NCBI GenBank assembly: GCA_018970175.1
Contig: JAGWWV010000010.1
Location: 1 to 56,016, forward strand
Origin: Acidobacteriota bacterium
GTDB lineage: Bacteria; Actinomycetota; Acidimicrobiia; Acidimicrobiales; Ilumatobacteraceae
DNA: 56,016 nt
Direction: 5' to 3'
Shown here piece by piece: positions 1 to 56,016 of this stretch; position 1 is the first letter of the stretch, and every line of letters begins with the position of its first letter. A program made the position numbers and the translations under genes. Below the pieces are notes generated by a model. It saw nothing but the letters and a program-made list of their open reading frames with translations, did no database searches and was not told the DNA's origin.

Positions 1-104
1 GAACCAATGATCACCCGGTAACCGACCGAGGCCAGCCGTGCCGCCACAGCCGTTCCCGCGGGACCGGTCCCTCCGAGCACCCCGATCGTCGACTCCCCGC
101 TCAT
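1..104 (-). CDS. npdG: NADPH-dependent F420 reductase, N-terminal fragment
   Basis: Only the first 34 codons of this leftward gene lie in the window; it runs off the left edge. After MSGEST comes the glycine-rich loop IGVLGGTGPAG, a helix, then YRVIIGS. This is the Rossmann NADP-binding start of F420H2:NADP oxidoreductases (Fno/NpdG), cytosolic enzymes that pass hydride between F420 and NADP. The loop and the IIGS strand are what I see. The family name is an inference from that short stretch, and other NADP-dependent oxidoreductases remain possible. It diverges from the enoyl reductase gene, with 76 bp between the two starts. Confidence 0.7.
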   Translation of the reverse strand, partial: MSGESTIGVLGGTGPAGTAVAARLASVGYRVIIG

Positions 105-143
105 GGAACGAGCATTGCACAGACGCACCCCGGTACACGCACC

Positions 144-180
144 CCGACAATCGCCGTGGGTCTGCACTACCGTCGGACGC
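144..180 (+). promoter_or_regulatory. Likely promoter of inhA giving a leaderless mRNA
   Basis: A -10 like TACCGT (168-173) lies 7 nt before the ATG at 181. CCGACA (144-149) is 18 nt further upstream as a weak -35. Transcription would start on the A of the ATG, and no Shine-Dalgarno sequence is present. Confidence 0.55.
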
Positions 181-948
181 ATGGGCATACTCGAGGGCAA
201 GCACATCGTGATCACGGGCGTTCTCACCGACGCATCGCTGGCATTCGGGGTTGCCGCGCTCGCCCAAAAGGAGGGCGCGAGCGTGGTCCTGACGGGGGCG
301 GGTCGCGGCCTCTCGCTGACGCAGCGAACCGCGCGGAAACTTCCGCAGCCCGCGCCCGTGTTCGAGTTCGATGTCACCAATGCCGACCACGTTGTGTCGG
401 TACGCAACGAGGTGCAGCAACACTTCGGAACCGTCGACGGCGTACTCCACGCAATCGGGTTCGCCCCGGCCGCTTGCCTTGGCGACGACCTCATGGCAGC
501 CACGTGGGACGACGTTTCGGTCGCGATCCACATCTCCGCCTACTCCCTGAAGACCCTCGCCGACGCCTTCGTGCCACTGATGACGAACGGCGGAACGATC
601 GTGGGTCTCGACTTCGACAACACCGTTGCGTGGCCCGCATACAACTGGATGGGTGTGGCGAAGTCCGCTTTCGAGTCGACGAACCGTTACCTGGCCCGAG
701 AACTTGGCCCGAAGAACATTCGTTGCAACCTCGTTGCCGCTGGGCCGATCCGCACGATGGCCGCGAAGTCGATTCCCGGCTTCGCAAAGTTCGAGGACGT
801 CTGGGATGCCCGCTCTCCGCTCGGTTGGGACGTGAACGACGGCAGTGCGGTGGCAAAGACGTGCGTCGCGCTCATGTCGGACTTCTTCCCCTCCACCACG
901 GGCGAGATGATCCACGTCGACGGCGGCTACCACGCGACGGGTGCATGA
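181..948 (+). CDS. fabI: Enoyl-[acyl-carrier-protein] reductase, InhA/FabI type
   Basis: NADH-dependent reduction of the enoyl-ACP double bond, the last step of each fatty-acid elongation round, in the cytosol. The 255-residue product has an atypical SDR fold: ITGVLTDASLAFG nucleotide loop near residue 11, DFDNTVAWPAYNWMGVAK with catalytic Tyr154 and Lys161, and LVAAGPIRTMA in the substrate-loop region. The wording around the active site is closer to mycobacterial InhA than to E. coli FabI. The frame is open upstream to 103, but the family start is the ATG at 181, supported by the promoter placed just before it. The gene lies 6 bp before the next gene, probably in one operon. Confidence 0.93.
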   Translation: MGILEGKHIVITGVLTDASLAFGVAALAQKEGASVVLTGAGRGLSLTQRTARKLPQPAPVFEFDVTNADHVVSVRNEVQQHFGTVDGVLHAIGFAPAACLGDDLMAATWDDVSVAIHISAYSLKTLADAFVPLMTNGGTIVGLDFDNTVAWPAYNWMGVAKSAFESTNRYLARELGPKNIRCNLVAAGPIRTMAAKSIPGFAKFEDVWDARSPLGWDVNDGSAVAKTCVALMSDFFPSTTGEMIHVDGGYHATGA

Positions 949-954
949 CCCGCG

Positions 955-2943
955 ATGAACCGCCTCGCCAACGAAGTCTCTCCGTACCTTCGCCAGCACC
1001 GCGACAACCCCGTCGACTGGTATGCCTGGGGCGAAGAAGCGTTCGCGGCGGCGCACGAGCGTGGCGTGCCGGTCCTGCTTTCGGTTGGTTACTCGGCATG
1101 CCATTGGTGCCACGTCATGGCCCACGAATGCTTCGAGGACGCAGGAGTCGCCGACGAGATGAACCGTCGGTTCGTGAACGTGAAGGTCGACCGCGAGGAA
1201 CGCCCCGACGTCGATGCGGTCTACATGGAGGCGGTGCAGGCGCTCACGGGGCGAGGTGGCTGGCCGATGACGGTCTTCATGACACCCGAGGGCAAGCCGT
1301 TCTACGGTGGCACGTACTTCCCCAAGCCGTCGTTCCTGCAATTGATGTCCGCGATCACCGACGTATGGGAGAACCGACGCGACGACGTCGACACGAACGT
1401 GAACGCCCTGATGGACGCGCTCTCACGCAGCGAGATCAGCGCGCCCGCAGCGGCGGTACCGGGTGCCGACCTGTTGGACCATGCGGTGAGCAGCCTCGCG
1501 GCGAACTTCGACCGTGAATGGGGTGGCTTCGGTGCGGCCCCGAAGTTTCCCTCGACGATGAACGTCGATCTGTTGCTGCGCAGTTGGGCCGTCAGTGGCA
1601 ACACATCCGCACGCGACATCGCGGTCGACACCCTCGACGCGATGGCGGCCGGCGGCATGCACGACCATCTGGGGGGCGGCTTCGCGCGTTACTCGGTCGA
1701 CCGCCAGTGGCTCGTGCCGCACTTCGAAAAGATGCTCTACGACCAGGCGCTGTTGCTGCGCGTCTATGCACATGCCGCCGTCACCACCGGCGAGGCACGC
1801 TTCGAGCGCATCGTTCGTTCGACAATCGGATACGTGCTGCGTGATCTCACCCATCCTGACGGTGGCTTCTATTCGGCCGAGGACGCGGACTCCGCCGACC
1901 TCGACGGCCACCACCACGAAGGCTGGTTCTACACCTGGACGCCGCGCGAGATCAGGAGCATCCTTCCGTCGCGCGATGCCGACATCGTCACGCAATGGTT
2001 CGGTGTCACCGAAAGTGGCAACTTCGAGGGCCGCAACATCTTCACGCGACACACGACCCGCGACGACTACGTCCCGCCGGCCGACGTCGAAGCCGCGATG
2101 GTCGCGCTCTTCGAAGCGCGCAAGTCGCGACCACGACCCCTCCTCGACAACAAGGTGCTCACCGAGTGGAACGGACTCATGCTCTCGGCACTCGCCGAGG
2201 CGGCCCTTTTGTTCGGCGACGAGGACTGGCTGGCTGCCGCCCTGCGCAACGGTGAATTCCTCGTACGCGAACTGCGCCGGCCCGATGGTCGATGGCACCG
2301 CAGCTGGCACGAAGAGGGCGTGCCGCGCGCCCGTCACGCCGCCCTGGCGGCCGATCTCGCCGCCCTCGTCGACGCCTTCACGCGCCTCGGTGAGGCATCG
2401 GGCCAGAGTCGCTGGACGACGTTGGCCGTCGAGACAGCCGACCAGTTGCTCGACAACCACTGGGACCCCGAACTCGGCGGCCTCTTCACCACCGCGAACG
2501 ACGCGGAGCGCTTGGTCGTGCGCCAGAAGGATCTGCTCGACAACGCCACCCCGTCGGCGAATTCACTCGCCGCGCTGGCGTTGTTGCGCCTCGCCGGCCT
2601 CACCGGAGAGGCACGGTTCGCCAACCACGCCGACCGGATCCTGCAGCTGCTCGATCCCGTGATGCGGCGCGCATCGAGCGCGGCCGGCAACGCCCTCGCC
2701 GCACTGCACACACGACTCGTCGGCACGAGTGAACTGGTCGTACCCGGCGCGCTCGGTGAATTCGCTTCGGTGGTGCGTCACTCATGGAGACCGGCGCTTG
2801 TCCTCGCGTGGGGCGAAGGTGACGGGTCAGCGCTTTGGCAAGGACGCACCGAAGGCAACGCCTATCTCTGTCGGGGCCAGGTGTGCATGACCCCGGCCGG
2901 CGATCCGACGACGCTTCTCGCGCAGCTCAACGCAGACGCGTAA
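955..2943 (+). CDS. Thioredoxin-fold DUF255 protein (YyaL/SSP411 family)
   Basis: A 662-residue protein of the family annotated as thioredoxin domain-containing or spermatogenesis-associated protein 20-like. An N-terminal thioredoxin-like domain starts with LANEVSPYLRQHRDNPVDWY and has a CHWC motif at residues 49-52. It is followed by a long alpha/alpha-barrel-like region (DHLGGGFARYSVDRQW, HFEKMLYDQALL) that resembles N-acyl-glucosamine epimerase folds. The length matches the family. The biochemical role is not established; the CxxC motif suggests redox or disulfide chemistry. It follows fabI by 6 bp with no clear ribosome-binding site, so it is probably coupled to it. Confidence 0.88.
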   Translation: MNRLANEVSPYLRQHRDNPVDWYAWGEEAFAAAHERGVPVLLSVGYSACHWCHVMAHECFEDAGVADEMNRRFVNVKVDREERPDVDAVYMEAVQALTGRGGWPMTVFMTPEGKPFYGGTYFPKPSFLQLMSAITDVWENRRDDVDTNVNALMDALSRSEISAPAAAVPGADLLDHAVSSLAANFDREWGGFGAAPKFPSTMNVDLLLRSWAVSGNTSARDIAVDTLDAMAAGGMHDHLGGGFARYSVDRQWLVPHFEKMLYDQALLLRVYAHAAVTTGEARFERIVRSTIGYVLRDLTHPDGGFYSAEDADSADLDGHHHEGWFYTWTPREIRSILPSRDADIVTQWFGVTESGNFEGRNIFTRHTTRDDYVPPADVEAAMVALFEARKSRPRPLLDNKVLTEWNGLMLSALAEAALLFGDEDWLAAALRNGEFLVRELRRPDGRWHRSWHEEGVPRARHAALAADLAALVDAFTRLGEASGQSRWTTLAVETADQLLDNHWDPELGGLFTTANDAERLVVRQKDLLDNATPSANSLAALALLRLAGLTGEARFANHADRILQLLDPVMRRASSAAGNALAALHTRLVGTSELVVPGALGEFASVVRHSWRPALVLAWGEGDGSALWQGRTEGNAYLCRGQVCMTPAGDPTTLLAQLNADA

Positions 2944-2956
2944 GGAGCCGACGTTT

Positions 2957-3565
2957 TCACCACCGGTTCGGATGGATGATGTCGTTGGCGCGCCGTCGTG
3001 GCCGTGCGGCACTCACCCCGCGTCGTTCGTCGCGCGTTGCCGAAGCCGGATGACCCAAGGCGACCGCGCCGAGCAACTGCAGCGAATCGGGCACCCCGAA
3101 GTGCCGACGAATCTCGTCGGCACCGTTGAACACCGCGAAGAACAATGCGCCGAGACCCGCATCATGCGCGGCCAACAGCAGCGTCATCGTCGCCATCGAC
3201 GCGTCGATCGTCCAGTACGGGGCACCCCACTTGTCGACTCCCCCGCCGAGGCCCGTGTGCGCCTTGTCGGGTTCGGCGTAGCGCGCGACATACGCGTCGG
3301 GGTCGGCGAACGAAAGCGCGACAACCGGGGCACGCAACAAGCCGGGCCATGCGAACGTGCCACGCCGTTCGAGCGGCAGCGACAGGTCCCAGTAAGCATC
3401 GCGTGCGGCGCCCGTCAGCACGAGAAGCGACCACCCTTGCGTCTTACCGGCGCTCGGCGCCCGGGCCGCAAGATCGACGAGATCGGCGATAAGAGCGTCG
3501 TCGACGGGTGAATCCGAGAAGTCTCGCGTCATCCGGCGCGTCTCGATGACACGACGCAGTTCCAT
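2957..3565 (-). CDS. Nitroreductase family protein
   Basis: A 202-residue flavin-dependent nitroreductase-like protein. The start MELRRVIETRRMTRDF is the classical FMN-binding opening of the family (Arg10, Arg11), with ARAPSAGKTQGW as the second FMN-contact segment. A short C-terminal half has GLGALFFAVFNGADEIRRHFGVP followed by LGAVALGHP. These proteins reduce nitro or quinone compounds with NAD(P)H; some actinobacterial members may use F420, and the substrate cannot be read here. The frame is open upstream to 3823, but the ATG at 3565 fits the family and follows a GGGGG-rich stretch. It lies 20 bp after the next gene on the same strand and converges with the DUF255 gene. Confidence 0.85.
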   Translation of the reverse strand: MELRRVIETRRMTRDFSDSPVDDALIADLVDLAARAPSAGKTQGWSLLVLTGAARDAYWDLSLPLERRGTFAWPGLLRAPVVALSFADPDAYVARYAEPDKAHTGLGGGVDKWGAPYWTIDASMATMTLLLAAHDAGLGALFFAVFNGADEIRRHFGVPDSLQLLGAVALGHPASATRDERRGVSAARPRRRANDIIHPNRW

Positions 3566-3585
3566 GTTGGCCCCCGCGTGGCGGG

Positions 3586-4245
3586 TCAGGCGCGCTTGCC
3601 GAGCTTGACGAGGCTCTCGGTCATCGTCCAGCCGTGGACGATGAGGACCCCACCCTTGGACGCCGGCACCTTCGAGAACATCTCGGCGATGGCGGCGTTG
3701 GTCTTTTCGGGCTTCGAGGATTCGTGGTCGAGATAGCCGGTCTGCCCGGCCGCCTTGACGATGAAGGTCTGCTCGTCGTAGTTGGCCTCGACGCCGAACC
3801 GCTTGGCAAGGCGGCGACCCCATGCACGCTCTTCACCCACGGCGCGGTGACCCGGTCGGGGAATGATGTCGGTGAGGGACTTGAACGCCTCGAGTCCGTC
3901 GGCGGACGCAAACCGGGACCCGACGACGACGTCTTCGTCGGGAAAGGCCATGAGAGCACGGTGGTATGCCTCGGACATGAGACCCTTCAGGACGGTGTCG
4001 CGCTTGGTGGTTCGCTTCACGCTCATCAGGCCGAGGAGCACGCACGGAGTACCGCCGATGCGCTCGAGGGTGGAGAAACTGAAACCCTGCAACTTCCCGT
4101 CGAGCCGGGCCGTGGTGTTCAGCACCCAGTCTTCCTTCGCCTTCGACAACAGACCGATGTCGAAGTTGCCGCCCATGGAAGCCATCTCATCGAGATCGGC
4201 GTCGGTCAGCGCAGAGGAGTCTCGGGTCTCGACCTCTAGTGCCAT
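3586..4245 (-). CDS. Conserved protein of unknown function, possibly acetyltransferase-like
   Basis: A 219-residue soluble protein that I do not recognise. Alternating strand and helix segments (LDGKLQGFSFSTLERIGGTPCVLLGLMSV, then GLMSEAYHRALMAF, then EDVVVGSRFASADGLEAFKSL) loosely recall a GNAT fold, but no clear acetyl-CoA loop is visible, so this is only a guess. The ATG at 4245 is chosen because upstream codons to 4290 look non-conserved. It sits between dnaE and a nitroreductase on the same strand, 20 bp from the latter. A real gene is supported by codon bias and by a product with an ordinary globular composition. Confidence 0.7.
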   Translation of the reverse strand: MALEVETRDSSALTDADLDEMASMGGNFDIGLLSKAKEDWVLNTTARLDGKLQGFSFSTLERIGGTPCVLLGLMSVKRTTKRDTVLKGLMSEAYHRALMAFPDEDVVVGSRFASADGLEAFKSLTDIIPRPGHRAVGEERAWGRRLAKRFGVEANYDEQTFIVKAAGQTGYLDHESSKPEKTNAAIAEMFSKVPASKGGVLIVHGWTMTESLVKLGKRA

Positions 4246-4270
4246 GACGTCATATTCTGCCAGCGAAATT

Positions 4271-4294
4271 GTCAGTCCCCTACCCGACACTGAC
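4271..4294. promoter_or_regulatory. Inverted repeat between dnaE and the unknown gene
   Basis: GTCAGT (4271-4276) and ACTGAC (4289-4294) form a perfect 6-bp inverted repeat around 12 nt, in the 71-bp gap after the dnaE stop. It could be an operator for the downstream gene or a weak terminator; there is no T-tract. Confidence 0.3.
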
Positions 4295-4316
4295 GGAGCC
4301 CGTCGAACGCGCTGAT

Positions 4317-7300
4317 TCAGCCCACAATCACGGCATCGCCGAACGCCACCCGCAGGTCACCGATGGCCTTGTCGATGTTGACACTGAAGGAGTCGGCCAG
4401 TTGCAGTACCTTCCCGGGACCCATGTCGAGGATGACGGGGGCATCGCCCGGGAACTCGGTCAGGATGTCCTTCAGGCGCTCGATCAACTCTTCGTCGACG
4501 GCCGATGCCGAAAGTTTCATCCGCACGACCCGTGGGCCCGACATCGCGAGGTTCTCGATGATTTCGACTTTTTGAGCCATGAACCCCACTCGGGAATCAT
4601 CGCGCCTGTCGACCCTTCCGCGGACGGCAACGATTGCATCGTCACCGAGAACGTGGCCGTACTCGGCGAGAGTCTTCGGGAACACCGTTACCTCGATGCT
4701 CGATTCGAGATCTTCGAGCACGAAGACCGCCATCTGATCGCCTCGCTTGGTGTACTTGCGAGCAAAGTTGGTGATGACGCCACCAAGGATGAGGAAGGCC
4801 CCGTCTTCGCGCTCACGGGCATCGGCGATCGTGCTGTCGGTGCGCCGACGCAGGGCGTACTCGGCACCCATCAGCGGATGATCGGAAATGTAGAGACCCA
4901 GCATCTCCTTTTCGTTGCGCAATTGGTCGGCTTTCACGAATTCGAGTGCCGGGATTTCGATTCGGTCGTCGAATCCGCCTTCACCCGCCATTTCGTCGCC
5001 GAACAGACTCATGATGCCGCGGTCACGTTCACGTCGACGATCGACGGTGGTGTCGATGATTCGTTCGAACACCATGAGAAGACCCCGACGCGTGTGGCCG
5101 AGCGAGTCGAAACAGCCCGCCTTGATGAGCGACTCGATGGTTCTCTTGTTCAGCACCTGCTCGGGCACCCGCTCGGCGAAGTCGTGGAACGACGCAAATG
5201 GTCCGTTTGCGTCACGCTCGGCGAGGAGTTGTTCGACGAGACCCTCGCCGACGTTGCGGATTGCCGACAGCCCGAAGGCGACGGCGTTCGGAGTTTGGCC
5301 ATCTGGTCCCGGCGGAAGAGCGGCGAAGTCGGACCGCGACAGGTTGATGTCGGGGGTGTGAACCCGGATGCCGCTGCTGCGGGCGTCGGCCAGGTAGACG
5401 GCGCTCTTGTCGAAGTTGCCCTTGACGCTGGACAAGAGGCACGCCGCGTACTGCACGGGGAAGTTCGCCTTCAGATACGCGGTTTGGTACGCGATGAGGC
5501 CGTATCCGTACGCGTGGCTCTTGTTGAAAGCGTAGTCGGCGAATTTCTCGATGACGTCGAACAACTGTCGGCCGAGATTGTTGCCGTAGCCGGCGTCGGC
5601 GCAACCGGACTCGAATCGATCGCGCTCTTTTGCCATCAACTCGGGAATCTTCTTGCCGCAGGCCTTGCGCAGGTTGTCTGCCTCGGCGAGCGAGTACCCA
5701 GCGAACTTCTGCGCCACGCGCATCACGCTTTCCTGGTACACCATCAACCCGAACGTGTCGGACAGAAGATCGCGGGCATCGGGGTGGAAGAACTGCGGCG
5801 CCTTTCGGCCGTTCTTGTAGTCGGCGTAGTCGTTGTGCATGTTCGCGCCCATCGGACCGGGGCGGTACAGCGCAACCACTGCCGCAACGTCGTCGAAGCT
5901 GGTGGGGGCAAGTGAACGAAGAAGGGCGCGCATCGGCGGACTCTCCAACTGGAACACGCCAATTGTGTCGCCGCGCGACAGAAGGCTGAAGGTTACCGGG
6001 TCGTCGAGCGGTACGGAGTCGATGTCGAACCCGGGCGCCACCGACGCACTGACCATTTCGACCGTGTCGGTGATGACGTCGAGGTTGCGGAGACCGAGGA
6101 AGTCCATCTTCAGCAGTCCGAGGGCTTCGACGCCGTGCATTTCGTATTGCGTCACCACGGGCGAGTTGTCGGGATCTTGGCCGGGTTCGGGTTTGCGCTG
6201 GATGGGGAGATACTCCGTCAGCGCATCGCGCGTGATGACCACGGCCGCGGCGTGGATGCCGTCGGAGCGCTTGAGGCCCTCGAGACCCATCGCCACTTCG
6301 ACGATGCGCTTCACGTCGGGATCGGCGTCGACCATCGCGCGCAGGTCGGCGGCGGCGCGGAACCCGTCACGATGCTTTGGTACCTCTTCGAAGCAGTACT
6401 TGAGCGGCGTGTCACGGCCCATGACGAGCGGGGGCATCGCCTTGGCGATCTTGTCGCCGAGACCGTAGGGATAGCCAAGGACGCGTGCCGCATCACGCAC
6501 GGCGTTGCGTGCCTTGATGGTGCCGAATGTGATGATCTGCGCGACATGGTCGCGGCCGTATTTTTCCGCCGCGTAGCGAATCATCTCGTCGCGGTAACGC
6601 GAGTCGAAATCCATGTCGATGTCGGGCATCGACACTCTGCTGGGATTGAGGAAACGCTCGAACAGAAGGTCGTAGCGAATGGGATCGAGATCGGTGATGC
6701 GAAGGCAATAGGCCACGGCGCATCCGGCCGCCGATCCGCGACCGGGGCCCACGCGGATGCCGCTGTCGCGGGCGTGCCGAATGAGATCCCACACGATGAG
6801 GAAATACGAAGCGAAGCCCATGTCGGCGATGACCTTCAGTTCGTAGGACAGTCGTTCGACGACTTCCTTCGGAAGCTTGTCACCCCACCGCATGCGCGCA
6901 CCCTCGGTGGTGAGGTGCTTCAGATAGTCGATGTCGGAGTCGAAACCCGCGGGCACCGGAAACTCGGGGAGGTGCACCTGGTCAAATTCGATGTTGACGT
7001 TTGCCCGTTCGGCGATCCAGAGTGTGCTGTCGCACGCCTGGGGCACCTCTCGGAAGAGGTACCGCATTTCGGTGGCCGACTTGAGGTAGTGCTCTTCACC
7101 TTCGAACTTGAACCGGTTGGGGTCGGAGAGCATCGAGCCCGTCTGCACACACAGCAGTGCGTCGTGGGAGGTGTGGTCGTCGCGGTGCGTGTAGTGCGAG
7201 TCGTTGGTGGCGATGAGCGGCGCGCCGATGGTCTTTGCGATCTCGATCAGCTTCGGATTCGTCTGCAGCTGCGCGGGAATTCCGTGATCCTGGATCTCGA

Positions 7301-7859
7301 CGAAGAGGTTGTCCTTTCCGAAAATCTCTTGGAGCCGGCCCGCACGTTCGAGCGCTCCCTTGTCGTCGCCCCGCAAAAGCGCTTGCAGCACGTGCCCTCC
7401 GAGGCAACCGGTGGTGCAGATGAGACCCTCGCTGTAGCGCTCGAGCAGCTCCCAGTCGAGACGGGGCTTGTAGTAGTAGCCCTCGAGGTACGCGAGGCTG
7501 GACAACTGGATGAGGTTGCGATAGCCGGTGTCGTTCTCGGCAAGCAGCGTGAGGTGGTAATACAGCTTGCTCCCGGACTCGGTGTCCCCGCCCGTGTCGT
7601 CGATGCGACCGCGACGCGCCGGACGCTCGTGGCGCGACTCGTGGGCCATGTAGGCCTCGGTTCCGATGATGGGCTTCACACCCTGCGCTTTGCACTCGCG
7701 GTAGAAGTCGAGCACGCCGTACATGTTCCCGTGATCAGTGATGCCCAGTGCGGGCTGGCCGTCGGCCGCCGCAGCCGCCACGAGTTCGTCGAGGCGCGAC
7801 GCACCGTCGAGCATCGAGTACTCGGTGTGAACGTGAAGGTGCGTAAAGGAACTTGACAT
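4317..7859 (-). CDS. dnaE: DNA polymerase III alpha subunit
   Basis: The replicative polymerase catalytic subunit, 1180 residues, the usual DnaE1 length. The order is a PHP domain (THLHVHTEYSMLDG near residue 6, THRDDHTSHDALLC near 224), a palm with PDIDMDFDSRYRDE (aspartates 415 and 417), GLLKMDFLGLRNL, a finger region with KACGKKIPELMA and NKSHAYGYGLIAYQTAY, then an OB domain (ILGGVITNFARKYTKRGD) and a C-terminal tail. It works in the replisome with the beta clamp and tau. It is a stand-alone gene 61 bp from bpa on the same strand. The high GC of the opposite strand produces long spurious frames there, up to 573 codons. Confidence 0.98.
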   Translation of the reverse strand: MSSSFTHLHVHTEYSMLDGASRLDELVAAAAADGQPALGITDHGNMYGVLDFYRECKAQGVKPIIGTEAYMAHESRHERPARRGRIDDTGGDTESGSKLYYHLTLLAENDTGYRNLIQLSSLAYLEGYYYKPRLDWELLERYSEGLICTTGCLGGHVLQALLRGDDKGALERAGRLQEIFGKDNLFVEIQDHGIPAQLQTNPKLIEIAKTIGAPLIATNDSHYTHRDDHTSHDALLCVQTGSMLSDPNRFKFEGEEHYLKSATEMRYLFREVPQACDSTLWIAERANVNIEFDQVHLPEFPVPAGFDSDIDYLKHLTTEGARMRWGDKLPKEVVERLSYELKVIADMGFASYFLIVWDLIRHARDSGIRVGPGRGSAAGCAVAYCLRITDLDPIRYDLLFERFLNPSRVSMPDIDMDFDSRYRDEMIRYAAEKYGRDHVAQIITFGTIKARNAVRDAARVLGYPYGLGDKIAKAMPPLVMGRDTPLKYCFEEVPKHRDGFRAAADLRAMVDADPDVKRIVEVAMGLEGLKRSDGIHAAAVVITRDALTEYLPIQRKPEPGQDPDNSPVVTQYEMHGVEALGLLKMDFLGLRNLDVITDTVEMVSASVAPGFDIDSVPLDDPVTFSLLSRGDTIGVFQLESPPMRALLRSLAPTSFDDVAAVVALYRPGPMGANMHNDYADYKNGRKAPQFFHPDARDLLSDTFGLMVYQESVMRVAQKFAGYSLAEADNLRKACGKKIPELMAKERDRFESGCADAGYGNNLGRQLFDVIEKFADYAFNKSHAYGYGLIAYQTAYLKANFPVQYAACLLSSVKGNFDKSAVYLADARSSGIRVHTPDINLSRSDFAALPPGPDGQTPNAVAFGLSAIRNVGEGLVEQLLAERDANGPFASFHDFAERVPEQVLNKRTIESLIKAGCFDSLGHTRRGLLMVFERIIDTTVDRRRERDRGIMSLFGDEMAGEGGFDDRIEIPALEFVKADQLRNEKEMLGLYISDHPLMGAEYALRRRTDSTIADAREREDGAFLILGGVITNFARKYTKRGDQMAVFVLEDLESSIEVTVFPKTLAEYGHVLGDDAIVAVRGRVDRRDDSRVGFMAQKVEIIENLAMSGPRVVRMKLSASAVDEELIERLKDILTEFPGDAPVILDMGPGKVLQLADSFSVNIDKAIGDLRVAFGDAVIVG

Positions 7860-7920
7860 GTCGGACTAGGGACCCGAAATTACCAAACGGGTGCGACAGC
7901 CAAGCTTCCGTTCGCCGGTG

Positions 7921-8388
7921 TCAGAGATATTGACCGTTTGGTGCGCCGGGCGACGGCTGGTTGACCGCACCGGGCAGTTGTCTCATCTGCTCGAGTTGCT
8001 GCCGTGCCGCGATCTGCTGGGCGAACAACGTGGCCTGGATCCCGTGAAAGAGTCCTTCGAGCCAACCGACCAACTGCGCCTTGGCGACACGCAGTTCGGC
8101 CTCGGTGGGGACGCTCCCCTCATGGAACGGAAGAGCGAGCATCCGCAATTCTTCGTGCAAGTCGGGCGACAGCGCATCGGACAGTTCGATGATCGAACGT
8201 TCGTAGATTTCGGCCATCCGCTCGCGGCTCGGCTCGTCGAGTGCCGTCGCGTGCGCTTCGTCGAGAAGCTGCTTGACCATCGAACCGATGCGCATCACCT
8301 TGGCGGGCTCGGTGATCGTTTCTGCTTCAGCCTCGGCCGCGACGGATTCCTGTCCGGCACGTGCGACAACTTCGGGGGTTTCGCTCAT
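7921..8388 (-). CDS. bpa: Bacterial proteasome activator Bpa (DUF2587)
   Basis: A 155-residue ATP-independent ring activator that docks on the 20S proteasome and feeds unfolded proteins into it. Visible family signatures are RIGSMVKQLLDEA, the central helices ELSDALSPDLHEELRML and LVGWLEGLFHGIQATLFAQQ, and a C-terminal GQYL. That tail is the degenerate HbYX motif that opens the proteasome gate. The acidic, alanine- and glutamate-rich N-terminus (residues 1-30) is probably disordered. The start at 8388 follows a good GGAGG Shine-Dalgarno sequence. No prcA, prcB, mpa or pup lies in the window, so the partner must be elsewhere. Confidence 0.92.
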   Translation of the reverse strand: MSETPEVVARAGQESVAAEAEAETITEPAKVMRIGSMVKQLLDEAHATALDEPSRERMAEIYERSIIELSDALSPDLHEELRMLALPFHEGSVPTEAELRVAKAQLVGWLEGLFHGIQATLFAQQIAARQQLEQMRQLPGAVNQPSPGAPNGQYL

Positions 8389-8427
8389 TTCGCCTCCAAG
8401 ATTGGGTGCGCAAACCCTAGAACAGTC

Positions 8428-9555
8428 TCAGACGACGTGCACCAACAAGGGCACTTCGACTTCAGCCGCCGTCATGCTGCCGTGCCGGCATTGGAGAACG
8501 AAATGACCGCCATCGGCCGGGTCGTCGAATGAGACGTCGGCGAAAGGGACAAGCGCCACATCGCCAAGTCGGCGCAGTGCGGGCGGTCGCACCACCGGCC
8601 CGAACCACGATTCGTCGATGATCCGTTGGCGGGACACGACCCAAGCGAGGTCACCGAACAAGTCGTTGCAGGTGTCGAGAAGGTCCCGTTCGGCACCGCT
8701 GACGGCGTGCAGCCAACGGAATCGCCCTTCGCCCGATTGGCGACGAACCATGCGCATCACTTGCGGCGGAAGCGTGATGGTGTTGTCGCCGACCTGAACC
8801 TGCCCGTGATCGGCCGTGACGTAGAGCGCGGTGCCTGACGGAAGTGCCGCAATGAGGTCGGAGACGAGTCGATCGCACGCACGAATTTCGGCGTCGTAGT
8901 AAGCCCCGAATCCGCGTTCGTGGGCCACTTTGTCGAGTCCGTCGTAGTACGCGTACACAAGAGGTTCGCCTTGACTGAGCAGGTCGGAAACGATGACGGG
9001 AATGCTCGAGGCAACCCGCCAACCCGCGGGTAGCGACCCACGCAGATGCGCTGCGGTGAAACCCGTGTCCTCGAGTTCGGCCTTCGAAACCACCGGCACC
9101 CGCACACCCATGAACGGAGGACACGGCTGCACGTCGCTCGGCGCATGGACTCGCCGCAGGTCGCCACGTTCGTCGCCCCAGCGCAACGTGTTCATGACGC
9201 TCGACCCCATGTCCATGCGATAGCCGACGATTCCGTGTTCACCGGGGCAAGTTCCGGTGGAAAGCGACGTGAGCGCGGTTGCCGTGGTGGTTGGCGCCAC
9301 CGAGGTGATGACGGAACCCGCGAGGGCGGAGAGTGTGGGCGCCAGAGACGCGCGCTCACGCAACTGGTTCCATCCGAGACCGTCGATGAGCAACACCACA
9401 CGACGTTCGACGGTGGTGTCGTGCGGAACCATCCAGTCGGGCACGTCGATCGCAGCGCCGGCGGGCCCGAGCGCACCCCGCAACACCCAGGGCATGACAT
9501 CGACGAGCGACCCGTTGCCGTATCGAGGCAGGACGGGCGTCGGATTCGTGGGCAC
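8428..9555 (-). CDS. Alkaline phosphatase superfamily nucleotide pyrophosphatase/phosphodiesterase
   Basis: A 375-residue metal-dependent hydrolase. Metal site 1 Asp lies in VVLLIDGLGWNQL, the nucleophilic Thr is in TTTATALTSLSTG, the segment YYDGLDKVAHERG supplies Asp and His ligands, and YVTADHGQVQV supplies the Asp-His pair. This ordering is that of the type I phosphodiesterase/nucleotide pyrophosphatase family. No signal peptide or membrane segment is evident, so a cytosolic location is likely. The natural substrate is unknown. The start is a GTG. The gene diverges from an Rrf2 regulator with 81 bp between the starts, which hints at, but does not prove, shared control. Confidence 0.87.
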   Translation of the reverse strand: MPTNPTPVLPRYGNGSLVDVMPWVLRGALGPAGAAIDVPDWMVPHDTTVERRVVLLIDGLGWNQLRERASLAPTLSALAGSVITSVAPTTTATALTSLSTGTCPGEHGIVGYRMDMGSSVMNTLRWGDERGDLRRVHAPSDVQPCPPFMGVRVPVVSKAELEDTGFTAAHLRGSLPAGWRVASSIPVIVSDLLSQGEPLVYAYYDGLDKVAHERGFGAYYDAEIRACDRLVSDLIAALPSGTALYVTADHGQVQVGDNTITLPPQVMRMVRRQSGEGRFRWLHAVSGAERDLLDTCNDLFGDLAWVVSRQRIIDESWFGPVVRPPALRRLGDVALVPFADVSFDDPADGGHFVLQCRHGSMTAAEVEVPLLVHVV

Positions 9556-9624
9556 TCTCTGAGTTAATCAGGCGGCAGTGCGTTCGGGAATTCGGCGATG
9601 GCGTTCGACCCAAGTGCCAGGTTC

Positions 9625-9636
9625 TACGATGAGGAC
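9625..9636 (+). promoter_or_regulatory. Leaderless-type -10 element before the Rrf2 gene
   Basis: TACGAT (9625-9630) is followed by 6 nt and then GTG at 9637. The predicted +1 falls on the start codon. The arrangement is the same, including six of the six -10 bases, as at 37124-37136. It argues against the upstream in-frame ATG at 9598 as the start. Confidence 0.6.
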
Positions 9637-10089
9637 GTGCGTGTTTCCACAAGAGGCGACTATGCGTGTCGTGCGTTGCTGTCGCTGGCCCTGCACGCCG
9701 ACACCTCCGGCCCCACGTCGGTACGCGACATCGCCGAGCGGACCGGTCTCCCCCAGCCCTACCTGGAACAAATCCTCCTTGCCCTGAAAGGCGCCGGCCT
9801 GGTGCGTTCGAAGCGCGGCGTCGGAGGCGGCTACGTGCTCGCCAAGGAGCCCACCGAGATCAAACTTTCCGAAATCATCTCGGCCGTCGACGGGCCGATC
9901 ACGGTGGGAGATTTCGGCCAACCGCACCAAGACGGTGCCTGCAGTCACGAGGGACAGTGCGTTCTGCTCGCCATCTGGGACGGAGCAGGACAACACATGC
10001 GGCACCACCTCGAGCAGTACACCCTCGCCGGCATCGCCGCAGCGGCCAAAGGCGATGCGCCGTGGCCCGAAATCAATCACCCTCACTGA
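9637..10089 (+). CDS. Rrf2 family transcriptional regulator
   Basis: A 150-residue winged-helix regulator. The opening VRVSTRGDYACRALLSLALH and LPQPYLEQILLALKGAGLVRSKRGVGGGYVLAK are the Rrf2 DNA-binding domain and wing. Family members often bind an Fe-S cluster through three cysteines near residue 100 (IscR, NsrR). Here only Cys102 and Cys108 are seen in that loop (DGACSHEGQC) besides Cys11, so a cluster would need a different third ligand or may be absent. The GTG at 9637 is preferred over ATG 9598 because of a perfectly placed -10 element. The 3' end overlaps the convergent rluD by 17 bp. The target is unknown; the divergent phosphodiesterase is one candidate. Confidence 0.88.
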   Translation: MRVSTRGDYACRALLSLALHADTSGPTSVRDIAERTGLPQPYLEQILLALKGAGLVRSKRGVGGGYVLAKEPTEIKLSEIISAVDGPITVGDFGQPHQDGACSHEGQCVLLAIWDGAGQHMRHHLEQYTLAGIAAAAKGDAPWPEINHPH

Positions 10090-10996
10090 GACGCGCGATC
10101 AACGACTCGATGTCGGGCGGCAGCGGGGCTTCGAACTCGAGCTGTTCCCCCGAACGCGGATGTGCGAACGACAAGCGCACGGCGTGAAGCGCCGGCCGAC
10201 CGAATGGCACGGTCGATCTGACCCCGCCGTACGTTGCATCACCGAGAACCGGATGGCCGACCGCAGCAAGATGCACACGAATTTGGTGGGTGCGTCCCGT
10301 CTCGAGTTGACACCGCACGAGTGACGCGACGATCGGCGCGCTGAACTCGCGCACAACTTCGTAACGGGTCCGCGCAGGTTTTCCGTCAACTCGCACGGCC
10401 ATCTTCGTGAGTTCGCGGAGATCCCTACCGATTGCCGCGTCGACGACGCCGGTCTTCGCATCGAAGTGTCCGACGGCGACGGCGACGTATTCACGGTGCA
10501 CGCGTCGCGACGAGAGCTGGTCGACGAGTGACTCGTATGCCTCGGGCGACCGGGCGACCACCATCAGACCGGTGGTACCGGCATCGAGCCGGTGAACGAT
10601 GCCGGGACGCATCGGATCACCCACGTCGGCGATTTCCGGATACATGGCAAGGAGCCCGTGCACCAGCGTGCCCGTCGGGTTGCCCGCGCCGGGATGCACC
10701 ACGAGACCCTGCTGCTTGTTCACAACCACGACATCGCCGTCGGCGTGAACGACATTGATCACCACGCTCGCGTCGGCCCTCGGCATCTCTTTTTCGGGCA
10801 ATCGGGAGGTATCGATCGAGATCGTTTGACCTTCCTCGAGTTTCACCTTGCCGGTGGCGGCCCGCTCGCCGTCGACCGCGACGCCACCCGCCGTGATGAG
10901 TGCAGCGGACTGCGCACGACTGAGGTCGGCCAACAACGCCACGACGCGGTCGAGTCGGTCCCCCGCCAGCGCGGGCGGAATCTGTTCTTCGATCAC
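10073..10996 (-). CDS. rluD: RluA-family 23S rRNA pseudouridine synthase (RluD-like)
   Basis: A 307-residue enzyme converting uridines of 23S rRNA to pseudouridine. The N-terminal S4 RNA-binding domain (DRLDRVVALLADLSRAQSA) is followed by the catalytic RluA domain with GIVHRLDAGTTGLMVVARS, catalytic Asp138, and the C-terminal RTHQIRVHLAAVGHPVLGD block. This is the RluD subgroup by architecture; exact target positions are inferred. The start ATG overlaps the lspA stop by 4 nt (ATGA), the common lspA-rluD pairing in bacteria. The 3' end overlaps the Rrf2 gene. Confidence 0.95.
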   Translation of the reverse strand: MIEEQIPPALAGDRLDRVVALLADLSRAQSAALITAGGVAVDGERAATGKVKLEEGQTISIDTSRLPEKEMPRADASVVINVVHADGDVVVVNKQQGLVVHPGAGNPTGTLVHGLLAMYPEIADVGDPMRPGIVHRLDAGTTGLMVVARSPEAYESLVDQLSSRRVHREYVAVAVGHFDAKTGVVDAAIGRDLRELTKMAVRVDGKPARTRYEVVREFSAPIVASLVRCQLETGRTHQIRVHLAAVGHPVLGDATYGGVRSTVPFGRPALHAVRLSFAHPRSGEQLEFEAPLPPDIESLIARLSEGD

Positions 10997-11505
10997 GGGG
11001 CGCCACCAACTCCGTCGTCGCTCACGGAGCCGTCGTCACCACTCGTCGCGATCTTTTCCGGCAGCAACGAAGCAACGACCAATGCTCCGGCACCCAGGAC
11101 GATCGCAGCGTCGGCGATGTTGAAAATTGGCCACCACTGAAGGTCGATGAAGTCGACAACGGCCCCCTGCAACCACGCATCGCCACGGAACAACCGGTCG
11201 ATGATGTTGCCCGTCGCACCACCGGCGACCAAGCCCACCAACACCGCACCGGGCGTGGTGTTGCGGCGCAGACCGACAAGAAGATACGCGACGACAATGA
11301 CCCCCACGACCGCGATGATCGGCCCGATGCCCTGACCCTTGGCGAAGGCCATGCCGGTGTTGAAGGCGAGATTGAACCGCAGCGAACCGACGATGTCGAT
11401 GGTGTGCCCATCGCCCAGCGCATTGAGCGCCCAGTGCTTGGTGATCTGGTCGAACACGACGACCGCAATCGCGACCGCCAGCGTGACCCTACGCAGTGAC
11501 TTCAC
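10993..11505 (-). CDS. lspA: Lipoprotein signal peptidase (signal peptidase II)
   Basis: A 170-residue inner-membrane aspartyl protease that removes the signal peptide of diacylglyceryl-modified prolipoproteins. Four membrane segments are visible, with conserved FDQITKHWA, NTGMAFAKGQ, GNIIDRLFRG (catalytic Asp) and FNIADAAIVLG (second catalytic Asp). The acidic tail after the last helix is not conserved. I place the start at GTG 11505: it overlaps the upstream stop as GTGA and gives the usual length. The frame is open to 11553, which would add 16 basic residues inside the upstream gene. The window has at least one substrate, the lipobox ferritin-like protein at 53911. Confidence 0.93.
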   Translation of the reverse strand: MKSLRRVTLAVAIAVVVFDQITKHWALNALGDGHTIDIVGSLRFNLAFNTGMAFAKGQGIGPIIAVVGVIVVAYLLVGLRRNTTPGAVLVGLVAGGATGNIIDRLFRGDAWLQGAVVDFIDLQWWPIFNIADAAIVLGAGALVVASLLPEKIATSGDDGSVSDDGVGGAP

Positions 11506-12665
11506 CGGCGGCCGAGGCCCCCGACGCGCTCTTCCACGAGTTCGGTGGTCCACGGGAGCGCCTTCAGCCGTTCCCGCGGGATCGGCTTACCGGAGTGCTG
11601 CGAGTATCCGTACTCGCCGGCAGCCAGTCGTGCGAGTGCGGCATCGATTTCATCGACGGTGTGCCGGGCCTGCGCCGACAAGGTGAGGTCGCGCTCGCGC
11701 TCGACCACCATCGTGTCGCCTTCGCCACCCTCGTCGTCGAACTGCACGTCACCCATCTCCGCGTCTTCGATGAGCTGGTTCGCTTCGTCCTCCAGTCGCG
11801 TGGCCTGCCCGACGAGCTTCGCCCTCTCTTCGAGAAGGAGATCGCGCTGAGCAAAGAGGAACTTGAGATCGAACTCACGGGTCGATGTGATGCCGTCCTG
11901 GGACGGTCCCTTGACAATCGGAGGCTTTTCCATCGCCTTCTTGCGGCGCTCGGCTTCCTTGCGCTCGGCCTCGGCACGCCGTTCGGCCTCTTTCGCCAAC
12001 CGGGCAGCCTCACGTTCGGCCTCCTTGCGCTCGGCCTCCGCACGCCGTTCGGCCTCTTTCGCCAACCGCGCGGCCTCACGCTCGGCAGCCTTCTGCTTCG
12101 CCTCGACTTCCTTCGCCTTTTTCAGCGCGGCAAGCTCACGCTCCTTCGCCTTCTTCCGGGCGGCAAGCTCACGCTCCTTCGCCTTCTTCTGGGCCGCAAG
12201 CTCTCGCTCCTTCGCCTTTTTGTTGGCGAGGAGCTCACGCTCCTTCGCCTTCTTGTTGGCGAGGAGCTCACGCTCCTTCGCCTTCTTCGCCGCAGCGGCT
12301 TCGCGCAAACGAGCCTTCTTGTCGGCCTCGGCCTTCTTTTTCTCCGCAGCGCGCTTCTTGGCGAGAAGTTCACGCTCTTTTGCCGCTTTCTTCTTGGCGA
12401 GAAGTTCACGCTCCTTCGCCTTCTTCCGGGCGGCAAGCTCACGCTCCTTCGCCTTCTTCTGGGCGGCGGCCTTCTTGCTGGCGGCCGGCGACGGCTTCTT
12501 CTTGGTGACGGCTTTCTTCTTCGCCACGGGTTTCTTCTTCGCCGCCGGCTTCGCTTTCTTGGCGGATTTCTTGGTTGCAGGCGCCTTCTTCTTGACCGGG
12601 GCCTTCTTGGTTGGCTTCTTGGCGGATTTCTTCGCCGTCTTCTTGATCGGCTTCCTCGCTGCCAT
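11502..12665 (-). CDS. DksA/TraR-family C-terminal domain without zinc ligands, fused to a long charged repeat arm
   Basis: A 387-residue protein. Residues 1-70 are almost only Lys, Ala, Pro and Thr (AKK repeats, histone H1-like). Residues 71-190 carry seven exact KAKEREL units and two variants, spaced 11 residues where tandem. Residues about 197-240 hold a 22-residue unit twice. The C-terminal 120 residues (LFAQRDLLLEERAKLV to GEYGYSQHSGKPIPRERLKALP) follow the DksA/TraR coiled coil and zinc finger, but the usual Cys-x2-Cys and later cysteines are Ser, Ser and Glu, so zinc binding is unlikely. The AGGAGA sequence 6 nt before ATG 12665 sets the start. The stop overlaps lspA. An RNA polymerase or nucleic-acid role is inferred. 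Confidence 0.85.
   Translation of the reverse strand: MAARKPIKKTAKKSAKKPTKKAPVKKKAPATKKSAKKAKPAAKKKPVAKKKAVTKKKPSPAASKKAAAQKKAKERELAARKKAKERELLAKKKAAKERELLAKKRAAEKKKAEADKKARLREAAAAKKAKERELLANKKAKERELLANKKAKERELAAQKKAKERELAARKKAKERELAALKKAKEVEAKQKAAEREAARLAKEAERRAEAERKEAEREAARLAKEAERRAEAERKEAERRKKAMEKPPIVKGPSQDGITSTREFDLKFLFAQRDLLLEERAKLVGQATRLEDEANQLIEDAEMGDVQFDDEGGEGDTMVVERERDLTLSAQARHTVDEIDAALARLAAGEYGYSQHSGKPIPRERLKALPWTTELVEERVGGLGRR
12120..12458 (-). repeat. 33-bp periodic repeat encoding KAKEREL hendecads
   Basis: Imperfect tandem units of 33 bp encode KAKEREL-xAxK, with five consecutive copies in about 12120-12288 and three more between about 12360 and 12458. A separate 66-bp unit encoding REAARLAKEAERRAEAERKE occurs twice between about 11945 and 12080. 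This is intragenic coding repetition, not a mobile or CRISPR array. Confidence 0.8.
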
Positions 12666-12695
12666 CACCTTCTCCTGTCCGTGGGTGCGAGGAGT

Positions 12696-15600
12696 CTAGG
12701 ACGCGACGGCCATCCAAATGCGTACTTCGGCTCCATCCACGGCTTCCACGTGCTGCGGCTCACCCGAACCAGTTTCAAGAAGGACGGATATCGCCAGGAC
12801 TTCCCCGGCGATCATCTCGCGGTGGGTCGCCAGTTGCCCGAGAAGTTCGGGCGGGCCGTCGATGATCACGGTGACACGATCGCTCACGTTCAAGTCGAGG
12901 GCACGACGGGTTTGCTGAAGTGTCCGGATCATGTCGCGTGCCGCACCCTCGGCCTCGAGCTCGGGTGTCACCTCGACGTCGAGGACGACGACTCCGCTCG
13001 ACGCCCCGAGCGCCGCACTGGCGCTACCCGGCGCAGCCACCAGCCTCAATGTGAACTCGCCCTCGGCCAGTCGCTCTCCGGCAACCACCGGCACTCCATC
13101 TTCGATTGTCCAGTCGCCCTTCTTCACCGCTCCGATGACGCTCTGCACACGCGCACCCAATCGCGGCCCGAGCACCTTTGGCAACACCTGCAACTCGCGT
13201 GTTGCAACCGAACCGACGTCGGTGGTGAAGACAACGTCGCGGACGTTGACCTCGTCGCGGACGATGTCGGCAAAGGCCGCGACGCCGGAAAGATCGGAGC
13301 AAGCAACGGTGAGGGTCTGCAACGGCAGACGGACGCGGCGATTGTGCGCCTTGCGAACCGACAACGCCGTCGAACACACGTCACGCACTCCGTCCATCGC
13401 GACGACCAGATTCGTGTCGGCGGGAATGTCGGCAGCCGTCGGCCAATCGGTGAGGTGCACGCTGCGCTCTCCCGTGAGGCCCCGGAAGATCTCTTCGGCA
13501 AGCAAGGGTTGCAGCGGCGCGATCACGCGTGACAGGACGTGAAGGACGGTGTGCAGCGTGTCGATTGCGTTCTGATCGCCCGACCAGAAGCGGTCGCGAC
13601 TGCGCCGTACGTACCAGTTGGTCATCACGTCGAGGAAGGACCGAATCGTTGCACACGCCTCGAACAGGTCGTACGCATCGAGCTGCGCGGTGAGGTCGGC
13701 GACGAGATCGTGGGTCTTCGCGAGAACGTACCGATCGAGAACGTTGTCGCTGCTGGTCGACCACTTGCCGGTCTTGCCGTCGGCGTTCGCGTAGAGGGAA
13801 AGGAAATACCAGGTGTTCCACAGAGGCAGCGCCACCTGTCGCACTGTCTCGCGGATACCGGCCTCGGTGACCGAAAAGTCACCGCCACGCAGAATCGGTG
13901 ACGACAACAGGTACCACCGCATGGCATCGGCACCGTACGTGTCGAACACCTTCATCGGGTCGGGATAGTTGCGCAGGCTCTTCGACATCTTCTGTCCATC
14001 GTCACCAAGGACGACACCGTGGCCGACGCACGTGGCAAACGCCGGTCGGTCGAACAGCGCGGTGGCCAAGACGTGCATCGTGTAGAACCAACCGCGCGTC
14101 TGTGCGACGTATTCGACGATGAAGTCACCCGGATAGTGGTGTTCGAACCAACTTTGGTTCTCGAAGGGATAGTGCACCTGCGCGAACGGCATCGAGCCGC
14201 TCTCGAACCAACAGTCGAGGACCTCGGGCACCCTCCGCATCATCGACTTGCCCGTCGGATCGTCGGGGTTCGGGCGAACGAGGAGGTCGATCGACGGGCG
14301 GTGGAGATCGGACACCTCGACACCGAAGTCGGCCTCGAGCTGCGCGACGCTTCCGTACACATCGATTCGGGGATACGTCGGGTCGTCGCTCTTCCACACC
14401 GGAATGGGGGACCCCCAGAAGCGATTGCGGCTGATCGACCAGTCGCGTGCGTTCGCCAACCACTTGCCGAATGTTCCGTGCTTCAGGTAGTCGGGAACCC
14501 AGCGAATTTGTTCGTTCAGTTCCACCATTCGGTCGCGGAACTTCGTCACCTCGACGAACCAGCTGGAGATCGCCCGATAGACGAGCGGTTGCGCACACCG
14601 CCAGCAATGCGGATACGGGTGGTCGTAGCTGTCGTGACGCACGACGTGGCCCGCATCCTTCAGGTGGCGAATCACCTGGGGATTCGCCTCGAACACGTGG
14701 GTGCCGACCCACGGCGTGATCTCGGACGTGTAGCAACCCTTTTCGTCCATCGGGCAAATGGTCGGAATGCCGACCGCGTTGCAGGCGTTCTGGTCGTCTT
14801 CACCGAAGCCCGGCGCCATGTGGACGACGCCGGTGCCGTCTTCGGTCGTCACGAATTCACCGGGCAACACCCGGAACGCATTCGGCGTGTCGGAAAGGAA
14901 CGAGAAAAGGGGCGCATATCTGCGCCCGACGAGTTCGGAACCCTTCAGCGTGCCGACACGCTCGGCACCCTCGAGCTCCTTTTCGTACGACCCGAGGCGC
15001 GCTTCGGCCAGGACGTAGCTGCGACCATCGACGGCCTTCATCACCGCGTAGTCGATGTCGGGCCCCACCGCGAGCGCGAGATTCGACGGGAGTGTCCACG
15101 GTGTCGTCGTCCAGGCGAGAATGCGCTCACCGGTTTCGAGCTCGAACCACACGGTGAGCGCCGGGTCCTGGCGGTTGCGGTACACATCGTCCATGCGGGT
15201 TTCGGTGTTCGACAGCGGCGTCTCGCAACGCCAGCAATACGCAAGCACCCGAAAGCCTTCGTAGACGAGCCCCTTGTCCCACAGCGTGCGGAACGCCCAC
15301 ATGACACTTTCCATGTAGGACAGATCGAGGGTCTTGTAGTCGTTTTCGAAGTCGACCCACCGTGCCTGGCGCGTGACGTAACGCTCCCACTCGTTCGTGT
15401 ACCTCAGCACGCTCGTACGACAGGCGTCGTTGAACTTGTCGATACCGAATCGCGCAATCTCGGGGTGACCCGAGATGCCGAGTTCCTTTTCCGCCTCCAC
15501 CTCGGCCGGCAGACCGTGACAGTCCCAACCAAACCGCCGCTCGACGCGTCGACCGCGCATCGTCTGGTACCGCGGTACCGCGTCCTTCACGAAGCCGGTG

Positions 15601-15794
15601 AGAAGGTGTCCGTAGTGCGGAAGTCCGTTCGCGAAAGGAGGACCGTCGTAAAAGACGAATTCGTTCGACCCGTTGTCACCCGCAGCTCGCTGGTCGACCG
15701 AGGCGACGAACGTTCGGTCGGCTTCCCAAAACGCCTGAACCGCACCCTCGAGGGCGGGAAAGTTGGGTTGCGGGTCGACCTTCGGGTAGGGCAC
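12696..15794 (-). CDS. ileS: Isoleucyl-tRNA synthetase, type 2
   Basis: Charges tRNA-Ile in the cytosol; 1032 residues. The class I HIGH-like motif is [12 protein letters not shown] (residues 52-63), the KMSKS loop is at 602-606, and the editing (CP1) domain shows TTPWTLPSN and [15 protein letters not shown]. The motif [17 protein letters not shown] and the long C-terminal domain without a zinc tail mark the eukaryote-like IleRS2 group, typical of actinobacteria and often mupirocin-tolerant (family knowledge, not tested here). The start is GTG; TACCCT 8 nt upstream may be a -10 element. It follows yggT by 30 bp, so it could share the division-cluster transcript. Confidence 0.97.
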
Positions 15795-15824
15795 GGCTCT
15801 GCAGGGTATTGGTTCTGCGGAAAA

Positions 15825-16085
15825 TCAGGCGATTCCGCAGCGCAGGATGAGCCGACCAACGACGAACTGGAGGGCCAAAATCACCACGATCGGCGAGAGG
15901 TCGAAGCCCCCGAGCGGTGGAAGAAAGCGCCGCGCGTAGCCGAGAAGTGGTTCGGTGACCTTCCACAGCACGTCGTGGATCTTGCTCATCGGCCCGCCGC
16001 TGCGCAACGGGAACCACGACAGGATGATGCGCACGAAGATGACGAGCACATAGATGTTGAGAACCGAACAGAGAAGTTCGCGCAT
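15825..16085 (-). CDS. yggT: YggT family membrane protein
   Basis: An 86-residue protein with two hydrophobic segments, VLNIYVLVIFVRIILSWF and LSPIVVILALQFVVGRLIL, joined by a short loop containing DVLWKVTEPLLGYARRFLPP. This is the YggT repeat that normally follows sepF in Gram-positive division clusters. The function is poorly defined; a link to division or envelope homeostasis is inferred from synteny. It sits 15 bp after sepF. Confidence 0.9.
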   Translation of the reverse strand: MRELLCSVLNIYVLVIFVRIILSWFPLRSGGPMSKIHDVLWKVTEPLLGYARRFLPPLGGFDLSPIVVILALQFVVGRLILRCGIA

Positions 16086-16100
16086 GGGGGGCCTCGTTAA

Positions 16101-16631
16101 TCAGTCGAACTGCGTGTGACGCTGTGCGCCGGGCTTGAGGAGGAAGACTCCGGACGCCACGCGCTCCATCGTTCCGTTGAGCGCGTAACAGATGCCGCTC
16201 GCGAAGTCGATGAGACGACGCATCACCTCGGGCTCGGTCGATTCGAGATTCATGATGACCGGCTGGCCTTCCTTGAATCGATCGGCGATTTCCTTCGCCT
16301 GCTCGAAGCGCTGAGGACGAACGGTGACGGGCTCTCCACCGGCCGCAGTGAGCGGACGAACCGTCGCAGTTTGCCGTGGTGCGCCAACGGGGCGCAGACG
16401 CAGACCCGAATCGTCCTGACGTGGGTACGCACCGGTGTCGGCGGGAATCGCGCCGCTTTCGTCTTCGTAGTCGTAATCGGTACGCGGTCGTGGAACTCGC
16501 CCCGATGGATCGGCGGGGTATCCGCGCGTCGGGCGTGCCGGGCGCTCCATCTCGACAGACATGTCGTAGTCGTCGTACGCATCGTCGGCACCAAGTCCGA
16601 GATAGTCCATTGCCCGTCTCCACATCGACAT
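16101..16631 (-). CDS. sepF: Cell division protein SepF
   Basis: A membrane anchor and organiser of the Z ring, needed where FtsA is missing, as here. Residues 1-12 (MSMWRRAMDYLG) form the amphipathic membrane-binding helix, residues 13-80 are an acidic and proline-rich linker with DYDYED, and the C-terminal SepF core (about 88-176) has PVTVRPQRFEQAKEIADRF and GQPVIMNLESTE and binds the FtsZ tail. The length of 176 is normal. A second in-frame ATG lies two codons on, at 16625. It follows yggS by 23 bp. Confidence 0.95.
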   Translation of the reverse strand: MSMWRRAMDYLGLGADDAYDDYDMSVEMERPARPTRGYPADPSGRVPRPRTDYDYEDESGAIPADTGAYPRQDDSGLRLRPVGAPRQTATVRPLTAAGGEPVTVRPQRFEQAKEIADRFKEGQPVIMNLESTEPEVMRRLIDFASGICYALNGTMERVASGVFLLKPGAQRHTQFD

Positions 16632-16654
16632 GAGTGAAAGGTTACCCGAGCCCT

Positions 16655-17338
16655 TCAGTCCGAACGGGGACGTTCCCCGAAGATTCCCGACCCCACGCGC
16701 ACGATGGTGGCACCTTCCTCGAGCGCAATACGAACGTCATGCGTCATCCCCATCGACAACTCGACGACACCGAGGTCGCGAGCAATCTGTGCCGTCAGGC
16801 GGAAGGCACCGCGAGTCGCCACCGGGTCGGCATCGGTCGGGCCCATGGTCATCAGACCCTCGACGACCAACCCGGCGGCGCGCGCCGCACCGACTACCTC
16901 GGTGACTTCGTCGGGTGTACACCCCGACTTCTGGTCTTCGGCCGTCGAGTTGACCTGCACGAGGATGCGTGGTGCCGCACCGAGACGCTCGGCCTCCTTT
17001 GCAAGCGCCGCCACGACCGATGCGCGATCGACCGTGTGCCACAGCGCGACGTGCGCGGCGAGCGACTTCACCTTGTTCGACTGGAGGTGCCCAATGAAGT
17101 GGACCGGCAACGGGGGCGACCCGCCCGTCTGGCGCACCTTGTCGAGAAGTTCCTGTGCGTAGTTCTCCCCCACCGCATCACAACCGCATTGCGCAGCGAG
17201 ATCCCACGTCTCGACCCCGAACGTCTTGGTCACGGCAACGATGCGCGCGGCATGGGCATCTCCCCGTGTCTCGGAGATGAGACGTCGAAGTTCGGCGACA
17301 CGCCCTGCGACGACTTCGCGCGGTGGCGCTGTGGTCAC
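16655..17338 (-). CDS. yggS: YggS/PLPBP family pyridoxal-phosphate homeostasis protein
   Basis: A 227-residue single-domain alanine-racemase-like barrel that binds PLP and influences vitamin B6 and amino-acid pools without a clear catalytic activity. The PLP lysine lies in [45 protein letters not shown] and [28 protein letters not shown] are family blocks. The start is a GTG 27 bp after the ftsZ stop. Placement between ftsZ and sepF is standard for actinobacteria and firmicutes. Confidence 0.94.
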
Positions 17339-17365
17339 TGTGATGACCGCCGAATGCGGCGGGTC

Positions 17366-18454
17366 CTACTTGAGGAACGACGGAACGTCGAAATCGTCGT
17401 CACCGCTCGTGTCGAGCGGGTCCTTGCCGGCGAGAGTGTCGCGCACGACGGGGCGTGGCTGCGCGTCGGCCGAACGGAGAGCGGCACGCTTTTGCTCACC
17501 CGCTTCCCAGCGATCGAAACCGGCGGCGATGACGGTGACACGGATTTCGTCGCCAAGTTCGTCGTCGATGACGGTACCGAAGATGATGTTTGCGTCGGGG
17601 TGAGCCACACCGTGAACGACCTCGGCGGCCGCATTCATCTCGAAAAGACCCATGCTGGACGGGCCGGAGATGTTGAGGAGAATACCCCTCGCCCCGTCGA
17701 TCTGGGCTTCGAGCAACGGGCTGGTGATGGCGGCCTTGGCGGCGACCACCGCGCGGTTGTCGCCGCTGGCGTGGCCGATACCCATGAGGGCCGTGCCGGC
17801 GTTGCTGAGAATCATCTTCACGTCGGCGAAGTCGGTGTTGACGAGCCCCGGGGTCGTGATCAGGTTGGTGATACCGGAGACACCGTCGAGCAGGATGTCG
17901 TCGGCCATCTTGAACGCGTTCAACAGACTCGTCTTGTCGTTGGCGACGGTGAGCAGCCGGTCGTTCGGGATCACGATCAGCGTGTCGACTTTTTCCTTCA
18001 ACTTCTGGATGCCGTTGTCGGCCTGGGTTGCGCGACGTCGTCCCTCGAAGCTGAACGGCCGCGTGACGACACCAATGGTGAGCGCACCGAGCGAACGGGC
18101 GATCTCTGCAATGACGGGAGCGGCACCGGTGCCGGTGCCACCACCCTCGCCGGCGGTGATGAACACCATGTCGGCGCCGCTGATCATCTCTTCGATTTCG
18201 TCGCGATGTGCCTCGGCTGCCGACGCACCGACTTCGGGGTTGCTGCCCGCGCCGAGACCACGCGTGAGATCACGACCGATGTCGAGCTTCACGTCGGCAT
18301 CGGACATGAGAAGGGCCTGTGCGTCGGTGTTGACGGCAACGAACTCGACCCCTTTCAGACCGGCGTCGATCATGCGGTTGACGGCGTTGACTCCGCCGCC
18401 GCCGACACCGACGACCTTCATGACTGCGAGATAGTTCTGGGGCGCTCCGGCCAT
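17366..18454 (-). CDS. ftsZ: Cell division GTPase FtsZ
   Basis: Tubulin-like GTPase forming the Z ring at midcell; 362 residues. It has [18 protein letters not shown], the GTP signature GGGTGTG at residues 104-110, and the T7 synergy loop NTDFAD at 206-211. The C-terminal peptide [10 protein letters not shown] docks SepF and other partners. The linker between core and tail is short (roughly 40 residues). The start ATG follows GGAGG with 9 nt spacing. A 111-bp gap to ftsQ could carry a separate promoter, though I could not identify a convincing -35/-10 pair. Confidence 0.98.
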
Positions 18455-18565
18455 GGGCCAAGACCTCCGGGAGATCGAATAAATGGTGGGGTTATCTTTC
18501 CACGTTGGGCCGCAAAACTGGTGAATACCGCCAACATTCGTCGATCGAGGCCGCGCAACTTCGGA

Positions 18566-19633
18566 TCAACGGCCCGCGAGAATCGGGTCGCCGCTCGACA
18601 AATCGATGCCCTTCAGGCTCTGCGGGTCGGTTCGCCGCAACACGAGTACGAGCGACACCATCTTCGAGCGCAGATCCGTCGGTCGCCCGAACGTGACGAC
18701 GGCCCCCGAGCGCAGCGTCATCACGAGATCCGTCCCGCCGACGACCCCCATGTTCAACATGAGCGGGGCCACCTCGGGGGGAAGCGAGGCGGCGACCTGG
18801 GCAGCGGCGGTGTAAACATCGTCGGCCTGACCGCCAGCGGCAAGGTCGGGACCAATCCCGGTGATCTGGGTGTAGCCCGTCGGCTGGCCGTTCAAGACCG
18901 TGATGACTCGGCCGTCGATGTCGATCACCCGGGCCTGGTTGTCCGAGCCGAGGTACCACGCGATCGGTTTGCGTTCGAAGACGTCGAAAAAGACGGTGGA
19001 GGGAAAGCGGCGCTTCACCTGGGCGTCGCGGACCCATGGATCGGTCTTCAGGAACGATTCGACCGCACCGAGGTCGACGCTGAAGATCGATTTTCCGCGC
19101 ACCATTTCGTCGGCCTGCGCGATGGTCGCCTGTGCCGTGTAACGCACGCCGTCGATGGACACGTTGCGGACACCGAAGATGGGCGACGCAAGAATCGCGA
19201 GCACAACGCCAACTGCGACCAGCGGAATACCGATCCACGCGACAACCCGCAAACGTCGACGCCCCTCCTCGCGGCGCACGGCGATGCGCCGCAGTCGGAA
19301 CCTCCGGTCGCGTTTCACGACACCGTCGCTGTCCTCGATCGGCCGCAGGACGGGACCCGTGAGTTCGGCGTCTTCGATGACGAGCGGCGGTCTGGTTGCG
19401 CGAGTGAGCTCGTCGTCGGACACCAGGTCGAAACCGTCGATCAGTACGGTCTCGGTTTCGCTTCCGGCCACCACCGCGGGCTCGGGGCGCGCAGGAACCT
19501 CGACGGAGTGCTTTTCGAACGCAGTTGTCAGTTCGTCGAGGACGTCGGCGGGAACGTCGCTGACGGCGCGAACGACCGGCACCTCACCCGTCGTTCGCGG
19601 TGTGCCATCCTCGGGGGTCTTGTCGTTGCTCAT
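18566..19633 (-). CDS. ftsQ: Cell division protein FtsQ (POTRA domain)
   Basis: A bitopic divisome scaffold linking FtsL/FtsB to later proteins; 355 residues. It has a long cytoplasmic acidic N-terminus (to about residue 115), one membrane segment VVAWIGIPLVAVGVVLAILA, then a POTRA domain (IFGVRNVSIDGVRYT, KTDPWVRDAQVKRRFPSTV) and the beta domain ending near VTFGRPTDLRSKM. The ATG at 19633 is preferred; an in-frame GTG six codons upstream (19651) sits in a near-duplicate of the start region (GTATGAGC occurs twice). It follows the Mur fusion by 63 bp. Confidence 0.92.
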   Translation of the reverse strand: MSNDKTPEDGTPRTTGEVPVVRAVSDVPADVLDELTTAFEKHSVEVPARPEPAVVAGSETETVLIDGFDLVSDDELTRATRPPLVIEDAELTGPVLRPIEDSDGVVKRDRRFRLRRIAVRREEGRRRLRVVAWIGIPLVAVGVVLAILASPIFGVRNVSIDGVRYTAQATIAQADEMVRGKSIFSVDLGAVESFLKTDPWVRDAQVKRRFPSTVFFDVFERKPIAWYLGSDNQARVIDIDGRVITVLNGQPTGYTQITGIGPDLAAGGQADDVYTAAAQVAASLPPEVAPLMLNMGVVGGTDLVMTLRSGAVVTFGRPTDLRSKMVSLVLVLRRTDPQSLKGIDLSSGDPILAGR

Positions 19634-19696
19634 ACGTGGCTCATACGTCACTGGCCGTGCTCGGCGAGGACCAGCCTTGCAGCCACGCCGCGCTTG

Positions 19697-22600
19697 TCAT
19701 CGTTTTTGCGCTTCTTCGCCCGCAGGACCCGCGAACGGCAGACCGGGAGGAAACCCGACGAGCCGTACTTCACTGCGCAGTGACAACCCCTCGGCTTCGA
19801 GAACGCGCCGATGGACCTCGAGCATGACGCGCACGACGTCGGTGCTGAGTGCACCCGGGTCGGCCTGGATGAAGTTCGCATGCTTGTCGCTGACGGCCGC
19901 ACCACCGATGCGCAGACCCCGAAGACCGAGCCTGTCGATGATCTCGCCCGCCGACCGCGCACCGTTGTCGGGGTTCACGAAGACCGACCCCGCGTTCTGC
20001 CCACCCGGTTGGTTGTCGCGCCTCCAACGCACGATGTCGGCGATCTTCTCGTCGCCGCATCCGGGCACCGCACCACGCAGGACCATCCGAACGCTCACGA
20101 CGACGTGATGGTCGTCGAGGTCGGACCCACGAAACCGCAGGCCCAGGTCCTTCACACCGAGACGCGAGGCCCGACCGGTGCGCAGGTCGACCACGTCGAC
20201 ATCGACGAGTGACGCAACCATGTCGGAGCCGTGCCCGCCGGCGTTCATCCGAACCGCGCCACCCACCGTGCCCGGCACGCCGACCGCCCATTCGAAGCCC
20301 GATACGCCGAGCGAGCTCAACTGACGCGCCGCGACGGGCAACGGCGTCGCTCCGCCAACTTCGACCACGACGTCGACATCGGGCCGAACATCCCCCACCA
20401 GGCGAACGCCGGTCGCGAAGTCGCCGAGGACGAGACACAGCCCGCCAAAGCCGACATCCGACACCAACATGTTGCTTCCACGGCCGAGAACGACGACGGG
20501 GACGGCAGAATTCCGAAGCGACGCCGCGACCGTGGCGAGTTGATCGACGTCGTGAACGGTGACCAGCGCCCGCGCCGCACCGCCGGTCTTGTACGTCGTA
20601 CGTTCACCCATCGGTGAATGTTCCGCGACGTCGACACCGGACGCGCGAAGGTCGACCACGATTCGGCGGACGTCGGCTTCGACCATCACGTCGTCGGGGA
20701 AGGTTTCGATGTCCCCGCAACCGAACGACACGCAGGCGTCGCCTTCCCGCAATTCATCGACGACGGCCGTGATCAGGTCGTTTCGCGTCGGGCACCACCG
20801 CACGTCGGTCCCCGGGTGTGCCGCAACGATGGCATCGACGACCAGACGGCCCGTCACCCCCGGTATTGGCTGCGTGCCCGATGCGTAGATGTCGGTCACG
20901 AACACCACGTCGGCGGCAACGAAGGCATCACGGTATTCATCTGACATCGCCGCCATACGGTGAAACCGATTCGGCTGGAACACCGCGACGAGTCGTCGTC
21001 CGGCGAAGGCCCCCGATCGGGTCGACCCGAGCACCGCGGCAATTTCCGTTGGAAGGTGTGCGTAGTCGTCGACCAACACCGCACCACTTCGTTCCCCACG
21101 AATCTCGAACCGGCGACCGACACCCCGAAACGACGACATCGCTGCGAGACAGTCGTCGAGCCGTGCGCCGAACCGCAGCGCGAGGACCAAGGCGGCGGTC
21201 GCGTTCAGTGCATAGTGACGCCCGTGCGCCCGCAGCGCCACCGAAACTCGCCCTTCTTCGAACATGTCCCGCGCGCGGGACGACACATCGATATCGAACG
21301 TGAGGTGCGCGACACCCTGCACCACGTTCGACACCCGAACGTCGGCCTCTTCGGCTTCGCCGTACGTCACGACGTCGCGTCCGATTGCGCGAAGTTCGTG
21401 AGCCAGCCGCGACAGCACCGCATCGTCGGCGCACAACACGAGTGGCCCCTCGACTGACCGGGCGAACCGTTCGAAACTCTCTCCGATTGCGCCAACGGAA
21501 CCGAAATGATCGAGGTGATCGACGTCGACGTTGGTGAGAATCGCGGCAGTGACGGGCAGCTTCTCGTGCGTACCGTCGCTTTCATCCGCTTCGACGACGA
21601 AGGGTCGGCCCTGCACCCATGCGCCGTTCGTGCCAAGGTCGGGGGCGTCTCCCCCGACGACGAATCCGACCTTGCCCGCACCACCCAACATGACCGCGAG
21701 AAGTGCCGACGTCGATGTCTTGCCGTGAGTCCCCGCAACCGCAAGCGTCGGACCCTGTGCACAGATGGCGGCGAGCATGTCGGCGCGTGTCAGTGCGGGA
21801 ATTCCACGTTCGCGAGCCGCCGCCATCTCGATGTTGTCGGCCGGAACCCCGGACGAAGCGCATACCGCATCGCAGCCGTCGACGAGCGATGCGCGGTGCC
21901 CGATGCTGACGTCGATTCCTTCTGCACGCAGGGCCGCCACGACGTCGCTCTCGCGCACGTCGCTGCCCGACACCACATGACCCGCCCCGTGAAGCGCGCG
22001 CGCGAGGGCGCTCATTCCGGGGCCGCCGATGCCAACCACGTGCAACCTGCGACGTGACCCGAGGTCGACCACTGCGGTCGGCTGCGTCCGGCCCGTGCCG
22101 AGAATGGCGTCGACGAGACGGGGTCCACGGTGGATGTCGCCGACCATGTGCGCTGCCGCAGCGAGCCGTTCGCGTCGGGCGGGGTCGGAGCGCAGCGCGA
22201 CGATCTCCGCGGCGAGTCGATCCGTCGAGAGTTCGCGTTCGGTCACCAAGACCGCGCCGCCGACGGACGACAGTTGTCGCGCGTTGTGTTCCTGATGATT
22301 CTCCGCCGCGCCGGCCCAGGGCACGATGACCGCCGGGATTCCCACCGTGGCGATTTCTGCAACGGTGCTCGCGCCGGCGCGAGTGACCACGATGTCACAG
22401 GCCGCATACAACGCCGTGATGTCGTGTTGATACGGCACGCGAATGTGCCGCTCGGTCGACGAGTCGGGCGTGGCGAAGCGCGGACCGGTGACGTGATACC
22501 ACCACACGTCACGAAGTGCATCGGGCGGTTCGGTCGACAGCGACTCGACGATGCCGTTCAGGACACCCGAGCCGAGTGATCCACCCATCACGCCGACCAC

Positions 22601-23179
22601 GAAGCCGTCGGCGGGCAAGCCGAGAAGCCTCCGTGCTCGCTCGCGTTCGGCACCACGGTCGAGGCCCCGCACCGCCCGACGCACGGGCGCTCCGGTGAGA
22701 ATCGCGTCGTCGAGAGGCGACGTCGGGTCGGCAACCGTGACTGTGTCGGCATGTTGGGCCTGACGGCGGGTGGCAAGGCCCGGACGCGAGTCGTACGAGA
22801 CCACGACTGTGCGGATCCCGAGAGACCGCGCGGCGTGCATCGCCGCGAGACTGCCGTAGCCCCCGACCGAAACGACGATGTCCGGCCGCAGGTCGGCAAG
22901 GAGCGCTCGGCACGTCCGCCGAGCGGCCGCAAGACGCGCGGCGCTGCCCAGGTTGCCGACGATCGCGCGTGGCCGCAACGACCGCGCGAGTCCGGTGACG
23001 GGCAGAAGCGTGTGCGGATATTCGGTATCGCCGAGAATCTGCCCGTCGACACCGCGCAAGGTACCGACGATGTGAATGTCGGACGCCGCGACTCCCCGGT
23101 CTTCGAGCATCTCGGCGATTGCGATCGCGGGCAACACGTGGCCACTGGTGCCGCCGCCCGTGATGACGACGGTCGTCAC
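19697..23179 (-). CDS. murG-murC-murB: MurG-MurC-MurB trifunctional fusion protein
   Basis: One uninterrupted frame of 1160 codons encodes three peptidoglycan enzymes in cluster order. Residues 1 to about 363 are MurG (lipid II GlcNAc transferase): GGGTSGHVLPA, GGYGSLAAM, RAGASTVAEI, ENHQEHNA. Residues about 376-835 are MurC (UDP-MurNAc:L-Ala ligase): HVVGIGGPGMSALA, P-loop GTHGKTST at 483-490, EADESDGTH, DDYAHLPTE. Residues about 845-1160 are MurB (UDP-GlcNAc-enolpyruvate reductase, FAD): GRGSNMLVSD, GVPGTVGGAVRMNAGGHG, NAGSVFVNP with the catalytic Ser, SDKHANFIQ, and a C-terminal Glu in LRSEVRLVG. The linkers are short (about 10-15 residues). GTG or ATG codons near the junctions lack Shine-Dalgarno sequences. 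Confidence 0.93.
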   Translation of the reverse strand: MTTVVITGGGTSGHVLPAIAIAEMLEDRGVAASDIHIVGTLRGVDGQILGDTEYPHTLLPVTGLARSLRPRAIVGNLGSAARLAAARRTCRALLADLRPDIVVSVGGYGSLAAMHAARSLGIRTVVVSYDSRPGLATRRQAQHADTVTVADPTSPLDDAILTGAPVRRAVRGLDRGAERERARRLLGLPADGFVVGVMGGSLGSGVLNGIVESLSTEPPDALRDVWWYHVTGPRFATPDSSTERHIRVPYQHDITALYAACDIVVTRAGASTVAEIATVGIPAVIVPWAGAAENHQEHNARQLSSVGGAVLVTERELSTDRLAAEIVALRSDPARRERLAAAAHMVGDIHRGPRLVDAILGTGRTQPTAVVDLGSRRRLHVVGIGGPGMSALARALHGAGHVVSGSDVRESDVVAALRAEGIDVSIGHRASLVDGCDAVCASSGVPADNIEMAAARERGIPALTRADMLAAICAQGPTLAVAGTHGKTSTSALLAVMLGGAGKVGFVVGGDAPDLGTNGAWVQGRPFVVEADESDGTHEKLPVTAAILTNVDVDHLDHFGSVGAIGESFERFARSVEGPLVLCADDAVLSRLAHELRAIGRDVVTYGEAEEADVRVSNVVQGVAHLTFDIDVSSRARDMFEEGRVSVALRAHGRHYALNATAALVLALRFGARLDDCLAAMSSFRGVGRRFEIRGERSGAVLVDDYAHLPTEIAAVLGSTRSGAFAGRRLVAVFQPNRFHRMAAMSDEYRDAFVAADVVFVTDIYASGTQPIPGVTGRLVVDAIVAAHPGTDVRWCPTRNDLITAVVDELREGDACVSFGCGDIETFPDDVMVEADVRRIVVDLRASGVDVAEHSPMGERTTYKTGGAARALVTVHDVDQLATVAASLRNSAVPVVVLGRGSNMLVSDVGFGGLCLVLGDFATGVRLVGDVRPDVDVVVEVGGATPLPVAARQLSSLGVSGFEWAVGVPGTVGGAVRMNAGGHGSDMVASLVDVDVVDLRTGRASRLGVKDLGLRFRGSDLDDHHVVVSVRMVLRGAVPGCGDEKIADIVRWRRDNQPGGQNAGSVFVNPDNGARSAGEIIDRLGLRGLRIGGAAVSDKHANFIQADPGALSTDVVRVMLEVHRRVLEAEGLSLRSEVRLVGFPPGLPFAGPAGEEAQKR

Positions 23180-23186
23180 GCAAACC

Positions 23187-24401
23187 TCACTTCATGTTGC
23201 GCGCAACGTTGAGCAGGAGACCCGCCGCTGACATCGACACGAGGAGTGAACTGCCGCCGTAGGAGATGAACGGAAGCGTGAGTCCGGTAACGGGCATCGT
23301 CGCAGTGACACCACCGATGTTGATGAATGCCTGCACTGCGAACCATGACGTAATTCCACCAGCAATCAGGGCCCCAAAGACGTCTCTCGCTCCGAGAGCC
23401 GCCTGAATGCCGAAAAGAACGAGCCCGAGGAACATTCCGAGCACGGCAATGACGCCGAGAAGGCCGAATTCCTCGGCGACGATGGCGAAAATGAAGTCAC
23501 TGTGTGCGAGGGGGACATAGCCCCACTTACCCGCGCCCTCACCGACGCCGACACCGGTCAATCCTCCGTTGGCGATGCTGATCATCGATTGATACACCTG
23601 GTAGCCGAGGTGGCCCTTGGTCTCGCTCAAGTTGAGGAACGACGTCCAGCGCTGGCGGCGGTAATCACTCGGCAGCACCGACAGAATGCCGAGCACGGCC
23701 ATCGCGGTTCCCGCAGAGACGAGAACCGACATCCGCATGCCCGAGATGAAGAGCACGCCGAAGATGATCGCCGCGAACACGATGGCACTCCCGAGGTCGC
23801 CCTGGAGCACGCACAGACCCGAGGCAACCATCAGAAAGAACATGACGGGCCAGAAAGTGCGCCGAAGGTCGTCGACTTCGCGGAAACGTTCGGCCAACAC
23901 CTTCGCACAGACGAGAAGCACGGCGATCTTCAGGAACTCCGACGGCTGGAAGCCGAGCACGCCGGTGCCTACCCACGCGCGCGCACCGCGCACCTCGACA
24001 CCCCAACCCGGGACGAACGGAAGGAACATCCCGAAAACGCCGACGGCGAAGATGATCGGTGCCCACTTCTTCCAGATGATGTAGGGCGTCCGATACATGA
24101 AAAACATCATGAACGCGCCGATGGTCGCCCAGAAGAGCTGCTTGTTGAACATGTAGAGCGGCGAATTGCCGCTGTGGAGCATGGTGACCGACGACGCGGA
24201 GAGAACCATGACCAAGCCGAACATCACGAGCAGGATCGTGAAAGCGAGAATGCCGTAGAAGGCCGCCGGCGGCGGACCCGACGCGAGTTTGCGGTTCGAC
24301 GCGATACCCGTGCGCTCGAGCGTCGCCCTGCGGCGCTCGGCGACGCTCATGTTTCCCTTCATGGCGGGTCCGAGATTTGCAGGTTTCATCACGGAAGTCA
24401 T
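23187..24401 (-). CDS. ftsW: SEDS-family peptidoglycan glycosyltransferase FtsW
   Basis: A septal glycan polymerase working with FtsI; 404 residues and about ten membrane helices. Signatures are FGLVMVLSASSVTML in the first helix, FQPSEFLKIAVLL, LQGDLGSAIVF, HSDFIFAIVAEEFG and TGLTLPFISYGGSSLLVSM. The N-terminal 50 residues are cytoplasmic and basic. ATG 24401 overlaps the murD stop as ATGA, which sets the start although the frame is open to 24506. It lies 7 bp before the MurG start, and MurG supplies its lipid II substrate. Confidence 0.96.
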   Translation of the reverse strand: MTSVMKPANLGPAMKGNMSVAERRRATLERTGIASNRKLASGPPPAAFYGILAFTILLVMFGLVMVLSASSVTMLHSGNSPLYMFNKQLFWATIGAFMMFFMYRTPYIIWKKWAPIIFAVGVFGMFLPFVPGWGVEVRGARAWVGTGVLGFQPSEFLKIAVLLVCAKVLAERFREVDDLRRTFWPVMFFLMVASGLCVLQGDLGSAIVFAAIIFGVLFISGMRMSVLVSAGTAMAVLGILSVLPSDYRRQRWTSFLNLSETKGHLGYQVYQSMISIANGGLTGVGVGEGAGKWGYVPLAHSDFIFAIVAEEFGLLGVIAVLGMFLGLVLFGIQAALGARDVFGALIAGGITSWFAVQAFINIGGVTATMPVTGLTLPFISYGGSSLLVSMSAAGLLLNVARNMK

Positions 24402-25753
24402 TGATCCCCTCCGGCATGGTCGGTGATGCCCAGGTGTCGGCGCACGAGCCGAGCGAAGTCGCGTCCCCGCTCTTCGTAGTTGCGGTACCAGTCGAAACTC
24501 GTGCAACCGGGCGACAGCAACACGACGTCGCCCGCCGAGGCGAATGCCGCGGCACGGGCGACTGCTTCATCCATCGACGACGCGAGCGCCGACGGGCAGC
24601 GACCACCGAAATGGCCCACGACTTCGGCTCCGCTCTCGCCGATACCGACGACGGCCTTCACGGCGGTTCCCGCGCTGGCGATACCCGAGAGGTCGAGGTC
24701 CTTGTTGCGCCCGCCGGCAATGAGCACGATCGAGGGAAACGCCCGCAGGGCAGTTGCCACGGCGTGAGGGGACGTCGCCTTGGAATCGTCGTACCACGCG
24801 ACCCCGTCGGCCTCGGCGACCAACTCGATGCGATGGTGCGACGGCCTGAACGTGGCAAGGGCCGCGGACACGCCCGCCAGCGACCCGGCCCCCGACTCGA
24901 GCACGATCGCCGCCGCAGCGAGAGAATTCGTGACGTCGTGCGGCAGCGAACGCGGCATCGCCGCGGCGGCGATGAGCTCCGAGCCACCCGCACTGAGACA
25001 GCCGTCGCGACACGTGTAGGGATCGTCGCTCCCGACGCCGAAGGTGACCGTTCGCGCACGTGTTGCACGCGCCGCCGCAACGATCGACGGGTCCGCAGAC
25101 GGTGCAACCGCAACGTCACCGGAACGCGCCGACGCCCAGATACGAGCCTTGGCCGTGCGGTACGACGGCATGTCTAGGTGCCAGTCGAGGTGATCGGGGG
25201 CGAGATTCAGCCAGGCCCCCGCCTCGACCCGGAAGTCGTGCGTGAGCGCGAGACGAAAGCTCGAGCATTCGACGACGAAGACGTCGACGTCGTCGTCGAG
25301 CGCCGCGATGAGCGGCGTCTCGGTGTTTCCCACCGCCGCGGCACGACGACCCGACTCACGGATCATCGCCGCGGCGAGGAGCGTCGTCGTCGTCTTGCCG
25401 TCGGTGCCGGTGATGCCGAGCATCGGACGCGGACCCCCGGCGCGCTGCTGTTCCCAGCGATACGCAAGTTCGATTTCGGAGAGCATCTCGCAACCTGCGT
25501 CGCTTGCAACCGCGAACACAGGATGCGACTCGGGAATGCCGGGTGCCGGCATCACGAAGTCGACGTCGCGCACGAGACCCGACAGCGTTCCGAGGTCGGG
25601 AGCGACGTGCAACTCGACACCGAGATCGACGGCAAGAGCGTCGTGTGCCGGGTTCGACTTGTCGTCGACGAGAACCGGTTCGATGCCACGCGACGCGAGT
25701 GCCCTGGCGACCGCATTTCCCGCGATTCCGAGACCGAACACGAGCGCCTTCAA
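24398..25753 (-). CDS. murD: UDP-N-acetylmuramoyl-L-alanine:D-glutamate ligase
   Basis: Adds D-Glu to UDP-MurNAc-L-Ala in the cytosol with ATP; about 451 residues. It has an N-terminal Rossmann-like domain (LVFGLGIAGNAVARAL), the ATP loop GITGTDGKTTTT, the EPDHLDWH block (here NLAPDHLDWH), GVAWYDDSKATSPHA and the C-terminal AGGRNKDLD. The start is TTG at 25753, 7 nt after AGGTGG. A second TTG at 25759 overlaps the mraY stop as TTGA but is too close to that Shine-Dalgarno sequence. The gene is coupled to ftsW through ATGA. Confidence 0.94.
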   Translation of the reverse strand: MKALVFGLGIAGNAVARALASRGIEPVLVDDKSNPAHDALAVDLGVELHVAPDLGTLSGLVRDVDFVMPAPGIPESHPVFAVASDAGCEMLSEIELAYRWEQQRAGGPRPMLGITGTDGKTTTTLLAAAMIRESGRRAAAVGNTETPLIAALDDDVDVFVVECSSFRLALTHDFRVEAGAWLNLAPDHLDWHLDMPSYRTAKARIWASARSGDVAVAPSADPSIVAAARATRARTVTFGVGSDDPYTCRDGCLSAGGSELIAAAAMPRSLPHDVTNSLAAAAIVLESGAGSLAGVSAALATFRPSHHRIELVAEADGVAWYDDSKATSPHAVATALRAFPSIVLIAGGRNKDLDLSGIASAGTAVKAVVGIGESGAEVVGHFGGRCPSALASSMDEAVARAAAFASAGDVVLLSPGCTSFDWYRNYEERGRDFARLVRRHLGITDHAGGDQ

Positions 25754-25755
25754 CG

Positions 25756-26799
25756 TCAACCCACCTGCCGGGTGAAATCGCCGATGAAGACCGCGAGCGC
25801 AGTTGCGACACAGATGCCCTGGATGATCCAGAACCTGATGATGACGCTCGTCTCGGGCCAACCAACGAGCTCGAAGTGGTGGTGGATCGGCGACATGCGC
25901 AGGAGCCGCTTCTTGCGACCCGAAGCCTTGAAGACGCCCATCTGCACCGCGACGGACCCGGCCTCGAACACATTGATGCCGCAGATCAGGACGAGGAGGA
26001 GATGGGTGTTCGTGGTGACGGCGAGAAGACCGAGGGCCGCGCCGATACCGAGCGCGCCGACGTCACCCATGAAGATCTTCGCTGGTGCCGCGTTCCACCA
26101 GAGGAATCCGCCGCACGCGCCGGCGAACGCCGCGGAGAGAACCGCGAGGTCGAGCGGGTTCACCAGCCCGTAGAGCTCGGGGTTACGGAAAGCCCAGTAC
26201 GCGATGATGGTGTAAGCGAGGAACGACAGCAGTGCCGATCCACCGGCGAGACCGTCGAGACCGTCGGTGACGTTGACCGCGTTGGTTGCGCTCCACACCA
26301 TGACGGCACCCCACACCACCCAGACGGGCCAGGGCAGCTCCCAGCCGGGGTTGTCGGCGCGCACGATCGAAAACGTCTCGCTGACGTTCGTGGCCGCAGC
26401 GAGCCACCACAAGAAGAGCACCGTGAGACCGAAGGTGACGTAACCCTTCTTCTTCCAGAAGATGCCGCGGTTGTGCGCCTTGCGCACCTTGATGAAGTCG
26501 TCGAGGAAACCCATCGCCGCCATGACGACGATGCACACCCACATGATGAGGGCCTGGTCGGAGAACGCAAGGCCCTTGCGGAAATGGGCAACGGCCCAAC
26601 CGACGAACGCGGAGGCGACGATCGCGACACCGCCCATCGTCGGCGTTCCCTGCTTGTAGATGTGGTGGGTGGGCCCGAGGTCTTCCTTGCCGAGAATCGG
26701 CTGGCCGTGCCCGATGCGGCGGAAGAACGTGATCAGGTACCGGGTGCCGAAGAGCGACACGAGCATTGCCACTGCCCCACCGATGAATACTGCGATCAA
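25756..26799 (-). CDS. mraY: Phospho-N-acetylmuramoyl-pentapeptide transferase
   Basis: Membrane enzyme making lipid I from UDP-MurNAc-pentapeptide and undecaprenyl phosphate; 347 residues and ten predicted helices. Blocks are GPTHHIYKQGTPTMGG, AMGFLDDFIKV, TNAVNVTDGLDGLAGG (Mg-binding Asp cluster) and MGDVGALGIGAALG with the following HHHFELVGW. The start is TTG at 26799, overlapping the murE stop as TTGA, with GGGAGG 7 nt upstream. Directly abutting murE is unusual because murF normally lies between. Confidence 0.96.
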   Translation of the reverse strand: MIAVFIGGAVAMLVSLFGTRYLITFFRRIGHGQPILGKEDLGPTHHIYKQGTPTMGGVAIVASAFVGWAVAHFRKGLAFSDQALIMWVCIVVMAAMGFLDDFIKVRKAHNRGIFWKKKGYVTFGLTVLFLWWLAAATNVSETFSIVRADNPGWELPWPVWVVWGAVMVWSATNAVNVTDGLDGLAGGSALLSFLAYTIIAYWAFRNPELYGLVNPLDLAVLSAAFAGACGGFLWWNAAPAKIFMGDVGALGIGAALGLLAVTTNTHLLLVLICGINVFEAGSVAVQMGVFKASGRKKRLLRMSPIHHHFELVGWPETSVIIRFWIIQGICVATALAVFIGDFTRQVG

Positions 26800-28241
26800 T
26801 TCGCACCTCCCATGACCCGCAGAAGTGCACCGCGCGCCTCGTCCATGTCGTCGAAGTCGACCGTCACCGTACCGATTGTCTGACCGCGCTCGTGGCCTTT
26901 CCCCGCGATCACCACGATGTCCCCGGCCCGCGCCGACGAGATTGCCACGTTGATCGCCTCACGTCGGTCGAGGATCACGCGAAGAGACTCGGGACGTCCG
27001 GCGCCCTTCGCCACCTCGTTCGCAATCGCGGCCGGGTCCTCGGAGCGCGCGTTGTCGGTGGTGACGACGACGACATCGGCCAGCTCGCTCGCGACCGACC
27101 CCATGAGCGGTCGCTTGGTCGTATCACGGTCGCCTCCACAGCCGAACACCACCGTCAGCCGCGCACCGCTCGCGAGTGTCGAGCGTGCGGCGGAAAGGAC
27201 CGCCCGCAACGAATCGGGCGTGTGGGCGTAGTCGACGTACACGGCGAACGGCGCGTCGACGTCGACGCGCTCCAACCGGCCCGGCACCCGCACAACGTTC
27301 GCCAGACCCCGCGCGATCGATTCACCGGGGATCCCCAGCACCACGGCAGTCGTTGCAGCGGCAAGGGCGTTGTAGACGTTGTGGTGACCACCGATCGGCA
27401 CGACGATGTCGAGACCGTTCCAGGAAAAGACGTTCGACGACATCGTTTCGACGAGCCCGAGAGCGTCTGCGATTCCGTAGGCATGGACCTGATCACCACG
27501 ACCCGACCCCACGAGGCGCGCGATCAACGTCCGGCCGTGCTCGTCATCGGCGTTGACCACGCTGTCATCGGCGACACCCGTCTCGAACAATTTCGCCTTC
27601 GCCTCGAAATAGGCGTCGATGGAACCGTGGAAGTCGAGGTGGTCGTGCCCAAGATTGGTGAACGTCGCAGCTCGGAACGAAATCCCATGAACCCTGTCGA
27701 GCGCAAGGGCGTGAGATGTGACCTCCATGATGATGATGCGTCGACCCGCGTCGACTGCTCTTCTCATCGCCCGCTGAAGCTCGGTCGCCTCGGCCGTCGT
27801 ACGTGCACCGCTCAGCGTGCCGAACACTTCCGGGTCGAGACCTGCGTCGGCACAGATGGCCGCCAGCATCGCCGCTGTCGTCGTCTTTCCGTTCGTTCCC
27901 GTGATCCCTACGACCGGGATCTCGCGCGAGGGGTGGCCGTGCACCGCCGCTGCGACTGCCGCGACGGCGCGGCGCGCGACGGCGGCATCCACCATCACGA
28001 CCGGCACCGACACCCGATCGACTGCACGTGTCGCGAGCAGCGCCACGGCACCGCGTCGAACCGCTTCGTCGGCAAAGTCGTGACCGTCGTGAGTCTCACC
28101 CTCTATGCAACAAAAGAGCGACCCGGTCGTGACCGCCCGCGAATCGAGATGAACGTCGTCCACCTCGACATCGCCGGCGCACGACACGAGCCAACCGTTG
28201 CGATCGAGTTCGGATGCGAGTTCCGTGAGTCGCACACCCAT
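26796..28241 (-). CDS. murE: UDP-MurNAc-tripeptide synthetase, probable meso-diaminopimelate ligase
   Basis: Adds the third stem residue in the cytosol; 481 residues. It has an N-terminal UDP-binding domain (DDVHLDSRAVTTGSLF), ATP loop GITGTNGKTTTAAML, NLGHDHLDFHG, and DYAHTPDSLRAVL. The amino-acid selecting motif reads DNARSEDP; the Arg present in the DNPR of meso-DAP ligases is kept while the Pro is Ala, so a meso-DAP substrate is inferred. ATG 28241 is 10 nt after the ftsI stop. The frame is open further upstream inside ftsI but without conservation. Confidence 0.95.
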   Translation of the reverse strand: MGVRLTELASELDRNGWLVSCAGDVEVDDVHLDSRAVTTGSLFCCIEGETHDGHDFADEAVRRGAVALLATRAVDRVSVPVVMVDAAVARRAVAAVAAAVHGHPSREIPVVGITGTNGKTTTAAMLAAICADAGLDPEVFGTLSGARTTAEATELQRAMRRAVDAGRRIIIMEVTSHALALDRVHGISFRAATFTNLGHDHLDFHGSIDAYFEAKAKLFETGVADDSVVNADDEHGRTLIARLVGSGRGDQVHAYGIADALGLVETMSSNVFSWNGLDIVVPIGGHHNVYNALAAATTAVVLGIPGESIARGLANVVRVPGRLERVDVDAPFAVYVDYAHTPDSLRAVLSAARSTLASGARLTVVFGCGGDRDTTKRPLMGSVASELADVVVVTTDNARSEDPAAIANEVAKGAGRPESLRVILDRREAINVAISSARAGDIVVIAGKGHERGQTIGTVTVDFDDMDEARGALLRVMGGAN

Positions 28242-28251
28242 CGAAGCCGAC

Positions 28252-30303
28252 CTAATGACCCGACTCACCCGCTCGGGCGTACGGATCGACCTTTGCGCAC
28301 GGCTGGGTGGTTGCGGGCGGCTTGATGCGCAACTCTCGGGCAACGAACGCACCGATATCGGAAAAGACCGGCGCCGCCGCGGTACCACCGAAGCGGTCAC
28401 GCGAACCGGCGTCGGGTTCGTCGATCGACACGAGGATCGTCACCTGAGGATCCTCCGCGGGCAGAAACCCGACGAAGCTGGCGAAGTACTTGCGTCCGGT
28501 CGTGTCGGAGCCGTAGGTGCCGTCGTTTTGCACCTTGTAGCCGGTGCCCGTCTTGCCGGCGACCGTCATGCCCGGGATCTTCGCGAGGGTTCCCGTGCCG
28601 AAGCAGACGACGTCACGCATCATGAGGTTCATCTGCGTCGCCGTCTCCTGGGTGAGGACGGGCCGCGTCGCCGAGGGTGCGACGTTGTGCATCTTGCCCG
28701 CGTCGTCGATCGTCGCGAGCACCAGCCTCGGAGCGACGTACGTCCCGTTGTTGGCAATGACGTTCATGGCCGACACCAGCTGCAACGACGTCGAGGCGAA
28801 TCCGTATCCGTAGGCAACGGTGATCTTCTCGGTGCCCTGCCACTTGTCGGACGGCTTCAGGATGCCGGCGCTCTCGTTCGGGAATTCAAGTGCCGTCTTG
28901 TCACCGAAACCGAAGGCATGGAGGTACGACTCGAGCGTCGTCGTGCTGATGCGCTGGGCGGTGAGGACCGTGCCCAGGTTCGACGACTTCACCAGAATCT
29001 CACGCACCGGCATGGCCTGGGTCGGGTGCGGGTACGCGTCGCGAATCATGTATTCGTCGAATTTCTGGATTCCCGGGACGTGAAAGACGCTGTCGGGAGT
29101 GACGGCACCCTCGTTGATGGCTGCGGCGATGCTGAAGACCTTCGCGGTCGATCCCGTCTCGTGCGCCTCGACGGCCGCAAAGTTGCCGCTGTTGGAGTAC
29201 GTACCGTCGTCCTTGCGGCGGATGTTCGCCATCGCGTACACGTCACCCGTCTTCGAGTTCATCACCACGGCGGTTCCACCACGCGCATTCACCTGACGAA
29301 CCCGCGAAAGAAGCGCCTGGTTCAACTGGAACTGAATCGAACGGTCGAGAGTGAGGACGAGGTCGTTGCCCGGAACGGGATCAACCTCGACGTTGCTCGC
29401 ACCCGGAATCGATCTGCCGTCCTTGTCCTGCTCGCGCACGAATCGCCCGTCCTGGCCGGAGAGGGTGTCGTTGTACTGCAGTTCGAGACCGGCGGTGCCA
29501 ATGCCGTCGGTGTCGGTACCGCCCACCACTGCGAGAGCAGACGGGTCGACGATCATGCGGTCCGGTTCCTTGTAGGCGGCGACACCGGGCAGGCGCAGAT
29601 CGGTCACTGCCTTGGCCCGGGCAGGATCGATCTGGCGGGCGATGAAGGTGAAGCTGGATTCGCGTGCCGCCAGCGTCGCGGCGAGTTCTTGTTCACGAAC
29701 CGGGTCGAATTGCATCAGGCCCGCGACCGCGCGCGCGGTACCGGCGGGGTCGACAACCATCGTCGGGTCGGCATACAGGGTCATCTTCGGCACCGACATC
29801 GCGATCTCACGACCGTTGCGGTCGAAGATTGCACCGCGCTCGGCACGCAGAGTCGTCGTGCGCATGCGTGCAGCAAGACCCGCCGCGCGGTAGTCGTCAC
29901 CCGACACGGTCTGCAGGTAGCCAACTTTTCCGATGAGAAAGACGAGAAGCGACACGAGCACCGCGACGGCCCAGCGGAGTCGCTTCTTGATGATCGGTGT
30001 CGCCTGTTTCGTGCGGCTCGGCCGAACGAGGACTCGCCTGACGAAACCAACCTTCGGCTTCTTGCGCGAGCGGGCGCGGGAACGAACGGGCGCCTGACGT
30101 GAACGCGCGTGCTTGGCCGGCGCCGCACCGCGTCGCGCGTGCGTTGTCGACGTGCGTGCCACGGGACGCGCACCGTGCCGCGCTCGCTGCTGCGTTCCGC
30201 CGCGTCGGGGTTCGGCGACCCCGGCATGCGAGCGCACCCGTGACGCGGACGAAGTTGAGGACGAAGACTTGGGCTTCGACGTCGTGTGTTGCCGCACGGT
30301 CAT
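28252..30303 (-). CDS. ftsI: Septal peptidoglycan D,D-transpeptidase FtsI (class B PBP)
   Basis: Cross-links septal peptidoglycan; 683 residues. A highly basic, Ser/Arg/Ala-rich cytoplasmic tail (residues 1-108) precedes one membrane helix (RWAVAVLVSLLVFLIGKVGY, about 110-129). It is followed by the PBP dimer domain (RGAIFDRNGREIAMS) and the transpeptidase with S385-TAK, S440-S-N and KTGTG at 584. The tail is longer than in most FtsI proteins, and similar tails in actinobacteria bind divisome partners (inference). ATG 30303 overlaps ftsL as ATGA. It pairs functionally with FtsW downstream. Confidence 0.97.
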   Translation of the reverse strand: MTVRQHTTSKPKSSSSTSSASRVRSHAGVAEPRRGGTQQRARHGARPVARTSTTHARRGAAPAKHARSRQAPVRSRARSRKKPKVGFVRRVLVRPSRTKQATPIIKKRLRWAVAVLVSLLVFLIGKVGYLQTVSGDDYRAAGLAARMRTTTLRAERGAIFDRNGREIAMSVPKMTLYADPTMVVDPAGTARAVAGLMQFDPVREQELAATLAARESSFTFIARQIDPARAKAVTDLRLPGVAAYKEPDRMIVDPSALAVVGGTDTDGIGTAGLELQYNDTLSGQDGRFVREQDKDGRSIPGASNVEVDPVPGNDLVLTLDRSIQFQLNQALLSRVRQVNARGGTAVVMNSKTGDVYAMANIRRKDDGTYSNSGNFAAVEAHETGSTAKVFSIAAAINEGAVTPDSVFHVPGIQKFDEYMIRDAYPHPTQAMPVREILVKSSNLGTVLTAQRISTTTLESYLHAFGFGDKTALEFPNESAGILKPSDKWQGTEKITVAYGYGFASTSLQLVSAMNVIANNGTYVAPRLVLATIDDAGKMHNVAPSATRPVLTQETATQMNLMMRDVVCFGTGTLAKIPGMTVAGKTGTGYKVQNDGTYGSDTTGRKYFASFVGFLPAEDPQVTILVSIDEPDAGSRDRFGGTAAAPVFSDIGAFVARELRIKPPATTQPCAKVDPYARAGESGH

Positions 30304-30785
30304 GGAGCGCCGTCGACTTCCGACTTGACGCGGCCGAACTGGTCGAGCGGCGAGGTCGCTTCTTCGGCCACGCGGTCCATCAAGTCACCTGTCGAGGCGA
30401 GAACCGTTGCAACCACGTCGGCATCGACGGGGACGAACCTGGCGTTGCCCGCCGGCTTCATGCCGAGTTTTGCAGCCTCCGACGACAGGCGTCCGGGGGA
30501 CTCGAGAAAGGCACGTTCGTGGCGCAGATCGTTGTAGTGATCGCGGGCCATCACGACCGATCGGTTCAGGTTGTCGAGTCGAAGCTGCTGCTTGGCCAGT
30601 TCGGTCCGCAGGATCGCCGTGAAAAAGAGCAGGCAACACAGGCTGAGTGCCGAAATGCTGATCACCCAGACGAGTCGACTGCCGCGCTCGACGACGACGA
30701 GCCGCGGGCGAGGAGTTCCGCGGTTCGGCGATACGGCAGGCGTCCGCCGCTGCGGCCGGGCAGTGGAATGAACCGTTGCCGCCAT
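30300..30785 (-). CDS. ftsL: FtsL-like septum protein
   Basis: A small bitopic protein of 161 residues: a basic cytoplasmic N-terminus, one helix (VWVISISALSLCCLLFFTAIL), then a periplasmic coiled coil (LRTELAKQQLRLDNLNRSVVMARDHY is its core) and a tail. Sequence similarity among FtsL proteins is weak; the call rests on topology and position between rsmH and ftsI. FtsL forms the FtsQLB complex that activates FtsWI. Its start overlaps the rsmH stop by one base (TGATG). Confidence 0.88.
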   Translation of the reverse strand: MAATVHSTARPQRRTPAVSPNRGTPRPRLVVVERGSRLVWVISISALSLCCLLFFTAILRTELAKQQLRLDNLNRSVVMARDHYNDLRHERAFLESPGRLSSEAAKLGMKPAGNARFVPVDADVVATVLASTGDLMDRVAEEATSPLDQFGRVKSEVDGAP

Positions 30786-31738
30786 CAGCGCACCGCCAGC
30801 TTTTCAACGACACGGAACTGCGCACTGCGCGCCCGCGGGTTCGATTCGATCTCGACGTCACTCGGTCGGCGGGCAATGCGTACACGGCGCACACGCGGCA
30901 CGGCACCGCACGCACACGGCAGACCCGGGCGACACGCGCAACCGCCGCTTTCGGCAGTTCGGAAGATCTCCTTCACGATGCGGTCCTCGCCCGAGTGGTA
31001 CGAGATGACCGCCACGCGGCCGCCAACGCACGTCGCGTCGATGGCTGCATCCAGTGCGGCCGGAATCTGGGTCAGCTCGGCGTTCACTTCGATACGCAGT
31101 GCCTGGAACGTGCGCTTTGCAGGATGCCCGCCGCGACGGCGAGTCGCGGCGGGGATCGCTGCAGTGACAGTGGCGGCCAGCTGAGAGGTCGTGTTGATGG
31201 GTCGGGCGAGAATGATCGCGTCGGCAATTCGACGCGCGAAGCGCTCGTCGGCGTTCTCCCGCAGGATTCGGGCAATCTCGTCGCGGTCGTAGGTGTTGAC
31301 GATGTCCGATGCGGTGAGCGCCTGCGACCGGTCCATCCTCATGTCGAGGGGGGCCTCGACACGGTAGGAAAAACCCCGCTCTGCGACGTCGAACTGCGGC
31401 GAGGAAACGCCGAGATCGAAGAGCGCACCAGAGATGTGCGTCGCGCCAAGGCCGGACAGCATCTCGGTCAGAACCTCGCCGAGATCGCCGAAGGCGGCAC
31501 GTCGCGTCGTCACCCGTCCGGCAAACGGGGCCAGCCGCGCCCGCGCCGCCTCGAGGGCGGTCTCGTCGCGGTCGATACCGATCACCGAGATGTCGCTGCG
31601 CGCCTCGAGGAGAGCCACGCTGTGCCCTGCTCCGCCGAGGGTTGCGTCGACAATGTGCCCGGCCGGAACGTTCGCAAACGCTTCGACGACCTCGCGCTCC
31701 ATGACGGGCGCGTGACGGAATTCTTGTGCTTCGCTCAC
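30785..31738 (-). CDS. rsmH: 16S rRNA (cytosine-1402-N4)-methyltransferase RsmH (MraW)
   Basis: Methylates C1402 in the 16S rRNA decoding site; 317 residues from GTG 31738. It has EFRHAPVMEREVVEAF, SAM loop IVDATLGGAGHSVALLE, ALFDLGVSSPQFD, DMRMDRSQALTASDIVN, FQALRIEVNAEL and VISYHSGEDRIVKEIF. A GAGGGG Shine-Dalgarno sequence 6 nt before the GTG and family length favour this start. The frame is open to 31972, with ATG at 31822 and 31870 as alternatives. Both the Shine-Dalgarno sequence and the GTG lie in the 3' arm of a 30-bp predicted RNA helix. The gap to mraZ is 142 bp, much wider than is usual for this gene pair. Confidence 0.95.
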   Translation of the reverse strand: MSEAQEFRHAPVMEREVVEAFANVPAGHIVDATLGGAGHSVALLEARSDISVIGIDRDETALEAARARLAPFAGRVTTRRAAFGDLGEVLTEMLSGLGATHISGALFDLGVSSPQFDVAERGFSYRVEAPLDMRMDRSQALTASDIVNTYDRDEIARILRENADERFARRIADAIILARPINTTSQLAATVTAAIPAATRRRGGHPAKRTFQALRIEVNAELTQIPAALDAAIDATCVGGRVAVISYHSGEDRIVKEIFRTAESGGCACRPGLPCACGAVPRVRRVRIARRPSDVEIESNPRARSAQFRVVEKLAVR

Positions 31739-31855
31739 CGGCAGCCCCTCGGCCGACGGATGCCGCCGGGATTTCTCCCCGGAACGCGCGAGACGGTAGC
31801 GGGCGGAGTTGGAGCTAGCCATCTTGCCGACCGAGAGACTGCCGGTGAGCGAAAC
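31728..31855 (-). promoter_or_regulatory. Long mRNA hairpin enclosing the rsmH ribosome-binding site and start codon
   Basis: Positions 31728-31757 pair with 31826-31855 without interruption: 25 Watson-Crick pairs plus five G-U pairs (31729/31854, 31745/31838, 31747/31836, 31753/31830, 31756/31827). The core TTCGCTCACCGGCAG (31730-31744) and its complement at 31839-31853 match perfectly for 15 bp. The five non-Watson-Crick positions are C-A on the plus strand and so wobble only in the leftward mRNA. The 68-nt loop contains ATG 31822. The 3' arm contains GAGGGG and the GTG of rsmH. Confidence 0.7.
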
Positions 31856-31880
31856 GTTTGGGTGTTGCATGCCGTCACCA

Positions 31881-32297
31881 TCACTGTCCCGAGCCGGCGA
31901 TCTTCTCGGTGCCGGCGCTCGCGATACGGCCAAAGCGCGTGGGTTCCCAAATCTCCACGCGGTCGAACGCACCTGTGACGATGACTTTCGAATTCAGACT
32001 GAGACCCGCAAACGCCCTCATCTCCTCGGTGAGAAGAACGCGACCCTGGGCGTCGATCGTGGCTTCCGCTGCGCTGCTCGAAATTGCCCTCAGCTGATCG
32101 CGGCCCATTTCGCCACGACGCACCTTGTCGAGCATTTCCTCACCGAAGCTCTTGAAGTCCTCCGACGTCCAGACGGTGACGCACTTGTCATCGCCGAGAA
32201 CGAGGAAGCAACGGGGTTCCAACTGCGGCCGGAACGCAGCGGGCAAGGCAAGTCGACCCTTGGGGTCGAGCTGCCGCTCGTGCGTGCCGACAAACAC
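31881..32297 (-). CDS. mraZ: Transcriptional regulator MraZ
   Basis: AbrB-like regulator at the head of the dcw cluster; 138 residues from GTG 32297. Two MraZ repeats are visible: VFVGTHERQLDPKGRLALPAAF at the N-terminus (first 20 or so residues) and ATIDAQGRVLLTEEMRAFA in the second half, each with the D-x-x-GR loop that binds DNA. MraZ forms ring oligomers that bind tandem TGGGN boxes upstream of itself, and such boxes are found at 32385-32409. The start follows GGAG with 5 nt spacing. The frame is open to 32468 but the upstream residues are Gly/Trp-rich and unlike the family. Confidence 0.94.
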   Translation of the reverse strand: MFVGTHERQLDPKGRLALPAAFRPQLEPRCFLVLGDDKCVTVWTSEDFKSFGEEMLDKVRRGEMGRDQLRAISSSAAEATIDAQGRVLLTEEMRAFAGLSLNSKVIVTGAFDRVEIWEPTRFGRIASAGTEKIAGSGQ

Positions 32298-32384
32298 GTT
32301 GTCTCCGTCCCGACGCCCCTTCTCCGCCGCGTGAGGGTTTCCCCACCCGCACCCACGGGGCGGGCACCACCTCCCCACAGGTGT

Positions 32385-32409
32385 CTCCACTATGTCCCAC
32401 TTCTCCCCA
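32385..32409 (-). promoter_or_regulatory. Triple TGGGN MraZ operator
   Basis: On the minus strand TGGGG (32409-32405), TGGGA (32399-32395) and TGGAG (32389-32385) are each separated by exactly 5 nt, the arrangement known for MraZ boxes. They lie inside the spacer and -10 of the predicted mraZ promoter, so bound MraZ should repress its own cluster. Confidence 0.75.
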
Positions 32410-32417
32410 CTTTGCAA
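32389..32417 (-). promoter_or_regulatory. Predicted mraZ/dcw promoter
   Basis: On the minus strand TTGCAA (32417-32412) and CATAGT (32394-32389) are separated by exactly 17 nt. This gives a leader of roughly 85 nt before the mraZ GTG. It is the only good promoter seen ahead of the division cluster. Confidence 0.6.
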
Positions 32418-32623
32418 GCATTTCCCCCCACTTTCTCCCCACCGAGCACCACCAAGGCTGGTTTCCACTCCACCTGCCGCTCACCGGCAGCCAACCCACG
32501 ATGGAGTTGCTCATGCGAAAAGCCCAATAAAAACCGCAGTTATTGACACTTTCCGACGCTCCGCGGCGTGCGCCCAGGCGACAACGAAGCTGTCCGAGAG
32601 GGCGTGGGGAAAAGTGGGGAACG

Positions 32624-33319
32624 TCAGCGCGAGAAGCGCGCGAGCGCGGTCACGAGACCGTCGAGCAGGTCGTTGGCCGCTACCAACGGGATCGGCGTCG
32701 CAAACGGGCGATCGTTCGACCCGTCGGAAAGTGACGTGATCGCACCGACGTGCACCTCGATGTTCCAGGCGAAATAGCCGACGCACTGGAACCGGGCCAC
32801 ATCACGGGTGCGGCGCTGACTGATGCCGATCACCTTCGTCATCGCGTCACGCAAATTGCCCTCGTCGTCGACCCGGAACACTTCACCGCTGCCACGGCCG
32901 GCAAAGCACAGCTGTTTCGAGAATTCGGTGGCGACGAACGGGCCCTCGTTCACGACGAGATTTTCCATCCCCATTCCGTCGAGGACCTCGCACCACGCGC
33001 GACCGACCACATGCATCGCTCGTCCGACATCGTCGAGCCACAGGGCGTCCCCGCGCGGAATCGTCACATCCACCCACACCGATTCGGTCGGGTGCACGAA
33101 CACCGCTCCCCCGCCGCTGCGACGACGCGCCACGTCGATTCCCCGGGCCGCGCAGAAGTTGACGTCGATGTCGTCGGCGGACTGCGACGAACCAAGGACG
33201 AATGCCGGGCGCTTCGGTCGCATCAGCCACACGCCGCGACCAAAGGGAAATTCCATCGCGTGCAATTCGGCGGCGTCGCCGTCACGCACGCCGTGCAGCC
33301 ACGCCGACGACCCGTTCAC
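32624..33319 (-). CDS. Lipoate-protein ligase A family protein
   Basis: A 231-residue protein with the BPL/LplA/LipB fold. ARRRSGGGAVFVHP is the family lipoyl-AMP loop and MTKVIGISQRRTR holds the conserved Lys. It probably attaches lipoate or octanoate to E2/GcvH lipoyl domains, but the set also includes amidotransferases and the exact role is not readable. It lacks the C-terminal accessory domain of E. coli LplA. The start is GTG 33319 with AGGA upstream. It lies 17 bp after the HNH gene on the same strand as the dcw cluster but is separated from it by the control region. Confidence 0.85.
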   Translation of the reverse strand: MNGSSAWLHGVRDGDAAELHAMEFPFGRGVWLMRPKRPAFVLGSSQSADDIDVNFCAARGIDVARRRSGGGAVFVHPTESVWVDVTIPRGDALWLDDVGRAMHVVGRAWCEVLDGMGMENLVVNEGPFVATEFSKQLCFAGRGSGEVFRVDDEGNLRDAMTKVIGISQRRTRDVARFQCVGYFAWNIEVHVGAITSLSDGSNDRPFATPIPLVAANDLLDGLVTALARFSR

Positions 33320-33336
33320 GAATCAATCCTGCGGTC

Positions 33337-33834
33337 TCAGGATGCTTTTGCCAAATACGGCTTCCAGGCCTCGGGTACACGGGACACCGCAAGGGTGATC
33401 CACGCCGTCTCACGCGGGGCCAGGGGCGAATTGGCGAGAGGCATGCCCGCTTCTTCGGGTGTGCGGTCACGCTTGCGGAGATTGCACGGGCGACACGCAG
33501 CCGTCACGTTTTCCCACACGTGCATTCCGCCTCTCGAGCGGGGCATGACGTGGTCGATGCTGTCAGCAGGTGCACCGCAGTACTGGCAGCGATGTCCGTC
33601 GCGAGCCATGACCGCGCGACGGGACAACGCGGTACGGCGGTGATACGGCACGCGCACGACGTAGCGCAGACGAATGACGAGCGGCGAGGGCAAAGCGAAC
33701 CGCTCCGCTCTCAACTCGCTGCCGTCGTCTTCGACAATCTCGGCTTTGTCGGACAGCACGAGGCACGCGGCGCGACGCACCGACACGATGCTGAGCGGCT
33801 CGTAGGTCGCATTGAGGACGAGCGCGCTCCGCAC
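33337..33834 (-). CDS. HNH endonuclease family protein
   Basis: A 165-residue protein with an N-terminal ALVLNATYEPLSIVSVRRA domain and a C-terminal HNH finger: CQYCG, DHVMPRSRGG, WENVTAACRPCN, with two CxxC zinc pairs and the DH catalytic pair. This chromosomal family is widespread in actinobacteria and cyanobacteria; its physiological substrate is unknown and it is not evidence for a mobile element. GTG 33834 follows GGAG by 6 nt and is preferred to the open frame up to 33903. Confidence 0.88.
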   Translation of the reverse strand: MRSALVLNATYEPLSIVSVRRAACLVLSDKAEIVEDDGSELRAERFALPSPLVIRLRYVVRVPYHRRTALSRRAVMARDGHRCQYCGAPADSIDHVMPRSRGGMHVWENVTAACRPCNLRKRDRTPEEAGMPLANSPLAPRETAWITLAVSRVPEAWKPYLAKAS

Positions 33835-33889
33835 GGTTATCTCCGCCCGGGTCTCTCGGGTCTCGTGACGGCGGCAAGAGGAAGACGTC

Positions 33890-34141
33890 TCATCGTCGAC
33901 CAACGGCCAATCGTCGGTTCTCCGCCTTGCACCACACCAGGTATTTCAGCAGGTCTTCGACCTCGAGGGAATGCTTTGGGTCCCCGTACTGAACGGTGGC
34001 CCTCATGGCGACGTAGTCGGCCGCAGGCAGCGGAAGAAAAGGTGGACGCGTCCACCAGCCGTGCCGGGCGAGGCGAAACGCCTGAACGACGGCTGTCGTC
34101 CACAACGATGGCCGACGCACGACTGCCGCAACGTGACGCAC
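33890..34141 (-). CDS. Small conserved protein of unknown function
   Basis: An 83-residue protein beginning VRHVAAVVRRPSLWTTAVVQ and continuing with RHGWWTRPPFLPLPAADYVAMR, ending in EVEDLLKYLVWCKAENRRL. I recognise the pattern as a short actinobacterial hypothetical family but know no function. The start at GTG 34141 lies 14 nt after the acyl-CoA dehydrogenase stop. The longer frame up to 34513 is the shadow of that gene. It is tryptophan- and proline-rich with no membrane helix. Confidence 0.7.
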   Translation of the reverse strand: MRHVAAVVRRPSLWTTAVVQAFRLARHGWWTRPPFLPLPAADYVAMRATVQYGDPKHSLEVEDLLKYLVWCKAENRRLAVGRR

Positions 34142-34155
34142 CGACCGGACCGCCC

Positions 34156-35370
34156 CTACTTCGGTTCCTTGGGCAGACCGAGAACCATCTCGCCCACGAT
34201 GTTCTTCTGGATCTGTGACGAACCGGCGTAGATGGTTCCTGCGCGGGCGTTGAGGAACGTCATCGCCCAGCTGTTCGTCGAGTTCGGCGCACCCGGATCG
34301 TCGGCGCCGAACGCGCTCGACGGGATGCGGCCCGTCGGCACCAAACCGTCGGGACCCATGATGTCCATCGCAAGCTCGGTCACGACCTTGTGGTACTCGC
34401 TCCACAACAACTTGCTGATTGCGGCGTCGGGGCCGGGCTGGTGGCCCTGGAGGAACTGTGTGAGCGTGCGGTAGCCCACGAAGCGCATCATCTGCACACG
34501 TGTGTGACACCACGCGAGTCGTTGACGAATCTTCGGATCATCCGCCTTGCCGTACGCACGGGTCATCTCGACCAGGCGGTCGAATTCGGCCTGATAGCGA
34601 ATCGAGTTCACGGCGGCCGCGGCGCCACGTTCGAAACCGAGCAGCGTCATGGCGACGGCCCAGCCGTTGTTCACTCCACCGACGACGTTTTCCTTCGGTA
34701 CGACGACGTCGGTGTAGAAGACCTCGTTGAATTCGCTCTCGCCCGAGATCATCTTGATGGGCCGCACCTCGATGCCGGGTTGGCGCATGTCGACGAGAAG
34801 GAACGAGATGCCCTTGTGGCGGGGTGCGTCGGGGTCGGTTCGCGCGAGGGTGAAGATGTGGTTCGCGAGGTGTCCGGCCGAAGTCCAGATCTTCTGGCCG
34901 TTCAGAATCCATTGGTCGCCGTCGAGCTGGGCCTTCAGGCCGAGGTTGCTGAGATCGGAGCCGGCATTCGGTTCGCTGTAGCCCTGGCACCACACGTCGT
35001 CGCCCGAGAGAATGCGCGGGATGTAGTGCTTCTTTTGTTCCTCGGTGCCCCATCGCAAGAGCGTGTTGCCGAGCATCTGGATGCCAAAGACGTCGTTGGC
35101 CGCACCCGCAGGAACACCTGCACGGGCGAACTCCTCGTTCAGCACGACCATCTCGAGCGACGACAAACCGCCTCCGCCGTACTCCTTCGGCCAATCGGGG
35201 GCCAGGAAACCGTTCTCGTGGAGAACGACTCGCCACTCCGCGACGAAGCGCTCGAGCGCCTCACCCTCGTAGGCGCCGATGCCACGCCAGTCCTTCGGAA
35301 GATTGTCGGCAAGGAACTCGCGGACGGTCTTGCGGTACGTGTCGGCTTCGGGCGGGTAGACGGGCTGCAT
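34156..35370 (-). CDS. Acyl-CoA dehydrogenase family protein
   Basis: A 404-residue FAD flavoenzyme oxidising an acyl-CoA thioester. Blocks are RVVLHENGFLAPDWPKEYGG, CQGYSEPNAGSDLSNLGLKA (flavin and substrate loop), DQWILNGQKIWTSAGHLA, and IMGPDGLVP near the C-terminus, ending RAGTIYAGSSQIQKNIVGE with the family GTSEIQ-like motif (here GSSQIQ). The Gln in place of Glu at GSSQIQ is common in the FadE17/FadE34-like subgroup used for sterol or branched substrates; that assignment is inferred. ATG 35370 follows TAAGTT by 6 nt, suggesting a leaderless start. Confidence 0.92.
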   Translation of the reverse strand: MQPVYPPEADTYRKTVREFLADNLPKDWRGIGAYEGEALERFVAEWRVVLHENGFLAPDWPKEYGGGGLSSLEMVVLNEEFARAGVPAGAANDVFGIQMLGNTLLRWGTEEQKKHYIPRILSGDDVWCQGYSEPNAGSDLSNLGLKAQLDGDQWILNGQKIWTSAGHLANHIFTLARTDPDAPRHKGISFLLVDMRQPGIEVRPIKMISGESEFNEVFYTDVVVPKENVVGGVNNGWAVAMTLLGFERGAAAAVNSIRYQAEFDRLVEMTRAYGKADDPKIRQRLAWCHTRVQMMRFVGYRTLTQFLQGHQPGPDAAISKLLWSEYHKVVTELAMDIMGPDGLVPTGRIPSSAFGADDPGAPNSTNSWAMTFLNARAGTIYAGSSQIQKNIVGEMVLGLPKEPK

Positions 35371-35382
35371 GCCCGAAACTTA
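35371..35382 (-). promoter_or_regulatory. Leaderless-type -10 element of the acyl-CoA dehydrogenase gene
   Basis: On the minus strand TAAGTT (35382-35377) is followed by 6 nt and the ATG at 35370. No Shine-Dalgarno sequence is present. It overlaps the stop of the upstream DUF3040 gene. Confidence 0.5.
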
Positions 35383-35730
35383 GTCGCGCGGGAAGCGATC
35401 GCGAATGCGAGCCGAACCGATCTTGCTGTTTCGCAGGGTCGCGGCGATGTCCTGAACGCCCACTTTGCCGATCGCCCGCAACTGCCGTTCGATCACGAGA
35501 GCGCAGGCCAGCATGACGAGAAAGCCCACGAAGGCGAAGAGAAAGTGGATCTGAAGGGCCACGATCGTGAGAACAAGCCCGAGAATGACCCCGAGAACCG
35601 CCCAACGGACCGAACGCGCAGACTGACGGTAGAGACCCGCGGGCGAGGCCAACTGCGCAAAGCGCTGGTCGGTCTGCAACTGCTCCTCGATTTGGCGGAG
35701 GATCCTCTGCTCGTCGTCTGACAATGGCAC
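35380..35730 (-). CDS. DUF3040 domain membrane protein
   Basis: A 116-residue actinobacterial protein opening with PLSDDEQRILRQIEEQL, the DUF3040 signature, followed by two adjacent hydrophobic helices (WAVLGVILGLVLTIVAL and FLFAFVGFLVMLACALVI) and a basic tail. Family function is unknown. The start is GTG 35730. It lies 9 bp before the acyl-CoA dehydrogenase start on the same strand. In other actinobacteria DUF3040 genes often sit next to dinB or mraZ, as here. Confidence 0.88.
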   Translation of the reverse strand: MPLSDDEQRILRQIEEQLQTDQRFAQLASPAGLYRQSARSVRWAVLGVILGLVLTIVALQIHFLFAFVGFLVMLACALVIERQLRAIGKVGVQDIAATLRNSKIGSARIRDRFPRD

Positions 35731-35803
35731 GACCTCAGTCTCTCATGTCCCACGGCAAACCTCAACGTGTGACCGAACATCTCGGTTCGCGGCCGGAGCA
35801 AAC

Positions 35804-37108
35804 TCAGGACGAACGTCCCCACGGGTTTTCCCCGACTTCGCCCAGTTCTTCCGCGTCGCGCAGGGCCCCGACCGTACGAATCGCGTCTCCACCGAATTTG
35901 CGACGGATTTCATCCATCACACCGCTCGCATTCGCCCACGTCGCCTCGTCGAGGACATTCGCCTCGACCGCACCACGTCGTTCGGATGACTGTTCGAAAG
36001 AGTCGTCGAAGAGTGACGCCTGAACGGGACCGGACGGTCCTTCGGCATTCTCGAGTTGTGATGCGGACACTCCAAGGAGACGCACGCCCTGGCCGATCTC
36101 GATTGCAGCCAGCAACGGAGTGAGCGCGTCGACGAACCCCGGCGCGCTCTCACGCGCGTGGTCGAGCGTGATGCTGCGCGTGATCGACCGGAAGTTCGCA
36201 AACTTGATCTTGAGCGTCATCGTGCGGGCGCGGAGGCCTCCCGCGCGCACGCGAATGGCCACCGCTTCACACAACCGGACCATGTGTCGGCGCAACTCCT
36301 CCGCGTCGAAGACGTCGTCGAGAAAAGTCTCTTCGTGGCCGATCGACTTTGCTTCGCGATCGGATTCGACGGGGCGATCGTCACGGCCCCACGCGAGGTC
36401 GAAGAGATGCCGTCCGGATGCCTCGCCCAATGCGACCACGAGATGGTCGACCCCGATCGTTGCAAGGTCTCCGACGGTTTTCACCCCGATCCGGTCGAGT
36501 CGGGCGTGCGTCGCGGGCCCGACACCCCAGAGCGCCCGCACCGGCAGTGGATGCAGGAACTCGACTTCGCGCCCCGCCTCGACGATGACGACCCCCGCGC
36601 CAGGGTCGATGCCACCTTCAACCACGCGGGGTTTGGCCGCCTTCGATGCGATCTTGGCGACGAACTTGTTGGCGGCGACACCGACGCTGCAGGTGATACC
36701 GATTTCATCGGCAACCCTGGCGCGAATCGAGTCGGCAATCACGAGGACTGACCCGTGCAGACGCAGCGCGCCGGTGACGTCGAGAAACGCTTCGTCGAGC
36801 GAAATCCCCTCGACCATCGGCGTGTACATTGCGAAGATTCCGTGGACCTGTTCGCTCACCTCGCGGTAGACCGACGGACGACCCGGCAGAAAGAGCGCGT
36901 TCGGACACAGCCGTCGCGCCTGCGCCGACGACATCGCACTGAAGACACCGAACCGACGCGCTTCGTACGATGCCGCGGCGACGACTCCGCGCGGTCCGTC
37001 GCCACCCACCACGACGGGCAGGCCGCGCAGGTCGGGATTGTCGCGCAACTCGACCGCCACGTAGAACATGTCCATGTCGACGTGAAGAATCGAACGCTGT
37101 GGGTTCAT
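35804..37108 (-). CDS. dinB: DNA polymerase IV (Y family)
   Basis: Error-prone translesion polymerase; 434 residues. Catalytic carboxylates are visible in HVDMDMFYVAVE (Asp11) and GISLDEAFLDVT (Asp105, Glu106); ASYEARRFGVFSAMSSAQA is the finger block, VGPATHARLDRIGVKTVGDLA the helix-hairpin-helix, and IGHEETFLDDVFD begins the little finger. A C-terminal extension of about 60 residues has no clear beta-clamp motif. The start lies only 27 bp from the start of the divergent membrane-protein gene, so their promoters must overlap. No LexA box was recognised. Confidence 0.95.
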   Translation of the reverse strand: MNPQRSILHVDMDMFYVAVELRDNPDLRGLPVVVGGDGPRGVVAAASYEARRFGVFSAMSSAQARRLCPNALFLPGRPSVYREVSEQVHGIFAMYTPMVEGISLDEAFLDVTGALRLHGSVLVIADSIRARVADEIGITCSVGVAANKFVAKIASKAAKPRVVEGGIDPGAGVVIVEAGREVEFLHPLPVRALWGVGPATHARLDRIGVKTVGDLATIGVDHLVVALGEASGRHLFDLAWGRDDRPVESDREAKSIGHEETFLDDVFDAEELRRHMVRLCEAVAIRVRAGGLRARTMTLKIKFANFRSITRSITLDHARESAPGFVDALTPLLAAIEIGQGVRLLGVSASQLENAEGPSGPVQASLFDDSFEQSSERRGAVEANVLDEATWANASGVMDEIRRKFGGDAIRTVGALRDAEELGEVGENPWGRSS

Positions 37109-37123
37109 CGCCGGACCCGAGCC

Positions 37124-37135
37124 TACGATGTGGAC
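37124..37135 (+). promoter_or_regulatory. Leaderless-type -10 element at the dinB divergent start
   Basis: TACGAT (37124-37129), 6 nt, then GTG at 37136; the same arrangement and the same hexamer as before the Rrf2 gene. It lies between two start codons only 27 bp apart. Confidence 0.6.
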
Positions 37136-37411
37136 GTGCCCCCCGAGCCCGGTCTTCCCTTTCGCCCGCTCTCCGCGCTTCCCTCACGGGGTGCGCGCTT
37201 GGCCGCGTACGCCGCGGTCATCCTCGGCGGCCTTGCCGGCGGGCTCATCGGGTATGCGCTCGTCGACGTCCAGTGCTCGGGCTCGTGCGAGACCCCACTG
37301 GGCCTCGGGCTCTTCGTTGGTGCAGTCGTCACCGCCGGCGGAACCAGCATCGTCGCCGTTCTCGTCCTGCGTGCGCTCGGGGAATGGCGCGAGCTGCAGG
37401 ACCGACAATGA
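37136..37411 (+). CDS. Small two-helix membrane protein of unknown function
   Basis: A 91-residue protein with a proline-rich cytoplasmic start (VPPEPGLPFRPLSALP) and two hydrophobic segments: LAAYAAVILGGLAGGLIGYAL, and after the short loop QCSGSCETP, LGLGLFVGAVVTAGGTSIVAVLVL. The two cysteines in the loop could form an extracytoplasmic disulfide. I do not recognise a family. The stop overlaps the next start as ATGA, so it is translationally coupled to the inositol monophosphatase gene. Confidence 0.75.
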   Translation: MPPEPGLPFRPLSALPSRGARLAAYAAVILGGLAGGLIGYALVDVQCSGSCETPLGLGLFVGAVVTAGGTSIVAVLVLRALGEWRELQDRQ

Positions 37412-38205
37412 CGTCCGACTCCGCCGAGCATCTGCTCGTTCTCGCCCGCGACATCGCAACGAGAGTCGGCGACACCGCATTCGCGGGTCGACGCCGGGGA
37501 CTGAAGAACGTCGAGACCAAGTCCACCACCACCGACATGGTCACCGAACACGACAAGGCGACCGAGCGCGAGATCGTTGCCACGCTGCAACGGCTGCGAC
37601 CGAACGATGCAATCGTCGGTGAAGAGGATGGCACGCACGACGGAACGTCCGGTCTCACGTGGTACATCGACCCGATCGACGGCACGACGAACTTTCTCTA
37701 CGACCTGCCGATGTGGACTGTATCGATCGGCGTTCACGACCAACGGGGAGCACTGTGCGGCGTCGTCTATGCGCCTGCACTGCGCGAGACCTATACGGCG
37801 GTTCGTGGAGGCGGCGCTCGCCTGAACGGTCACCCCATTTCGTGCAGCAACGTCACCGACCTCACACAAGCGCTCGTCGGCACGGGGTTCAACTACTCGC
37901 CCGAGAATCGCTTGGAACAAGCACTGCGGTTTCCGCGGATCATCGACAAGATCCGCGACGTCCGACGCCTCGGCTCGGCCTCGCTCGACTTGTGTTTCGT
38001 GGCCTGCGGTCGCTACGACGCCTACTTCGAAGAGCACCTCTTCCCCTGGGACCTCGCCGCCGGCACCCTCATCGCCAGCGAGGCCGGAGCCTCGGTCGAA
38101 GTGTTTGGCGAAGATGAACAATCCGTTGGCGACCACTACTCGCGGACGGTTTTGGCATCAAATCCGACTCTTTTTGGTCAAATAAAGGTCCTCGTATTTG
38201 GCTGA
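37408..38205 (+). CDS. suhB: Inositol monophosphatase family protein
   Basis: A 265-residue Mg-dependent sugar phosphatase. Metal and phosphate ligands lie in the blocks VGEEDG, the segment YIDPIDGTTNFLYDLP (DPxDGT) and the C-terminal FPWDLAAGTLIASEAGA (WDxAAG). It may act on inositol-1-phosphate for phosphatidylinositol and mannoside synthesis, which fits the PimB-like gene 5 kb away, or on fructose-1,6-bisphosphate, histidinol phosphate or NADP; the substrate is not decided by sequence. ATG 37408 overlaps the previous stop. The in-frame region upstream to 36970 is a shadow of dinB. Confidence 0.92.
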   Translation: MTSDSAEHLLVLARDIATRVGDTAFAGRRRGLKNVETKSTTTDMVTEHDKATEREIVATLQRLRPNDAIVGEEDGTHDGTSGLTWYIDPIDGTTNFLYDLPMWTVSIGVHDQRGALCGVVYAPALRETYTAVRGGGARLNGHPISCSNVTDLTQALVGTGFNYSPENRLEQALRFPRIIDKIRDVRRLGSASLDLCFVACGRYDAYFEEHLFPWDLAAGTLIASEAGASVEVFGEDEQSVGDHYSRTVLASNPTLFGQIKVLVFG

Positions 38206-38224
38206 ATGACCCGCCGAGGTGAAT

Positions 38225-38237
38225 TATTCTCTCCTCC
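38225..38237 (+). promoter_or_regulatory. Leaderless-type -10 element of the response regulator gene
   Basis: TATTCT (38225-38230) lies 7 nt before GTG 38238 in a locally AT-rich spot. No Shine-Dalgarno sequence is seen. Confidence 0.5.
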
Positions 38238-38945
38238 GTGCAGTCGACCGACACGATCCGGGTCCTCATGGTCGAAGACGACGCACGTATCAGATCATCG
38301 ATGAAAATGGCCCTGGAAGCCGAGGGCTTCGGGGTTGCGGAATTCGAACGCGGTGAAGACGCCCTCGACGGATTCACGAAAGAGAATCCCGACGTCGTCC
38401 TGATCGACATCATGCTTCCCGGAATCGACGGGTTCGAGGTGTGCCGACGCATCCGTGAAACGAGCGACGTGCCGATCATCATGGTGACCGCACGCAACCG
38501 CACCGAGGACACGATCCTCGGCCTCGAGGCCGGCGCCGACGACTACATGACAAAGCCCTTCGATACGGGCGAACTGCGTGCGCGAATTCGTGCCCTGCTG
38601 CGTCGCGCAACCAATTCCTTCGCCACGCCACATGGTTGGCGCAGCACGCATCGAACATTCGGCGACCTCGAAATTCGCCCCGACGAGGGTCGCGTACTTC
38701 TTGCCGGTACCGAAGTGAAACTCACGAAGACCGAGTTCAAATTGCTGTGCGAACTCGCCGCGGCACCCGACAAGGTGTTCAGCCGCGAGCTGCTGCTCGA
38801 CCGCGTATGGGGCTACGGCTATTTCGGCGACGGTCGCCTCGTCGACGTCCATATTCGTCGACTGCGCATGAAGATCGAGCCCGACCCCGCCAACCCGCGA
38901 TACGTCGTCACCGTTCGCGGACTGGGCTACCGACTCGATCACTGA
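38238..38945 (+). CDS. OmpR/PhoB-family response regulator
   Basis: A 235-residue cytosolic DNA-binding regulator. The receiver domain has the acidic pocket VEDD near residue 13, phospho-acceptor Asp57 in VLIDIMLPGIDG, and Lys106 in MTKPFD. The C-terminal winged helix has LTKTEFKLLCELAAAPDKVFSRELLL and VDVHIRRLRMKIEPDPANP. It forms a two-component pair with the kinase that follows 20 bp later. The stimulus and regulon are not evident. Confidence 0.95.
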   Translation: MQSTDTIRVLMVEDDARIRSSMKMALEAEGFGVAEFERGEDALDGFTKENPDVVLIDIMLPGIDGFEVCRRIRETSDVPIIMVTARNRTEDTILGLEAGADDYMTKPFDTGELRARIRALLRRATNSFATPHGWRSTHRTFGDLEIRPDEGRVLLAGTEVKLTKTEFKLLCELAAAPDKVFSRELLLDRVWGYGYFGDGRLVDVHIRRLRMKIEPDPANPRYVVTVRGLGYRLDH

Positions 38946-38952
38946 AAACGCC

Positions 38953-38965
38953 TACTGTCCTGTCG
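38953..38965 (+). promoter_or_regulatory. Leaderless-type -10 element of the histidine kinase gene
   Basis: TACTGT (38953-38958) lies 7 nt before GTG 38966, immediately after the response-regulator stop. It could give the kinase its own leaderless transcript. Confidence 0.45.
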
Positions 38966-40090
38966 GTGAGCGCGTTCGTTCGCAAGTTCTCGTCCCCTTC
39001 GTTGCGGATGCGTGCCGCGCTCTACGTGGGTGCCGCGGTTTTCTCCGGAGCCACCGTCGTTGCGACCGTGACGATCATTGCAAGCAGGAGTTCAGGCCCT
39101 TCGACTTCGCATTCAACGCTCGGCGACCACGTGCGCAACCACGCGGCCACGGTCCTCCTCGGCGCAATTTCCCTCGGTGTCGTCGCGGCGATGGCCAGCA
39201 GTGTCGCTGGCCGGCGCTTGTCACGTCCGCTCACCGACGCAGCAGCTGCCGCCCGCCGCGTTGCCGAGGGTGGGTTCGACACCCGACTGCCGGACTCGGA
39301 GGATCCTTCGCTTGCAGAACTCGTGCGGACATTCAACGAGATGGTCGAAACCGTCGCCGCAAGAACCGCTGCCGATCGCCGCTTCAACTCAGACGTCAGC
39401 CACGAATTGCGGTCACCACTCACCACCCTCATGGCCTCGCTCGCGGTGATGCAATCCCGCCGGCACGAACTCTCACCCGCGAACCAAACGGCCCTCGACC
39501 TGCTCGATGCCGACCTCCATCGATTTGCTCGGCTCGTTGACGACCTCCTCGAGATGTCGCGCTTCGACGCGAATGTCGAAACTCTGGTGACGAGCCGCGT
39601 CAATATGAGCGAGTTTCTCGAGGAGGTCGTGAAGTCGACGGGACGCGCCGACATCAACCTTGTTGTGTCACCCATGGTGCGGGTTTTCGAACTCGACCTC
39701 GACAAGCGTCGGATGGCGCGCGTCATTACGAACCTTCTCGACAACGCTTTTCTTCACGGTTCGGATCCCGTTTGGCTGAGCGTCATCGAGGTACCTCCGG
39801 GTGACGTCACACCGACCCACATCCAGATTTCGATCGAGGACCGCGGTGCCGGAGTCGATCTTGATCGGGCCGAGGAACTGTTCGAGCGATTCAACCGCGG
39901 ACCCCGCACTTCGCGATCGGACGGCTCGGGGCTCGGCCTCGCATTGGCGCGCGAACACGTGCGTCTCCACGGAGGAACCGTCGCGTTCGAGCCACCCCCG
40001 CGTGGCGTCACCGGTGCGAGGGTCGTGATACTTCTTCCACTGGTGGCGCCCAACGTCGACCGAACCCCGCGCACTACTCTTCGCCCATGA
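38966..40090 (+). CDS. Sensor histidine kinase
   Basis: A 374-residue membrane kinase. Two helices (RAALYVGAAVFSGATVVATVTII and ATVLLGAISLGVVAAMASSVAG) enclose only about 25 extracytoplasmic residues, so it probably senses a membrane or intracellular signal. HAMP (RRLSRPLTDAAAAARRVAEGG) follows, then HisKA with phospho-His in DVSHELRSPLTTL, and the ATPase with NLLDNAFLHG, EDRGAGVDLDRAEELFERF and GSGLGLALAREHV. The start at GTG 38966 fits the helix position and a -10 element. The stop overlaps glpK as ATGA. Confidence 0.93.
   Translation: MSAFVRKFSSPSLRMRAALYVGAAVFSGATVVATVTIIASRSSGPSTSHSTLGDHVRNHAATVLLGAISLGVVAAMASSVAGRRLSRPLTDAAAAARRVAEGGFDTRLPDSEDPSLAELVRTFNEMVETVAARTAADRRFNSDVSHELRSPLTTLMASLAVMQSRRHELSPANQTALDLLDADLHRFARLVDDLLEMSRFDANVETLVTSRVNMSEFLEEVVKSTGRADINLVVSPMVRVFELDLDKRRMARVITNLLDNAFLHGSDPVWLSVIEVPPGDVTPTHIQISIEDRGAGVDLDRAEELFERFNRGPRTSRSDGSGLGLALAREHVRLHGGTVAFEPPPRGVTGARVVILLPLVAPNVDRTPRTTLRP
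40075..40086 (+). promoter_or_regulatory. Leaderless-type -10 element of glpK
   Basis: TACTCT (40075-40080) lies 6 nt before ATG 40087, inside the 3' end of the kinase gene. glpK could therefore be transcribed separately as well as by read-through. Confidence 0.45.
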
Positions 40091-41559
40091 CCTACGTCGT
40101 GGCGATCGATGCAGGCACGACGGGAGTGCGCAGCAGGGCCGTGTTCGACGACGGTCGCGAGGCCGTCTCTTCCTACCTCGAGTTCACGCAGCACTTTCCC
40201 GCGCCCGGCCTCGTCGAACACGACGCCGACGAGATCTGGTCGGCGACCAAGAAGACACTCGCCGACGTGGTCGACAAGGTCGGTTCCCTTCCGGCAGCAA
40301 TTGGCATCACCAACCAACGAGAAACCGTGGTCGCGTGGGATCGCGCAACCGGCACAACCCTCGGCCGCGCCATCGTGTGGCAGGACCGGCGCACCTCGCA
40401 GCGTTGCGCCGAGCTCGCGCCGCATCTCGACCTGATTCGCGCAACGACAGGTCTCGTCCTCGATCCGTATTTCAGCGGCACGAAGATTGAGTGGATGCTC
40501 GTCAACGGCGTACCGCGCACCCAAACGCTCGCCTTTGGAACGATCGACACCTGGTTGCTGTGGAACCTGACGGGCGGAGCCGTCTTCGCAACCGACGAGT
40601 CGAATGCGAGTCGAACTCTTCTTTGGGACATCCGGCGACACGAGTGGAGCACCGAGATCTGTCGCATTCTCGACATTCCCGTCGCTTCACTGCCGACCGT
40701 GCGTAATTCGAGCGGGCGGTTCGGCACCACCGCGACAGCCGGACTTCCCACGGGCATTCCGATTTCCGGCATCGCGGGCGATCAACAAGCTGCGCTCTTT
40801 GGCCAGGCATGTTTCGCCGAAGGTGATGCCAAGAACACATACGGCACCGGCAGTTTCGTGTTGATGAATGCGGGAACCACGTGCCCGCCACCGACCGAGG
40901 AAATGCTGACCACGGTGGCGTGGCGACTCGGCGGCGTCACGACCTACGCCGTCGAGGGCTCGATATTCGTCACCGGCGCCGCGGTGCAGTGGTTGCGCGA
41001 CGGTCTCGGCATCATCAGCGAATCACGTGACATCGAGGAACTCGCGGGTCGGGTCACCGATTCCGGTGGAGTCGTCTTTGTCCCCGCACTCACGGGTCTC
41101 GGCAGTCCGTGGTGGGACCCTGATGCGCGCGGTGCGGTGTTCGGCATCACGCGCGGCACCACGGCCGCACATCTCGCGCTCGCCACACTCGAGGCAACCG
41201 CATTCCAGACCCGCGACGTGGTCGATGCGATGGTTGCGGCGACCGGAATCCCCATCAGGTCGTTGCGTGTCGACGGCGGCGCGGCGGGCAACGACCGCCT
41301 GATGCAGATCCAGGCCGATCAGTTGGGCATCGACGTCGAACGGCCGGTCGACCGCGAGACGACGGCTGTCGGAGCAGCGCTCCTCGCGGGACTCGCCGAG
41401 GGCGTGTGGTCCTCACTCGATGCCGTCGCGGCGACACGCACGATCGACCGTCGTTTTGTTCCGAACACCGAACTGAAGATCTTTGCCGACATCGCGCACG
41501 CGCAGTGGCGCGCCGGTCTCGCGCGGGTAACGAAGAAGGTCAGTCTCCCGCACCAATGA
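40087..41559 (+). CDS. glpK: Glycerol kinase
   Basis: ATP-dependent phosphorylation of glycerol to sn-glycerol-3-phosphate in the cytosol; 490 residues of the FGGY fold. Blocks are VVAIDAGTTGVRSR, AIGITNQRETVVAWD, IVWQDRRTSQRC, YFSGTKIEWML, TFGTIDTWLLWNLTGG, GIAGDQQAALFGQ, TYGTGSFVLMN and RVDGGAAGNDRLMQIQAD. These match true glycerol kinases, including the glycerol-contacting Arg-Glu pair in NQRET. No glpF or glpD lies nearby. The 3' end overlaps the convergent ROK gene by 20 bp. Confidence 0.95.
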   Translation: MTYVVAIDAGTTGVRSRAVFDDGREAVSSYLEFTQHFPAPGLVEHDADEIWSATKKTLADVVDKVGSLPAAIGITNQRETVVAWDRATGTTLGRAIVWQDRRTSQRCAELAPHLDLIRATTGLVLDPYFSGTKIEWMLVNGVPRTQTLAFGTIDTWLLWNLTGGAVFATDESNASRTLLWDIRRHEWSTEICRILDIPVASLPTVRNSSGRFGTTATAGLPTGIPISGIAGDQQAALFGQACFAEGDAKNTYGTGSFVLMNAGTTCPPPTEEMLTTVAWRLGGVTTYAVEGSIFVTGAAVQWLRDGLGIISESRDIEELAGRVTDSGGVVFVPALTGLGSPWWDPDARGAVFGITRGTTAAHLALATLEATAFQTRDVVDAMVAATGIPIRSLRVDGGAAGNDRLMQIQADQLGIDVERPVDRETTAVGAALLAGLAEGVWSSLDAVAATRTIDRRFVPNTELKIFADIAHAQWRAGLARVTKKVSLPHQ

Positions 41560-42406
41560 AAGCGGCGCCGATGGCACCTGCACGCTGACCGAGGAGGGCC
41601 GCAACCAACGACGGCAACGCCCGCCCGACGTGACCGCCCTCGCCCTCGGCGAAACGGGTCGACACAAGCTCGACGATTTCAGGTCGTGAACCGAGCCCAC
41701 CCCCGAGGACGATGTACGCCGGGTCGTAGATGTTCACCAGGTTGTGCAAACCGACGACCACCCAGTCGGCAAAAGAAGTCACGATCTCGGTTGCGCGCGA
41801 ATCACCATCGAGAAACCGCTCGACGACGGTCTCTGACGCGACACCCCCGGCGAGACGGGCAAGTCCGCCACCCGACGCGTACCCCTCCCAGCAGCCGCGA
41901 CGACCGCACGGGCAGGGTTCGCCACCTCTCGCCACGACCATGTGGCCGAACTCGCCGGCAAAACCGTTGTGGCCTCGAGCCACTCGCCCACCGACGATTG
42001 CACCGCCACCAATCCCGGTACCGAGCGTGACCATCAACGCGTCGTCGACACCCCGGGCCGCCCCGATTCGCCATTCCGCGACGGCGGCACAGGTTGCATC
42101 GTTGTCGACCACGACGGGGAGACCCATCTGCGATGCCACGCGTTCGCGCAGCGGGAGTTCGCGAACACCGGGGAGATGTGTGGTCACGACGACGTCACCG
42201 TCGCGGGACACGAGACCGGCGATGCCGACGCCGACGGAGTCGATCTCTCCGAACGTTCGCGCAAGATCCACGATCGCGGCCGCCGCGTCGCCCGTCGGGT
42301 CGGTCGGGACCTGTCGCTCGTCGACCACGCTGCCGCCGTCGACCGAATCGTCGACGACGACGCACAGGGTTTTCGTTCCCCCGATGTCGATCCCCAAACG
42401 GCGCAC
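41540..42406 (-). CDS. glk: ROK family glucokinase
   Basis: Phosphorylates glucose with ATP in the cytosol; 288 residues. It has IDIGGTKTLCVVVDD (phosphate 1), VVDNDATCAAVAEW with catalytic Asp, LGTGIGGGAIVGG, GFAGEFGHMVV, and the zinc motif CPCGRRGCWEGYASGG typical of ROK sugar kinases. There is no N-terminal helix-turn-helix, so it is a kinase and not a ROK repressor. The start is GTG 42406. The order ROK kinase, SRPBCC, membrane protein, PimB resembles a conserved actinobacterial neighbourhood. Confidence 0.92.
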   Translation of the reverse strand: MRRLGIDIGGTKTLCVVVDDSVDGGSVVDERQVPTDPTGDAAAAIVDLARTFGEIDSVGVGIAGLVSRDGDVVVTTHLPGVRELPLRERVASQMGLPVVVDNDATCAAVAEWRIGAARGVDDALMVTLGTGIGGGAIVGGRVARGHNGFAGEFGHMVVARGGEPCPCGRRGCWEGYASGGGLARLAGGVASETVVERFLDGDSRATEIVTSFADWVVVGLHNLVNIYDPAYIVLGGGLGSRPEIVELVSTRFAEGEGGHVGRALPSLVAALLGQRAGAIGAAFIGAGD

Positions 42407-42429
42407 GACCAGCCCGCGTCAGAAATTCG

Positions 42430-42861
42430 TCAGGATTCGCAGCGCGACTTGAGCTCAGTCAACGTGTGCAGAATTCGGTTCTCGGCACGACGCTTCACGA
42501 AGCCGGGAAGCGGAATCACGAGGTCGATCGAGAGGTCGTAGGTGACGAGAGTGCCGTTGCTGACGCGCTCGAACATGTAGTCGCCGTCGAGAGTCCGCAT
42601 GATGTCACCGTCGACGAGCCGCCATGCGATGGTGAGAGGCGAATCGCCGTAGGTGTAACCGAGGGTGTAGTGGGTACTGCGACCCAGTGCCGACGCACGG
42701 AACTCGACCTTGGTTCCGCGGCCCTGTGCATCGCGCTCGAGAACGACCGCTTCCTTCACGTCCTTGGCCCATTCGGGATAGCGCTCGAACTCGGTGGCAA
42801 CTTGAAAGCATCGCTCGGGCGAGGCGGAGATCACGGTTGTTTGCTTGGCGGTGTCGGCCAT
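42430..42861 (-). CDS. SRPBCC (cyclase/dehydrase-like) family protein
   Basis: A 143-residue START-like hydrophobic-pocket protein. ERCFQVATEFERYPEWAKDVKEAVVLERD is the family opening and the final helix is RRAENRILHTLTELKSRC. In mycobacteria the homologous gene (TB16.3, Rv2185c) lies near pimB (Rv2188c), and the same association is seen here, so a role near lipid or mannoside metabolism is inferred. No catalytic residues are evident. ATG 42861 is the first plausible start; the frame continues to 42942 without similarity. Confidence 0.88.
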   Translation of the reverse strand: MADTAKQTTVISASPERCFQVATEFERYPEWAKDVKEAVVLERDAQGRGTKVEFRASALGRSTHYTLGYTYGDSPLTIAWRLVDGDIMRTLDGDYMFERVSNGTLVTYDLSIDLVIPLPGFVKRRAENRILHTLTELKSRCES

Positions 42862-42898
42862 GACCCCATTGTTGCGCACGGAGGCGCCGCCGAACGGC

Positions 42899-43408
42899 TT
42901 ATTCCGGGTCGGAGGCGTCGTCCGAGGGCGCGTCCGGGGCACCGTCGGAGGGCGCGTCTCGGTCGTCGAACACCCCGTGCCGACTGGCCCACAGTCCGTT
43001 CAAGCCCAATCCGAGCATCGGCACGAGCACTCCGAATGCAAGCACGCTTCCGGCCTTGCCGTCGGTCGAAGGACGCGCGATCGCCGCCGCGATCCCCACG
43101 ACCGTCTGCACACCGAGTGCAGCCAACATCGGAATCTTCACGTCGCGCGGTGCGACGGTTCCGGTGAGGAAGAAGAGCTGTGACACCGATATCTGGCTTT
43201 CGCGACTGCGCTGCACGGCGGCAAAGAAGCCCAGAAGGAACGCACCGACACCGACCGCGAACAAAGAAAGCGACACCACCACGATGACCACCCGAAAGAC
43301 ATCGTCGAAGACGATGGCACTGACGATGGCGACGACGCTGAACACGAGGCTCGAGGCAAAGTTGAACATCACCAGCGGTGAACGATTGATGGCCGACCCG
43401 GAGTTCAT
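42899..43408 (-). CDS. Four-helix membrane protein of unknown function
   Basis: A 169-residue integral membrane protein. Hydrophobic stretches are VMFNFASSLVFSVVAIVSAIVF, VVIVVVSLSLFAVGVGAFLLGFF, MLAALGVQTVVGIAAAIA and LAFGVLVPMLGLGLNGLWA. The tail is acidic with an imperfect DAPSDGAPDAPSDDASD repeat. ATG 43408 overlaps the glycosyltransferase stop as ATGA, indicating tight coupling. Its position resembles Rv2186c, an unknown membrane-associated gene next to pimB in mycobacteria (synteny inference). Confidence 0.82.
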   Translation of the reverse strand: MNSGSAINRSPLVMFNFASSLVFSVVAIVSAIVFDDVFRVVIVVVSLSLFAVGVGAFLLGFFAAVQRSRESQISVSQLFFLTGTVAPRDVKIPMLAALGVQTVVGIAAAIARPSTDGKAGSVLAFGVLVPMLGLGLNGLWASRHGVFDDRDAPSDGAPDAPSDDASDPE

Positions 43409-44532
43409 GGCAGAGCGCGAAGCGTATTCCACAGTCGCGCCGCGAGCACGTCGTAGGAGAAGTCGGACACCGCACGATCACGGGCGGAGCGACCCATGGC
43501 GAGACGGGCCTCACCGTCGACGATCAGTCGCTCGAATGCTTCGACCACCCGGTCAACGTTGTCTGGATCGTCGACGACGAGCCCGGTGACACCGTCTTCC
43601 ACCGCTTCGGCTGCACCACCACTGGCGCCGGCGACCTGCGGCACACCGCACGCTGCAGCCTCAAGAAACACGATGCCGAAGCCTTCTTGCTCGAGACCCA
43701 GCCAACGGTTGCGACACAACATCGTGAAGACGTCGGCGCATCCATAGAGCAGCGGCAGTTCCTCGAACGACACGCGACCGAGAAACCGCACCGGTGCGCC
43801 ACGATCTCGAGCGATCCGAGCGAGTCGACCTTCGTCGCGACCCGCCCCGGCGATCACAAGTTCGAGATTCGGTCGACTGCGCGCCATGCGAGCAACTGCT
43901 GCGATTGCAGTGTCGAATCCCTTGCGCGGCACGAGTCGACTGACACCGACGATCAGTTCGGCATCGGCCGGAATGCCGAAGTGTGCGCGCGCCGCGGAGC
44001 GTTCGGTTGCTGTGAGTACCCGGAATCGTTCTGTGTCGACGCCCGGCTGGACGATCGTCGTCGGCAGGGCACGACCGGCCGCGCGCTCGGCCTCGCGCGC
44101 CGGGTAGCTGCCGGCCGCGATGCAGTGCATCGCTCGCCGCAGGACGCGTCCCAACACCTGCTGCGAGCCCGGCAGGCGCCCCGGCACCGTGACCTCGGCA
44201 CCGTGCAGAACGACGGCATACGGCAGGTCGAGGTTCGGGCCGATGATTCCGAGCGGTACCGCGGGGTCGAGAACAACGAACTCGGCACCGAAGTCGTGTG
44301 CGAGGTCGTTGATGCGCTTGACCATCAGCGGGTGCGGCAACAACACCGACTCGCGGATCCGCTCGATGCGAAAGGGTTGTTGTGCGTCCCATTCGCGCGC
44401 ACCCTTGTACGGGCTCGTCAAGACGGCGAACTGGTCGGGGGGCAAACGACGCCACCATTCCCACAACAACGACTGGATTCCCCCGACCTTTGGCGGAAAG
44501 TCGTTCGTCACGAGGAGGTGGCGCCCGGTCAT
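43405..44532 (-). CDS. pimB: GT4 glycosyltransferase, PimB-like mannosyltransferase
   Basis: A 375-residue GT-B enzyme. LLVTNDFPPKVGGIQSLLWEW is the acceptor-side N-terminus seen in PimB proteins, VVLHGAEVTVPGRLPG follows, and the nucleotide-sugar site has VGVSRLVPRKGFDTAI and EGFGIVFLEAAACGVPQVAG (the EX7E block). PimB adds the second mannose from GDP-Man to PIM1 at the inner face of the membrane. The family opening plus neighbours (SRPBCC, membrane protein) supports the name. Other GT4 sugar transferases cannot be excluded. It is coupled to the following membrane protein. Confidence 0.8.
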   Translation of the reverse strand: MTGRHLLVTNDFPPKVGGIQSLLWEWWRRLPPDQFAVLTSPYKGAREWDAQQPFRIERIRESVLLPHPLMVKRINDLAHDFGAEFVVLDPAVPLGIIGPNLDLPYAVVLHGAEVTVPGRLPGSQQVLGRVLRRAMHCIAAGSYPAREAERAAGRALPTTIVQPGVDTERFRVLTATERSAARAHFGIPADAELIVGVSRLVPRKGFDTAIAAVARMARSRPNLELVIAGAGRDEGRLARIARDRGAPVRFLGRVSFEELPLLYGCADVFTMLCRNRWLGLEQEGFGIVFLEAAACGVPQVAGASGGAAEAVEDGVTGLVVDDPDNVDRVVEAFERLIVDGEARLAMGRSARDRAVSDFSYDVLAARLWNTLRALP

Positions 44533-44544
44533 AGAACCCCAGTG

Positions 44545-45681
44545 TTACCCACGCTGCGGTGGAAGGCACCGCAATTCGTCGCGCACCATGGCGTCGGGGT
44601 CGTCGGACGGAACCAAATCGTGATGCCCGACGCGCGCCGCCGCCCAGACCGCGTGTGCACGCACGTGTGGATCGGCGTCGGAGATGCAGCGAGCGATTGC
44701 CGCCCGCGCCGCGTCGTCGTTGCGTGCCGCCTTGTTGCCCAGTACGACGAGCGCGTTGCGCCGCACCCATCGCGCCTCGCGATCGTGGATGTACCACCGC
44801 CCGAAGTTCGCAATGATCTCGGCATCGCTCATCGCGAGAATGGCGACCGGGTCGACGAAAGCCTGCGCCGTCGACGCGTCGGAGTCGACGGTTCCGTCGG
44901 AACGACCGGACCGCGTCGACGGAGGGCACACGTCCTGACAGTCGTCGCAGCCGTACATGCGGTCATTGATCGCCTCTCGCATGGTTCGGTCGATGACACC
45001 GGGCTTTTGGATGATCCACGCAAGACAACGCGCGGCATCGACCACTCCCGGTTCGATGATTGCGCCCGTCGGACATCCGTCGAGGCACCGACGACACGCC
45101 CCGCACCCGTCGGGAATCGGCGTCGACACCGGAAGCACTGCGTCGGTGACCACTCCACCGAGGACGAACCAACTGCCGGAACCTTCGAGAAGAAGATTCG
45201 CGTTCTTGCCGTACCAACCAAGCCCGGCGAGATACGCGGCCTCACGGTCGACCAAGGCGTTCTCGTCGGCAACCACGACGGCACGATGACCAACCGACTT
45301 CAGTTCGTCGGCGACCGCGCCGAGGGCAAGTCGAAGTGTCCCGTAATTGTCGCGCCACGCATACCTCGCCACCCGACCGGCGACTGCACCGGGCGTCTGC
45401 GGCATCGCCTCGTGGTACGACACCGCACCCACGATGATTGATCGGGCGCCGGACACCACGAACTTCGGATTGGTCGACCGTGCCGGGTTGCGGAACGTGA
45501 ACTGCATCGTGTCGGAAAGTCCCCGCGCGTTGCGGTCGTCGATGGCGTGTCGGGCCCGGTCGAATGGCCGTGCCGGGGCGATACCCACGCGGTCGAGGCC
45601 TGCAGCCCTGCCGATGTCGCAGAGCTGTTCGGCGTAGTCGCGCAGCGCGTTGTCGGTGCGTACTGACCAGCTAGACGGCAC
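44545..45681 (-). CDS. queG: Epoxyqueuosine reductase
   Basis: The last step of queuosine formation in tRNA; a cobalamin and Fe-S enzyme of 378 residues. It has GLDRVGIAPARPFDRA at the N-terminus, FVVSGARSIIVGAVSY, AYLAGLGWYGKNANLL, and a ferredoxin-like domain with CGACRRCLDGCPTGAI and YGCDDCQDVCPP, providing two 4Fe-4S clusters. C-terminal HEAT-like repeats (RWVRRNALVVLGNKA) bind tRNA. The start is GTG 45681, overlapping the previous small gene by 11 nt. Other queuosine genes are not in the window. Confidence 0.94.
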   Translation of the reverse strand: MPSSWSVRTDNALRDYAEQLCDIGRAAGLDRVGIAPARPFDRARHAIDDRNARGLSDTMQFTFRNPARSTNPKFVVSGARSIIVGAVSYHEAMPQTPGAVAGRVARYAWRDNYGTLRLALGAVADELKSVGHRAVVVADENALVDREAAYLAGLGWYGKNANLLLEGSGSWFVLGGVVTDAVLPVSTPIPDGCGACRRCLDGCPTGAIIEPGVVDAARCLAWIIQKPGVIDRTMREAINDRMYGCDDCQDVCPPSTRSGRSDGTVDSDASTAQAFVDPVAILAMSDAEIIANFGRWYIHDREARWVRRNALVVLGNKAARNDDAARAAIARCISDADPHVRAHAVWAAARVGHHDLVPSDDPDAMVRDELRCLPPQRG

Positions 45682-45871
45682 GGTGCCGAAGCGTAGGCAC
45701 CATTCCCGCGTTTGCGAGCAACTTCACCGCCCTGGCCTCGTCGAGGCTGAGAACCACGGCCTCGTCGGGATTGCGGCCGACAAGGAAACTGACGACGCAG
45801 TCGCCGCAGGCATCGGTGTCGCGCATGCAGCAGGTGTCGCAGTCGATGGTGAGGGACCCGTTCGATGTCAT
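45671..45871 (-). CDS. Small cysteine-rich protein of unknown function
   Basis: A 66-residue protein from ATG 45871. It has four clustered cysteines and one more in IDCDTCCMRDTDACGDCVV, a CxxCC-x6-CxxC pattern suited to zinc or Fe-S binding, then a short helix LSLDEARAVKLLANAG. An alternative start at GTG 45898 overlaps the thrB stop as GTGA and adds nine residues including one more Cys. It sits between thrB and queG, overlapping queG by 11 nt. I know no function. Confidence 0.72.
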   Translation of the reverse strand: MTSNGSLTIDCDTCCMRDTDACGDCVVSFLVGRNPDEAVVLSLDEARAVKLLANAGMVPTLRHRAV

Positions 45872-45894
45872 GACGACAGCGTGACAACGGGGTG

Positions 45895-46731
45895 TCACAC
45901 GACGATTGTTCGGGCTCCGTCGGTATCGATCGTCACGACACGTGCCCTCCCATCGCCCGGAAGACCGGCCGCGATGCGGTCGGCGTCATCTGGTTGGGCA
46001 AAACATGCAACGGTCGGGCCCGAACCGCTCAACCACGCGCCCACCGCGCCGGCATCGACCATCGCCTCGAGCGCGCGGCGGCTCGGTTCTGCCTTTTCCA
46101 AACGCAGGTCTTGGTGGAGCCGGTCGGCGGTTGCGTCGGCGAGTGCATCGATGTCACCGGATGCCAACGCGGCGAGCAGCAGTGCCGTGTGGGTGACGTT
46201 GAAGACCGCGTCGCCGAAGGGCACCGTCGCCGGCATCTTCGCCCGCGACTCGGAGGTCGACGTGGTGAAGTCCGGAATCCACACGACCACACGCAGGTCG
46301 CAGCCGAGCGGTATTCGCGCGGCGCGATGTCCGTTGGTGCCGACGATGCCACCGAGCAGCGACGCCGCCACGTTGTCGGCATGACCCTCAAGTTCGGCGG
46401 TGAGTTCGATGACTCCGGCACGCAGCCGAGGGTCGTCGAGCGCCACTCCGGTCGACTCGCCCGAACCCAGCAATGCCCCACCAACCCGTACGGCCCCGCT
46501 GAAACCGAGCCCGCGCCCCATCGGGATGTCGCTGCGGACCCAGATTTCACCCGTGCCGCCCGCACGTCGGTAGGCGATCGTCGCCGGGTGAAGGTCATCC
46601 ACGTGTCGTGCGCGGTCGGGCAACGAACCGTCGACTACACCGACCTCGGCGTACAGCGACAACGCCATACCGACCGCATCAAAACCGGGCCCGAGGTTTG
46701 CCGAACTGCCCGGAACGCGAACGCAGGTCAC
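45895..46731 (-). CDS. thrB: Homoserine kinase
   Basis: GHMP kinase making O-phosphohomoserine for threonine; 278 residues. It has VRVPGSSANLGPGFDAVGMAL, the ATP loop IPMGRGLGFSGAVRVGG, ELEGHADNVAASLLGG and the C-terminal AWLSGSGPTVACFA. The length is slightly short for the family (about 290-310), mostly in the middle. The GTG start overlaps the trpD stop as GTGA. thrA and thrC are not in the window, so threonine and tryptophan genes are coupled here by position only. Confidence 0.93.
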   Translation of the reverse strand: MTCVRVPGSSANLGPGFDAVGMALSLYAEVGVVDGSLPDRARHVDDLHPATIAYRRAGGTGEIWVRSDIPMGRGLGFSGAVRVGGALLGSGESTGVALDDPRLRAGVIELTAELEGHADNVAASLLGGIVGTNGHRAARIPLGCDLRVVVWIPDFTTSTSESRAKMPATVPFGDAVFNVTHTALLLAALASGDIDALADATADRLHQDLRLEKAEPSRRALEAMVDAGAVGAWLSGSGPTVACFAQPDDADRIAAGLPGDGRARVVTIDTDGARTIVV

Positions 46732-47807
46732 TGTTCGAGCCGCTTGGCCGCCCTGCCGCTTGCGACAACCAGACGATCGAGGACGGCCGAGGCAGCGCCA
46801 CCATCGATGGATGTTTCCGCAAGGGCGCGCCCCTCGCGCAGGTCGCCTGCAACTCCGGCGATGTGAAGTGCAGCGGCCGCGTTCAGCACGACGGTGTTGC
46901 GCATCGGGCCCGCCTCACCGGCGAGAATCCGACGCGCGATGTCGGCGTTCTCGCGCGCGTCACCACCGCGGATTGCGTCGAGCGGCGCGTTGTCGAAACC
47001 AACGTCGGACGCGTCAATGCCGAACTCCGTGATCTCGCCGTCGCGCAACGCCACCACGCGACATTCACCGCCGAGGGTGATTTCGTCGACCGCACCGTGA
47101 CCGTGCACCACCCAGGCCGAGCGCACTCCGCGCGACCCAAGAGCCTCGACCATCGGGCGCATCATCCACGGCGCCGCGACCCCCACCAACATCGACGAGA
47201 TGGGTGCGGGGTTCGCCATCGGCCCGAGCAGGTTGAACGCCGTCGAGATACCGATCTCGCGACGCGACGGACCGGTGTAGCGGAATGCGGGATGAAACCG
47301 CGCCGCGAGACAGAAACCCATGTTTGCCTCGGCGACGCACTCGGCAACGCCGACCGGATCGAGTTCGGCCGCGACGCCGAGTTCCTCGAGCAGATCGGCC
47401 GCCCCGCACTTCGACGATGCGGCGCGGTTGCCGTGCTTGCACACGGGGACTCCGGCGCCCGCCACGACGAACGCCGTGAGCGTCGAGACATTGAACGATT
47501 GCGACATGTCGCCGCCTGTTCCGACGATGTCGATCGACCGCGCGGCGACGTCGGCCGGAAGATCGACGCGTTGACCCGCGGCGCGCACTGCCCGCAACAT
47601 GCCCGCGAGTTCGGGGGCGGTTTCGCCTTTCGCGCGCAACGCGACGATGAACGCGGTCATCTGCGATGGCGTCGCAGAGCCCTCGAGGATTTCGGTGATG
47701 GCCGCTTCGGCAACCTCGGGGGCGAGGTCGCGGCGCGAAATGAGGCCCGAGAGTACGGCGGGCCAGCCGCCGAAGTCGGCGAGCGGACGTGGATGGTTGG
47801 TCGTCAC
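46728..47807 (-). CDS. trpD: Anthranilate phosphoribosyltransferase
   Basis: Second step of tryptophan synthesis, joining anthranilate and PRPP; 359 residues. It has ATPSQMTAFIVALRAKGET, DIVGTGGDMSQSFNVST (PRPP and Mg site), KHGNRAASSKCGAADLLEELG, FHPAFRYTGPSRREIG and LLGPMANPAP. GTG 47807 follows GATGGA. The frame is open to 48119 through the whiB gene but in a different product. A hairpin lies directly before the start. Other trp genes are not present in the window. Confidence 0.95.
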   Translation of the reverse strand: MTTNHPRPLADFGGWPAVLSGLISRRDLAPEVAEAAITEILEGSATPSQMTAFIVALRAKGETAPELAGMLRAVRAAGQRVDLPADVAARSIDIVGTGGDMSQSFNVSTLTAFVVAGAGVPVCKHGNRAASSKCGAADLLEELGVAAELDPVGVAECVAEANMGFCLAARFHPAFRYTGPSRREIGISTAFNLLGPMANPAPISSMLVGVAAPWMMRPMVEALGSRGVRSAWVVHGHGAVDEITLGGECRVVALRDGEITEFGIDASDVGFDNAPLDAIRGGDARENADIARRILAGEAGPMRNTVVLNAAAALHIAGVAGDLREGRALAETSIDGGAASAVLDRLVVASGRAAKRLEQ

Positions 47808-47810
47808 TCC

Positions 47811-47837
47811 ATCAGTCTCGCGTTTGGCGAGACCAAT
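47811..47837 (-). promoter_or_regulatory. Hairpin between whiB and trpD
   Basis: Positions 47811-47821 pair with 47827-47837 around a 5-nt loop, 11 bp including two G-U pairs that form only in the leftward mRNA. It starts 2 nt after the whiB stop and ends 3 nt before the trpD GTG, so it covers part of the ribosome-binding area. There is no U-tract, so it is a poor terminator. Confidence 0.5.
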
Positions 47838-47839
47838 CT

Positions 47840-48085
47840 CTACGCAGTTCGACGACGCTGGCGAATGATGCGGCGCCGCTCGCGTTCCGTGGTACCACCC
47901 CAGACGCCTTCTTTTTCGCGCGATGCAAGAGCATGTTCGAGACACGCAATGCGAACGTCGCACGTGCCGCACACCGCGATGGCGACGGCCACCGTCTCTT
48001 CGTCTCCCTCGTCGGGAAAGAAAACCGCCGGATCCAGACCCTGGCAGGCACCCTTTTGCCGCCACGAAATCTCTGTGATTGTCAC
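47840..48085 (-). CDS. WhiB-family [4Fe-4S] transcription regulator
   Basis: An 81-residue Wbl protein. Four cluster cysteines are visible: Cys in QKGACQGLD, then the CGTC pair and a final Cys in VCGTCDVRIACLEHAL. The turn GVWGGTTERERRRI and basic tail RQRRR are the sigma-contact and DNA region. There is no AT-hook (RGRP), so it is not WhiB7; the subgroup is undecided. Wbl proteins act with the sigma factor of RNA polymerase. GTG 48085 follows a G-rich GGGGGGCAGGGG. It is found only in actinobacteria and their phages. Confidence 0.92.
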   Translation of the reverse strand: MTITEISWRQKGACQGLDPAVFFPDEGDEETVAVAIAVCGTCDVRIACLEHALASREKEGVWGGTTERERRRIIRQRRRTA

Positions 48086-48110
48086 GCCCCTGCCCCCCAG
48101 CTCGTGAGTT

Positions 48111-48158
48111 CGGTGGCATCGGCCACGTTCCCCCCGAAACGTGACCGATGTCTCACCG
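48111..48158 (-). promoter_or_regulatory. Leader hairpin of the whiB gene
   Basis: Positions 48117-48129 pair with 48138-48150 (13 bp, one G-U in the leftward RNA), and two more inner pairs (one G-U) leave a GGGG tetraloop. A further 5-bp stem, 48111-48115 with 48154-48158, closes below a small internal loop. It ends about 25 nt before the GTG and has no U-tract, so a leader control element is more likely than a terminator. Confidence 0.55.
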
Positions 48159-48174
48159 TGTAGGGGACAATAAA

Positions 48175-48207
48175 CCCGCCCCAGCGGGGGGTGCAAATCT
48201 CACCCCC
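48175..48207 (-). terminator. Probable terminator of the rubrerythrin operon
   Basis: After the DUF3501 stop the leftward RNA has GGGGGTG (48193-48187 complement) pairing with CACCCCC across 7 nt, and an overlapping alternative hairpin CCCGC/GCGGG (48175-48188) directly followed by a U-rich TTTATTG. The two stems are mutually exclusive. Confidence 0.45.
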
Positions 48208-48225
48208 GGCGACCCCTGCCGCTCG

Positions 48226-48831
48226 TCAGTGGTTGAGGTCGGCGGCCAGTTCGGCCACCGTGAAGGGGGCCAACTCGACCGCCTCGAGGTAGTTCGGGTG
48301 GGCGCAGATCAACTGCACGGGCCCGGCCCCGAAGGCGGCCACGTCGTCAGGGCCGAACTCGAAGCGAATGTAGTGAACCGCCGCGGTGACATTGTCACGG
48401 GTGAGGGTCGCGTCGTGCGCCTCGTCGGTGACCGGGGAGATTTCGCGCCCGTCGGCAAGCTTGATGCGCAGCGACCGCTCGATACCCACCAGCTTCGGCA
48501 ACCACTCGCGCATCGCGGCGTCGGACGTGAGCTCGATGAAGATCGTCGCGCACAACTGGCCCGCCTCGGGGATGAGCGGGTTGTAGGCGCGCAGCTCGTC
48601 GACGACTCCGTCTTCGGAAATCACGCGCTCGGCGCGCAGCATTTCCTGGATCTGGTACCACATCGTGTCGCGGCTCTCGAACATCACCGTGATGATCGTT
48701 CCGAGTTCGATGCGACGTCGACGCTTGGTTTCGAGGATCGCCGCCTTCTTCTCGGCGCGCACCTTTTCGTAGGCGCGGAGGTCGAGAATGTCGTCGACGG
48801 TGAGTTTTCTGGAAACGGTTGTGGGGGGCAC
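48226..48831 (-). CDS. DUF3501 family protein
   Basis: A 201-residue soluble protein of unknown function. It has KLTVDDILDLRAYEKVRAEKK, LGTIITVMFESRDTMWYQIQEMLRAER, AYNPLIPEAGQLCATIFIEL and VHYIRFEFGPDDVAAF, ending LAADLNH. This family is almost always found next to rubrerythrin and a CCG-domain Fe-S protein, as here, so a part in the same electron-transfer or peroxide pathway is inferred. No metal or cofactor motif stands out. GTG 48831 follows AAAGGA with 8 nt spacing. It lies 52 bp after the Fe-S gene. Confidence 0.88.
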   Translation of the reverse strand: MPPTTVSRKLTVDDILDLRAYEKVRAEKKAAILETKRRRRIELGTIITVMFESRDTMWYQIQEMLRAERVISEDGVVDELRAYNPLIPEAGQLCATIFIELTSDAAMREWLPKLVGIERSLRIKLADGREISPVTDEAHDATLTRDNVTAAVHYIRFEFGPDDVAAFGAGPVQLICAHPNYLEAVELAPFTVAELAADLNH

Positions 48832-48883
48832 TTCGTGTTCCTTTCTCTGTGTCACTTGTGTTGTCTCTCGCTGACGAGACTCT

Positions 48884-50191
48884 TTAGTTCTCTTCGGGAA
48901 TACCGTAGGCACGCGCCAACAACTGCAACGGGTGACTCGGCGCCTTGCCGGTTTGCTCGTTGATCGCGGTGTTGGCCAGGTGGCAGTCGCCCGCCACCTC
49001 GTCGCCCTCGGCGGCGTTGATCTCATCGGCGAGTTTCTTTGCGATCGGCATGGAGAGATCGGCGTTTTCGGCGCGCAGTCCCCACATGCCGTCGATGCCC
49101 GAACAGGTTTGCACGAGCTTGATCTTGGCTCCGGTGAGCTTCAACAGGTCACGGCTCTTCAAACCGATGTTCTGCGCGCGGAGGTGACACGGTGCGTGGT
49201 ACGTGATCTTCTCGGGAATCTCACCGGGGAACTCGGTGACCAGTTCCGTGCCTTCGGACTTGTGCAGACGCATCAGGAATTCGGCCGCGTCGTAGGTGTT
49301 GGCTGCGACGAGTTCGGCATCGGCGCCACCGACGTAGTCGACGTAATCCTTCTTCAGGATGTAGCCGCACGTGGGTTGCGGTACCACGATGTCGTTGCCG
49401 GCGCGCACCGCGGCGGCGAGTGCCTTCACATTGTCGGCGCCGACCTTCTTGAACTTCTCGACGTCGCCACTGTGCAGGTACGGCGCGCCACAGCACGATG
49501 CGCCCTCAGCGAGCGAACATTCGATGCCGTTCTTTTCGTACACCTTGACGAGGTCCTTGCCGATCCCCGGCTCTTGGTATTCAACGAGACAGGTTGGAAA
49601 CACCGCAACCCTGCCCTGACGCTTGGCGATCACGGGTTTGACACGCTTCTTGAACCACGTCGAGAAACGAACCTTCGAGAACGGTGGAAGCAAGCGTTTG
49701 CTCGACACGCCGGCGGTCTTTTCGACCACCTTGCGGATTGCCGAACCGGACGGCGCATTCAGAACCTTGTTCGCGAGGGGCGACACCGTTGTTGCCACCT
49801 TGCCGAGCGCATCGGTGTGGCCCATGAATGTGGTGGTGAGACGCTTGCGGACCGGCACCTGCTTGGTGGCCTGACGCATCGCGTCGACGCGCAACATGAG
49901 GCGCGGGAAGTCGAGCGCCCACTCGTGCTGACCCGGGATGTACGGGCAGTTGATGTAGCAGAGCTTGCACTGGAAGCACTCGTCGACGACCTGATCTTGT
50001 TCGGCGATCGTGAGCTTGCCGGCATCTTGGTCGTCGTGCTGGTCGACGAACTTGAAGAGCGTGGGAAACGACGTGCAGTACTTGAAGCACAGTCGACACC
50101 CGTGGCACAGGTCGTACACGCGGGTGAGTTCGGCCCGAACGTCGGCCTCGTCGAGGTATTTCGGATGGTTCGGGTCGTACGTGATGGTCAT
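48884..50191 (-). CDS. CCG-domain Fe-S oxidoreductase (HdrD/GlpC-like)
   Basis: A 435-residue electron-transfer protein. Two N-terminal 4Fe-4S motifs, CHGCRLCFKYC and CFQCKLCYINCP, are followed by two CCG modules, CCGAPYLHSGD and the pair HAPCHLRAQNIG / QTCSGIDGMWG, the latter with altered spacing. There is no membrane helix, so it should be cytosolic. By family it accepts or donates electrons to a partner; here the likely partner is the rubrerythrin 118 bp upstream, which has no rubredoxin domain of its own (inference). Confidence 0.9.
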   Translation of the reverse strand: MTITYDPNHPKYLDEADVRAELTRVYDLCHGCRLCFKYCTSFPTLFKFVDQHDDQDAGKLTIAEQDQVVDECFQCKLCYINCPYIPGQHEWALDFPRLMLRVDAMRQATKQVPVRKRLTTTFMGHTDALGKVATTVSPLANKVLNAPSGSAIRKVVEKTAGVSSKRLLPPFSKVRFSTWFKKRVKPVIAKRQGRVAVFPTCLVEYQEPGIGKDLVKVYEKNGIECSLAEGASCCGAPYLHSGDVEKFKKVGADNVKALAAAVRAGNDIVVPQPTCGYILKKDYVDYVGGADAELVAANTYDAAEFLMRLHKSEGTELVTEFPGEIPEKITYHAPCHLRAQNIGLKSRDLLKLTGAKIKLVQTCSGIDGMWGLRAENADLSMPIAKKLADEINAAEGDEVAGDCHLANTAINEQTGKAPSHPLQLLARAYGIPEEN

Positions 50192-50228
50192 CGGTGTGGT
50201 TCTTTTCTTGGTGCTTGTTCTTGTTGCT

Positions 50229-50276
50229 CGAAGACATCTTCGAATCTGCGGGGCGCCGGCGGCGCCGACACCCCGC
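50229..50276 (-). promoter_or_regulatory. Hairpins between rubrerythrin and the Fe-S oxidoreductase gene
   Basis: CGAAGA-CA-TCTTCG (50229-50242) is a perfect 6-bp inverted repeat. GCGGGG (50248-50253) pairs with CCCCGC (50271-50276), with GGCGCC repeats inside. Without a U-tract they may tune read-through or protect the rubrerythrin mRNA 3' end. Confidence 0.4.
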
Positions 50277-50309
50277 GAATTCGTGGAAGTTTTCCTGAGG
50301 AAGATTCGC

Positions 50310-50726
<417 letters not shown>

Positions 50727-50769
50727 GACATCTCCTTTTTGTTGTTGGTTGGTGTTTTGGGATTAGGGG

Positions 50770-51219
50770 TTATTGCTTGGACACAGACAAATCGTCAGCG
50801 GCACCTGCGCACCGCGGACACTTGCCTGAGAACACGATCCGTGCGGCGCGCACGGAAAAACCGTCGAGCCCCGCGACCGACACGTGGTCGGGATTCGGGG
50901 CGTAGACATCGCGGACGTCACCGCACGCGTCACAGACACTGTGGTGATGGTCGTCGACGTTCGGGTCGAAACGCGCAGCACCACCCAGTTGGATGTGCTG
51001 CAACTCGCCCATCGCCGCGAGGTCGGTGAGCGTCTGATAAACGGTGCGCAACGAGATACCCGGCATTTCTGCAGAGGCGACCTCGTAGAGCGTCTCAGCG
51101 GTCGGGTGCATCTCGTTGCCGTGCAGGAGGCGGAAAAGCAGCTGCCTCTGCGGCGTGACCTTCAGTCCGGCGGCCCGGAAGGCGACGACGAGTTCTTCGG
51201 GTGACTTCACGGACTTCAT
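50770..51219 (-). CDS. perR: Fur/PerR-family metal- or peroxide-sensing repressor
   Basis: A 149-residue regulator. The winged helix has KVTPQRQLLFRLLHGNEMHPTAETLYEVA and ISLRTVYQTLTDLAAMGEL; the metal hinge has DPNVDDHHHSVCDACGDV, and the C-terminal GKCPRCAG completes the structural zinc CxxC pairs. Fur, Zur and PerR are not separated with confidence by sequence; the rubrerythrin partner favours PerR. ATG 51219 is used although the frame runs to 51282. A perfect 23-nt palindrome ends 18 nt upstream of the start. Confidence 0.9.
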   Translation of the reverse strand: MKSVKSPEELVVAFRAAGLKVTPQRQLLFRLLHGNEMHPTAETLYEVASAEMPGISLRTVYQTLTDLAAMGELQHIQLGGAARFDPNVDDHHHSVCDACGDVRDVYAPNPDHVSVAGLDGFSVRAARIVFSGKCPRCAGAADDLSVSKQ

Positions 51220-51236
51220 ACTAAATATTGAACCCC

Positions 51237-51259
51237 TAATTCGCAATGCTTGCGAATTA
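51237..51259. promoter_or_regulatory. Fur/PerR-type palindromic operator
   Basis: TAATTCGCAA (51237-51246), TGC, TTGCGAATTA (51250-51259): a perfect 10-3-10 inverted repeat, AT-rich against the background, just upstream of the regulator gene and 73 bp from the divergent membrane-protein start. An autoregulatory site for the Fur-family protein is inferred. Confidence 0.75.
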
Positions 51260-51332
51260 ACAAATGATGCGATCTTGGTCACACAGCGGCTAGCCCCCTT
51301 GCACTGCGTCTCGTGTGTGCCAACTTGTTGAC

Positions 51333-51746
51333 ATGAGCCCCGGTTTTGTCTCGAAGTTCGACAGGCAGGCCCTGCGCGAAGGTGCCAGCGTCACTCTCCT
51401 TTTTGCCGTTCCCCCCACGCTTGTTGCCAGGTTCGTCCTCGACAATCGCGACGATTCGAGTGGGTGGGCACCGCTTCTCTCGCTCATCGCTGTTTTTGGT
51501 TTCGTTCTGGGCTCGGGCGTGGCCGCGTGGCGCCAAACCACGCGACGTCCGATGACCCATGCCGTGGCGGCCGGTGCCGGCGTGTTCGTCGCGGTACAGG
51601 CGGTGTTTCTGATGGTGCGCATTGCGACCGGCGGCGAGGTACGCGTGATGCGCATCCTCACGTCCTTCTCGCTTGCTCTCGTTGCGAGCGTGATCGGCGG
51701 GTTGCTTGGCAACTTCCTCCAAAAGAACGGCGTTCGCCCACAATGA
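51333..51746 (+). CDS. Four-helix membrane protein of unknown function
   Basis: A 137-residue protein with hydrophobic segments ASVTLLFAVPPTLVARFVL, LLSLIAVFGFVLGSGVAAW, AVAAGAGVFVAVQAVFLMV and LTSFSLALVASVIGGLLGNFL. It looks like a small actinobacterial membrane family without known function. ATG 51333 is preferred; GTG 51315 is in frame. The stop overlaps the FGGY kinase start as ATGA, so both are co-translated. It diverges from the Fur-family gene across the palindrome and could be under the same control. Confidence 0.8.
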   Translation: MSPGFVSKFDRQALREGASVTLLFAVPPTLVARFVLDNRDDSSGWAPLLSLIAVFGFVLGSGVAAWRQTTRRPMTHAVAAGAGVFVAVQAVFLMVRIATGGEVRVMRILTSFSLALVASVIGGLLGNFLQKNGVRPQ

Positions 51747-53263
51747 CGCGACGTACGTCGGCCACACCCGCCGTGCTCGTCATCGACGTCGGCACGAGTG
51801 GACTGCGCGCCGCGCTCGTCGACGCATCAGGTTCACTCGTCGACTACCACCACGTCTCACAACCCCCCTCCACACCTGCACCCGGCCTCGTCGAGTTCGA
51901 CGCGTGCGCGTTGTACGAAGCGGTTGTCACCGCCGCCACCACCGTCATCGGCGCACACCACGACGTCGAACCCGTGGCGCTGGGAATCACGAACCAGCGC
52001 GCATCGGTGGTTGCCTGGGACGCGCGCACCGGGGAACCGGTTGGTCCCGGTATCGGCTGGCAGGACCTGCGCACCGTCATCGAATGCATCACCGCAAAGA
52101 CGGAACACGGTTTTTCGATCGCACCGAACCAAACGGCGACGAAGGCCGCCTGGCTCGTCGCGAACACGGCACGCGACGTGCCGCCGTCGGATCTCCGTTT
52201 GGGCACCATCGACACGTGGTTGACGTGGAAGCTGAGCCGCGGGATGGCATTCGTCACCGACCACACCAATGCAGCCGTGACGGGCCTCGTCGATCCCCTC
52301 ACCGTCGAATGGGATCCGAACGTGTGTGCGATCTTCGGTGTGTCCACCGACAATCTCCCCGACATCGTTCCCTCGCGGTGCATCGTCGGTCACGTGAGCG
52401 GACACGGCTCGCTCGACGGAATACGACTCGCGTCGCGACTCGGCGACCAACAAGCCTCACTCGTCGGTCAAGGTTGCATCACGCCCGGCCGCACCAAGAT
52501 CACCTTTGGCACCGGCGGCATGCTCGACATGTACACGGGCGGTCCCGGACCAACCGAAGCAAAGCGCACCCCGTTCGGCACGTTCCCGATCGTTGCCTTC
52601 TCACTCGATGGTCCGACAACCCAGATTCACTGGGGAATCGAAGCGATCATGTTGTCGGCGGGAACCAACGTCGAATGGTTGTGCAACGACATGGGACTCA
52701 TCGTCACGCCAGCCGACAGCGAGACCGTTGCTCTCGCTGTTCCCGACACGGGTGGCGTCACCTACGTTCCCGCGTTGCTGGGTCTCGGCACGCCTGAATG
52801 GGACTACGGAGCGCGGGGCACACTTCTCGGCATCACCCGCGGCACGACGAAGTCGCACATCGTGCGCGCCGTCCTCGACGGCATCGCCCACCGGGGCGCC
52901 GACCTTCTTCACGCCGCCATCGACGACGCAGCCTCGCGTGGCGTCGTGGCGCCCGACGCGATACGCATCGACGGCGGCATGTCGCGCAATGCCGCGTTCG
53001 TTCGTTTTCTGGCTGATGCCACCGGAACGCGCGTCGAGGTGTCACCCGAAACTGAGTCGACGACGCTGGGTGCCGCGTTTCTCGCTGGATCGACAACCGG
53101 CCTGTGGTCGACGCTCGACGAGGCCGTGGCGACGTGGAAACCAGCGACGATCGTCACGCCCTCAAAGGACGCGGCGATGCGCTCTGAGTCGAGGCGAAAT
53201 TGGCTCGATTCGGTGCGGATGGCTCGCGGCTGGATCCCCGACCTGAGCGCTCTCGACTTCTAA
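51743..53263 (+). CDS. FGGY-family carbohydrate kinase, substrate unknown
   Basis: A 506-residue FGGY kinase. It has VLVIDVGTSGLRAALVD, LGITNQRASVVAWD, GIGWQDLRTVIEC, LGTIDTWLTWKLS, LGDQQASLVGQG, ITFGTGGMLDMY and RIDGGMSRNAAFVRFLAD. Compared with the glycerol kinase at 40087, the substrate segment YFSGTKIEWML is replaced by NQTATKAAWLV and NQRET by NQRAS, so glycerol is unlikely. The last 30 residues form a distinct tail. It is coupled to the membrane protein upstream and precedes two ferritin-like genes. Confidence 0.85.
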   Translation: MTRRTSATPAVLVIDVGTSGLRAALVDASGSLVDYHHVSQPPSTPAPGLVEFDACALYEAVVTAATTVIGAHHDVEPVALGITNQRASVVAWDARTGEPVGPGIGWQDLRTVIECITAKTEHGFSIAPNQTATKAAWLVANTARDVPPSDLRLGTIDTWLTWKLSRGMAFVTDHTNAAVTGLVDPLTVEWDPNVCAIFGVSTDNLPDIVPSRCIVGHVSGHGSLDGIRLASRLGDQQASLVGQGCITPGRTKITFGTGGMLDMYTGGPGPTEAKRTPFGTFPIVAFSLDGPTTQIHWGIEAIMLSAGTNVEWLCNDMGLIVTPADSETVALAVPDTGGVTYVPALLGLGTPEWDYGARGTLLGITRGTTKSHIVRAVLDGIAHRGADLLHAAIDDAASRGVVAPDAIRIDGGMSRNAAFVRFLADATGTRVEVSPETESTTLGAAFLAGSTTGLWSTLDEAVATWKPATIVTPSKDAAMRSESRRNWLDSVRMARGWIPDLSALDF

Positions 53264-53301
53264 AGTTGCACCGCCCCTCTCCCGTCGGTGAACCTATGGA
53301 T

Positions 53302-53323
53302 CGGCTGCTTTCGGGCAGCCCGA
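53302..53323 (+). promoter_or_regulatory. Hairpin upstream of the ferritin-like genes
   Basis: CGGCTGC pairs with GCAGCCCG across a 6-nt TTTCGG loop, with one bulged C, in the 118-bp gap between the FGGY kinase and the ferritin-like gene. No T-tract follows; it is either a weak terminator or a leader structure. Confidence 0.35.
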
Positions 53324-53381
53324 ACATCGAGTCCCTTCCGTCGGGATTGGGCTCGGGACAGCACTGAGAAAGGACACCCCC

Positions 53382-53891
53382 GTGGCAGACACCACCACAA
53401 CGGCGCCACCCAAACAACCGACATCCGCAGATGTCGCGCTCCTCTCCTTCGGCCTCGGTCTCGAGTTCGCAATGATCGACCTCTACACACGCGCCGCCAA
53501 TGCGTCGAAGGACGAGATGAAGACCATCGCGGAACTGTTCGGCGCCCATCACCGCGCCGCAGCGCAGTCACTCACCGGGCTACTCGGTCGCAAGGCACCC
53601 ACCGCTCGCAATGAAAAGTTCTACGCTGCTCAATCCGCAAAGGCCGGTGAGGGTTCCGCCAAGGAGCTCGCGACGCACATGGCGTCGCTCGAAAACGCCC
53701 TCGTGGCCACGCACATCAGTGTGTTGAGCCAACTCCGGGGTGTCGACGGCGCGAGCCTCGTCGCGTCGATCATCCCGATCGAGGCTCGTCAGGCCGCCGT
53801 TCTGGTTCAGATGTCCGGGTCATCGAGCCTCGACGACATCATGGCCCTCGACGCTGAAGCATCAATCGACCCCGAGACCTACCCCGCCTGA
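53382..53891 (+). CDS. Ferritin-like domain protein, degenerate metal site
   Basis: A 169-residue, mostly helical cytosolic protein. Helix 1 has LSFGLGLEFAMIDLYTRAA with Glu, helix 2 FGAHHRAAAQSL with His but Ala in place of the acidic residue, helix 3 SLENALVATHISVL, helix 4 PIEARQAAVLVQM. The last motif is ExxQ where ferritin-like proteins have ExxH. It may have lost iron binding or bind differently. GTG 53382 follows GAAAGGA. It is paired with the next gene, 19 bp away. Confidence 0.8.
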   Translation: MADTTTTAPPKQPTSADVALLSFGLGLEFAMIDLYTRAANASKDEMKTIAELFGAHHRAAAQSLTGLLGRKAPTARNEKFYAAQSAKAGEGSAKELATHMASLENALVATHISVLSQLRGVDGASLVASIIPIEARQAAVLVQMSGSSSLDDIMALDAEASIDPETYPA

Positions 53892-53910
53892 TCGGAAGAG
53901 ACCCAGACTT

Positions 53911-54735
53911 ATGAACATCCCCGCGAACGACAACGCGTTCAACCGCAGGAAATTCCTCCAGTCGGGCGGCCTCGCCCTTGCGTCTGCTGCGATCCTTGCG
54001 GCATGCGGCAAGAACGACAAGGTTGCAACTTCTTACCCGCGTATCGGCAACTCGCCGACCACCACGGGCCTGCCCACGGCGCACGTCACCGATGCGGTGT
54101 TGCTGCGGACCGCATCGTCACTCGAGTGGTGCGCAATCGACGCCTACACCGCGGTGGCCGCTCTCGGACTGCTTCCCTCGGCAGCCACGTCGGTGGTCAA
54201 GCGTTTCCAAGCCGACCACAAGGCACATTCCGCGGCGTTGACACCGCTTATCAAGAAGGCCGGTGGCGAGCCCTTCGAGTGCGCAAACGAGCGCATCAAC
54301 GAGCTGTACATCGGTCCGGCCGTCGAACTAATCACGGGCAACGAGTCGAAGGGCATTCCGGCCAGCGACACCCCCGTCGATGACCTCATCGTGCTGGCGC
54401 ACGGTCTCGAGAATCTCGCCGCGGCGACGTACCAGTACTACGTGTCGCTGCTAGCCACCCCGGCACTGCGTGGCGCTGCGATGACGATCGGCCAAGACGA
54501 GGCGCGACACGCTGCGGTTCTCGCCCAGGTGATCATTCCCGACGGCAAAGGCATTGCTCCTTCGACCAACGAGACAACCGGAAAGCCCAACCCTGCGGCC
54601 GTTCCCGGCGCGTTCGGCAGCCTCGCGGCGGTCACCTTCTCCATCGGCAAGACGAGCGAAGCCGGAACCAAGACCCAGCTCAGCCTCGACACCCCGAGCC
54701 TGAACTCACTGGCGTACGAGTACGCCAGCTGTTAA
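53911..54735 (+). CDS. Exported ferritin-like lipoprotein (Tat signal)
   Basis: A 274-residue protein. Residues 1-32 are a twin-arginine signal with NRRKFLQ and a lipobox LAAC, so it should be Tat-exported and lipid-anchored after LspA cleavage at Cys32. The mature part has a ferritin-like bundle: SLEWCAIDAYT, QADHKAHSAAL, HGLENLAAATYQYYV and QDEARHAAVLAQ with an intact ExxH. It was probably derived by duplication with the preceding gene, which lacks that His. Iron binding outside the cytoplasm is inferred. The last codons are duplicated just after the stop. Confidence 0.87.
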   Translation: MNIPANDNAFNRRKFLQSGGLALASAAILAACGKNDKVATSYPRIGNSPTTTGLPTAHVTDAVLLRTASSLEWCAIDAYTAVAALGLLPSAATSVVKRFQADHKAHSAALTPLIKKAGGEPFECANERINELYIGPAVELITGNESKGIPASDTPVDDLIVLAHGLENLAAATYQYYVSLLATPALRGAAMTIGQDEARHAAVLAQVIIPDGKGIAPSTNETTGKPNPAAVPGAFGSLAAVTFSIGKTSEAGTKTQLSLDTPSLNSLAYEYASC

Positions 54736-54759
54736 CGGGGCGTACGAGTACGCCAGCTG
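54711..54759 (+). repeat. Tandem palindromic direct repeat at the ferritin-like 3' end
   Basis: A 21-bp sequence starting GGCGTACGAGTACGCC occurs exactly twice, at 54711-54731 and 54739-54759 (period 28 bp). Each copy contains GCGTAC-GA-GTACGC; the first extends to a 9-bp inverted repeat CTGGCGTAC-GA-GTACGCCAG. The first copy encodes the last residues AYEYASC, the second is non-coding. Confidence 0.85.
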
Positions 54760-54770
54760 CTGATTGCGAT

Positions 54771-54788
54771 TCGGGAGACATCTCCCGA
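54771..54788. terminator. Short perfect hairpin before rnpB
   Basis: TCGGGAGA-CA-TCTCCCGA is a perfect 8-bp inverted repeat in the gap between the ferritin-like gene and rnpB. There is no T-tract; it is a possible terminator or insulating hairpin for the upstream transcript. Confidence 0.4.
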
Positions 54789-54809
54789 GGACGGTTTCGG
54801 GTGCATCGT

Positions 54810-54822
54810 TACACTGCCCGTC
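54810..54822 (+). promoter_or_regulatory. rnpB -10 element
   Basis: TACACT (54810-54815) lies 7 nt before G54823, the first base of the P1 helix. It has the same TANNNT plus 6-7 nt geometry as the leaderless protein genes, which supports that rule as the local transcription-start rule. Confidence 0.6.
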
Positions 54823-55166
<344 letters not shown>

Positions 55167-55176
55167 ACATTCGATC

Positions 55177-55210
55177 GATTCCCGGGCCGCTCGGCCCGGG
55201 AATCACTTTT
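55177..55210 (+). terminator. Rho-independent terminator of rnpB
   Basis: GATTCCCGGGCC (55177-55188), loop GCTC, GGCCCGGGAATC (55193-55204): a perfect 12-bp stem followed by ACTTTT. It lies at the 3' end of the convergent phosphatase gene and could serve both, since its end overlaps that stop codon region. Confidence 0.9.
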
Positions 55211-55808
55211 CGGGGTGAACCGTCACATTGAAGGTGACGAGTGCGGGACGAACGTCGTGCAATCTGATCGTCGACATCGAAGCGCGGTCGAGTGCGGTAC
55301 GCCACGACACCGCGATGTCGACCCCCAGTGCCCACGCAACCGCAGCCTTGATGGGCGAGACGTGGCTCACCACGACGACGTGACCACCATCGACCGACCG
55401 CACGAGGTCGTCGATCGCCGTCCGCACCCGAACGTCGAGCTCGGCCATCGACTCCCCGCCCGGTGGACGAAAGTGCGCATCGGTACGCCATTGCGCCCAC
55501 ACCTCGGGAGCGATCGACGCCATCGGCTGGCCGTCGTAGTCGCCGTAATCGAGTTCGATCCACCGGGTGTCGGTATCGACGTCGATGCCACAATGCTCCG
55601 AAATGGCCGCAGCGGTTTGTTGGGCCCGCCGCAAAGGACTCGCGATGATGCGGGTGATTGGAGCGACACGCACGAGCGCGGGGCCCAGCGTCGCGGCCTG
55701 GCTGAGGCCGACGGTGTCGAGATCATTGTCGACGTGGCCCTGCAGTAGCCCGCCGGCGTTTGCGTGGGTACGACCGTGTCGCACCAGAGTGAGCAGACGA
55801 TCAGACAA
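55203..55808 (-). CDS. Histidine phosphatase family protein (phosphoglycerate-mutase-like)
   Basis: A 201-residue branch 2-like histidine phosphatase. It has TLVRHGRTHANAGGLLQG with phospho-His, the second RxxQT block SPLRRAQQTAAAI, the acid ELDYGDYDGQ, and VVVSHVSPIKAAV with the second His. Cofactor-dependent mutase, alpha-ribazole phosphatase or other sugar phosphatase activities share these motifs; the substrate is undecided. The start is taken as TTG 55808, overlapping the upstream stop by 8 nt with GGGGGAG about 10 nt before. The frame continues to 55997 but as a shadow of the upstream gene. Confidence 0.85.
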   Translation of the reverse strand: MSDRLLTLVRHGRTHANAGGLLQGHVDNDLDTVGLSQAATLGPALVRVAPITRIIASPLRRAQQTAAAISEHCGIDVDTDTRWIELDYGDYDGQPMASIAPEVWAQWRTDAHFRPPGGESMAELDVRVRTAIDDLVRSVDGGHVVVVSHVSPIKAAVAWALGVDIAVSWRTALDRASMSTIRLHDVRPALVTFNVTVHPEK

Positions 55809-56016
55809 CTTCGACGAGCTCCCCCGTTGCGAGGAAACGCTTGCGTGCGCTGCGATCCGCAAGGCCGTGTCGACGAAAGATCCACACGAGGCCGACTGCG
55901 CCGATGATCTCGAGGGCGATATTGAATGCGCCGCGCTCGGCCACCGGCAAGCGCGCGTCACCGAAAGATGCGCCGGTGAATGGCCACCAGAAAACATCGG
56001 TGTTCGCGAACGCCCC
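55801..56016 (-). CDS. C-terminal end of a membrane protein, 5' end outside the window
   Basis: The last 71 codons of a leftward gene that enters from the right edge. The visible part reads ANTDVFWWPFTGASFGD, then a membrane helix FNIALEIIGAVGLVWIF and a basic tail RRHGLADRSARKRF ending ELVEVV. The NTDVFWWPF segment before a final helix recalls DUF457-type membrane-bound metal-dependent hydrolases, but this is too short to be sure. It overlaps the phosphatase start by 8 nt. Confidence 0.6.
   Translation of the reverse strand, partial: GAFANTDVFWWPFTGASFGDARLPVAERGAFNIALEIIGAVGLVWIFRRHGLADRSARKRFLATGELVEVV

Follow-up and report, generated by a model that had tools for sequence, protein, structure and literature searches.

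A predicted MurG-MurC-MurB protein in the Ilumatobacteraceae and the repeated joining of neighbouring mur genes

Results

A single reading frame carries MurG, MurC and MurB

The window analysed here is a 56,016-nucleotide stretch of a draft genome (G000; 121 contigs, 89.7% complete) that its named relatives place in the family Ilumatobacteraceae of the Acidimicrobiia, the class that an earlier sequence-only reading had named for its host. The features that concern us lie on the minus strand:

17366..18454, minus strand: ftsZ (TIGR00065, 409.6 bits)
18566..19651, minus strand: ftsQ (from the ORF, its neighbourhood and Pfam matches of fused homologues)
19697..23179, minus strand: murG-murC-murB single reading frame, 1160 aa, GTG start, TGA stop
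19730..20644, minus strand: MurB domain, residues 846-1150, UDP-GlcNAc-enolpyruvate reductase (Pfam, TIGR00179, structure match)
20642..20716, minus strand: MurC-MurB joint, residues 822-846 (secondary structure of the AlphaFold2 model)
20645-20677, minus strand: MurC-MurB linker proper, residues 835-845, inside the joint
20678..22054, minus strand: MurC domain, residues 376-834, UDP-MurNAc:L-Ala ligase (Pfam, TIGR01082, structure match)
22055..22093, minus strand: MurG-MurC linker, residues 363-375 (between-domain stretch)
22094..23179, minus strand: MurG domain, residues 1-362, lipid II synthase, GT28 (Pfam, NCBIfam under cut-off, structure match)
23187..24401, minus strand: ftsW (TIGR02614, 358.1 bits, over cut-off; start codon chosen by us)
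24398..25765, minus strand: murD (TIGR01087, 359.7 bits; start codon chosen by us)
25756..26799, minus strand: mraY (TIGR00445, 256 bits)

The fusion frame runs from a GTG ending at 23179 to a TGA at 19697-19699, and ORF analysis found no internal stop in its 1160 codons, which predict a protein of 121 kDa. By an independent-base estimate at the window's GC content of 0.644, the chance that an unselected frame this long would stay open is about 5e-14. The sequence-only reading had described one uninterrupted frame with the motif sets of all three enzymes, arranged in the usual order of the separate genes and joined by two short linkers, and our analysis bears it out on each of these points, on the linker positions and on the 7 bp gap to ftsW, which lies upstream and is not fused. 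Also separate in G000 is ftsQ, 45 bp past the fusion stop; it had no NCBIfam match at 1e-20.

Pfam places Glyco_transf_28 (residues 4-147) and Glyco_tran_28_C (195-342) in the MurG part, both above their gathering scores (98.6 and 72 bits vs 22 and 26.2), Mur_ligase, Mur_ligase_M and Mur_ligase_C in the MurC part (379-821), and FAD_binding_4 and MurB_C in the MurB part (870-1141). The MurC and MurB parts pass the NCBIfam cut-offs of TIGR01082 (murC; 390.8 bits vs 335.1) and TIGR00179 (murB; 163.2 bits vs 144.5), and the MurG part, at 204.6-209.6 bits, misses the TIGR01133 equivalog cut-off of 250.25. Such a score is typical of the lineage, since the unfused MurG proteins of six relatives, Ilumatobacter nonamiensis and Desertimonas flava among them, also fall below it (195.6-238.5 bits). 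The identity of the first domain as MurG rests on best match, fold, motifs and operon, with the TIGR01133 miss as a reservation.

All 26 motif residues examined are present in the window protein, and 23 of the 26 columns are invariant over the rows that cover them. MurG residues H14, S201, R267, E275, Q296 and N299 are conserved in 31 of 31 rows; the motifs GTxGHV, GGSLG, RAGA..E and HQ.NA presumably play their usual roles. MurC residues K487, T488, E530, H555, H655, N659, R689, H708 and R738 are conserved in all 35 rows, and N550 (34/35) and D705 (33/35) are both present in the window protein; here we take the P-loop GTHGKT and the Mur ligase signature residues to act as in other family members. 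In MurB, E1137, R1017, Y863 and N903 are conserved (31/31 rows), as is S1065 in 33 of 34, and the set presumably comprises the catalytic Ser and Glu together with residues of the FAD site.

An AlphaFold2 model of the fusion has a mean pLDDT of 90 and a pTM of 0.68, which leaves the relative orientation of the three bodies open. Its domains match Pseudomonas aeruginosa MurG 3s2u (Z 37.2, rmsd 2.6 over 323), Haemophilus influenzae MurC 1p3d (Z 40.2, rmsd 2.4 over 452) and, for MurB, 4pyt (Z 33.4, rmsd 2.0 over 298). Residues 364-367 of the MurG-MurC linker are modelled with low confidence, and the MurC-MurB joint as a single unbroken helix.

Profile searches of seven genomes returned one MurG match and one MurB match in each, and one MurC match over the cut-off in six, the exception being G010, which is without the middle of the gene. 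In G000, four weaker TIGR01082 matches fall below the cut-off besides the fusion; three are murE, murD and murF, and the fourth is C17. Because the profile search of this draft found no second copy of MurG, MurC or MurB, the fusion is predicted to supply all three activities.

The fusion is conserved in a subclade of the genus

Joint states were read in 91 genomes that we chose, not a random draw: all 13 of the window's genus (g1), all 20 of g3, parts of g5, g9 and g40, and one to four per other genus. Eighty named loci were also classified for architecture and excluded from the counts, as many come from genomes already included. The conserved full-length fusions that the sequence-only reading had proposed looking for do exist. 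Two other species of g1, G001 and G011, carry orthologous stop-free triple frames at 75% and 74% identity, and the six triples of the family are completed by three in g40. G011 is 96% complete and has its fusion on a 171 kb contig; it and G001 are MAGs, seemingly from different projects, and the fused genomes are drafts, and MAGs where identity was established. Measured between domain matches in G000, G001 and G011, the MurG-MurC linker spans 39, 51 and 48 nt and the MurC-MurB linker 33, 36 and 36 nt, all in frame. In the nearest relative, G010, contig ends interrupt the gene; its two pieces match at 92% and 88% identity, and the full chain cannot be confirmed from them.

Across the fusion domains dN/dS is about 0.05-0.16 (simple Nei-Gojobori script). 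Between G000 and G010, dN and dS are 0.05 and 1.00 in the MurG part and 0.07 and 0.76 in the MurB part; between G001 and G011 they are 0.114 and 1.02 for MurG, 0.108 and 1.07 for MurC, and 0.114 and 0.72 for MurB. By these ratios the fusion domains are under purifying selection.

The two joints differ in their distribution. The MurC-MurB joint is stop-free and in frame in all 12 g1 genomes with the joint in view. At the MurG-MurC joint nine of 12 have a stop and three are fused, and these three form one clade with G010 in a tree of FtsW+MurD+FtsZ. Junction stops in relatives had been named beforehand as grounds for doubting the fusion; they occur at the first joint and not at the second (0/12), and because the fused genomes form a single clade the stops place the fusion in time and do not refute it. 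Since MurG is separate in nine of 12 genomes, the MurG-MurC joint is dispensable. In those nine, 14-16 nt separate the murG stop from the murC ATG, which is in frame with it in seven; the ATG that follows the murG stop is absent from the g1 triples.

Joints changed repeatedly within one clade

Three further observations go beyond the sequence-only reading: the triple has two apparent origins, g1 is wholly MurC-MurB fused, and in related genera MurB is instead joined to FtsQ. Each triple clade is nested within its own genus, both in the FtsW+MurD+FtsZ tree (without G147, G018 and G195, which had too little sequence) and in a Mur-domain tree. On the latter, placing the six triples in one clade costs 194.5 log units (AU p 1.2e-54; LG+G4, quick search, constrained group defined by architecture). 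On this phylogenetic evidence the triple arose twice, in a g1 subclade and separately in three genomes of g40. Support is 93 for a deep clade uniting g40, g1 and g5+g9+g3, with its inner fork open.

Parsimony over 83-87 rows counts seven changes at three joints (four MurG-MurC, two MurC-MurB, one MurB-FtsQ), all within one 62-genome clade; FtsW-MurG is fused in none of 87 rows. Among genomes with the joint in view, MurB forms one chain with FtsQ, a division protein of the membrane, in 35/35 of the related genera g3, g5 and g9, with 285-708 nt between the MurB and FtsQ matches, and g3 has the MurG-MurC fusion too (20/20). Neither these groups nor g1 at its MurC-MurB joint (12/12) show any reversal. 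Among other small-genome genera, with few genomes read, no fusion was seen in g2 (0/1), g13 (0/4) or g30 (0/4).

Sampling was confined to the window's phylum, with 395 genomes for the class (E <= 1e-145, at least 26 of them family members) and 396 for the phylum (E <= 1e-120, at least 11). At these cut-offs, which triples of high divergence would escape, as would contig-split ones like that of G010, the two samples contained no stop-free triple outside the family. Outside-family matches came from 1 class and 29 phylum genomes, and all 30 chains contain an internal stop. In one of these outside genomes, G729 (L249), MurG and MurC share a frame uninterrupted by stops and MurB is separate, so a pair fusion exists beyond the family as well.

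Discussion

Our analysis points, with high probability, to a genuine trifunctional MurG-MurC-MurB protein of two-step origin that supplies all three activities. MurC and MurB would have been joined before g1 diversified, and the murG stop codon would then have been lost from the compact operon in one g1 subclade. The chance that the frame instead reflects a stop or base lost in sequencing or assembly is negligible: G000 is a draft, but the open frame is kept in two diverged species, the linker indels come in multiples of three, and the g40 clade has the same architecture. A sequencing artefact, for which the sequence-only reading had advised checking both junctions, is therefore rejected. Nor is it at all likely that the triple goes back to a single old fusion or spread between genera as an already fused gene. 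The identical domain order in both clades would suit such a history, but the linkers are unlike in length and sequence, most of both genera would have to have lost the fusion repeatedly, and the nesting and AU test described above led us to reject it.

It is also improbable that the frame is open while separate proteins are made through internal starts or proteolysis. In-frame GTG, TTG and ATG codons do occur near both joints, and Shine-Dalgarno-like strings precede some of them in G011 (GAGG, GGAG), G152 (GGAG, AGGA) and G155 (GGAGG, inside the MurC coding part). Yet no such 4-mer precedes the in-frame starts of G000 within 60 nt of the MurG-MurC joint or any near the MurC-MurB joint, G001 has no such string either, none is conserved among genomes, and the g1 triples are without the ATG that follows the murG stop in unfused relatives. 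Internal starts would in any case add short products while the full chain remained. A more serious possibility, though one we stop short of calling probable, is that the single chain is real and arose neutrally as intergenic space shrank and stops were lost, with tethering of no benefit. The fusions are found in small-genome genera, gene order is followed at every joint, the short in-frame spacing of unfused murG and murC means that few changes are needed, MurG and MurC catalyse non-consecutive steps, and a stop-loss by-product in a compact genome would look identical. Against this stand the confinement of all seven changes to one clade with FtsW-MurG never joined, the absence of fusions from the few genomes read of g2, g13 and g30, which are small-genome genera too, and the lack of reversal in groups that carry a fusion throughout. 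This alternative concerns the cause of the fusion and not the identity of the protein, and is compatible with a trifunctional enzyme.

The trifunctional protein would unite three cell-wall enzymes that are ordinarily separate: the MurB part would make UDP-MurNAc, the MurC part would add L-Ala to it, and the MurG part, positioned at the membrane, would convert lipid I to lipid II. MurG is elsewhere a peripheral membrane protein, and here it may anchor MurC and MurB beside MraY and FtsW, much as the sequence-only reading had proposed a tethering beside FtsW. The fusion is presumably translated and kept as one chain, and tethering may be of benefit. Direct hand-over would be chemically sensible only for the MurB-to-MurC pair, through UDP-MurNAc. 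Because the MurG and MurC steps are not consecutive, channelling cannot explain their joint, which could fix only place and ratio.

Of the precedents for such fusions, the sequence-only reading had rightly named MurB-MurC and MurC-Ddl, both in print, and had overlooked the murG/murC fusion of 'C. gilvus' (presumably a Cellulomonas). That fusion (PMC4929429; PMC6420597) shares the MurG-MurC order and an actinomycete host with ours; MurB is not reported as part of it, the comparison being by description only (PMC4929429). The MurC-MurB fusion gene of Verrucomicrobium spinosum can complement E. coli mutants in murB and in murC (PMC4803751) and is essential (PMC12283558). It too encodes a single polypeptide with MurC on the N-terminal side of MurB, but it is without MurG, comes from another phylum and has a linker of about 100 residues (PMC4803751), vs some 11 in our protein, where the model shows an unbroken helix. 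The MurC-Ddl fusion of Chlamydia (PMC4803751, PMC12283558, PMC5814848) likewise joins MurC to the enzyme of a non-adjacent step in the pathway, with another partner and in another lineage. In Bordetella, cytoplasmic Mur steps are covalently joined as MurE-MurF, with MurG proposed as a scaffold that binds MurE-MurF non-covalently (PMC6420597), whereas here the link of MurG to MurC and MurB is covalent. The MurB-FtsQ proteins of g3, g5 and g9 belong to the same family and operon and also set MurB in a larger membrane-meeting chain, but their partner is a division protein.

The sequence-only reading knew of no account of a MurG-MurC-MurB protein, and the literature searched, as far as its text was available, describes neither it nor a MurB-FtsQ protein. 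The accessible parts of PMC8871954, PMC4921024 and PMC8657477 hold nothing on such fusions, and the hyphenated mur gene strings in those of PMC4324946 and PMC7231273 denote gene order. On these sources, the pair fusions MurC-MurB, MurG-MurC and MurC-Ddl were already known, and the triple and MurB-FtsQ are apparently undescribed.

A MurG-scaffolded complex of cytoplasmic Mur enzymes has been proposed, and the support cited for it in PMC6420597 comprises pair fusions as well as data from co-localisation, two-hybrid and binding experiments. In the Ilumatobacteraceae, part of such a complex appears to be encoded in one chain, twice. Close relatives, some with two of the enzymes joined and some with each on its own, offer a ready comparison series, and the twofold origin among relatives could be used to ask whether these enzymes work better when kept together at the membrane. 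We tentatively suggest that compact-genome Acidimicrobiia have repeatedly fused soluble precursor steps to the membrane, MurB being anchored by MurG (via MurC) in two lineages or by FtsQ in a third; an assembly line for lipid II held at the membrane would then have been selected for more than once. In the FtsQ case precursor synthesis may thereby be covalently linked to division, as the MurB-FtsQ proteins would physically tie precursor supply to the division machinery.

Results

The fusion gene (window 19697-23179, minus strand) holds 1160 codons in one frame, from a GTG start to a TGA stop, with a predicted MurG-MurC-MurB product of 121.1 kDa along which Pfam places two GT28 domains (MurG), three Mur ligase domains (MurC) and two MurB domains, in that order. 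The MurC and MurB parts exceed the NCBIfam cut-offs; the MurG part matches NCBIfam MurG along its length with a score below the cut-off, as do six unfused MurG proteins from relatives. In an AlphaFold2 model built with 75 sequences from the window and related loci (mean pLDDT 90, pTM 0.68), the thirds superpose on solved MurG 3s2u (Z 37.2, rmsd 2.6 over 323), MurC 1p3d (Z 40.2, rmsd 2.4 over 452) and MurB 4pyt (Z 33.4, rmsd 2.0 over 298). The MurG-MurC joint is modelled as a short low-confidence stretch (residues 364-367) and the MurC-MurB joint as an unbroken helix (residues 822-846). No chain joining two of these enzymes was among the 50 matches listed in each of two fold searches.

The window is a complete contig of a draft genome (2.25 Mb, 121 contigs, 89.7% complete), and the sequence-only reading had raised the possibility of sequencing indels at the two junctions. 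Among 41 genomes searched, its own included, the same stop-free frame recurs in two relatives, G001 (75% identity) and G011 (74%), and the linker lengths of the three vary in multiples of three. Substitutions in the fusion parts compared show a strong bias against amino-acid changes, and the Mur motif residues are retained. Together these observations rule out a sequencing or assembly artefact. In the nearest relative, G010, the gene is interrupted by contig ends: residues 1-212 (92% identity) and 899-1153 (88%) lie at the ends of two contigs, each piece open to the edge, and this genome was left out of the triple count.

MurG, MurC and MurB are taken as essential. Profile searches of seven genomes (the window's, G001, G010, G011, and G166, G152 and G155 of genus g40) found one MurG and one MurB match in each, and one MurC above cut-off in six, the exception being G010, whose assembly lacks the middle of the gene. 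As no second copy appeared, the three enzymes were found only in the fusion, within draft completeness of 62-96%.

We searched 221 family genomes, and genus g40 again (32 genomes), and examined gene neighbourhoods in 91 chosen genomes. In the window's genus, g1, MurC and MurB are fused in all 12 genomes where the joint can be seen, and MurG and MurC in three of 12 (the window's genome, G001 and G011). In the other nine genomes (loci L005-L012 and L016) MurG ends in a stop and the murC ATG follows 14-16 nt on, in frame in seven of the nine; this unfused arrangement is a few changes short of fusion. Three of 13 g40 neighbourhoods carry the triple (G166, G152 and G155), and the wider search found a stop-free triple frame in the same three of 32 only; G162, G175 and G177 each had at most one match. 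Other genera of the family carry different pairs. MurG-MurC is fused in 20/20 g3 genomes and MurB-FtsQ in 19/19 with the joint in view; g5 has MurB-FtsQ in 14/14 and MurG-MurC in 1/14 with the joint in view (G192, on a long branch, a fusion separate from that of g3); and MurB-FtsQ occurs in both g9 genomes examined. The remaining genera and two outgroups showed no fusion in the genomes examined, and FtsW-MurG fusion was found in 0/88. Survey totals were 27/89 for MurG-MurC, 15/90 for MurC-MurB and 35/85 for MurB-FtsQ.

Frames of fused pairs (MurG-MurC from neighbourhood reading, MurB-FtsQ from neighbourhood reading and Pfam)
L037:3523-6054 (-), MurG-MurC, g3 example
L180:6758-9244 (-), MurG-MurC
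L249, MurG-MurC, locus of G729
L049:8562-10631 (+), MurB-FtsQ single frame
L040:1970-4180 (-), MurB-FtsQ single frame
L233:1988-4066 (-), MurB-FtsQ single frame

Outside the family, class (395 genomes, E <= 1e-145) and phylum (396 genomes, E <= 1e-120) samples, family members included, held no stop-free triple frame at those cut-offs; all 30 matching chains from outside the family contain a stop. In G729, a phylum-sample genome of another family, MurG-MurC is stop-free and MurB separate. Several isolate names of relatives suggest lake metagenomes. Some MAG records (L044, L050, L085 and others) bear names such as Bifidobacterium breve or Ferrithrix thermotolerans, which clash with a close relationship to Ilumatobacteraceae; these records are probably mislabelled.

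On a FastTree phylogeny (FtsW+MurD+FtsZ, 88 genomes), parsimony requires four changes for MurG-MurC, two for MurC-MurB, one for MurB-FtsQ and two for the triple (6/87 rows), and all fusion changes fall within one 62-genome clade (g40, the window's genus, g5, g9 and g3; support 93, inner fork open). These counts are blind to direction, gain or loss; we read the fusions as gains, since beyond this clade the genes are as a rule separate. In a Mur-domain tree (36 genomes) each of the two triple clades sits within its own genus, and uniting them is rejected under LG+G4 with a quick search (194.5 log units, AU p 1.2e-54). We therefore infer that the triple arose twice, and not once as an old fusion or by transfer of the fused gene.

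The murF gene lies outside the dcw cluster: in the window's genome it is at C50:15745-16962, and the place between murE and mraY is at window about 26796-26799. In 8/8 family genomes searched, the murF match above cut-off was either on a separate contig or at a distance of hundreds of kilobases. Two long open frames, of 1049 codons (window 16634-19783, plus strand, antisense to the yggS-ftsZ-ftsQ region) and 693 codons (window 14019-16100, plus strand, antisense to an ileS-like coding sequence), are probably shadows of the coding strand, given the GC content of the DNA.

Discussion

The MurB-FtsQ proteins are arguably more surprising than the triple. L049, L040 and L233 each combine FAD_binding_4, MurB_C and an FtsQ-type POTRA_1 in one frame, with FtsQ_DivIB_C additionally in L233. 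MurB is joined to the N-terminus of FtsQ and, judged by eye, is separated from the POTRA domain by a long tail with a hydrophobic segment besides. Since the FtsQ N-terminus is cytoplasmic, a cytoplasmic enzyme placed there would make topological sense. A short VPxxVLxELxxxF-like motif occurs in the FtsQ N-terminal tail of the window (about 19400-19651, minus strand) and of relatives, in many but not all aligned genomes and in both fused and unfused FtsQ; a division or Mur partner may bind there.

As to how the triple might work, MurB makes UDP-MurNAc, to which MurC adds L-Ala, and MurG makes lipid II after MurD, MurE, MurF and MraY, according to three papers (PMC6420597, PMC4803751, PMC8657477). 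Because MurB and MurC catalyse consecutive steps, hand-over would be possible at their joint; MurC and MurG are not consecutive, so that the MurG-MurC joint could fix only place and ratio. Through MurG, MurB and MurC would be tethered at the membrane. As to the cause of the fusion, a neutral origin through loss of stops within compact operons has about the same likelihood as a benefit of such tethering, and would leave the identity of the protein unaffected.

Earlier papers report several pair fusions: MurC-MurB of Verrucomicrobia (PMC4803751), murG/murC of 'C. gilvus' together with ftsW/murG of 'K. flavida' (both in PMC4929429), MurE-MurF of Bordetella (PMC6420597) and MurC-Ddl of Chlamydiae (PMC5814848). 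The sequence-only reading knew of no MurG-MurC-MurB protein, and we likewise found no description of it, or of MurB-FtsQ, in the openly accessible papers searched; unremarked protein-database entries for either may exist. What goes beyond the known pair fusions is the addition of a third enzyme, which on our trees took place on two occasions, among several alternative fusions.
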